In this document: positions 1 through 29,526 of the stretch, piece after piece
Layout of the letters: each line of letters begins with the position of its first letter
Position numbering within the stretch: the first letter of the stretch is position 1
IMG/VR virus record: IMGVR_UViG_3300028800_000258
Span: 1 to 29,526 of that record
Strand: one strand, 5' to 3'
DNA length: 29,526 bases
DNA from: a virus
Program-made: the position numbers and the translations under genes
Notes under the pieces: generated by a model
What the model saw: the letters and a program-made list of their open reading frames with translations, nothing else
Database searches by the model: none
Told to the model about the DNA's origin: nothing

Positions 1-1104
1 TAGACCCCCAGGAGAGCCAGCACCCCCTCCTGAACCTGCGGTAGCGGTAGCAGTTCCTGAACCAAAGTTATTCGCAGCCACACCACCACTCGGTCCACTC
101 CCCGAACCAGAAGAAAGTCCAAAAACGGCAAATGTCCCAGAGGATTCGGTATCGAACAAGTTATAAGCCGCCGTAAAGATTCTTGGGATATTAAAGACTG
201 TTCCCGTCTGACTCCCTCCTGACCTACCTGGTTGTCCCGTGTCCGAACTAGCAGCGACATTTCCTGCCCCCGAAGCTCCTGATGCCGTGCCTAATGACCC
301 AATAGACTTTGCCATACTCGTTCCCGTTACGCCTACCGTTCCATTTGCAGAACCACCATTTGTTTCTGTAACCCCAGTTGCCCCAGTCTGTCCAACCACA
401 GTACCCACAAGAGAACCAGAAGCCACCGCTGCGCCCCCCGTAGCACCTGAAGCGTTATTTCCATTATTCGCAATCGTCCCATTATTCGTAAGAGTCCCAG
501 AAACAAAGATACGGAATGAGGCGGTGTTCAAGGTTACTCCACCGTTAACCGTGAGATTCGCATAGAACATATCCCTCGTAAGAGAGGTATTTCCAGAGAT
601 AGTTACGTTCCCGTCAGAGCCATCTCCAAATCCAACCGCACCGCCAGAAGAAGCGGAGATGGTCACATCTCCCGTACCGCCAGAAATAGATATATTCGAT
701 CCCGCAACTATCGAGGTAACACCCGAATTAGTGATAGTAACCGCTCCCGTTGCTCCTGAGACTCCAATTCCTGTTCCTGCGACGTTCGAAGTGACTCCCG
801 TATTGGAAACCACCACCGCACCCGTCGTAGGAGTCACGTTGATTCCCGAACCCGTACCTGAAACCGAAGATACCGTAGATAGACCCGTTATGGTTACCGC
901 ACCTGTCCCAGCGGTAGGACTGATGGAAATATTAGGACCCGCTACGATATTAGAAACTCCCGCAGTAGTACTTGAAAGCGGAAGAGTCGGGGAGTCAATA
1001 CCGTTATGCTGATGGTACGGAACTTGTGGAACACTAAACTGACTTTGGTTGGCAGCATTTTCGATAGCATTATCTATATAATTTTTAGTATCACTGTCAA
1101 TCAT
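1..1104 (-). CDS. Glycine-rich tail fibre-like protein (partial, C-terminus beyond window)
   Basis: The reading frame opens with an ATG at 1104 that overlaps the TGA of the preceding gene (ATGA) and stays open for 368 codons to the window edge, so the C-terminus is missing. After a short polar N-terminus with a His-rich HQHNGIDSP segment come about five imperfect 20-24 residue repeats (about residues 45-155) of the type VAGxxISxSGATGAVTITNSGVTS. A long Gly/Ser/Thr/Ala-rich region follows. Such beta-rich repeats are typical of phage fibres and other elongated surface proteins. Placement last in the virion gene series fits a host-facing fibre. The exact role is inferred from composition and position; no receptor-binding domain can be seen. 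Confidence 0.7.
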   Translation of the reverse strand, partial: MIDSDTKNYIDNAIENAANQSQFSVPQVPYHQHNGIDSPTLPLSSTTAGVSNIVAGPNISISPTAGTGAVTITGLSTVSSVSGTGSGINVTPTTGAVVVSNTGVTSNVAGTGIGVSGATGAVTITNSGVTSIVAGSNISISGGTGDVTISASSGGAVGFGDGSDGNVTISGNTSLTRDMFYANLTVNGGVTLNTASFRIFVSGTLTNNGTIANNGNNASGATGGAAVASGSLVGTVVGQTGATGVTETNGGSANGTVGVTGTSMAKSIGSLGTASGASGAGNVAASSDTGQPGRSGGSQTGTVFNIPRIFTAAYNLFDTESSGTFAVFGLSSGSGSGPSGGVAANNFGSGTATATAGSGGGAGSPGGL

Positions 1105-3023
1105 TGTTGTGCGAAGGGTTGTCCTTGGATTTGGGTTTTAATCGTATCTCCAATGACTCTGATTTGAACAAGTCGGTTATAGGATGGATTTGACGCGATA
1201 CCAGTAAGCACCGCTTGGACAATAAGCCACTGTTGATTTTCAACTTTAGATGGTAGATTCCCTGATATGGTAACCGTAGCCCCTGGGTTCGGGATGGTAG
1301 TGCCATGCGTTCCCGCCGTTCCATTTACTGTTCCTATCAACGTCATGTTCCCAGTCGTATAATCCGCCAAAGAATATCCTGCGTATAAAGCGATAGATTC
1401 TCCCGTGAGAAGCGGCATTGAGGTCTTAACTTCAAATTGATAAGGAACCATTGATTTCAAAAACGTCCCCGTAGGGATGAGATCTGAAGCAATTACCGAC
1501 TGTCCTCCCGTGTAGGGAGTGGAAACCGTAGAGTCAATCCCATAGGTCGAAGCACCACTGTTCCACCCGATGTACAATCCCGACCCTGGAGGAGTAGAAA
1601 CAGTCGAGGAACTCAATGGTTGGAAAATAGGAATCAAAGCCGTCGCATAGCCAGCATACGTCCCGTAAGAAAGTTGATTCACTAACCTCATGGCATTGGT
1701 GTCTAAATCGATCGCCCACACCCCTCCGTAAGCGGTAATTGGAGAATCTCCGTTTGTAAATGCTTGTGCCGAGAAATACATCTGATTCTTTGTCGAAGCA
1801 ACCCCTCCCCATGCGAAATACGGCTCTACCGTGCCTGAGATGTGGTCGGGAATCTTCATCCATAGTTGAGCCTGAGAGCCGTTGGTAATAAAAATCCTTC
1901 CTCGGTTTCCAACGAAGATATAAGTATTCGTATTCACCGTCACCATTTTTTGGATATAATTCTCAGCCAAAAGAATAGGATAGGTAAACGAAGTCGAAGT
2001 CCTGTCCCAGGGATAGATAGCGTTTCTCTGACCTCCAACGAGAAGATTTACTCCTAATTCCGCAAGGCAGTTCGTGTTATCCTGTACGGGGATTTGTAGA
2101 GCCTTCTTGGCAAACGTATAGGTAGCAAGTGTCGCGGGATTAAATACCTGTCCCGGTTTCTCAAAAAACGACCCCAAGAAGTTTGAATCGCAATAATAAA
2201 ATACATTGTCCTGACCGACTAGGGTAGCGTGAGGATTGTTTATACCAAACGGAGTATTTAAGTAGTTAGAACTGTTGTTTGAGGTCGCATCAGCGGGATT
2301 CCACCCGTAAACCCACGCAACGGTAGCGACAGGAGTATAGTCTATCCCTCCATTCCTAAAGACAAAAATATATCCCGTGGGCGAAGAACCAGATGATTCA
2401 TAATATCCTATTCCATTTCCGTTAGCATTTCCTCCTTGAGAAAAGGGATCAAGATTATTTCCCGTATAGACCCAATATCCATTTGCTGTCGTTCTATAAT
2501 TTGTCCATACCTGTCCCACTCCATCCACACACCAATAGGTATTACCCGCAGTCGCATAGGCAAAATAGGTCGGACCATTCGGTGAAGCAACAGAAACTCC
2601 GGGACTTCCCACGGAATAGGAGAAGAAGCTTCCCGTTCCCGTCCCCCCAAGGGTAACAACAGTAGAAAGAGCGAAGTCAGAATATATTTTAAATGTTGCC
2701 CCACTTAAATTACCAAGCCAATAAGTTTGATTCGGAGTAATTCCCGATGGCAAAGATGCACCCGTGAAATACAACGCCATACCTGGGTCTAGCCCCGTAC
2801 CACTCGATACGGTAATGACATTCCCTGAAGCCGACAAAACCGACCCCGTGATAGCGGTAGCAGATGCTAATTTCGTTGAAAAATTAATCGAAGCCTCACC
2901 GGGAACGGAGATAATGTTGATGTTTTTAAGGTCGGTCAATCCGTCGTAAGGAGAACTAGCAATACCCTTATCAAATCCTCCGATAATAAGGTCTCCGTTT
3001 GTTGGGTCAATACTATAAGCCAT
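1101..3023 (-). CDS. Large virion protein, possibly tail hub or beta-propeller-like
   Basis: About 640 residues starting MAYSIDPTNGDLIIGG. The ATG at 3023 is chosen because it shares a base with the upstream stop (TAATG), the local habit; an in-frame GTG at 3056 would add 11 residues and neither has a clear Shine-Dalgarno. The protein is rich in Gly, Ser, Thr, Tyr and Trp, almost free of charged clusters, and has many short beta-like segments (for example GQDNVFYYCDSNFLGSF and FVGNRGRIFITNG) that resemble propeller blades. It lies between two small module-repeat proteins and the glycine-rich fibre, so a tail-hub or fibre-associated structural role is likely. Family membership is not recognised with certainty. 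Confidence 0.6.
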   Translation of the reverse strand: MAYSIDPTNGDLIIGGFDKGIASSPYDGLTDLKNINIISVPGEASINFSTKLASATAITGSVLSASGNVITVSSGTGLDPGMALYFTGASLPSGITPNQTYWLGNLSGATFKIYSDFALSTVVTLGGTGTGSFFSYSVGSPGVSVASPNGPTYFAYATAGNTYWCVDGVGQVWTNYRTTANGYWVYTGNNLDPFSQGGNANGNGIGYYESSGSSPTGYIFVFRNGGIDYTPVATVAWVYGWNPADATSNNSSNYLNTPFGINNPHATLVGQDNVFYYCDSNFLGSFFEKPGQVFNPATLATYTFAKKALQIPVQDNTNCLAELGVNLLVGGQRNAIYPWDRTSTSFTYPILLAENYIQKMVTVNTNTYIFVGNRGRIFITNGSQAQLWMKIPDHISGTVEPYFAWGGVASTKNQMYFSAQAFTNGDSPITAYGGVWAIDLDTNAMRLVNQLSYGTYAGYATALIPIFQPLSSSTVSTPPGSGLYIGWNSGASTYGIDSTVSTPYTGGQSVIASDLIPTGTFLKSMVPYQFEVKTSMPLLTGESIALYAGYSLADYTTGNMTLIGTVNGTAGTHGTTIPNPGATVTISGNLPSKVENQQWLIVQAVLTGIASNPSYNRLVQIRVIGDTIKTQIQGQPFAQQ

Positions 3024-3367
3024 TAGGATGTTGCGTACATTAAAATTACCGCGCACCCCGACGGGATGCCCGCGTTTAAAACATAAGACCCTCCCACGAT
3101 TGAATAATCAGTTGAAGGCATCTGTATCGAACCATTTACCGACATATAAATATCAAAGGAAACCGTCCCCGATGGGATGAATGTTGTCTGGTTGTTTGTT
3201 GAAGAAAATGTATCTTTCTGAAAGAAAGTTGAAATTCCCGCCATCTCGGTAAGTATCCGATGGGTCGTAGGGTCGGCGTAGACAAGCACCGGAGACTTTC
3301 CGTCTACCGAAGAAGTAGCAAGTAGGGTAGTTACGAAGTTCTTATCCCGTTGTGCGTTGTCTGCCAT
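3023..3367 (-). CDS. Small virion-associated protein with one DxNxVxTLLA module
   Basis: 114 residues. Residues 7-41 form a module (RDKNFVTTLLATSSVDGKS, then a PVLVYADPTTHRIL tail) that occurs twice more in the next upstream protein. The second half is a different beta-rich domain with a Pro-Ser-Thr segment. Start and stop are both shared with neighbours through TAATG junctions. The module is known to me as a recurring N-terminal element of environmental phage structural proteins, with no established biochemical function. Its position among virion genes suggests a fibre adaptor or decoration. Confidence 0.55.
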   Translation of the reverse strand: MADNAQRDKNFVTTLLATSSVDGKSPVLVYADPTTHRILTEMAGISTFFQKDTFSSTNNQTTFIPSGTVSFDIYMSVNGSIQMPSTDYSIVGGSYVLNAGIPSGCAVILMYATS

Positions 3368-3642
3368 TAAAGCGTGGTTGAATCAGTTAATATATTACCC
3401 GATGAATCTGCGTAAATCGCAACGGGGGTTAACCCGTCAAGATAGGAAACCGCCAATAAGGTTGAAATATCGTTTTGGTCTTTGAGTGCGTTCGACGGAC
3501 CTCTATTTGTTCCTGTTGTTCCATCGCTCATCATCAATGAATGAGTAACAGGATTGGCAAGGATGTTGATAATGGTCTTCCCGTCGGCGTTCAAGACGCA
3601 GGTTAACGTGCTAACGAAGTTCTTATCTTTATTACTTACCAT
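3367..3642 (-). CDS. Small protein made of two tandem DxNxVxTLLA modules
   Basis: 91 residues made almost entirely of two modules: residues 5-39 (KDKNFVSTLTCVLNADGKT, then an ILANPVTHSLM tail) and residues 54-88 (KDQNDISTLLAVSYLDGLT, then an IYADSSGNIL tail). Both match the module in the following gene. The ATG at 3642 lies inside the end of the coiled-coil gene (11-base overlap), and the stop forms TAATG with the next start. The likely role is structural, and tandem duplication probably produced the arrangement. No enzymatic motif is present. Confidence 0.55.
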   Translation of the reverse strand: MVSNKDKNFVSTLTCVLNADGKTIINILANPVTHSLMMSDGTTGTNRGPSNALKDQNDISTLLAVSYLDGLTPVAIYADSSGNILTDSTTL

Positions 3643-4351
3643 CTCGTAGTTTTTTTAATCTTGCTAATGCCCTTTCGAGCGTAGCCCGTTGATCCGCTAA
3701 CTGTATCTTCTCGGTTGAGTTCTGTTTGGAAATGACACCGTTTTCTATTTCTTGTTCTTCTACGGCTTCTTCCCTCGCAATGAGGGCGGATTTCCGTAAA
3801 AACAACTCCTCATCAACCTCTTTCTTCCTCTGGAGAGACCGTTCCTCGATGGATTTTGACGAATGGAGACGATTTTGAGCCTCGATTTGTTTGGTTTCGG
3901 ATGATTTCAGGTTTCGAAGAGCGGTTTGTTGGTCTGCCCTTGCTCTCTTTAACGCATCTTCCATCTTTTTCTTCGACTCAAGCAGGTCTATCTCGTACAG
4001 GGAGAGTTTTTCTTGATATTCGTCGAGATATTTCTCCTTTTCCCCCAAGGATTGTTTCAGTTTCTCCAGATTCTGCCGTTCTTTTCTCGTAAGCGGGCTT
4101 TCTTTCGATAATTCCTGACGCAGATAGACCAATTCTATCTTTATCTCGTCCCTTTTCCCAGAAAGTTCATTTATCTCTTCGCCTATTGAGGAAAGGGATT
4201 CTCTGCGCCATTTTTCGAGAGCTTGTTCTTCGTTTACTTTCAACTCTCTTAATTTATCGACGTACCCGCTTATCTTTTTGCCTTGGTCAATTTCCCTCGA
4301 TTGCTCGATTGCCCTCCCCTTGGCTATTTCAGATTTTTCGAGCAATTTCAT
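3632..4351 (-). CDS. Long coiled-coil protein
   Basis: 239 residues, nearly all Lys, Glu, Arg, Gln and Leu with heptad spacing from end to end, so the protein should be one long alpha-helical coiled coil. Pro and Gly are rare. The start overlaps the previous stop by ATGA and the end overlaps the next start by 11 bases, so it is translationally linked to its neighbours. Its place between head-type and tail/fibre-type proteins would suit a virion rod, a ruler-like or an assembly protein. It is too short for a normal tape measure and has no hydrophobic segment. Function unknown. Confidence 0.55.
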   Translation of the reverse strand: MKLLEKSEIAKGRAIEQSREIDQGKKISGYVDKLRELKVNEEQALEKWRRESLSSIGEEINELSGKRDEIKIELVYLRQELSKESPLTRKERQNLEKLKQSLGEKEKYLDEYQEKLSLYEIDLLESKKKMEDALKRARADQQTALRNLKSSETKQIEAQNRLHSSKSIEERSLQRKKEVDEELFLRKSALIAREEAVEEQEIENGVISKQNSTEKIQLADQRATLERALARLKKLRDGK

Positions 4352-4860
4352 GGTTGTTCAAATGACTTTGCGAGGTCGGTCATGCTGGCGTTCTTTCTTA
4401 CGGGCTTGGTGTTAATCTTGCCCTCGTCGTCTCTGCTTAGGCGATCTTCGATGTTAACTTTATTGACCGCCGTTACCGAGACCTTGCCCTCCGGCAATGG
4501 CTCAAGACAACGCTGAATGTATGGCGTAAGCTCATTTAGTGAATAAGAAGCCGCACCACTCATGCCATATCCTCTTGGAGAACCGTCTACGTTCCTCTCT
4601 CTTTTTAGAAAGTCCTTATAAACCTGAGACTTTCCGAACTCACGCTCCGCTAGGTCTTTTGCGAACTTCTTGCGAATGTTCTGAATCTCTATCGGGGTCG
4701 CATCGAGCATGATTATCGGAGAAGTAGTCTGTGCGGGAAAAGCATATTCCTTGCTGTTCCACTTGCCGATAAAATCCTCATCCGTCCAATTCGTGAACCG
4801 AAACGTCCCGTCAAAATCCTCTGGGAGAACTTTCTCCACCGCCATGATATTGTTTTCCAT
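4348..4860 (-). CDS. Conserved-looking phage structural-region protein of unknown function
   Basis: 170 residues with an N-terminal FRFTNWTDEDFIGKWNSKEY segment, then EYAFPAQTTSPIIML, then a charged helical region (IRKKFAKDLAEREF). This pattern recurs between the capsid and tail genes of metagenomic phages, where it is annotated as hypothetical. The ATG at 4860 directly follows AAGGAA; an in-frame ATG at 4845 (MAVEKVL) is an alternative start at better Shine-Dalgarno distance. The stop overlaps the coiled-coil gene by ATGA. A head-tail joining or minor virion role is possible from position only. Confidence 0.5.
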   Translation of the reverse strand: MENNIMAVEKVLPEDFDGTFRFTNWTDEDFIGKWNSKEYAFPAQTTSPIIMLDATPIEIQNIRKKFAKDLAEREFGKSQVYKDFLKRERNVDGSPRGYGMSGAASYSLNELTPYIQRCLEPLPEGKVSVTAVNKVNIEDRLSRDDEGKINTKPVRKNASMTDLAKSFEQP

Positions 4861-4902
4861 TTCCTTATACAGGATTAATTAATTTCCCTTTACAGGGCTT
4901 AT

Positions 4903-4927
4903 GGGGATTGACCGATAATCAACCCCC
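4903..4927 (-). other. Intergenic RNA hairpin after the 4939 gene
   Basis: In the 78-base gap after the stop at 4939, a 9-base stem (GGGGGTTGA with TCAATCCCC, 7-base loop) can form. One pair is G-U in minus-strand RNA but A-C in plus-strand RNA, so it fits the transcribed strand. A second small CCCT-GTAA-AGGG hairpin follows. No U-tract follows either, so mRNA stabilisation or processing is more likely than termination. Confidence 0.35.
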
Positions 4928-4938
4928 CAACCGAACGA

Positions 4939-5715
4939 CTAGAGGTTAAGGTAGATAAGGTTCGCCGCAGCCGATGAAGCCGCAACTGCCGTATTACCGA
5001 TAACCGTACCCGTTATGACCGAACCAGTGTAGGCGACTGCGCCAATATCACCAGCCGTGGTCGTAGACGAAGCAATCGCATGACCAACCGCAGGAGCGGT
5101 CGAATCAGACACTGCCGCCGTCAAACCCTTAGCAACCAAGAATCCATAGCTCGAAGGAGAAATGGCATACAAGGCGATACCTACCGGCGTATTCGTCGGC
5201 GTGGTCGGATTGATGATGACATTCGAACCGTGAGCAGGAATCAAGGAAACCACCGAAGAGGTCGTTAAAGCGAGGTTCGGCGCATCTTCCAAGGTAACAA
5301 CTACGGCACCAGAGGTTACGGTCTGGGCGGTATTCCCCGCGATGCGGAGGAACTGTCCGAGACCCGTTGACGACTGTACCGATAAGAAACCACCCTGATA
5401 CTGATTCGCCGTTACCGCCGTACCACCCAAGGTAGCAGTAACCGTAGCAGGAGTATTTCCATTGTTGGAATACGCCTGAACCGCCGTTACCACAAGCCCC
5501 TGATGATTCGCGATCAACGCTGCGTCCTGATACAACGTACCCGCAACCGTGGTGGTTGCCGAAGAAGTTGAAACCAAGACTACTTCACGACCATCCGACA
5601 AGTCCCAACGCGTTCCCACCAAAGAGGCAAGGTTCGCATCGGTTGACTGTTGAAAGGTCCCCGAAGCGGTGAGAGCCAATGGACCCGTTGCACCGCGCTG
5701 TGTTATTTGAGACAA
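4939..5715 (-). CDS. Alanine/threonine-rich virion protein, probable decoration or fibre-like
   Basis: 258 residues starting at a TTG codon (MSQITQRGATGPLAL); no in-frame ATG or GTG exists between the upstream in-frame stop and this point. Composition is very rich in Ala, Thr, Ser, Val and Gly, with few charges and no Cys, and the pattern is beta-rich throughout. It lies two genes after the major capsid gene, where head decoration or other abundant surface proteins commonly sit. Codon choice is strongly GC-ending compared with the early genes. The function is inferred from location and composition only. Confidence 0.5.
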   Translation of the reverse strand: MSQITQRGATGPLALTASGTFQQSTDANLASLVGTRWDLSDGREVVLVSTSSATTTVAGTLYQDAALIANHQGLVVTAVQAYSNNGNTPATVTATLGGTAVTANQYQGGFLSVQSSTGLGQFLRIAGNTAQTVTSGAVVVTLEDAPNLALTTSSVVSLIPAHGSNVIINPTTPTNTPVGIALYAISPSSYGFLVAKGLTAAVSDSTAPAVGHAIASSTTTAGDIGAVAYTGSVITGTVIGNTAVAASSAAANLIYLNL

Positions 5716-5747
5716 TTGTTTGTATAAATGTTATTTTATTTAGACCT

Positions 5748-6188
5748 TTAAGCGGTTCTGGTGAACACATACGCCGTGGAGCTTGAGAACATCAAGGTAA
5801 AACGTCCGACGCCCGTTGTGCCATACGCCACCGTTAACTGTCCAAAAGAACCTGCCGTCGTCGCCGCCGCATCCGACTTAATGCCGTTTGTCGCGACCGC
5901 AACTGTTACCGTCCCCGACGAGGAAGACGCAGTATTGTCGATGATAAGGTCAAAGACCGTTCCTGCCTCCGCGCCTAATGCCGCACCCAATAACGTTCCC
6001 GTAGGAAGCGTCATGGTTACTGCCGAGGTCGAGGTGCATTGAACGTATCCCGTCGCTACCTGAGCTGCGGTAAGCGTTGCCGTTGCGTTGCACACCGCCG
6101 GAAGGCGATGTCCCTGAACCAAGGGAAGTTTTGACTGGAAACCATTTTCCAGCATCCCTGGTACATACTGTTCTAATTTAATAGCCAT
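5748..6188 (-). CDS. Small virion protein directly downstream of the major capsid gene
   Basis: 146 residues: a short N-terminus (MAIKLEQYVPGMLENGF) followed by a beta-rich Ala/Thr/Val domain containing VTMTLPTGTLLG and AGTVFDLIIDNTASSSSGTVTV. This is typical of phage head-decoration or surface proteins with repeated strands. The ATG is preceded by no good Shine-Dalgarno. Gene order directly after the capsid gene supports a head-decoration or head-fibre role, but no family is recognised with certainty. Confidence 0.5.
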   Translation of the reverse strand: MAIKLEQYVPGMLENGFQSKLPLVQGHRLPAVCNATATLTAAQVATGYVQCTSTSAVTMTLPTGTLLGAALGAEAGTVFDLIIDNTASSSSGTVTVAVATNGIKSDAAATTAGSFGQLTVAYGTTGVGRFTLMFSSSTAYVFTRTA

Positions 6189-6217
6189 GATAGTTAGGTA
6201 GTTAGTTTATTACCTCA

Positions 6218-7091
6218 CTATGCAGCGGCCGTGATTCCAGTAAGAACACCAAGACGGAACGGAGCCGTTGAAATGAGCTGTCCGCCGATGATCATGAATC
6301 CATTTACTGTTCCTTGGTTATAGGCTTCGATCATTCCTGTCCAAGTAAACGTATCCTTCGGGTCGTAGAACTTATCCTCATAGACGTTTCCATAAACATC
6401 TTTCGCTTTAGGAGAAACTCTCTCTCCTTTCCACCACTTTAAGCCGTACCACTCCAAGAACTTCGTATTTAACATATAGAAGCTGCCTGTCGTGATTTTC
6501 TTATCGCGGGAGATAATCATTCCATCCCACCGCTGATCCGAGTAACCTGAGGTCTCTGCCACTCTCCTATCGGAAGGCGCAAAGTCCTGATTGTTCCTCT
6601 GGAACGGGGTCTGAAGTTGCTCGAAATAAGCCCACGTTGTGTAGTCCGTGATGATCATGTCGGGTTCAATCGGTCCATCCGAGATAGCGTTCCACAATGT
6701 ACGAACCTGAACCAACGAAATTGCGTTGTTGGTCGAAGCCGTAACGGTAGAGCTGAGTCCCGAATAGGTCGCACGGGTCAAACCTCCATAGGTCGCCGCC
6801 ACGGTGCCGTTGTCTACGGTGTTCGCAAGACCATTCGGGGCTTTTCCACCGAACGAGGTGCCATCACCTTGCAAGAAATTACCGAAGTCGTCGGATGCGT
6901 CCTGCGCGCGCGATTCCATTGTTACGCTCATAAGTTTAAGCGTCTGCATGGAAGTGTTGTTTATGCTGAGGTCGGAACCAGCGAGCGAAACATTTGTAGC
7001 CACGAAGGTGGGATAAAATGTCAGGTCAACTGATACCGGCTGTTGAGTGATAGGAAGAAGGTCATAGCCATTGAAAGCTACGGAAGAAACA
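6218..7091 (-). CDS. Major capsid protein, 3' exon
   Basis: This exon encodes residues 51-341 of the major capsid protein. In frame it begins with VSSVAFNGYDLL and runs through FYPTFVATNVSLAGSDLSIN, GGLTRATYSGL, DMIITDYTTWAYFEQLQTP and WWKGERVSP to GVLTGITAAA. This layout matches HK97-fold phage capsids: an E-loop-like N-terminal part, a GGL-R...Y segment, then D-xI-T--W--FE-L--P. No start codon precedes the exon; a GTG at 7003 would cut off conserved sequence, and the frame upstream runs into intron RNA and a stop. Removal of the intron at 7092-7789 restores one 341-residue protein, within the usual capsid size. The stop is TAG. Confidence 0.8.
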
Positions 7092-7207
7092 CCCTTTTGG
7101 TACTTACAATTTTGTTACTCGCCTTACGGCGGGAGAAACCGCTTCGGATTTCTCTCACGATGTCTCCACCGTGTTCAGACTATTACATCCCTTTCGGGTC
7201 AGCTCGT

Positions 7208-7627
7208 TTAGTCGTTGAAGGCAGGAAAATTATTCGTCAATTCCTTGTTTGCAATATAAAGTTTTTCACGCTCTGCTTTTATTTCTTCTGTTACTCGCAC
7301 TCCTCTACCTTTCATAGTTTTTATGAAAAGAAGTGCGTTTTTAGCGTGTCCACCTTTTATTACAAGGAAAGGTACTAATTGTTCGAGAAGGATGCCATTT
7401 CTTGGATTCAGTGCCATAGCCCATTGATAACGGGTACGCCACTTTCCATTTTTATCGGGTCGTACGTAAGATAATCCACCAAACCTGTCTTTAATCCATT
7501 TGATTAATTCGGGTCTAGTATTTACCACATACAATCTTGCATCATATCGCCCACCACTTTTTGATATTGCGATACTTCCTTCTCCGTCTATAATACCTGC
7601 AAAGTAAGCTAGTTCTGGTTTAGTCAT
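7208..7627 (-). CDS. LAGLIDADG homing endonuclease, intron-encoded
   Basis: 139 residues with a single LAGLIDADG helix (LAYFAGIIDGEGSI, residues 6-19; acidic D14 and E16), so it should act as a homodimer like I-CreI-type enzymes. It would cut the intronless capsid allele and drive intron homing. The body (RLYVVNTRPELIKWIKDRFGG, then GHAKNALLFIKTMKGRG) fits the alpha-beta fold of the family. The gene lies wholly within the intron, and its last codons overlap the P7 5' strand. It has its own promoter, TTGACA-17-TAAGAT, with the ATG 6 bases after the -10, so it can be made independently of capsid transcription and probably from a leaderless mRNA. Confidence 0.85.
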   Translation of the reverse strand: MTKPELAYFAGIIDGEGSIAISKSGGRYDARLYVVNTRPELIKWIKDRFGGLSYVRPDKNGKWRTRYQWAMALNPRNGILLEQLVPFLVIKGGHAKNALLFIKTMKGRGVRVTEEIKAEREKLYIANKELTNNFPAFND

Positions 7628-7633
7628 AGACTA

Positions 7634-7662
7634 ATCTTATACCTATCTACTTTGCTTGTCAA
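7634..7662 (-). promoter_or_regulatory. Promoter of the intron endonuclease (leaderless layout)
   Basis: TTGACA (7657-7662), 17-base spacer, TAAGAT (7634-7639), then 6 bases to the ATG at 7627. The predicted transcription start coincides with the A of the start codon. This allows endonuclease expression before late capsid transcription. Confidence 0.65.
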
Positions 7663-7789
7663 AGAACTTTCCTTTCCTCGGCGTTATCCGTTTGTACTGA
7701 ACCTTACGGTTTTCGTCTCTTGGGAACTTCGCCGTGTATTAGAGCCAATTTTCTTTATGAGATTCGCCTCATAAAGCGACTAGTTGTTA

Positions 7790-7941
7790 ATCGGGAACAG
7801 CATCTGTGAGCCATCCCATTTCTTCGTCTTCTTCATCAACTCGCCGAAAAAGCGATTATCGCGCAATGTAATATCTACCCAGCGAGGAGCCAAGTACTGG
7901 TTCGTCGTGGTCGTTACATTCACGCCTGGGGCTGAAGCCAT
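7790..7941 (-). CDS. Major capsid protein, 5' exon
   Basis: The exon encodes the first 50 residues plus two bases of codon 51. It starts MASAPGVNVTTTTNQYLAPR at the ATG at 7941 and ends WDGSQMLFP-I at the splice site. Unspliced translation would stop after three intron-encoded residues at a TAG, giving a 53-residue fragment. The N-terminal segment (WVDITLRDNRFFGELMKK, then WDGSQMLFP) followed after splicing by VSSVAFNG matches the usual start of capsid proteins in which a K-W-G-----P motif precedes a G-S-F-G-D stretch. The upstream gene is the scaffold-like protein, as expected. Confidence 0.8.
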
Positions 7942-7971
7942 AGTAGTTGATGTAGTTTAATTTATTTTTAC

Positions 7972-8709
7972 TTAGAACATTAAATCGTTTTCTTTAAGGT
8001 ACTTTTCCTCTGCGGTCTGGGCGAGTCGTGAGGGTTGTGAACTTCCGCTTTGAGTCATTGAGCGCGAGGATAATTCCTTGGCGCGACTATTGTTGTTTGA
8101 ACTCTTTTTGCGTGCGAGATACAATTCTGCGGTTGCGTCGGGGTCGGCATATTCGATGATGTTTCCGTCGGAATCCTTAGGAGATACTTTCTCCAACAGG
8201 GTCAAGTATGCCCTGCGCTCCGTACTATCGGACATATCAATGCCATAATCGTCCTCTACTCCCTCCATAATTGCATCAAGGTTCTTTTCTTCCTCTTGAA
8301 TTGCTCTTCCTTCGCTTCCCCGCACTTCCTCAAACTGTTCTAAAGCTCTTTTAGTCCCTCGTTCCTCTGCGGCTTTTATGTTCCGCAAAAGAATATCGGT
8401 GGCTTTTTGGCTTTCAGGAGTGTTTGTTCCAAAGATAAGGGGGATTTCCTTGTAGGGATCGTCGCCCACTTCTTCTTGAAACTTCTGTACCTCGGAAAGG
8501 GTTTTAATCCTCTCCGCCATGGCGATTCCGGCTTCCCGTTCACGCTGGTACTTCTCCTCAAGTCTGCGGTATGCTCGGTTCTTTACCTTACTTTCCCTTT
8601 CCGCTTCGGATTCCTCTTGTTCAGGGGATTCCTCGGTTTCAGGTTTATCGAAAATGTTTTCGTTCTTTCCTTCTAATTCTTTCAAGAACTCTTCTTGTTC
8701 TGATGCCAT
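7972..8709 (-). CDS. Probable scaffolding protein
   Basis: 245 residues, strongly acidic at the N-terminus (EEFLKELEGK, then PETEESPEQEESEAERESK), helical and coiled-coil in the middle (YRRLEEKYQREREAGIAMAE, IKAAEERGTKRALEQFEEV), and Ser-rich at the C-terminus with a final AEEKYLKENDLMF helix. High charge, predicted helix and the place directly before the capsid gene are classic for phage scaffolds, which direct shell assembly and then leave. The ATG has AAGGA seven bases upstream. There is no protease motif in it or its neighbours. The assignment is by architecture and context, not by sequence family. Confidence 0.65.
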   Translation of the reverse strand: MASEQEEFLKELEGKNENIFDKPETEESPEQEESEAERESKVKNRAYRRLEEKYQREREAGIAMAERIKTLSEVQKFQEEVGDDPYKEIPLIFGTNTPESQKATDILLRNIKAAEERGTKRALEQFEEVRGSEGRAIQEEEKNLDAIMEGVEDDYGIDMSDSTERRAYLTLLEKVSPKDSDGNIIEYADPDATAELYLARKKSSNNNSRAKELSSRSMTQSGSSQPSRLAQTAEEKYLKENDLMF

Positions 8710-8801
8710 ATTTGTGTCCTTATTCAGGATGTTACTTTACCCTTGCGCAGGGAGTTTATATTCAAGCCTTTCCAATGGCGGAGACTTTACGAGCCAGTTC
8801 C

Positions 8802-8984
8802 TTATTCTTCTACCTTGTCCGAATCAACTTCCTTATCCTCTTCTTTGGTGTCGTTCTTATCGTCCTTGCCTCCTTCCTCTTCATGGTCTTTGGTGCGATG
8901 CTTCTTTGAACCACATTCCTTACATTCGATGACGTTTCCAAGTTTCTTCTTAAGTGCCTCTGATTTCGCTTCTTTCTTGCTCAT
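8802..8984 (-). CDS. Small acidic-tailed CxxC protein
   Basis: 60 residues: a Lys-rich N-terminus, one CxxC knuckle (ECKECGSKKH) with nearby His residues that could bind zinc, and a tail of Asp, Glu and Lys. It sits in the run of small genes between portal and scaffold. Directly after the stop, the +1 frame continues with KELARKVSAIGKA before stopping at 8762, which may be chance, an indel or a recoding event. Function unknown. Confidence 0.45.
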   Translation of the reverse strand: MSKKEAKSEALKKKLGNVIECKECGSKKHRTKDHEEEGGKDDKNDTKEEDKEVDSDKVEE

Positions 8985-9011
8985 ATTATTTGTGTTTTAT
9001 TTATCGACCGT

Positions 9012-9164
9012 TTATGGGTTCTGTCCGTAGGACATCCTTTCTTGTTCCGACTGTTTTTCCCTTAAAGGAAGAGCCTTGGTACACGTTGCGGACTGAATAC
9101 CACCCTCAATTTTTACTCCCTCCATCTTTACCTCTTCCTCTTTTTCTATTTGTTTTTTTGCCAT
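9012..9164 (-). CDS. Short lysine/glutamate-rich protein
   Basis: 50 residues starting MAKKQIEKEEEVKMEGVKIE and ending RMSYGQNP. The ATG at 9164 follows the preceding gene's stop by two bases, and the stop lies 27 bases before the next gene. Close packing and coding-like composition support a real gene. No motif is recognised. Confidence 0.45.
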   Translation of the reverse strand: MAKKQIEKEEEVKMEGVKIEGGIQSATCTKALPLREKQSEQERMSYGQNP

Positions 9165-9166
9165 GG

Positions 9167-9385
9167 TTATTTAGCGATAGGCCATTTTCCACTTTCTGGG
9201 CGTTTCATACCCTTTCTAAGTTCGGCGTTTTTCTTTTGACCTTCAGGCGTTTCCATGTCGGTGCGATAATGACGAGGGTCTTTCTTCCCAGCCATTCCCT
9301 TCTCTATCGCCTTTGATTTGGCGGGGGAGGACTTCTTTCGTAAATCGTGAACTCTATTCAATTCATCTACTATATTTTTATCCAT
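9167..9385 (-). CDS. Small basic protein with KKSSPAKSKAIEKG motif
   Basis: 72 residues, strongly basic (Lys/Arg), with KKSSPAKSKAIEKG at about residues 17-30. The same 14 residues, encoded by an identical 42-base stretch, occur in the gene at 10010-10249, and a looser version (TSKTKALEKKKS) occurs in the gene between them. The Ser-Pro-Ala-Lys style resembles nucleic-acid-binding tails, so packaging or DNA association is possible. The function is not known. Confidence 0.5.
   Translation of the reverse strand: MDKNIVDELNRVHDLRKKSSPAKSKAIEKGMAGKKDPRHYRTDMETPEGQKKNAELRKGMKRPESGKWPIAK
9297..9338. repeat. 42-base perfect direct repeat, copy 1
   Basis: Identical to 10134-10175 in the same orientation. 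It encodes KKSSPAKSKAIEKG in both host genes. Sequence on either side is not conserved, so this looks like a recently copied or gene-converted segment. Confidence 0.85.
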
Positions 9386-9386
9386 A

Positions 9387-9593
9387 TTATTTTGCTTGAT
9401 TGTGTATTTCGTGAGCGGTTTTCATTTTTGACTCCATAGACTCCCAATGAGAATCTGGTTTGTGCCACTTCATATCCGCAGACTTCTTCTTCTCCAATGC
9501 TTTTGTCTTAGAAGTATTGGCGGGTTCAAAATCACGCTTTAATTGCTTATGCTTCGCTTGAAACCTTTTGAATTCTGAAGGTGACATATCCAT
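9387..9593 (-). CDS. Small basic protein, diverged relative of the KKSSPAK family
   Basis: 68 residues, Lys-rich and helical (FKRFQAKHKQLKRDFEPANT). The TSKTKALEKKKS segment at about residues 26-37 aligns with the SPAKSKAIEKG segment of its neighbours. The TAA of the upstream gene is immediately followed by this ATG. It probably shares the unknown function of the two relatives. Confidence 0.45.
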   Translation of the reverse strand: MDMSPSEFKRFQAKHKQLKRDFEPANTSKTKALEKKKSADMKWHKPDSHWESMESKMKTAHEIHNQAK

Positions 9594-10007
9594 TTAATTC
9601 TGTTGATACTCAGCCGTTAATGTTGAAGTCGCCGTCGATTGCTGAATAGTAAGACCTTTCGTGAAGATGTTGTCAAACGTCAATTCGAACGGGTTCGATG
9701 CGGTTGCAGGAATGGTTATCTTTGCGATAATGTTACTCGTTGTCGCCGTTGAACTAGAAACCGCATCGAATACCGTGATGACGGAAGATGCCACGGGGGT
9801 TGTTACGAGAATCGTGTGCAAGATGCCAGGATATGTTGCGAGAGTGGTTGTCGCTTGGGTAGCGTCTGTGTAGTCGTTAAACGCCGGAACGCCGTAGATC
9901 TGACCGAGTTTCTGTGTCGCGTGGAAAGAGTTATACGCAAACAATCCCACTGCAAAGAGAACTGCAAGCCCTACGATACCGAGGAAGATTTTATTGAGAG
10001 TTGTCAT
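9594..10007 (-). CDS. Membrane-anchored beta-rich protein
   Basis: 137 residues. Residues 5-27 (NKIFLGIVGLAVLFAVGLFAYNS) form one N-terminal transmembrane helix or uncleaved signal anchor. The rest is a Thr/Ala/Ser-rich beta domain (GILHTILVTTPVASSVITVFD, then NPFELTFDNIF) that resembles small phage surface modules giving a value plus unit-like fold. A membrane-anchored protein inside the head gene run is unusual; it could act at the host envelope or be carried in the virion. No enzyme motif is present. Confidence 0.5.
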   Translation of the reverse strand: MTTLNKIFLGIVGLAVLFAVGLFAYNSFHATQKLGQIYGVPAFNDYTDATQATTTLATYPGILHTILVTTPVASSVITVFDAVSSSTATTSNIIAKITIPATASNPFELTFDNIFTKGLTIQQSTATSTLTAEYQQN

Positions 10008-10009
10008 GG

Positions 10010-10249
10010 TTAGTATTCACCTTTCTTTAGGCGGTTTTCTTTATAATTTTTTTCCGCTTCCCTTTTACCCATAGTGCGAAGCCCAGAACGTGGCATCGTT
10101 CCAAACGCTTTGTGGTCTTTCTCAAATGTTTTCCCCTTCTCTATCGCCTTTGATTTGGCGGGGGAGGACTTCTTTTTTTCAGTTCCAAACGGGCGGGTTC
10201 TTTCCCCACCTCCAGGATTCCACATTTCTTCTCCTTTTATCTTTGCCAT
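10010..10249 (-). CDS. Small basic protein with KKSSPAKSKAIEKG motif
   Basis: 79 residues, Lys/Arg/Gly-rich (WNPGGGERTRPFGTEKKKSS), carrying at about residues 26-39 the motif shared with the 9167-9385 gene. It is the first gene after the portal and has its own promoter with the ATG six bases after TATAAT. The following genes (membrane protein, small basic proteins, scaffold, capsid) may be co-transcribed from this point. Function unknown. Confidence 0.5.
   Translation of the reverse strand: MAKIKGEEMWNPGGGERTRPFGTEKKKSSPAKSKAIEKGKTFEKDHKAFGTMPRSGLRTMGKREAEKNYKENRLKKGEY
10134..10175. repeat. 42-base perfect direct repeat, copy 2
   Basis: Second copy of the segment at 9297-9338, in the same orientation and the same reading frame of its host gene. 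Confidence 0.85.
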
Positions 10250-10255
10250 ATCAGT

Positions 10256-10283
10256 ATTATATTATTTTAATTAATTTTGTCTA
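10256..10283 (-). promoter_or_regulatory. Promoter for the scaffold/capsid gene run (leaderless layout)
   Basis: TAGACA (10278-10283), 16-base AT-rich spacer, TATAAT (10256-10261), then 6 bases to the ATG at 10249. The -35 is the end of a 20-base repeat whose other copy lies just before the portal gene. Confidence 0.6.
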
Positions 10284-10297
10284 AAAATCGTGTATAT
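10278..10297. repeat. 20-base direct repeat flanking the portal gene, copy 1
   Basis: ATATACACGATTTTTAGACA on the minus strand, touching the portal stop codon. It is identical to 12304-12323, so the portal gene lies exactly between two copies. Confidence 0.8.
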
Positions 10298-12282
10298 TAC
10301 TTCGGCAAAGCGTTCGCTTGGGAAGCCATCTTTGCTGAAGCCGACTCTTTCTCTAGTTGAAGTTTCTGCTGATGACTCTCTTGTTCGTGGCTTAGCTTCT
10401 GTTCATGACTCGCTTGGGTCTGTTGAAGTTGCGCCTGACCTTGAGCTTGCTTCTGTTGAATCTGTTGCTGACCGACCTGTTGTTCCTGCTGGGCTTGCGC
10501 CTGAGCCGCCTGCTGCTGTTGCTGGGCTTGTTGTTGCATAATCTGTGCTACTTTCGCATATAGCTCTGGAAAGTTTAATTCTAAATAGATTTGAGGCGCA
10601 GTCGCATACAAAACTCCATCTCCCGCGGCATCGTCGGGGTTATCAAAGTTCATCTCCTCCAGTAATGTCTTAGGTCCGATAGCTTTTGCTTCGAATAACT
10701 GCATGGCTTCGTTGTTCTTTGAAATCTGGTCTTTCGGTTGCATCGAGTTCGCCGTGATGCCAAGGATAAGCTGTTGGGTAAAGTCCTGATTTGATAACTC
10801 AACATACTGCGTCGCAGACCCTTTGCCTAAAACAGCCCCAAAGTGCTTTTCATCATAAAAGACGTGGTACAACTGTAGAAGCCAATCCCCGCATGACTTA
10901 GCAACTGATTGCTCAATGATGTCCACAATACCTCCGCCGATTCTTGACGTATCTCTGCCCTGATTCAAAACCATCCCTCGCGCGGTCTCGTCTGGTTTCG
11001 CTGGTTGGCTTGAGATGCCTTGCGTCCCCCACGAAGAGCGGAGATCGTTCTTGTGCAACTCTAAGTCATCGAAGAATCCATTAGGGATATTCGGAGCCTG
11101 GATACGCACGATAGCCTCTCCTATCGGCCTCCCCGTAGGCACTAAGACCTTTCCGACGCCCCTAGTGAGAGCATTAGATGCTTGTTTGGCGGTCTCCTGA
11201 TTGAAGTTATCCTCCGAGAAAGCAATTCCGTTGTTGCCTTGGCTTATATTGTCGTCTAATTGTAATGTCCTTCGGGAGATAAGACTCTGGTTCGGGATGT
11301 TCTGCTCAATTAGCCCAGTGATGTCGTGGGGATGCTCTTGAAGGCTAAAGACCGATAAAAATATATATGGCTTCTTTGGAATAGCAAAGTGATTCCTTGG
11401 CTTATCCATGACGGGATTCCCATCCTCATCCTCGAAATCTCCCTCCGCTTTCTTGGGGTATCTGAAGTATTCGTTCTTGTGTTTGTCTAGAACTTTATCC
11501 TTGAACGTCGTAAAGCAGTAATCATCATTCCACCATTCCGTATAACAGACCTCTGTTCCTAGCTTATCGTTGACCTGAAGCCTGATGTACCCTGCGTGTT
11601 TCGGGAACAAAGCCATAAGTTTCGAAGCCGAGACGTAAATCCTTTCTCCCAAATAGGAAGAGAAATCTCCGTACACATCCACATATCCCTGAGGGTCAAA
11701 GATGAAATCCTGTATTTTTCGGTTGTCTATCGTAACATCGCTTATCTTGTCGTTCCAACCAGCCTTCAAGACCCCTAAGTGATGGATTGACCACTGCCTG
11801 ACCATAACCGCTATCTTTCTGCGGATCAAAAGCTGTTGGAAGTGGAACTGAACCATCGTCTGGGCGTTCGCGGACAACTTGTTCCCCGCTTCTGAATTAT
11901 CCGCAAACACATACGGAGCGGGGTCTTGCGCTGTCGCAGCCGGTAAGAACGTTTCCTCGGACTCGAACTGTAAATTAGCCGCCGAGGGCATATCGTCATC
12001 GGGGAAAGAGCCGTCTTTCGTGAGACCCAAATAAGACCGAAGATTTCTCTTCGGGATTTCCTTTATCTTAAACTCGTAGGTAGCGTAGTCTTTTTCCCAA
12101 TCATCACGAAGCTTTAATAACTCCTCATCCACCATCGGGAGGTCGAGTACATCTATCTCCGCTCCTGTTACTCCTTCGGGGTTTTGTTCTCCGTTGGGAA
12201 CTTTGTTTACGTTAGATTCTATAAGGTCAGTAACACCAATGATGTTCTGCTCAAAAGAGGTTGGTTCGCTCATTGCTTTCAT
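10297..12282 (-). CDS. Portal protein
   Basis: 661 residues, within the range of large phage portals. The middle contains IQDFIFDPQGYVDVYGDFSS, FSLQEHPHDITGLIEQNIPN and a helical KPDETARGMVLNQGRDTSR region typical of portal stem and crown parts. The C-terminal 85 residues are almost pure Gln/Ala/Lys (QQQAQQQQQAAQAQAQQEQQ). The portal forms the dodecameric ring at one capsid vertex and binds terminase during packaging. It follows terS and terL and precedes the scaffold and capsid genes, the standard order. GGAG lies 7 bases before the ATG. A second ATG (MSEPTSF) four codons in is an alternative start. Identification rests on order, length and these segments. Confidence 0.75.
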   Translation of the reverse strand: MKAMSEPTSFEQNIIGVTDLIESNVNKVPNGEQNPEGVTGAEIDVLDLPMVDEELLKLRDDWEKDYATYEFKIKEIPKRNLRSYLGLTKDGSFPDDDMPSAANLQFESEETFLPAATAQDPAPYVFADNSEAGNKLSANAQTMVQFHFQQLLIRRKIAVMVRQWSIHHLGVLKAGWNDKISDVTIDNRKIQDFIFDPQGYVDVYGDFSSYLGERIYVSASKLMALFPKHAGYIRLQVNDKLGTEVCYTEWWNDDYCFTTFKDKVLDKHKNEYFRYPKKAEGDFEDEDGNPVMDKPRNHFAIPKKPYIFLSVFSLQEHPHDITGLIEQNIPNQSLISRRTLQLDDNISQGNNGIAFSEDNFNQETAKQASNALTRGVGKVLVPTGRPIGEAIVRIQAPNIPNGFFDDLELHKNDLRSSWGTQGISSQPAKPDETARGMVLNQGRDTSRIGGGIVDIIEQSVAKSCGDWLLQLYHVFYDEKHFGAVLGKGSATQYVELSNQDFTQQLILGITANSMQPKDQISKNNEAMQLFEAKAIGPKTLLEEMNFDNPDDAAGDGVLYATAPQIYLELNFPELYAKVAQIMQQQAQQQQQAAQAQAQQEQQVGQQQIQQKQAQGQAQLQQTQASHEQKLSHEQESHQQKLQLEKESASAKMASQANALPK

Positions 12283-12303
12283 TGAACCACTCCAACTGTC
12301 AAA

Positions 12304-12323
12304 TGTCTAAAAATCGTGTATAT
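12304..12323. repeat. 20-base direct repeat flanking the portal gene, copy 2
   Basis: Identical to 10278-10297, same orientation, 22 bases before the portal start. This copy has no -10 element at a useful distance. Confidence 0.8.
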
Positions 12324-12324
12324 C

Positions 12325-12377
12325 GCGGGCGGATTAGGAATCGGACCTAACTGGGCAAGTTTTGGAGACTCGCCCGC
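12325..12377 (-). other. Inverted repeat before the portal gene
   Basis: GCGGGCG (12325-12331) and CGCCCGC (12371-12377) are perfect complements enclosing 39 bases, which include a smaller TTAGG/CCTAA stem. The element could fold in RNA between the small gene and the portal, or simply be part of a readthrough coding extension. Confidence 0.35.
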
Positions 12378-12392
12378 TCCCAGAACCCCACC

Positions 12393-12587
12393 CTATCCCT
12401 CTTCCATCCAGTACCCCTCGAACCGAACCCTGATAACAACATCGGGTCGTTCCTTAACGGGATGATACCCTTCTATTTTTGGACGGAACACTCTGAGGTA
12501 TCTATGGGTCTTGGGGTCGTAAACATACATTCTTCGATACTGACGCTGCTTCAATCGATTATAGAGTCTCCAGACCTCTTGGTTCAT
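12393..12587 (-). CDS. Small basic protein between TerL and portal
   Basis: 64 residues, Arg/Tyr/Val-rich (RLKQRQYRRMYVYDPKTHRY), starting with an ATGA overlap with the terL stop. The stop is TAG. Beyond it the same frame stays open for 36 more codons (GVLGAGESPKLAQLG, then PAIYTIFRHLTVGVVQ) and ends with an ATGA overlap with the portal start, the local junction style. Readthrough or a recent nonsense change is therefore possible. Function unknown. Confidence 0.5.
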   Translation of the reverse strand: MNQEVWRLYNRLKQRQYRRMYVYDPKTHRYLRVFRPKIEGYHPVKERPDVVIRVRFEGYWMEEG

Positions 12588-14236
12588 AGTTGCGCTTCGT
12601 TGCCAGTTAAGATAACTCCGCTAGGGAGTTGTGGTTCGACTATTCTTCCCTTGTTTAACGGTGTCCCCCAGACGCTCGTTGTTTGGACTATCTTCGCCAA
12701 ATCCCCGCCGTACTTTTGGAGACCCACGATTCCGTAGACCAACGCATGAAGGTAGTCATCGTGTCCATTCCTTTTCCAGACGTACTCCGAACCATACAGA
12801 CTCCTGTCGTCTCTTTCGGGGGTCGATTTACTCGTTATCTCCTCACGGTAGATGTTATCGAACTGCGAAGCAAAGTCAGCCCATTCTTCCTTTGTGCCGT
12901 TTAATCTGATTCTGCCCGTGTCCCTTAATTGTTCAACAACAAGCGTAATCATCCTGTTCCGATCCACATAGACCTCTCCATACTTATCTCCCTCACCCCA
13001 TTGGACTATTTCCGTAGTCTTTCTATCCTTGCGGTAAAAGCATAAGAACACTCTTCCGGGAAACTCTGCTTGAAGCTTTCTGACGCCAATCAAATCCCCC
13101 CCTTGGTCAAACACCGCCTTACTGCGCTCAAAACGCTTCAGGTGCTTTCTAATCACGTCATAGGGGTCTTTACTGGCGGTTATTTCTTCCGCTCGGTCAT
13201 AAAAGAAAACACCGTCTTTATTCATCAGGACGTAGTTTATCCCGTGAGACGTATCAGCACCGATTATTGTTATGCCTTTCTGTTCGTTTACGAGGTCAAC
13301 GCAGTTTCTTAAGACTACCGAAGATTCGATTCTATTCTCTGACTCGATATACGGTAAACCTAAGACGTAGTTGTAGAAGTATTGCTTGTCTTTTTGCGGG
13401 TCGTTGAACGCTTTGATGATGTCTTTCGCGCTCTTGTTGTAGAGCATGAGCTGGGAGATATGGTAGCCAGAAAACTCGCCTTCTCCTGTAGGTTTCCATA
13501 CGCCATTAACTCTATCGCCGTCAGACACAATTTCCTTGCATCCTCTACAGACATAGGCTTCTCGTCCAATATCAATTGAATCTGGCCAAGTAAGGATTTG
13601 TTGCTCATTGCATTTACTGCAAGTTATAAACCATTCTTTTTTATCCGATTGTTGCCAGTACACGTCGACACCGTGTCCAGCGAGGCTAGGATGAGAGAAA
13701 TACCATCTCCAGCCCCCGTCCTCTTGTGCTTGTAGTCTGTTTTCATATTGTACAATTACGTTCATATCCGAGGCATCCACCTCATCGTGTACGTTCAGCC
13801 CCGACGGAACCATCATCGCTTGCTTTGCGGAGAACGTACCACGGTAGAAAATCATTGCATCTCCTACCTGTTTCTGTTCTACGGTATCATGGTCTTTGCA
13901 CCACTCCATTAAAATAGGATTCTGAGCGATGATACGGTTAAACGACCCTCCAACCATATCCTGAACATCTGACTGCGTGGGTAATGTGTAAATAATCTGC
14001 CGCCGCAACTTCTTTGCCACATAGAAACATTTAAGCGTATTCATTACCGTAGCTCCTACCTGTGGCGGTTTTAAAAGAACTTGCAACGGACTTAAATCAT
14101 TGTATATCTGAAAAAGAAACTTCCGCTTTGTAAACTCAATAGGAAAACCAACCTCATTCTTAATCTTGTGCTTTATCGCCCACAACGCCGGACTCCCTTC
14201 CATCGCTTGGGATACCTGTGCTTCCGTATATAACAT
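12584..14236 (-). CDS. terL: Terminase large subunit (GpA-like)
   Basis: 550 residues. The ATPase part has a deviant Walker A, KPPQVGAT (residues 56-63), in which the lysine is upstream as in lambda GpA, and a Walker B HDE (150-152) after VPSGLNV. A four-cysteine zinc knuckle (C206, C209, C230, C233) lies between the ATPase and nuclease domains, as in GpA-type proteins. Nuclease acidic residues are visible at D328 (IIGADTS), D376 (VFDQGGD) and the late GHDDYLHAL segment. TerL pumps DNA into the prohead and cuts it. The ATG at 14236 lies 77 bases inside terS; an internal ATG at 14203 is an alternative start. The stop overlaps the next gene by ATGA. Confidence 0.9.
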   Translation of the reverse strand: MLYTEAQVSQAMEGSPALWAIKHKIKNEVGFPIEFTKRKFLFQIYNDLSPLQVLLKPPQVGATVMNTLKCFYVAKKLRRQIIYTLPTQSDVQDMVGGSFNRIIAQNPILMEWCKDHDTVEQKQVGDAMIFYRGTFSAKQAMMVPSGLNVHDEVDASDMNVIVQYENRLQAQEDGGWRWYFSHPSLAGHGVDVYWQQSDKKEWFITCSKCNEQQILTWPDSIDIGREAYVCRGCKEIVSDGDRVNGVWKPTGEGEFSGYHISQLMLYNKSAKDIIKAFNDPQKDKQYFYNYVLGLPYIESENRIESSVVLRNCVDLVNEQKGITIIGADTSHGINYVLMNKDGVFFYDRAEEITASKDPYDVIRKHLKRFERSKAVFDQGGDLIGVRKLQAEFPGRVFLCFYRKDRKTTEIVQWGEGDKYGEVYVDRNRMITLVVEQLRDTGRIRLNGTKEEWADFASQFDNIYREEITSKSTPERDDRSLYGSEYVWKRNGHDDYLHALVYGIVGLQKYGGDLAKIVQTTSVWGTPLNKGRIVEPQLPSGVILTGNEAQL

Positions 14237-14606
14237 TCAATCGTTCGGTAAGTGCTTTAACCTCAGGTGGCGCATCGACCTCTACGTTCACGTTCACATT
14301 CTTTGTTGGGGCATAAGTACCATGAGCCTTGAACACTTGATCGGCCGCCATTAGCCTTGAACTCGCTACTACCGATTTATCATAAAGAATCTCCGATACA
14401 ACCTGCTTCGCTCCTTCTTCACTAAATCCTAGATTAGTAAGTTCTTCTTTTGTGCCTTTTGCCTCTAAAATTATCTTTGCGTTCGACTCTGCGGTACTTT
14501 CCCTATATCCAACAGAAACCAATAACTCCTTTTTCTCTTTTGGGCGCGGCGAATTAACATCTTCTACTATCGCTTTTGCTAGTTTTTTCTGTAATCGTGT
14601 CGCCAT
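14160..14606 (-). CDS. terS: Terminase small subunit
   Basis: 148 residues. After a basic N-terminus (TRLQKKLAKAI) comes a helical region (KKELLVSVGYRESTAESNAK) of the helix-turn-helix type found in phage small terminases, then a second helical hairpin (SVVASSRLMAADQVFKAHG) that suits oligomerisation. The C-terminus is Val/Asn/Pro-rich. It would recognise the packaging site and deliver it to TerL, whose gene overlaps its 3' end. A near-consensus promoter ends six bases before its ATG, so it probably starts the late transcript. Confidence 0.75.
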   Translation of the reverse strand: MATRLQKKLAKAIVEDVNSPRPKEKKELLVSVGYRESTAESNAKIILEAKGTKEELTNLGFSEEGAKQVVSEILYDKSVVASSRLMAADQVFKAHGTYAPTKNVNVNVEVDAPPEVKALTERLNVIYGSTGIPSDGRESGVVGDKAQD

Positions 14607-14612
14607 GAGAAC

Positions 14613-14641
14613 ATTATACCTTACTCTCCACTTGCCGTCAA
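14613..14641 (-). promoter_or_regulatory. Promoter of terS and the virion module (leaderless layout)
   Basis: TTGACG (14636-14641), 17-base spacer, TATAAT (14613-14618), then GTTCTC and the ATG at 14606. It is the best match to a sigma70 consensus in the head region; the -35 lies inside the 3' end of the previous gene. Confidence 0.75.
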
Positions 14642-14845
14642 AAGTCCTAACAAAACTGTCTGAGGATCGTTCGTTCGTATCTCGATTAACTTACCATTTC
14701 GTTGTGTCCAGCCCTTATAATTGCCGTCTGGCTGTTTAATAATGCTTATAGCGTTTGGGTTCTTTGTAGGGTCGTATTCCTTATCCTCTTTTTTTATCCC
14801 CGCCTCGATTTTCTTTATCTCGTTCAATGCGTTATGTTCTTCCAT
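14621..14845 (-). CDS. Small protein of unknown function upstream of terS
   Basis: 74 residues: a charged helical N-terminus (NEIKKIEAGIKKEDKEYD), then a compact beta part (ISIIKQPDGNYKGWTQRNGK), ending VLLGLLTASGE. Its ATG overlaps the end of the previous gene by 14 bases, and its last codons contain the terS -35 box. No family is recognised. Confidence 0.5.
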   Translation of the reverse strand: MEEHNALNEIKKIEAGIKKEDKEYDPTKNPNAISIIKQPDGNYKGWTQRNGKLIEIRTNDPQTVLLGLLTASGE

Positions 14846-14996
14846 TGGTATTCAGTTTTCTTTCGACCTTTTGGGCGCATTTTCGACATATCTCCATCTT
14901 TGAGGTCGCCATCCTCCCTATGGGGGTCATAATACTTTGTCTCTTTACCTGAAACCAGAGTCTCATTTTCTTACACGTTCCGCATCGTTTAATCAT
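14832..14996 (-). CDS. Small CxxC zinc-knuckle protein
   Basis: 54 residues with two CxxC pairs, RCGTCKK near residues 4-10 and ICRKCAQK near 37-44, about 30 residues apart, as in small treble-clef or ribbon proteins. The ATG overlaps the previous stop (ATGA) and the end overlaps the next start, which strongly supports translation. Nucleic-acid or protein binding is possible; the specific function is unknown. Confidence 0.55.
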   Translation of the reverse strand: MIKRCGTCKKMRLWFQVKRQSIMTPIGRMATSKMEICRKCAQKVERKLNTNGRT

Positions 14997-15826
14997 AGGG
15001 TTATTTGAACTTGTTTTGGTTTCTTTTTCCCGCGAAAAATCGCTTCATAGTATAGTTGACGCTCCTCCCATTTCTTTCCTTGAACGTCATAATCAGCCCA
15101 GTTCAACGTATAAAATATCTCACTATCCGTTAGTTGCCAACCCTTCCAATCTACCGATTCCAACCCCTTAATAATAGCACGTTTTACCTTTGGAATCAAC
15201 CATAAAAACATTAATAACCAATATATATTCTTGAACTTATTATTGACATCTTTTGTTCTTTCCCGGCGGCGATCTATTTCCAAAAGTCTTTTAATTTCCT
15301 TAGGGAAATCCCGAATCATCATCTCCTTGCTAGTTTCGGACATCAAATCATTTAATCGGTATCGGTAAGCGTCATCATACTCGAATAGGGTAGCGATGAT
15401 TTCAGCTGTTTTATTAGACAAAGATGGACCGAACCCTTGGCGTAATAAAAATGAATTGATAAAAACCCATATCTCTCTCGAAGTGGAACAATAGTAATTT
15501 TCGGACAAATACCATTGTCCTAAGCACTTATCGGCAAACTCGTTAAATGATTTTAATGTTTTTTCGGGGCGGAAGATAACGAGAGGATTCTTCAGTAATT
15601 CCCGCAAAAATCTCTTAACCTTGTCTACCTCAGCCATCGCCACGTTAAAATCCTGATACGCTGGACTCACCCCAACTCGTGGGATTTTGATGCCTTGATA
15701 GTAGGTAAAAATCCCCTTTCCCTTTATTTCTTCTATCGCTCGCGTTTCATACACCACCACCGTAGCCCCCGATAGGGGTTGCTTTCTAGGATATTTATAT
15801 ATCTTTGCTGTTTTATTCTTTTTCAT
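14993..15826 (-). CDS. Uncharacterised protein following GroEL
   Basis: 277 residues, mixed alpha/beta, rich in aromatic and Lys residues. Segments include GIFTYYQGIKIPRVGVSPAY, an AYRYRLNDLMSETSKEM helix, a hydrophobic IYWLLMFLWLIPKVKRAII stretch that could be a buried or membrane helix, and a C-terminal GKKKPKQVQITL. The layout recalls tail-assembly chaperone-type or minor head proteins only loosely, and no motif settles the role. The ATG is 11 codons inside the end of groEL (14-base overlap), so it is probably made with GroEL. Confidence 0.45.
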   Translation of the reverse strand: MKKNKTAKIYKYPRKQPLSGATVVVYETRAIEEIKGKGIFTYYQGIKIPRVGVSPAYQDFNVAMAEVDKVKRFLRELLKNPLVIFRPEKTLKSFNEFADKCLGQWYLSENYYCSTSREIWVFINSFLLRQGFGPSLSNKTAEIIATLFEYDDAYRYRLNDLMSETSKEMMIRDFPKEIKRLLEIDRRRERTKDVNNKFKNIYWLLMFLWLIPKVKRAIIKGLESVDWKGWQLTDSEIFYTLNWADYDVQGKKWEERQLYYEAIFRGKKKPKQVQITL

Positions 15827-17363
15827 CTTTTCGGGGCAACAAGACCACCGACCCCACGGTCAAAATCGAAGCGGCAACTCCGATAGCTGCTTTGACTGCG
15901 CTCAAAACAACATCCGCAGGATCAACGATTCCCTCATCGAACATATCCACAATCTTGCCCGTCTTTGAATCGAACCCTTGAGTGGTTTTTGTAAGGGTCA
16001 AACTTTTATATATTTCATCTAAATCCTTACCGCAATTTAATACAATTTGGTCAAAAGGTTTCAATAGTACGGTTTTTAATATCTCTTCCCCTACGGTCTT
16101 ATCGTGAAGATTTGCTGATGCACTCATCAGGGCAATACCACCTCCTGCCACAATCCCATTTTCCAAAGCACAACTCGCCGCATTGATACTATCCTCCACT
16201 TTTAACCGGCGGTACGCAAGTGCAGATTCTGACTGCGCTCCCACGAAATATCTAGCGGTTTTAGTATTCAATCTCGCCGCACGATTCAACGCTTGATCTG
16301 AACCATCTACCTTGAGTGCTAAAATATGGTCATAGTTCGTATCGCCAATTTTAGTCAAATCTTTAATGCCGTCTAAGTAGGTATCTTCGGAATCTATCGT
16401 GATGTGTTCAACCGTTCCTAGGTGTTTTCTCTGTAAGTCCTGCATCTTTATTCCTTGCCCGATTACCATCCCCCCAGTGGCAAACGCTAAATCCTCCCAC
16501 CATTCATCCGCCCATAAGACAGGCATCTTCACGACGACCACCCGGAAACCAGACTGTTGCCGAAGAGCGATGAATGAATTAATCAATGTAATCTCAATGT
16601 CCTCGCAAAAGATAACGATTTCCTTGATACCTTCGTTTGATATTGCTTCCAAAATTGAATCTACCTCTTGCGCTGATATGATTTTCTTCCTCGCCAATAA
16701 AATAAGCGGATTATTCAATGTAACCTTGGTCAAAAGCCCCGTGTTCGCTAAATCGCACATATACCGTGAAACATACGTTGCCCCGTTCATTGTAATCCCC
16801 GTCCCGATAGTATAGGAATCTTCGGGGGTCTTTGAAACGTCCCAGTTAATAATCCCGTCTTTGCCGATTTTCTGGTAAATCTCCTGAATCATATTCCCGA
16901 TAGATTCATCCTCTGCGCTGATGGAAGCCACTTGACCAACCTCGTCAATGGTAATTTTCTTCGTCTGTTCTTTGATGGACTTCTCTATTTCCGGGATACA
17001 GGACTCTAAACTTCTCTTAATTTCCATAGGGCTAGCTTCGCTCAAATGTTTTAGTCCTTCTTCTAGTATCGCCGCCGTGAGAACACAGGTAGTCGAAGAA
17101 CCATCTCCCGATGCCTTATTTGCCCGATTGATAGCCTCGATTAAGATGTTCTTTCCCAAATCCTCAAGCGGATCTGCTAGAACAATACTGTTCGCAATAG
17201 TATAGCCATCGTTTGTCGTCAAATACTTCGGGCTTCTAATATCTTCGATTATTCCATTTTGCCCCGCCGTTCCCATCGTGCTTCCTACGGCTCGTGCAAT
17301 CTTTTGTATACCACTCATCATTCTTGGTCTCGCTTCTTCCGCAAAATAAAGATTTTCTTTCAT
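15813..17363 (-). CDS. groEL: Phage-encoded chaperonin GroEL (Hsp60)
   Basis: 516 residues, complete in all three domains. The ATP site keeps NDGYT (D52), GDGSSTT (D87, cellular form GDGTTT), LKVEDSINA (D391, cellular D398) and the ENGIVAGGG hinge (GGG 407-409). IVLNCG and VDPADVV near the end match the cellular IVLNCG and LDPTKVT. The apical region is recognisable (NNPLILLARKKI), but the conserved loop after KAPGFGD is replaced by MPVLWADEWWEDLA (280-293). The C-terminal GGM tail is absent. It would form a folding chamber with a GroES partner and is likely to assist phage capsid folding. The start overlaps the previous stop by ATGA. Confidence 0.9.
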   Translation of the reverse strand: MKENLYFAEEARPRMMSGIQKIARAVGSTMGTAGQNGIIEDIRSPKYLTTNDGYTIANSIVLADPLEDLGKNILIEAINRANKASGDGSSTTCVLTAAILEEGLKHLSEASPMEIKRSLESCIPEIEKSIKEQTKKITIDEVGQVASISAEDESIGNMIQEIYQKIGKDGIINWDVSKTPEDSYTIGTGITMNGATYVSRYMCDLANTGLLTKVTLNNPLILLARKKIISAQEVDSILEAISNEGIKEIVIFCEDIEITLINSFIALRQQSGFRVVVVKMPVLWADEWWEDLAFATGGMVIGQGIKMQDLQRKHLGTVEHITIDSEDTYLDGIKDLTKIGDTNYDHILALKVDGSDQALNRAARLNTKTARYFVGAQSESALAYRRLKVEDSINAASCALENGIVAGGGIALMSASANLHDKTVGEEILKTVLLKPFDQIVLNCGKDLDEIYKSLTLTKTTQGFDSKTGKIVDMFDEGIVDPADVVLSAVKAAIGVAASILTVGSVVLLPRKDEKE

Positions 17364-17602
17364 TTATATTCGTGATTAAATAGTTGATCGTCTGCTCGTA
17401 AGATTCGTCTTATGTTGTATTCAAGGTATCTCTGACTAGGAATGTCTGGCGGAAAATGAACTCGTAACCCACATCGCTCACAACGGTCTAGGATTCCTAC
17501 ATCGCACTCAATCGGAACAAACTTGTGCAAGAACTTCCCCCGCGAACAGCGAGATTTTCCATATCTATTTGGTAGCACGGGAGGTTGAAATAATATCTGC
17601 AT
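17360..17602 (-). CDS. Small CxxC protein between groES and groEL
   Basis: About 80 residues from the ATG at 17602 (MQILFQPPVLPNRYG), with a CERCGLRVHFPPD knuckle and earlier single Cys residues, ending DDQLFNHEYK. It overlaps the end of the GroES-like gene by 38 bases in another frame and overlaps groEL by ATGA. An ATG at 17611 and ones further upstream are possible starts. A protein of this kind between the two chaperonin genes is unusual; it may be a co-factor or an unrelated insertion. Confidence 0.5.
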   Translation of the reverse strand: MQILFQPPVLPNRYGKSRCSRGKFLHKFVPIECDVGILDRCERCGLRVHFPPDIPSQRYLEYNIRRILRADDQLFNHEYK

Positions 17603-17822
17603 ATTTAACATACCATTCAAAGTCATTCGACGCCTCAATAGGAAACTTAAAAGCCAAGAATCGGTCAAACTTCACCACGTCGCCAACCTTGATGCTTATA
17701 ATGTCTTTATCAATCGCCAACACCGTTCCAAGTTCCTGATAACTGGCTTGATCGCTTGGAATAAACGATTTCTTAATAAGCGGTTGGATTTTTATATAAC
17801 TATTCAATAGGATTTCCTTCAT
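17565..17822 (-). CDS. groES: GroES-like co-chaperonin (divergent)
   Basis: 85 residues. The order of elements follows GroES: IKIQPL strand, a flexible loop of about 15 residues (KKSFIPSDQASYQE) in the mobile-loop position, LGTVLAID, VGDVVKFDRF (cellular VGDIVIFN), FKFPI, and a final WYVKYADIIS (cellular VLIMSESDILA). It is slightly shorter than the usual 95-97 residues and identity is low, so the call depends partly on groEL 200 bases downstream. It should cap the GroEL chamber with a heptameric lid. The start overlaps the end of the previous small gene by 23 bases. Confidence 0.7.
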   Translation of the reverse strand: MKEILLNSYIKIQPLIKKSFIPSDQASYQELGTVLAIDKDIISIKVGDVVKFDRFLAFKFPIEASNDFEWYVKYADIISTSRATK

Positions 17823-17970
17823 ATTCTACGTCTTTAATTTCAGGTTTATCTTCGGGAATTATCGTCGCCATCTTTTTGCCCTCAATAATCGCATCGACCT
17901 TTTCTTTGTCTTTTTGAATATCATATCCCCCCAAGCGCCATATATTCCTTATCCTTTTTAGGAATGTCAT
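17800..17970 (-). CDS. Small protein upstream of groES
   Basis: 56 residues (MTFLKRIRNIWRLGGYDIQK, then a charged region ending EYEGNPIE). It has a basic amphipathic N-terminus and an acidic C-terminus. The stop lies inside the groES start region, which suggests translational coupling. No family is recognised. Confidence 0.45.
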   Translation of the reverse strand: MTFLKRIRNIWRLGGYDIQKDKEKVDAIIEGKKMATIIPEDKPEIKDVEYEGNPIE

Positions 17971-17977
17971 TGCTTTA

Positions 17978-18006
17978 ATTATTGCCTATTTTCTATTCTT
18001 CCGCAA
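17978..18006 (-). promoter_or_regulatory. Possible promoter before the chaperonin genes
   Basis: TTGCGG (18001-18006), 17-base spacer, AATAAT (17978-17983), then 7 bases to the ATG at 17970. It is weaker than the other promoters but has the same layout, and it overlaps the 3' end of the previous gene. Confidence 0.4.
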
Positions 18007-18225
18007 GGGTCTACAAATCATATCTTTATCCGCATCGTGTCGGTACTCAAAATCGTAGGGACTGATTGAACTTACCATCTCCGGCAGTCTTTCCCGGCGT
18101 TCGTTGCTTCTCGCGTATGATGTGCAGATTCCACAACATAACACCTCTTCTTGCGGGGGGATTTGAGATGGGGGTTCGCCATTTGTCCCAAAGTTTTTCG
18201 TTGAATCTGCTATATTTTGGTTCAT
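17986..18225 (-). CDS. Small cysteine-containing protein of unknown function
   Basis: 79 residues. Pro/Gln-rich N-terminus (GEPPSQIPPQEEVLCCGICT), a CCxxC cluster in the middle, then a charged part with MICRPLRKNRK at the end. The ATG overlaps the previous stop by ATGA. The Cys spacing could bind one metal with the late Cys. Confidence 0.45.
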   Translation of the reverse strand: MNQNIADSTKNFGTNGEPPSQIPPQEEVLCCGICTSYARSNERRERLPEMVSSISPYDFEYRHDADKDMICRPLRKNRK

Positions 18226-18425
18226 GTTGATTTCTTTTTCGACTTTTTCGGGGCGACTATATGGATTTCAACCCTTTTTATCTTAAAATCATCTTCGCTT
18301 CGTGCCGGAGAACCCGATGCGAATTCTTGATACTTAAATCGTATAGCCTGTCCTTTCTCTGGAAATGCACCGATTATTCCTCCGTAATCTTTATCATATA
18401 CTGCCCAACCTTTTATCTTTTTCAT
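18222..18425 (-). CDS. Small protein with C-terminal KRVEIHIVAPKK tail
   Basis: 67 residues: GWAVYDKDYGGIIGAFPEKG looks like a short beta domain, followed by IKRVEIHIVAPKKSKKKST. The same tail type (VEI-I-PAKK) ends the gene at 19051-19227. The tail codons carry the GGGGCGA-type DNA motif on the opposite strand. Function unknown. Confidence 0.45.
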   Translation of the reverse strand: MKKIKGWAVYDKDYGGIIGAFPEKGQAIRFKYQEFASGSPARSEDDFKIKRVEIHIVAPKKSKKKST

Positions 18426-18434
18426 TATATTTAT

Positions 18435-18686
18435 TTAGTTAGGGGGATTCTTTTTGACTCTTTTTTCTTTTTTTGCGGGGCGAATTTCAAACCAACAATT
18501 CTGTTTTTTTAATCTTCCTTCTTCCGTTGCTTTTTTATTCCTAAACGATTGCCAATATAGTTTGCCATTTTTTATTTTGAACATAGAATCATGGGCGAGT
18601 TTACAATCACAACAAACATCCACCACCCCAGTTTTCCACGGAACATATATCCACTCGCCCGCTTCCGCTATCTTTCGTTTTCTCAT
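18435..18686 (-). CDS. Small CxxC protein with C-terminal FEIRPAKK tail
   Basis: 83 residues from the ATG at 18686, chosen because it overlaps the previous stop by ATGA. DVCCDCKLAHDSMFKIKNGK holds a CxxC plus His and a later Cys, suggesting a zinc site. The end (FEIRPAKKEKRVKKNPPN) resembles the tails of neighbouring small proteins. Function unknown. Confidence 0.45.
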   Translation of the reverse strand: MRKRKIAEAGEWIYVPWKTGVVDVCCDCKLAHDSMFKIKNGKLYWQSFRNKKATEEGRLKKQNCWFEIRPAKKEKRVKKNPPN

Positions 18687-18916
18687 AATTCTTTTGCTGA
18701 ATGGGCTTTTATATAATCTTCGCCGTGTAATCCTTCCAAGATGTGTTTGGCAAAATCTTCGTCGGTCTGGAATGACCACCCGCAACCCTTAACTGGACAC
18801 CAACGGTCAAACGACGAGAAGTCGCCCGATAGAGTTGGCTTATTGTGAAGATACTCTAGGTACACTATTGCCGCCGTGAGAACTATCGTCGCGAAAAGTA
18901 AAACGATTATTTCCAT
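18683..18916 (-). CDS. Membrane protein with C2H2-type zinc finger
   Basis: 77 residues from the ATG at 18916. Residues 1-21 (MEIIVLLFATIVLTAAIVYL) form a transmembrane helix. The C-terminal half has C-x4-C-x12-H-x5-H (CPVKGCGWSFQTDEDFAKH, then LEGLH), the spacing of a C2H2 finger. A start at 18943 would overlap the previous gene. A membrane-tethered single finger is unusual; binding partner unknown. Confidence 0.45.
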   Translation of the reverse strand: MEIIVLLFATIVLTAAIVYLEYLHNKPTLSGDFSSFDRWCPVKGCGWSFQTDEDFAKHILEGLHGEDYIKAHSAKEL

Positions 18917-18926
18917 AGTGTTATTG

Positions 18927-19037
18927 TTATTTTTCTCCCGCAAGAGCTAAAGAGATTCTTGGGTTAGTAGTTTTCTTCTTTTTTTCCGGCGGCAAAAGAC
19001 CTAAAAGAGCTTCCCTTAATATCTGTTCTGGTTTCAT
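18927..19037 (-). CDS. Very short protein with LLPPEKKKK segment
   Basis: 36 residues (MKPEQILREALLGLLPPEKK, ending ISLALAGEK). It is tightly packed between genes. The PPEKKKK codons again form the recurrent GC-core/A-tract DNA motif. Translation is likely but not certain. Confidence 0.35.
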   Translation of the reverse strand: MKPEQILREALLGLLPPEKKKKTTNPRISLALAGEK

Positions 19038-19050
19038 TTTTTAGGATGTT

Positions 19051-19227
19051 TTAGTTTTTTTTGGCGGGCAAAATGCGGATTTCGACACGCTTAATTTCCC
19101 AACTAATTTCTGGACGAGTATGCTGTAGTATCCATTCTTTAGTAAAGAGATTCTTTTTCCATTTCACAACTTCTACTGTATGTCCTCCAACGATTAACGC
19201 CCACCAATATATCTTCGTGTTTTTCAT
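19051..19227 (-). CDS. Small protein with C-terminal KRVEIRILPAKK tail
   Basis: 58 residues: MKNTKIYWWALIVGGHTVEV, a basic aromatic middle, and the KRVEIRILPAKKN tail shared in style with the 18222-18425 gene. It may bind a common partner. Function unknown. Confidence 0.45.
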   Translation of the reverse strand: MKNTKIYWWALIVGGHTVEVVKWKKNLFTKEWILQHTRPEISWEIKRVEIRILPAKKN

Positions 19228-19266
19228 GTTTCCCTAATGAGTTTAATTAGTTTTGTATTCATGCTT

Positions 19267-19407
19267 TTATTTCTTGGGGGCGACTTTATCCCACTCCTTC
19301 AGTAATCTACCGCATCGTTCACACCACAATGCCGCTGGGCCAGCAATCAACCCACGAGGGAATCGTTCAGGTTTATGCCCGCGAAAGAAACAAATAAGTT
19401 TTTTCAT
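19267..19407 (-). CDS. Small CxxC protein
   Basis: 46 residues with one CERCGRLL knuckle and an early Cys (LICFFRGHKP) that with His could complete a zinc site. It starts with an ATGA overlap with the preceding gene and ends KVAPKK, again encoded by the GGGGCGA-type motif. Confidence 0.45.
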   Translation of the reverse strand: MKKLICFFRGHKPERFPRGLIAGPAALWCERCGRLLKEWDKVAPKK

Positions 19408-19748
19408 GCTTCCCTGATGAGTTTAATTAGTTTTTCTATATCTAATGCTTTGATGAACTCTTCTTTCTTTTTTTCTTCGCGGCGAACTAGAGCTTCGTTT
19501 ATTTCCCGTCCGATATTATTCCACCACGTTACCCGTTCATCAGCATCTTTGCTTGATAGAGTGCCGCCAATGGGCAGACCTTCCCAATCTTTATGCTCTG
19601 GCAACTTCAATTCAAGCACATACTCATCGTCTTCCCATGCGGCCTTTCTTAATCTTATGATTGGTTGCCCCGAAAAAGGAAGAAAAGATTTCTCTAACGC
19701 TTTTTCAAGAATGTTCCTAGCAGTATCGAGGGAATTAGAGTTTTTCAT
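19404..19748 (-). CDS. Charged protein of unknown function
   Basis: About 114 residues from the ATG at 19748 (MKNSNSLDTARNILEKALEK); an upstream ATG at 19772 is an alternative. A central WEDDEYVLELKLPEHKDWEG beta part is followed by a long Lys/Glu helix (REINEALVRREEKKKEEFIK) and a terminal helix. Overlaps on both sides support translation. No family is recognised. Confidence 0.45.
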   Translation of the reverse strand: MKNSNSLDTARNILEKALEKSFLPFSGQPIIRLRKAAWEDDEYVLELKLPEHKDWEGLPIGGTLSSKDADERVTWWNNIGREINEALVRREEKKKEEFIKALDIEKLIKLIREA

Positions 19749-19953
19749 TTTTTTTGTGCGCGTCATATTCATTTTCTATCGCCTCTCTTGTGGTTGCGTT
19801 CATGCACTGCTTACATTTCTTCGGCGCGGGATTTTTTTCTGCCGCCGGAAACTCGCTGATTTGTAATTCACACCCGCGCGTTTGGCACAAGTAAATAACC
19901 TTTTGATTCCACACTTCATCTGCTTTTGGAGGTTGTGCGCCGTATGATGCCAT
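19735..19953 (-). CDS. Small protein with four-cysteine zinc site
   Basis: 72 residues. C-x4-C (LCQTRGC) and C-x2-C (KKCKQCMN) about 20 residues apart would fit a zinc ribbon. It precedes the charged 19404 protein with a 14-base overlap. Function unknown. Confidence 0.45.
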   Translation of the reverse strand: MASYGAQPPKADEVWNQKVIYLCQTRGCELQISEFPAAEKNPAPKKCKQCMNATTREAIENEYDAHKKNEKL

Positions 19954-19955
19954 GT

Positions 19956-20294
19956 TTATAAATTATTAGCTTTTCTTACGTTTGCTTCATTGTTTGCCGT
20001 AACCTTAAATCCTTTCAATGATTCAAATAGATCGTCGTTCTCTTGCCACTCTTTCCATTCTTTCGTCGTTTCCCACTCGTCTTTTGCGTCTACGTTTGAG
20101 GTAAAGGATTTTCGTATCTCTCTTAATACTTTTTTCGCCGCGATTCTACTCGCAAGACGCAGGATACTAACGTGATACATAAGGATTTGTATATCTCCTC
20201 CCATATCAGACCAACGCTCGGCACTTACCAACTCCTTTGAATGGAGTAAATCCGTGAACCGCTTGATAGTATCCTGTACGTCTTGATCGTTCAT
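19956..20294 (-). CDS. Helical protein of unknown function next to the ssDNA-binding gene
   Basis: 112 residues, almost entirely alpha-helical in appearance (VQDTIKRFTDLLHSKELVSA, then LRLASRIAAKKVLREIRKS). Its first codon shares bases with the stop of the 20294-20695 gene, so the two are likely made together, possibly in a recombination module. Confidence 0.45.
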   Translation of the reverse strand: MNDQDVQDTIKRFTDLLHSKELVSAERWSDMGGDIQILMYHVSILRLASRIAAKKVLREIRKSFTSNVDAKDEWETTKEWKEWQENDDLFESLKGFKVTANNEANVRKANNL

Positions 20295-20695
20295 TAGAGT
20301 TTCGGCATATCGTCTTTAACGATTATCGAATAACCGTTCTCATCTTCGATGCGCTTATAGCCATCAGCAATTAAATACATCGGATATTTATTGCCGGACT
20401 CTTTATCAATCTCAACTTTCAACTCATGCCCTTGCCATAATGACGATGAACGTCCAAAAGCATCTATCAAACCGTTGATCGTCGCACGATTCAACGCCAC
20501 CTTTAACGCTTCGGTAGCACCATCAAACTGCACCTTGCACACATCTTGCGTCGTAGGGCTTCCGTCCTCGTTCTTGAATTGAGTATTTTCAACTGGATTG
20601 GTTTCGCTCACAATCTTGCACTTTGCAACCCGTGAGTTATACAAGTCTTTCTTTACCGCCCACGCACCCCCTTCACGCTTATCGTAATCAGCCAT
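20294..20695 (-). CDS. Probable ssDNA-binding protein
   Basis: 133 residues. An N-terminal YDKREGGAWAVKKD segment leads into a beta-rich core with CKVQFDGATEALKVALNRAT, INGLIDAFGRSSSLWQGHEL, KYPMYLIADGY and YSIIVKDDMPKL. This pattern is common in phage genes adjacent to an exonuclease, where an OB-fold single-strand binding role is assumed. Here it lies one base before the PD-(D/E)XK nuclease gene. The function is inferred from size, beta pattern and context. Confidence 0.45.
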   Translation of the reverse strand: MADYDKREGGAWAVKKDLYNSRVAKCKIVSETNPVENTQFKNEDGSPTTQDVCKVQFDGATEALKVALNRATINGLIDAFGRSSSLWQGHELKVEIDKESGNKYPMYLIADGYKRIEDENGYSIIVKDDMPKL

Positions 20696-21493
20696 TTATT
20701 TGTTTAAGATTTTATATAGTTTATTTGCCGCTTTGAACGCTTCTTTGTACTCTTCTGTGTTATACCGCTTCTCGACCTTGAACTCTTTTGCGCCGAAAGG
20801 AATAACAATGTATGCGCTAATTCGTACTGGCTCTTGTAGGATGCCTCCATTTGCCTCAAAAATGCCGTTCTCCGCCTGTTCGATGTCATAACCAGCTATC
20901 TGTATGAACTGACCATCAAACGCCTCACGGCTCGATTTGAAGTCAATAATAGCTTCTTGCCCGTTCTTCTGCCGAACCATGCAATCTACGATGCCTCCCG
21001 TCCACAATTCCTTTGAATAACAATGACCTTCGGAAACAAGGAACTTTTCTACATTATCGCACGCCCATATAGCAAACTCATAAACTTGTTTCCCCTTAAA
21101 CAGATTAGGCATCGGCCCAAACGGAAGTCCACCATCCGCTATACAAGTTTTCACATACGTTTCCAACTCGGCATGCATATCCGTTCCAGCATCTGCTTTG
21201 TCGTTTTTACTCTCGTAATGAGCAAAGCGAGCTTTCTTGAAGATAGGATATTTCTTTTGAAGGGCATCTATTCCTGCTTTTTTGTCGCCACTTGCTACGG
21301 CTTCCTCGTACTCTTGGCGGATCGTGGGAATTTTCTCGCCCGATTCTAGACACTCAACCGCCGCCGTTTCTGCCGCCCACCACGTCAAGGGCTTTGAGAT
21401 AACCCCGACAACCGTGGACGTTCCTATTAACGGCGCACCATCAAGAGTGTGCATATGCTCCCGTTTTTTATCAATGAACTTGTAATTATCCAT
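20696..21493 (-). CDS. PD-(D/E)XK exonuclease (RecB/Cas4-type)
   Basis: 265 residues carrying the ordered motifs of RecB-family nucleases: GTDMHAELE (His107), KELWTGGIVD (E162, D170), AIIDFKSSR (D184, K186) and QIAGYDIE (Q198, Y202). These residues bind the metal and position DNA in lambda-exonuclease and Cas4-like proteins. There is no helicase domain and no cluster of four cysteines, so it is neither AddB-like nor a classic Fe-S Cas4. It probably resects DNA ends for phage recombination or replication, with the neighbouring ssDNA-binding protein covering the product. The start overlaps the previous stop by 8 bases. Confidence 0.8.
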   Translation of the reverse strand: MDNYKFIDKKREHMHTLDGAPLIGTSTVVGVISKPLTWWAAETAAVECLESGEKIPTIRQEYEEAVASGDKKAGIDALQKKYPIFKKARFAHYESKNDKADAGTDMHAELETYVKTCIADGGLPFGPMPNLFKGKQVYEFAIWACDNVEKFLVSEGHCYSKELWTGGIVDCMVRQKNGQEAIIDFKSSREAFDGQFIQIAGYDIEQAENGIFEANGGILQEPVRISAYIVIPFGAKEFKVEKRYNTEEYKEAFKAANKLYKILNK

Positions 21494-21725
21494 GTGCGGT
21501 CATATACTCTTTACTCCCGCTCCCGACCATTGAGTCGTACATTGCGTCTATCTCATCATCTTCCGGCGGCGGCAGTTTTTCTTTTTCGTCGCCCACGCCT
21601 TCCACGTCGTCCTCGCCGCCAATCGGTTCAAATGCCGCCTTGACCGTTACTGGCCCTAATATCACATCCTCCCAAAACTCTGGGGTATGGGGTCCAAATA
21701 CTTCTACTTTTTCTTTTATTTCCAT
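21486..21725 (-). CDS. Small acidic protein upstream of the exonuclease
   Basis: 79 residues (MEIKEKVEVFGPHTPEFWED), then a Val/Ala part and an Asp/Glu/Pro-rich tail (KLPPPEDDEIDAMYDSMVG). The acidic tail could bind a basic partner or mimic DNA. A strong hairpin lies 24 bases before its start. Function unknown. Confidence 0.45.
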   Translation of the reverse strand: MEIKEKVEVFGPHTPEFWEDVILGPVTVKAAFEPIGGEDDVEGVGDEKEKLPPPEDDEIDAMYDSMVGSGSKEYMTAHG

Positions 21726-21748
21726 TGAATTGATTGTTAATTTATTAA

Positions 21749-21787
21749 CTACTCTGGGGGAGAGTTTGACTGCCGCCCCCAGAATAG
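21749..21787 (-). promoter_or_regulatory. 12-base RNA hairpin in the 5' region of the 21725 gene
   Basis: CTATTCTGGGGG and CCCCCAGAGTAG pair around a 15-base loop in minus-strand RNA, with one G-U pair that would be a C-A mismatch on the other strand. A TTGACA box lies directly upstream but no -10 follows. There is no U-tract. It may act as an attenuator or mRNA-stability element. Confidence 0.4.
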
Positions 21788-21796
21788 TGTCAACCT

Positions 21797-21937
21797 CTAA
21801 TCTGCTACGATGTTACTCTCTACCAAACCTTCCGCGTCCCTTTCTGATTTTTCTTCTTTTTCTTCCGCTGTCCGTTCCTCTACGGTTTCATCATCGAAAC
21901 AGAATACATTGATTACGTCTTGTTCGTATTTTGTCAT
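21797..21937 (-). CDS. Short acidic protein
   Basis: 46 residues (MTKYEQDVINVFCFDDETVE, ending GLVESNIVAD), rich in Glu and Lys. The ATG overlaps the previous stop by ATGA. No motif is present. Confidence 0.45.
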   Translation of the reverse strand: MTKYEQDVINVFCFDDETVEERTAEEKEEKSERDAEGLVESNIVAD

Positions 21938-22173
21938 TTTGATATTACTGCGAATTTTTTACTTGCGGGAAACATTCGACCATAGCTCCCCAGATGTGAT
22001 TCTATCGTCGCTACATCTGCGCCGAGGATAAGTGCAAGTTCCTTTAACTCGTGATAGTCATCAAGGTCAAGCAACAATCTTCCTTCTCTTGTGGCGAACT
22101 CAATCGCTATCTTTGCTTTCTTTAGGGATAGTATGCTGGCGGCGAGGTCTGCTTTTACAATTGATATGTTCAT
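21934..22173 (-). CDS. Small helical protein of unknown function
   Basis: 79 residues from the ATG at 22173 (MNISIVKADLAASILSLKKA), chosen for its TAATG junction with the previous gene. It contains ATREGRLLLDLDDYHELKEL and GADVATIESHL, probably a compact helical bundle. Function unknown. Confidence 0.45.
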   Translation of the reverse strand: MNISIVKADLAASILSLKKAKIAIEFATREGRLLLDLDDYHELKELALILGADVATIESHLGSYGRMFPASKKFAVISK

Positions 22174-22274
22174 TAGCGTAGTACATACACCGTGCCGACG
22201 AGCAGGGCGATTCCGAAAATCCAAAGCATCTCAATCAAGTAAGTCCTTAACCTGTATGTTTTGTAGTGTTCCAT
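22173..22274 (-). CDS. Single-pass membrane mini-protein
   Basis: 33 residues: a basic N-terminus (MEHYKTYRLRT), then a transmembrane helix (LIEMLWIFGIALLVGTVYVL), ending in Arg. It ends with a TAATG junction. It could be a membrane-active lysis or superinfection factor, but nothing beyond topology is visible. Confidence 0.4.
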   Translation of the reverse strand: MEHYKTYRLRTYLIEMLWIFGIALLVGTVYVLR

Positions 22275-22300
22275 TTTTTTGTTTTATTTGCGGGCGACCT

Positions 22301-22501
22301 TTACTCTACATCACGAATCTCTACTGCTACCGTCGGACGATCACGGCGGATAGCACGATAATCAACACGAGTGATTTGATGAGCACCGTCCACGCTAGTA
22401 GTAATAAAGAAACTTTGTGCCACTCCACCACGACGAATAACTGATACCGTAGCCCCCGAATCTACATATTGAAGCGTGCGATTAATGTTTGGACGAAGCA
22501 T
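22301..22501 (-). CDS. Small basic beta-rich protein
   Basis: 66 residues, with GATVSVIRRGGVAQSFFITT and RAIRRDRPTVAVEIRDVE. It has its own promoter upstream, together with an 11-codon mini-ORF and an isolated AAGGAGG box. Function unknown. Confidence 0.45.
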   Translation of the reverse strand: MLRPNINRTLQYVDSGATVSVIRRGGVAQSFFITTSVDGAHQITRVDYRAIRRDRPTVAVEIRDVE

Positions 22502-22511
22502 TGATTTAGTT

Positions 22512-22547
22512 TTAGTTATTAGTTTCTGGGTTCGACCTCCTTCCCAT
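22512..22547 (-). CDS. Possible 11-residue leader peptide
   Basis: MGRRSNPETNN begins seven bases after the -10 at 22555-22560 and ends 10 bases before the next gene. An AAGGAGG (22536-22542) lies inside it. It could be a regulatory leader peptide or a chance ATG. Confidence 0.25.
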   Translation of the reverse strand: MGRRSNPETNN

Positions 22548-22554
22548 TACTCTA

Positions 22555-22583
22555 ATACTACCACACCGCTATTCTCGATGCAA
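22555..22583 (-). promoter_or_regulatory. Promoter for the 22501 gene (leaderless layout)
   Basis: TTGCAT (22578-22583), 17-base spacer, TAGTAT (22555-22560), with an ATG seven bases further on. The GTGTGGTAG core is shared with the promoter at 24542-24571. Confidence 0.55.
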
Positions 22584-22609
22584 GCAAATCTGGGGATAGC
22601 ATTTTTAGA

Positions 22610-23152
22610 TTATTTTGGGGCGATTTTGTCAAGTTCAATGTCGCTTTTAACCTCGTTCCCCCATACATCCCACCCTTCTGTTTTTTGGCGGGCGAAAAGT
22701 TCTACTCTTGAACAATTTGGATAAAATCGCTCTATCATTTTTCTAGGCTCTTCTGGCTTTACGGAGTGTTTTCCTCTTTGAGCGACAAACCAATTATTTG
22801 TAGCTTTCTCGGTGCTAGGAATTGATTTTATCAAACCTCTCGTCCCTTCGATAAGATACTCTGTCGCAGTTCTTGGATGACCACCTGCACCAGTTTTTTT
22901 ACACCATACCCATAATTTATCATATTGAAATCCCCACGACCTTGTTAAAAATAGTCCTTCCATTAAAAAATGGTTCGTCGTCCATATAAAACACTTTGAA
23001 TAATCTTCCGAAATATCTTTTACTGGCAAATTACACATTTCAGCTATCGCCATCGTTGGATAAGATAATCCCTTAAAACCTGATTTCGTGGGTACATTGA
23101 CCCATCTTATCGGCCACGGCGGGTCTGCGTAGATTATCTGGTATTTCTTCAT
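22610..23152 (-). CDS. MT-A70 family DNA N6-adenine methyltransferase
   Basis: 180 residues with the catalytic DPPW at residues 10-13 (IIYADPPWPIR) and the family order that follows: LPVKDIS, FIWTTNHFLMEG, GFQYDKLWVWCKK, HPRTATEYLIEGTRG and EPRKMIERFYPNCSRVELFA. It transfers a methyl group from S-adenosylmethionine to adenine N6 in DNA and probably protects phage DNA from restriction, since no matching endonuclease is seen. The length is normal for phage members. The start overlaps the previous stop by ATGA. Confidence 0.85.
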   Translation of the reverse strand: MKKYQIIYADPPWPIRWVNVPTKSGFKGLSYPTMAIAEMCNLPVKDISEDYSKCFIWTTNHFLMEGLFLTRSWGFQYDKLWVWCKKTGAGGHPRTATEYLIEGTRGLIKSIPSTEKATNNWFVAQRGKHSVKPEEPRKMIERFYPNCSRVELFARQKTEGWDVWGNEVKSDIELDKIAPK

Positions 23153-23307
23153 TTCTTTTTTACCCTCGCCTGATGTTTAGCCCATTTTATCGAGTTACAG
23201 GCTTTGCACATATATCTTTTTGATTTTCCTTTTTGCGCGTCGTGTAGGGACAAAAGCTTTTTTGTACCACAGGTAAGGCAGGATTTTGGTTTCTTTGGGT
23301 TTTTCAT
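23149..23307 (-). CDS. Zinc-ribbon mini-protein
   Basis: 52 residues, very basic, with CLTCGTKK (residues 10-17) and CKACNSIK (34-41), two CxxC pairs in a treble-clef-like arrangement. ATGA overlaps on both sides place it firmly between the 23304 gene and the MT-A70 gene. It is likely to bind nucleic acid. Confidence 0.55.
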   Translation of the reverse strand: MKNPKKPKSCLTCGTKKLLSLHDAQKGKSKRYMCKACNSIKWAKHQARVKKK

Positions 23308-23591
23308 TTTATTTTTGCGGGGAGAATCTTTATATTTTTTGGCAATTCGCCGCGAACTTCATACTTTGGATATTCTTCCGGCTCCCATAACCTGTACGCA
23401 TAAATATACGCTTGATTCCTTTTTCCGATTTTTTCCAAAGGCTCTATCCCGCGCTCATCGCACAATTCTCTCATCCGACGCGTCATCGTATCCACCTTGT
23501 ACCCTTCTTCCATGCTGAAGTTTACCAATTCTCCATAGGTTATTGTTCCCTTTTCTTCCACAAGTTTATAAAGATTGTCTTTGAAGCTCAT
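23304..23591 (-). CDS. Winged-helix-like protein
   Basis: 95 residues. KDNLYKLVEEKGTITYGELV and YKVDTMTRRMRELCDERGIE look like a winged helix with a recognition helix, followed by KIGKRNQAYIYAYRLWEP as the wing. DNA binding or transcription control is plausible. The end is KNIKILPAKIK. The start and stop overlap neighbours by ATGA. Confidence 0.5.
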   Translation of the reverse strand: MSFKDNLYKLVEEKGTITYGELVNFSMEEGYKVDTMTRRMRELCDERGIEPLEKIGKRNQAYIYAYRLWEPEEYPKYEVRGELPKNIKILPAKIK

Positions 23592-24229
23592 TGGTTTTTT
23601 AAGAAAAATGCTTTTGCGAACCCTTCGGGTGTTATCGACCTTCTGATTTGAAGCGTACTCATGTGGTAGTCCTTTTTATATTCTTCCGGGATTTCCGGCA
23701 ACTCTCTTGTATTGTCGTCCGTAGAAGAATATCGCGCTTTCTTACCTCGGTTCGGTGCTTTGAAATATCCCCATAAGTCCGTCGTCTTGTTGTAAGTTTC
23801 ATGGAATTGCGACGGATCAAACGTAAATGCAGGCGCACCGAGAAACTGCCGGAGATAGCCCATAGGATTTTCTACCGCCCAGAAAGCAAGTTTCTTTTGC
23901 TCCCTAACTGTCCATATAATGTTCATACACGCCCGGACGACTTCCATACCTTCCGCAAAATCTCTCGGCTTCTTCGCTTTTGTCCTCGCCAAGCTAAACA
24001 TCGTACAAGGGGGCGCGGCGAGAATCCCATAGACTTTATCCATTTCCACATTAAAAGCCGTTCCGTTATGTCCCATAAACATTATTAGTCCTTCGGAGAA
24101 TAAGACGCTCCTAACGTCATTATCCGGCAACGTAATCAAGCGTACATCGTATCCGGCGTCTTTATATGGCTTGCTCCAAGAGCCAGTGCCACCGCATAAG
24201 TCCAAAATTATTTTATCGTTATTTTTCAT
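23588..24229 (-). CDS. C5-cytosine methyltransferase-like protein (short)
   Basis: 213 residues with motif I (ILDLCGGTGSWSKPYKDAGY, about residues 8-27), catalytic PPC (73-75 in LAAPPCTMFS) and an ENP at 120-122 (AVENPMGY) in the place of the ENV motif. The C-terminal part has no clear target-recognition domain and ends after RSITPEGFAKAFFLKNQ, so it is much shorter than usual cellular Dcm enzymes (over 300 residues). It could be a compact phage cytosine-5 methyltransferase or an enzyme of the same fold acting on nucleotides. Confidence 0.65.
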   Translation of the reverse strand: MKNNDKIILDLCGGTGSWSKPYKDAGYDVRLITLPDNDVRSVLFSEGLIMFMGHNGTAFNVEMDKVYGILAAPPCTMFSLARTKAKKPRDFAEGMEVVRACMNIIWTVREQKKLAFWAVENPMGYLRQFLGAPAFTFDPSQFHETYNKTTDLWGYFKAPNRGKKARYSSTDDNTRELPEIPEEYKKDYHMSTLQIRRSITPEGFAKAFFLKNQ

Positions 24230-24270
24230 ATCATTTTCGCCCGCACATAAGGAAAGAAGAATGTCATGGT

Positions 24271-24534
24271 TTAGGAATCTTTTTTATTTTTTTCGGCCAG
24301 ATTTTCCTTAAATAAATAATAATCCATTCCGTTTTTTTCTATCTTTCGCGGCTCATATTCTTTTATTGCCCTCTCAAACTCTTTCTTTGCGATAACAATA
24401 ACCGTTGATTGATGCCATACATTGAAGGGTAAATCTTTATTATCTTTCGGGTGGAACATCCTAACCGCGCCGTTAAAAAGAAGATAATCGCCGCTCGCTA
24501 TTGTATAAGTCTTTTTCCCTTTTCTTACTTCCAT
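24271..24534 (-). CDS. Small beta-rich protein of unknown function
   Basis: 87 residues from the ATG at 24534 (MEVRKGKKTYTIASGDYLLF), chosen because a promoter ends seven bases before it. Two strand-rich segments (VRMFHPKDNKDL, WHQSTVIVIAKKEF) are followed by a charged C-terminus. In-frame ATGs up to 24567 would lie upstream of the predicted transcription start. No family is recognised. Confidence 0.5.
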   Translation of the reverse strand: MEVRKGKKTYTIASGDYLLFNGAVRMFHPKDNKDLPFNVWHQSTVIVIAKKEFERAIKEYEPRKIEKNGMDYYLFKENLAEKNKKDS

Positions 24535-24541
24535 ACTATAA

Positions 24542-24571
24542 ATCCTACCACACATCATCATACGCAAGCAA
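24542..24571 (-). promoter_or_regulatory. Promoter for the 24534 gene (leaderless layout)
   Basis: TTGCTT (24566-24571), 18-base spacer with GTGTGG next to TAGGAT (24542-24547), then 7 bases to the ATG. It resembles the 22555-22583 promoter in TTGCTTGC and GTGTGGTAG. Confidence 0.5.
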
Positions 24572-24615
24572 GTGGCACCCTGTGCGTATCTTTTTAGCTC
24601 TTTTGGGCGGCGATT

Positions 24616-25056
24616 TTAGCGATAATTCTGCCCCTCATCAAATGTCTGTATCTTCGCCATCCATTTATCTATCATTTTTATATAGTCGTTCTTGTCGTAG
24701 ATGACCGTCTTGTGTTTGAGTTTTAATAAATCGTCCATCACCTTTTGCGGGTAGTGTTCGTGCATATATTCGTCATATCCGGCGGGATTGCCATGACGAT
24801 AAGTATTGCACTGTCCGCACTGCTGATGTACTCCTTTTTCCGCAAATAGAATAGAGTTATTTCTCCCGTCTATCGACGGCCAGTGTCCTGCTTGTAATTC
24901 TTTCCAGTGCTTCGGCTTTTTACAAGAGCAACAAATAGCAACACCTTGCTGATCCGCGTACCGTCGCCGAATGTACTCGCTAAAAACCTTCCATGTGGCT
25001 TTTTTGACCTCATTAAGTGGTTTTGCTAGTAGTAATTGCTTTTGTGCTGGACTCAT
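24616..25056 (-). CDS. NinG/Rap-like recombination nuclease
   Basis: 146 residues with ICCSCKKPKHWKELQAGHW (Cys42-45, then Gly-His), GRNNSILFAEKGVHQQCGQC and CNTYRHGNPAGYDEYM, which together are the signature of lambda NinG (Rap). That protein is a structure-specific endonuclease with an HNH-like zinc core that cuts recombination intermediates. It is shorter than lambda NinG (about 200 residues) but has the complete Cys/His core. It fits with the exonuclease and ssDNA-binding genes in the same block. The ATG is immediately preceded by the sequence TTCCCCGCG. Confidence 0.75.
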   Translation of the reverse strand: MSPAQKQLLLAKPLNEVKKATWKVFSEYIRRRYADQQGVAICCSCKKPKHWKELQAGHWPSIDGRNNSILFAEKGVHQQCGQCNTYRHGNPAGYDEYMHEHYPQKVMDDLLKLKHKTVIYDKNDYIKMIDKWMAKIQTFDEGQNYR

Positions 25057-25074
25057 CGCGGGGAAAAATTAATT

Positions 25075-25443
25075 CTATCTATCTCCATGATTCTTTATAT
25101 TTTTTGGTTCTTTCGGGGCGATTTCAAGTACCTTCTTTGCGTTTTCAATTTGATATTCGTCCCATTCTTTCGGGTCGCTTAATAATACTTTTTGCGCCCA
25201 ATCAACTTCGTCGGCAATCGCTTCATTAAGTGCGGCAATTAACCCTTCGTGCGCTTCTCCACTTGTTCCAAACTCCTCTGAATAATCTTTCCATACATAT
25301 CCAGCGTGTTCTACTCGATAGCGTGCGGGTTGTCCATACGAATATGTTTTGTAAATACTCCAATGACAATCTCGGTCTTTGTGGTGGTCGAGCGAAACTA
25401 ACTTATACCAAATATCTGTTAATTTTATGATTTCTTGTTCCAT
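25075..25443 (-). CDS. Uncharacterised protein
   Basis: 122 residues: KLTDIWYKLVSLDHHKDRDC, HWSIYKTYSYGQPARYRVEH, then a helical region (HEGLIAALNEAIADEVDWAQ) and a charged end with EIAPKEPKNIKNHGDR. It resembles small alpha/beta accessory proteins but matches no family I know. The EIAPKE codons carry the GGGGCGA motif. Confidence 0.45.
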   Translation of the reverse strand: MEQEIIKLTDIWYKLVSLDHHKDRDCHWSIYKTYSYGQPARYRVEHAGYVWKDYSEEFGTSGEAHEGLIAALNEAIADEVDWAQKVLLSDPKEWDEYQIENAKKVLEIAPKEPKNIKNHGDR

Positions 25444-25484
25444 TTCATTTTTGCCGCGAAAAAATTAAAAAGGTTCTTCATTAC

Positions 25485-25688
25485 TCACTGGATTCTTTTT
25501 TGTTTTTTTTGGGGGCGATTTAATTCTCCCATTTTTCTTTTTAATTCCAATAATTCTATATCGTTTTCTTCTATTTTTTTCGCGGTTATCTCCTCTTCGC
25601 TAGGACGATAAAAATATGGACGTTCTCTATGACAATCACAACGAGTGCCATCATATCCACACCGAGAACAAATAAGCTCGTTAGCCAT
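25485..25688 (-). CDS. Small zinc-ribbon protein with helical tail
   Basis: 67 residues: CSRCGYDGTRCDCHRERPYF at the N-terminus supplies a Cys/His metal site, followed by a Glu/Lys helix (EEEITAKKIEENDIELLELK) and a basic tail. Function unknown. Confidence 0.5.
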   Translation of the reverse strand: MANELICSRCGYDGTRCDCHRERPYFYRPSEEEITAKKIEENDIELLELKRKMGELNRPQKKQKRIQ

Positions 25689-25690
25689 TT

Positions 25691-25936
25691 TTATCTTTCT
25701 AAAACTCTTGTGTTATTTTTTATATACTCACCAACTTTTTCCTTAAACTTCTCATATGAAACTCTATCCGTCCAACCGAATGATGCTCCATCTTCCTTAC
25801 TTGAATATGTCAATTCAATATCATTCTCATTTGCGCGCGCGAAAAAAACTCTATCGGTCAAATTAGCATCAAAAATAAACTCTGCTACTTCTTTATCTAA
25901 ATCTATTTTTACTAATTTTCCTACCGTTATTTGCAT
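25691..25936 (-). CDS. Small alpha/beta protein of unknown function
   Basis: 81 residues: MQITVGKLVKIDLDKEVAEF, a central DRVFFARANENDIELTYSSK strand pair, and a helix (VSYEKFKEKVGEYIKNNT). No motif is recognised. Confidence 0.45.
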   Translation of the reverse strand: MQITVGKLVKIDLDKEVAEFIFDANLTDRVFFARANENDIELTYSSKEDGASFGWTDRVSYEKFKEKVGEYIKNNTRVLER

Positions 25937-26014
25937 AGTTTCATTTAATCATTTTCCGCCGCGAAAGTAAAGAGAAAAAGGGGATTAAAGAACTAGGTGA
26001 GGGATTTCTTGCCA

Positions 26015-26746
26015 TTAAAGGAGTTTTTGTGGCATATTTTTTATTCTTTCCCGTCCGATTTCGCAATACTTTGGTTCTTTTTCAATACAAATCCAATTCC
26101 TTTTAAGGTTTATGGAGGCGATTGCGGTCGTAAAACTTCCGGCGCAGTTATCTAAAACTAAATCGCCTTCGTTGGTATAGGTTTTGATAAGATACTCAAA
26201 TAAGGCGACAGGCTTTTGGGTGGGGTGGACGGCGGGATGTTCTTTTTTTATCTTAACAACGCTTGATGGATATTTCATTTCGCTGTTCTCTCTATCATCA
26301 AAATGGTTTGTTCCATAATGTTCTGATTTCGATATTCCCTTGCCGCCGGAGTGATTTTTACTTCCCAAGACCATTTGCGGATTATAGGTTGGAGGATTTT
26401 CATAAAACACTAATATATTTTCGTGATACTTCATTGGAAGTTTTTTCGCCGTAAAAAAATTAGAAGCCCTTTCCTTTTCCCATATCCACTCATATTTAAA
26501 CATCTTAGGGTTACTCATCACTAAAGCGCTCGTAAACGGCTGGCTTGCGGTCAAAACTATCGCCCCGTTATCTTTGATTATCCTCTTGTACTGCGCCCAC
26601 AAAGGTTCAAAAGGAATAAGAATATCCCAAGCGCACGCCGTCGTCGCGTAAGGCAAGTCGCAAAGAATCATATCAATGGACTTGTCGGCTATCTGGGGCA
26701 TTAACTCCAGACAATCTCCTTGAATTATAGAGTTGATTTCCATCAT
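26015..26746 (-). CDS. Beta-class DNA N6-adenine/N4-cytosine methyltransferase
   Basis: 243 residues. Catalytic DLPY (residues 30-33 in MILCDLPYATTACAWD) precedes the S-adenosylmethionine motif (LVLDNCAGSFTTA, about 197-209), the order of beta-class enzymes, and HPTQKPVALFEYLI (174-187) is characteristic of this family. It would methylate adenine N6 or cytosine N4 in DNA. Motif I has DNCAGS instead of the common DPFAGS. The protein is complete, and no restriction partner is near. An internal ATG one codon in is an alternative start. Confidence 0.9.
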   Translation of the reverse strand: MMEINSIIQGDCLELMPQIADKSIDMILCDLPYATTACAWDILIPFEPLWAQYKRIIKDNGAIVLTASQPFTSALVMSNPKMFKYEWIWEKERASNFFTAKKLPMKYHENILVFYENPPTYNPQMVLGSKNHSGGKGISKSEHYGTNHFDDRENSEMKYPSSVVKIKKEHPAVHPTQKPVALFEYLIKTYTNEGDLVLDNCAGSFTTAIASINLKRNWICIEKEPKYCEIGRERIKNMPQKLL

Positions 26747-26777
26747 CTTTGTTTTTCTTTGCGGGCGAAATTATATT

Positions 26778-27065
26778 TTATTCTCTTACGATATATCCGT
26801 TTATTCTTTTCGGCGCGGCGAGTGGTGTCATGTTGGGGCGATTTTTTACTTTCTTTGGGGTAGTTGCGGGTAGTTCTGATTTGATCGCCTGCCACTCTTC
26901 CTTTAATGTTTTAATTTGCTCTTCAGTGAGTTGGGGAATAAGTTGCTTGCTGATTTTGGGTACTAATTCAAACGCGCCAAACTGTTTTCTCTTGCTCTTA
27001 CCTCCAATGGCAACCTGTGTTAAGCCAAACCATTCTCTTTCTGTTAATTCAATTTTGATATTCAT
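26778..27065 (-). CDS. First gene of the early block, unknown function
   Basis: 95 residues: MNIKIELTEREWFGLTQVAI, a helical LTEEQIKTLKEEWQAIKSEL, then a basic Pro-rich part (TTPKKVKNRPNMTPLAAPKR). TATAAC lies five bases before the ATG, again a leaderless-type layout but without a good -35. It follows the regulatory region with CGTTAAC boxes. Function unknown. Confidence 0.5.
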   Translation of the reverse strand: MNIKIELTEREWFGLTQVAIGGKSKRKQFGAFELVPKISKQLIPQLTEEQIKTLKEEWQAIKSELPATTPKKVKNRPNMTPLAAPKRINGYIVRE

Positions 27066-27164
27066 TTTATGTTATAGATTGGGATACTCAAGCCGAAGCG
27101 GTTTTCCTATTCGGAGATAGGATTGTTTCTAATATAATCGGTAAGATGATTTCGGGATTTCTTC

Positions 27165-27227
27165 AGCAAGGCACAATGTCGTTAACGAGCCGTTAACATT
27201 ACGTTAACAACGGCACTCTGCCTTGCT
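27165..27227. repeat. Inverted repeat AGCAAGGCA/TGCCTTGCT around the CGTTAAC boxes
   Basis: Perfect 9-base arms at 27165-27173 and 27219-27227 enclose 45 bases with the three boxes. The symmetric frame suggests a protein-bound site or cruciform. Confidence 0.65.
27180..27208. repeat. Three CGTTAAC boxes at exact 11-base spacing
   Basis: CGTTAAC occurs at 27180-27186, 27191-27197 and 27202-27208. GTTAAC is itself palindromic, and the 11-base period places all copies on one helix face, as in iterons or operators. Confidence 0.75.
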
Positions 27228-27228
27228 T

Positions 27229-27307
27229 CCAATCTTTATGCTTTCGCACCACGCCCCTTTACTTCAACGCGCCCGGACGCAACGTCATCGTGGAGTTTCA
27301 AGATTGG
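27229..27307 (-). other. Foldable element closed by CCAATCTT/AAGATTGG
   Basis: An 8-base perfect closing stem (27229-27236 with 27300-27307) holds an inner CCACG/CGTGG stem and a GC-rich tip (GCG/CGC). It resembles a small structured RNA or DNA element but lacks tRNA D- and T-arm consensus sequences. Confidence 0.35.
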
Positions 27308-27464
27308 TTTTCCACAGCCGTAGCTGATAAGGATGGACTGCCGATAGGACGCCTCCCACTCATAGGGTCACTCTTTATTGTGGGTTAGCGGAGCAAACTA
27401 GACAGCGAGTGTAGTCAACCGCGAAAGACATCACTCAAGGGAAAATCATTTATTACCTGCTTGT

Positions 27465-27530
27465 AAAAAAAACAGATTCCAGGGCGTAAGAAAGTCTTGT
27501 GAGAAAAACTTATGCCTGCTGGAATCTGTT
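27465..27530 (-). terminator. Intrinsic terminator at the end of the small RNA
   Basis: A 12-base stem (AACAGATTCCAG/CTGGAATCTGTT) is followed directly by a run of T on the minus strand (27472-27465). It also separates the lysis/HNH genes from the early block. Confidence 0.7.
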
Positions 27531-27554
27531 CACAAGACTTATTCCACACTCTGT
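27465..27554 (-). ncRNA. Structured small RNA with interleaved stems
   Basis: A predicted transcript of about 90 bases runs from a strong promoter to a terminator with eight U. It contains AAGTCTTGTGA (27540-27530) pairing perfectly with TCACAAGACTT (27502-27492), and AACAGATTCCAG (27530-27519) pairing perfectly with CTGGAATCTGTT (27482-27471). The order is A-B-A'-B', so the stems are interleaved and form a pseudoknot or two exclusive folds. An inner GGCATAAG/CTTACGCC extension has one A-C mismatch on this strand. There is no open frame inside. It may be a regulatory RNA or a regulated terminator. Confidence 0.6.
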
Positions 27555-27560
27555 ACTAGA

Positions 27561-27589
27561 ATTATATACCGCCCGCGAAAAGAAAGCAA
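27561..27589 (-). promoter_or_regulatory. Promoter of the small RNA
   Basis: TTGCTT (27584-27589), 17-base spacer, TATAAT (27561-27566). Unlike the other promoters, no ATG follows at the start site. Confidence 0.65.
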
Positions 27590-27593
27590 GGGG

Positions 27594-27830
27594 TCAAAAA
27601 GATGAGATGAATTGCCTATATCCCAAAGACCTTGTGTAGTAGTCTGCCATCCACTCTGTCGCTTTCTTTACGTTTTCCGTCGCTCTTTTATTTTTTTGCG
27701 CGGCGGTCAGCCGGAGATATTTGCCGTTTATCTTCTTGTTGTTTCCGCGATGCAAAGAACAATAAAGGGTATTATGGCTTCGCGCCTTGAACTTTTTATG
27801 ACACCGGCGGCAGATTCTGATTGCGTTCAT
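27594..27830 (-). CDS. Small basic zinc-knuckle protein
   Basis: 78 residues: ICRRCHKKFKARSHNTLYCS has two CxxC/CxxH-like knuckles near the N-terminus, followed by a basic linker and a helix (QKNKRATENVKKATEWMADY). The layout recalls small regulators or Ogr-like fingers. It starts with an ATGA overlap with the previous gene and ends at the small-RNA promoter. Function unknown. Confidence 0.5.
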   Translation of the reverse strand: MNAIRICRRCHKKFKARSHNTLYCSLHRGNNKKINGKYLRLTAAQKNKRATENVKKATEWMADYYTRSLGYRQFISSF

Positions 27831-28099
27831 TTCATCTTTCCCAGATTAATTACTCCGACCTTGCCCCGCAAAAGAAACTTGAGAAGGCGATCCACGCTCT
27901 TTTTATCGAGGTACACTCCATCCAATTCGAACGTTCCGTCGGAAAAGTCTATGATAAAGAGTTTGGGACACTTCGTTTTGGGGTTCTTCTTGTCTGAACA
28001 CTCGCAGGGAAGAACAAGTTTGAGGGAGTTTTTCGCGCCAGAAAGAGGAGAAGAAGAGAGGCGTTTACTTTTGAATGGGGCTTTTTTATCGTAGGTCAT
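27827..28099 (-). CDS. Uncharacterised small protein
   Basis: 90 residues: a Lys/Ser-rich N-terminus (KKAPFKSKRLSSSPLSGAKN), a Cys-containing stretch (LPCECSDKKNPKTKCPKLF), then a beta region (FIIDFSDGTFELDGVYLDKK) and a helix. No family is recognised. It is coupled to the following gene by ATGA. Confidence 0.45.
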   Translation of the reverse strand: MTYDKKAPFKSKRLSSSPLSGAKNSLKLVLPCECSDKKNPKTKCPKLFIIDFSDGTFELDGVYLDKKSVDRLLKFLLRGKVGVINLGKMK

Positions 28100-28123
28100 T
28101 TGGGTTTACAGTATTTGGGTTCT

Positions 28124-28741
28124 TTATAAAACATAAGCAGATTTAGGATAGTGTTTTAGGTAGTCATCGGTCTTTTTATGGCAATCCTCACAGATAGTTA
28201 TACCATTTTCGGGCATTAGTCGCAGACGGGGATAAAGGGCGTAATTGTAAATGTGATGGACTTGAAGTTTTATATAACTACCCTTTTCATTTCTCACACC
28301 ACAATCAATGCACCGGAAGTCATCTCTATGGAATACTCCTTGTCGCCACACTTTGTATTCTCTAGTTTCGCGGAACGCTTTATTTGCATTAGATATCCCG
28401 CCACGCCAGAACGGTGATCCCGCACCTTTCATTCTTTGAGATGAAGAATCTCGTTGTTTTTGAGATTTATTTCGATAGGTCAATGCACAATTATGACTAC
28501 AGAATTGTTGTTTTACGCTCGCTACGCCCTTACAACTTCTCACTAATAATGTTTTTCGGTATGGAAAGTCCTTGCCACACCATAGACATTTCTTATATCC
28601 ATCAATATCTTTTTTGCGCTTTTTGTTGTAATAAATAGCGACACATCTTCTGCCACAAAATCTCCAAGTTTTTCGCTCAGATTCGCATTTCTTTTTGCGA
28701 TAACAAGTTTTTCCGCAAACTTCACAATCTCTCGTAAACAT
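28124..28741 (-). CDS. Free-standing HNH homing endonuclease with zinc-knuckle N-terminus
   Basis: 205 residues. The N-terminal half has two NUMOD/MYM-like knuckles (CEVCGKTC, then KCLWCGKDF and CSHNCALTYR). The C-terminal HNH core is CIDC (144-147), LQVHHIYNYA (His162-163), ENGITICEDCHKK (N179, C184, C187, H188). GSPFWRGGISN precedes it, as in many phage HNH enzymes. No intron can be drawn around it, so it is a free-standing mobile gene between the transglycosylase and a small gene. Its promoter overlaps the stop codon of the upstream gene and places the ATG six bases after the -10. Confidence 0.8.
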   Translation of the reverse strand: MFTRDCEVCGKTCYRKKKCESERKTWRFCGRRCVAIYYNKKRKKDIDGYKKCLWCGKDFPYRKTLLVRSCKGVASVKQQFCSHNCALTYRNKSQKQRDSSSQRMKGAGSPFWRGGISNANKAFRETREYKVWRQGVFHRDDFRCIDCGVRNEKGSYIKLQVHHIYNYALYPRLRLMPENGITICEDCHKKTDDYLKHYPKSAYVL

Positions 28742-28745
28742 ACGG

Positions 28746-29246
28746 TTATTCTAACATAACTGGGAGATTGTCGCAATATTCATGGTATGTAGACCACTGC
28801 CCGATATGTCCAGATTTTATCCACGCAAGGGCTTTGGTAGTAGCACATACTGCGTCATAGGCGCATACACTCGATATTTCCGGATGCCAGTAGTCGTTCC
28901 ACTGCCAGAGTCCACGCGAGATTGTGTTGCCCGTGTCTTTGCCCGCTTTCGTCGGGTTGAACTGACTTTCATGCTGAACGATGCAAGTCGCTAATTTTGG
29001 ATTGATTCCGACCTTTCTTGCCTGACTTGCCACATAGTCATAAATGGTAGTCGTGGACAAAGACGATGTAGCCCCTGTTTGCCCCTGTGGTGCGCTAGGA
29101 CGAGAGTTCTGCTCAAAACCGTACTGGGACGAGTTTTGACCATTTTGGGTTAAATTAGGCGATTTTTGGGCTTCGACATAAAACCGCGCGGGGAGGAAGA
29201 AAACAAGAGAAAAAAGTAATAAAGCAGATACATATATATTTTTCAT
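28746..29246 (-). CDS. Secreted lytic transglycosylase (SLT domain)
   Basis: 166 residues. The N-terminal 26 (MKNIYVSALLLFSLVFFLPA, then RFYVEA) form a signal peptide, followed by a 40-residue Gln/Ser/Asn-rich linker. The catalytic domain starts near residue 68: IYDYVASQARKVGINPKLAT, the catalytic Glu93 in HESQFNP, SRGLWQWNDYW and CAYDAVCATTKALAWIKSG. It cleaves peptidoglycan and may serve lysis or entry. The protein is short but the fold core is complete. A 150-base leader with a possible 26-codon ORF precedes it, and GAAAGGAAA lies upstream of the ATG. Confidence 0.8.
   Translation of the reverse strand: MKNIYVSALLLFSLVFFLPARFYVEAQKSPNLTQNGQNSSQYGFEQNSRPSAPQGQTGATSSLSTTTIYDYVASQARKVGINPKLATCIVQHESQFNPTKAGKDTGNTISRGLWQWNDYWHPEISSVCAYDAVCATTKALAWIKSGHIGQWSTYHEYCDNLPVMLE
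28748..28776 (-). promoter_or_regulatory. Promoter of the HNH endonuclease (leaderless layout)
   Basis: TTGCGA (28771-28776), 17-base spacer, extended TG-T-TAGAAT (28748-28753), then 6 bases to the ATG at 28741. The -10 overlaps the GAA TAA end of the transglycosylase gene. Confidence 0.5.
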
Positions 29247-29319
29247 TTATTGCAGGTTTCCTTTCACTACTCCCTGCCACCGTATTCACGGTATCGGTCT
29301 GTCATTTAAGCGACCGAGG

Positions 29320-29400
29320 TTAAAGTTTTTCGACTGGTGGTGTATTCACTATGGGCGAAGCGTTGGCTATGGAAACCCGCGCTCCACCCGTAAAGAACAT
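29320..29400 (-). CDS. Possible 26-residue leaderless leader peptide
   Basis: MFFTGGARVSIANASPIVNT and six more residues, starting five bases after the -10, where transcription should begin. It lies in the leader of the transglycosylase. It may be a regulatory leader peptide; without the promoter coincidence it would not be called. Confidence 0.3.
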   Translation of the reverse strand: MFFTGGARVSIANASPIVNTPPVEKL

Positions 29401-29405
29401 CTACA

Positions 29406-29434
29406 AGTATAGGGCAAAACCGTGTTAATTTCAA
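29406..29434 (-). promoter_or_regulatory. Promoter of the transglycosylase unit
   Basis: TTGAAA (29429-29434), 17-base spacer, TATACT (29406-29411), ATG at 29400. It is a strong sigma70-type match. Confidence 0.7.
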
Positions 29435-29450
29435 GGTCTTATCTGTGGAT

Positions 29451-29481
29451 AAAAAGCTCCCGTCATTTTGGCGGCGGGAGA
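29451..29481 (-). terminator. Intrinsic terminator of an upstream unit
   Basis: CTCCCG and CGGGAG form a GC-rich stem with a loop of about 12 bases, followed on the minus strand by CTTTTTA. It lies just before the transglycosylase promoter and would end a transcript entering from outside the window. Confidence 0.5.
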
Positions 29482-29526
29482 TAATGGACGGGCAAAGTTT
29501 CTAGAGTGAAACTCAACCAGTCCTGA

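Follow-up and report, generated by a model that had tools for sequence, protein, structure and literature searches.

The major capsid gene of the phage studied here lies on the minus strand of a complete IMG/VR virus record of 29,526 nt (the whole stretch analysed, hereafter the window) and is split in two. We are highly confident that what interrupts it at codon 51 is a mobile self-splicing group I intron, which carries a LAGLIDADG homing endonuclease gene and whose removal would give a capsid protein of 346 aa. A LAGLIDADG-bearing group I intron in this gene had been proposed in an earlier note on the same DNA, and it is now strongly supported by covariation and by a covariance model from whose training the window was left out.

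The first capsid exon (7790-7941, minus strand) consists of 50 codons plus the AT of codon 51 and ends in U. Its frame starts at the ATG at 7941 and reads MASAPGVNVTTTTNQYLAPRW...MLFPI, followed by NN and a stop; frame and protein alignment both agree with the 50-codon exon, from this ATG to T7790, that had been claimed. The second exon (6218-7106, minus strand) provides the T of codon 51, continues with KYQKGVSSVAFNG... and runs to the stop codon. As the earlier note had recognised, this 3' part lacks a start codon, its frame being already open upstream of 7091 and continuing so to 6218, and a gene call from the GTG at 7003, where the mechanical ORF list begins it (261 aa), truncates the protein by 85 N-terminal residues. 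The joined protein aligns without gaps across the junction with its intronless relatives (69-83% identity), and the version of it that lacks KYQKG (341 aa) matches the major head protein family phrog_9953 (E=3.6e-31). No relative was found when the capsid sequence was searched against the PDB.

The intron itself (7107-7789, minus strand) can be drawn as a standard group I structure, with the P3-P8 core, the P3/P7 pseudoknot and the R and S motifs all present. P1 (7777-7793) pairs exon CGAU and intron UA with UA.GUCG and includes the U-G pair at the splice site that is expected of group I introns (U7790-G7780); an in-frame stop codon, UAG, lies in the same region (7782-7780). This helix is short, with four exon pairs and two intron pairs, and is only modestly better than shuffled sequence (37 of 500 shuffles were as good), but a nearly identical P1 is found at the same insertion site in a contig from another metagenome, L092. 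P2 is a hairpin of CUUUAUGAG and CUCAUAAAG (7753-7776). The 5' strand of P3, UUGGCUC (7742-7748), pairs with GAGCUGA (7199-7205), P4 joins 7733-7730 to 7683-7680 and P5 joins 7725-7723 to 7689-7687 (both within 7680-7733), and P6, whose loop holds the endonuclease gene, is formed by GAGG (7676-7679) and CCUU (7218-7221). P7 consists of GACUA (R motif, 7209-7213) and UAGUC (S motif, 7178-7182), enclosing P8, CCC GAAA GGG (7189-7198), and is followed by the hairpins P9 (7173-7156), P9.1 (7154-7133) and P9.2 (7131-7120). A nested minimum-energy fold of the intron without its ORF recovered P2, P4/P5, P8, P9, P9.1 and P9.2 (z=-3.8). The P1 U-G pair, P2, P7, P8 and P9 reported previously are thus all in place. 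P10, however, had been drawn against the wrong 3' exon and is not supported; we found no convincing P10 pairing in the window intron. The P7.1/P7.2 elements of subgroup IA are absent from the window, where only three bases separate P7 from P3; longer inserts at this place occur in the first intron of L007 and in L011 and L042.

The core was compared among 13 introns from which the ORFs had been removed, 11 of this capsid family and two of another. In P3, P4, P5, P6 and P7, 98.7% of cells were paired and 40 were double-changed, the mean of shuffled alignments being 11.9 double-changed cells; none of 500 shuffles matched the observed pairing, which fell to 32-44% when the partner strand was slid by 1-3 columns; P8 was left out of this count because MAFFT misaligns it. 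The covariation is carried by P3 (double changes in five of seven pairs) and P6 (four of four), since P7 and P4 are invariant and offer no covariation evidence. The covariance search suggested in the earlier note had a divided outcome. Rfam gave no significant match in the window intron at gathering or relaxed thresholds, RF00028 scoring 13.2 bits where 50 is the gathering score, a recognition aid and not a defining property of group I introns; nor did Rfam match the sister introns of L006, L007 and L011. The family-specific model (R1), trained without the window, matched its 3' half at 7287-7108 (96.9 bits, E=3.4e-22) and its 5' half at 7759-7565 (33.3 bits, E=6.5e-7); the matches are split by the ORF, as expected, and the next best site in the window had E=0.11. 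In those intronless capsid loci that were searched with R1, no match at E<=0.01 was obtained. P4, P5 and P7 are among the helices to which both the covariation set and this model apply.

These observations also bear on the possibility that the intron is dead, the insertion having inactivated the capsid gene or splicing having been lost in this phage. We regard this as very unlikely, given that the two exons and every core helix are intact, that P3 and P6 have been maintained by compensatory change, that the endonuclease ORF and the other frames are open and that another phage has an intron at the same site.

The exact 3' boundary of the intron required a correction. The earlier note had described an intron of 698 nt ending at G7092 and a product of 341 aa joined as FPI-VSSVAFNG, and this reading does keep the frame and does have a G before the junction. 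Nevertheless it would delete the K-Y/W-Q-K-G that follows FPI, and precedes VSSVAFNG or a close variant of it, in all intronless relatives aligned, and the codons AAG TAC CAA AAG GGT stand directly before GTT in the window. The presence of KYQKG-type residues in all these relatives places the end of the intron at G7107 and makes the product 346 aa and not 341; the 3' site had been set 15 nt too far downstream, and moving it upstream by that distance retains both the full protein and the terminal G. The intron is therefore 683 nt long (7789-7107), its last base being G7107, the omega-G, and the first base of exon 2 T7106, and its removal restores the capsid gene. The restoration of the frame by AT+T stands as claimed, giving isoleucine in AT+T AAG TAC CAA AAG GGT GTT (I-K-Y-Q-K-G-V), with a predicted junction in the spliced RNA of ...CCCGAU-UAAGUACC... 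(7790/7106). That relatives continue as FPI-KYQKG-VSSVAFNG thus tells against the 3' site chosen before and leaves the group I intron itself standing. Moreover, in all 16 introns of this capsid family a T 5' of the intron together with a terminal G is the best or tied-best frame-restoring boundary. Most of their 3' ends resemble GUAACAAAWUG, and the family end AGUAACAAAWUG falls at 7107 and not at 7092; the end found in the window, GAGUAACAAAAUUG, is common to other introns of the family. We consider the 698-nt version even less probable than a dead intron.

The gene in the P6 loop (7208-7627, minus strand) encodes a LAGLIDADG homing endonuclease of 139 aa, and its stop codon, TAA, lies within P7. 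The protein has homology with Pfam LAGLIDADG_3 (PF14528; 7.6e-5, above the cut-off), with phrog_5046 (1.3e-17) and with I-MsoI (6.2e-5), aligning with I-MsoI and I-CreI over about 100 residues. The LAGLIDADG motif has its acidic catalytic residue (LAYFAGIIDGEGS) and occurs only once, for which reason the enzyme is presumably a homodimer like I-CreI and I-MsoI. Those two enzymes are likewise intron-encoded members of the single-motif class; they target organellar rRNA genes, whereas the host gene in the window is a phage capsid gene. Intronless alleles of the insertion site exist, and their sequence, CTGTTCCCGATTAAGTACCAAAA, is the putative target of the endonuclease.

A promoter-like sequence directly precedes the endonuclease gene, with a -35-like TTGACA (7657-7662, minus strand) and, after a spacer of 17 nt, a -10-like TAAGAT (7634-7639) six bases 5' of the ATG (TTGACA-N17-TAAGAT-N6-ATG). 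Taken alone, such a degree of agreement with the consensus is not rare in the region. Among 16 introns whose genes are of the LAGLIDADG or HNH type, however, 12 reach at least nine of 12 matches with the -10 placed six bases before the start, and at other offsets at most two of the same 16 do so; the start codons were chosen partly by promoter score, but in every intron except the second of L007 the codon chosen is the earliest start in the open frame. A promoter-like TTGACA-N16-18-TATAAT-N6-ATG is thus conserved at endonuclease starts across the intron loci. This spacing would put the start of transcription at or beside the start codon, so that the endonuclease mRNA is probably leaderless or nearly so, with its own sigma-70-type promoter. 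At least two other genes of the window (14606 and 10249, minus strand) have the same TATAAT-N6-ATG arrangement, so that leaderless mRNAs may be normal for this phage, or for its host.

The sequence shows the intron boundaries, the core, the homologous insertions, the intronless alleles, the endonuclease family and the promoter-like sequence; that the RNA splices, that the endonuclease cuts and the intron homes, and that the promoter is used, is inferred. A mobile group I intron inserted in codon 51 of this tailed-phage gene would fold into a P1-P9 ribozyme whose pseudoknotted core flanks the endonuclease gene. Guanosine would attack after U7790 and the freed exon would then attack after G7107, the exons being joined in frame. 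Unspliced message could give only a stub of 53 residues because of the UAG two codons into the intron. The endonuclease, transcribed apart from the capsid operon, would cut capsid alleles that lack the intron, at the conserved codons for FPIKYQKG, and the intron would be copied into them during repair.

With an alignment-based scan the set of related genes grew to 86 capsid loci, 74 of them distinct at 97% DNA identity, and in 16 of the 74, about a fifth, the gene is interrupted. The insertions occupy nine positions, at codons 20, 21, 28, 29, 51 (in two phases), 84, 85 and 124, codon 21 being the commonest. In addition, L097 has the 3' end of an intron at capsid codon 20; the contig (L097:1-313) belongs to a Candidatus Hydrogenedentes MAG bin and ends in this related capsid intron. 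The intron of L092, of 698 nt, is inserted at exactly the same nucleotide as that of the window, and in its core it comes closer to the window's than any other of the set (83%). A search with an occupied-site pattern that contained four Ns gave no match; L092 has three bases there. L007 has two introns, one lying 2 nt from the window's site (codon 51, phase 0), the other at codon 20 and with a gene of the HNH type. The endonuclease of L092 has 34% identity over 108 residues to that of the window and is closer to that of L007 (47%), from which it seems probable that endonuclease genes have been exchanged between introns.

Since the window is a single metagenomic contig, it could be suspected that an endonuclease gene was fused into the capsid gene by faulty assembly. 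L092, an independent contig, shares both site and core with the window, and many related introns with precise boundaries are found in other samples, so that such a chimera is hardly credible. LAGLIDADG enzymes are known also from inteins and from some group II introns, but the in-frame stop two codons into the insertion excludes an intein, the Rfam search gave no group II match and the full group I core shows covariation, which leaves either of these next to no probability.

Beyond the capsid family, a scan with an exact-core pattern found matches mostly in capsid genes. The same core occurs in at least two other head-protein families, phrog_1357 (L012, L016, L018, L022) and phrog_267 (L013, L015), and in one ribonucleotide reductase gene (L017). 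A preference of this intron lineage for capsid genes is only suggestive, because capsid introns supplied the seed of the scan. Tentatively, and with slightly less than even confidence, we propose that these introns form a distinct phage group I lineage lying below the Rfam threshold, specialised in major capsid genes across unrelated families and swapping LAGLIDADG and HNH genes that have a portable module of leaderless promoter in common.

Group I introns in capsid genes have been described before, in phages LittleE and Tuc2009 (PMC3706429). In mycobacteriophage LittleE (Cluster J) a group I-type insertion of 819 bp in the major capsid gene encodes a homing endonuclease, intronless homologues are known and the continuity of the capsid across the junction was established by N-terminal sequencing (PMC3706429). 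The endonuclease of LittleE is, however, of the HNH type, in the opposite orientation and in a different capsid, whereas that of the window is a LAGLIDADG enzyme in the sense orientation, in a family with insertions at many sites. Lactococcal phage Tuc2009, as cited in the same paper, has a group I intron in its capsid subunit gene. The td intron of T4 also contains an endonuclease gene with its own adjoining promoter, the late promoter of I-TevI lying directly 5' of the ORF (PMC2988022). I-TevI is a GIY-YIG enzyme whose ribosome-binding site is controlled by a hairpin, whereas the promoter in the window leaves no room for such a site. According to a review, the endonucleases most often encoded by phage group I introns belong to the GIY-YIG, the H-N-H and two further families (PMC3984707), which makes a LAGLIDADG enzyme less usual here. 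A limited search of the open-access literature found no description of the invasion of one capsid family at many sites or of a shared promoter module, and these may be the new parts.

Major capsid genes serve as phage markers, and in 16 of the 74 distinct loci ordinary gene calling would truncate or miss them; those introns that were tested are not flagged at the Rfam gathering score. The set also constitutes a natural experiment, in which one gene with nine sites combines closely similar cores with endonucleases that can be exchanged and with many alleles free of introns. It allows testing of site choice and retention in an essential gene with high expression, and of whether the endonucleases come from leaderless transcripts.

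Several loci have more complex arrangements. In L058 (4070-5020) one capsid gene holds two introns with a micro-exon of 20 nt between them (GGGTAGACCAGGTATTGCGT, codons 21-27). The phrog_1357 capsid gene of L018 (830-2573) contains three or more introns with the same core, and two of the same lineage lie in a structural-looking gene of L019 (9045-10243) for which PHROGs gave no identification. L088 (3985-4060) has at the codon-21 hotspot an insertion of 41 nt, too short for a group I intron, which starts like the intron of L058 and has a P1-like helix (CCUGCAU/GUGCAGG) and an in-frame stop; about 23 nt of exon follow, and then an intron at codon 29. This insertion can be read as a deletion remnant, a bypassed sequence or an assembly error. 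Elsewhere in the window, a gene at 15813-17363 (minus strand) encodes a phage-borne GroEL-like chaperonin (phrog_5725, E=3.5e-92), and a tRNA-Trp (CCA) gene is placed at 12325-12398 (minus strand) between the portal and terminase genes.
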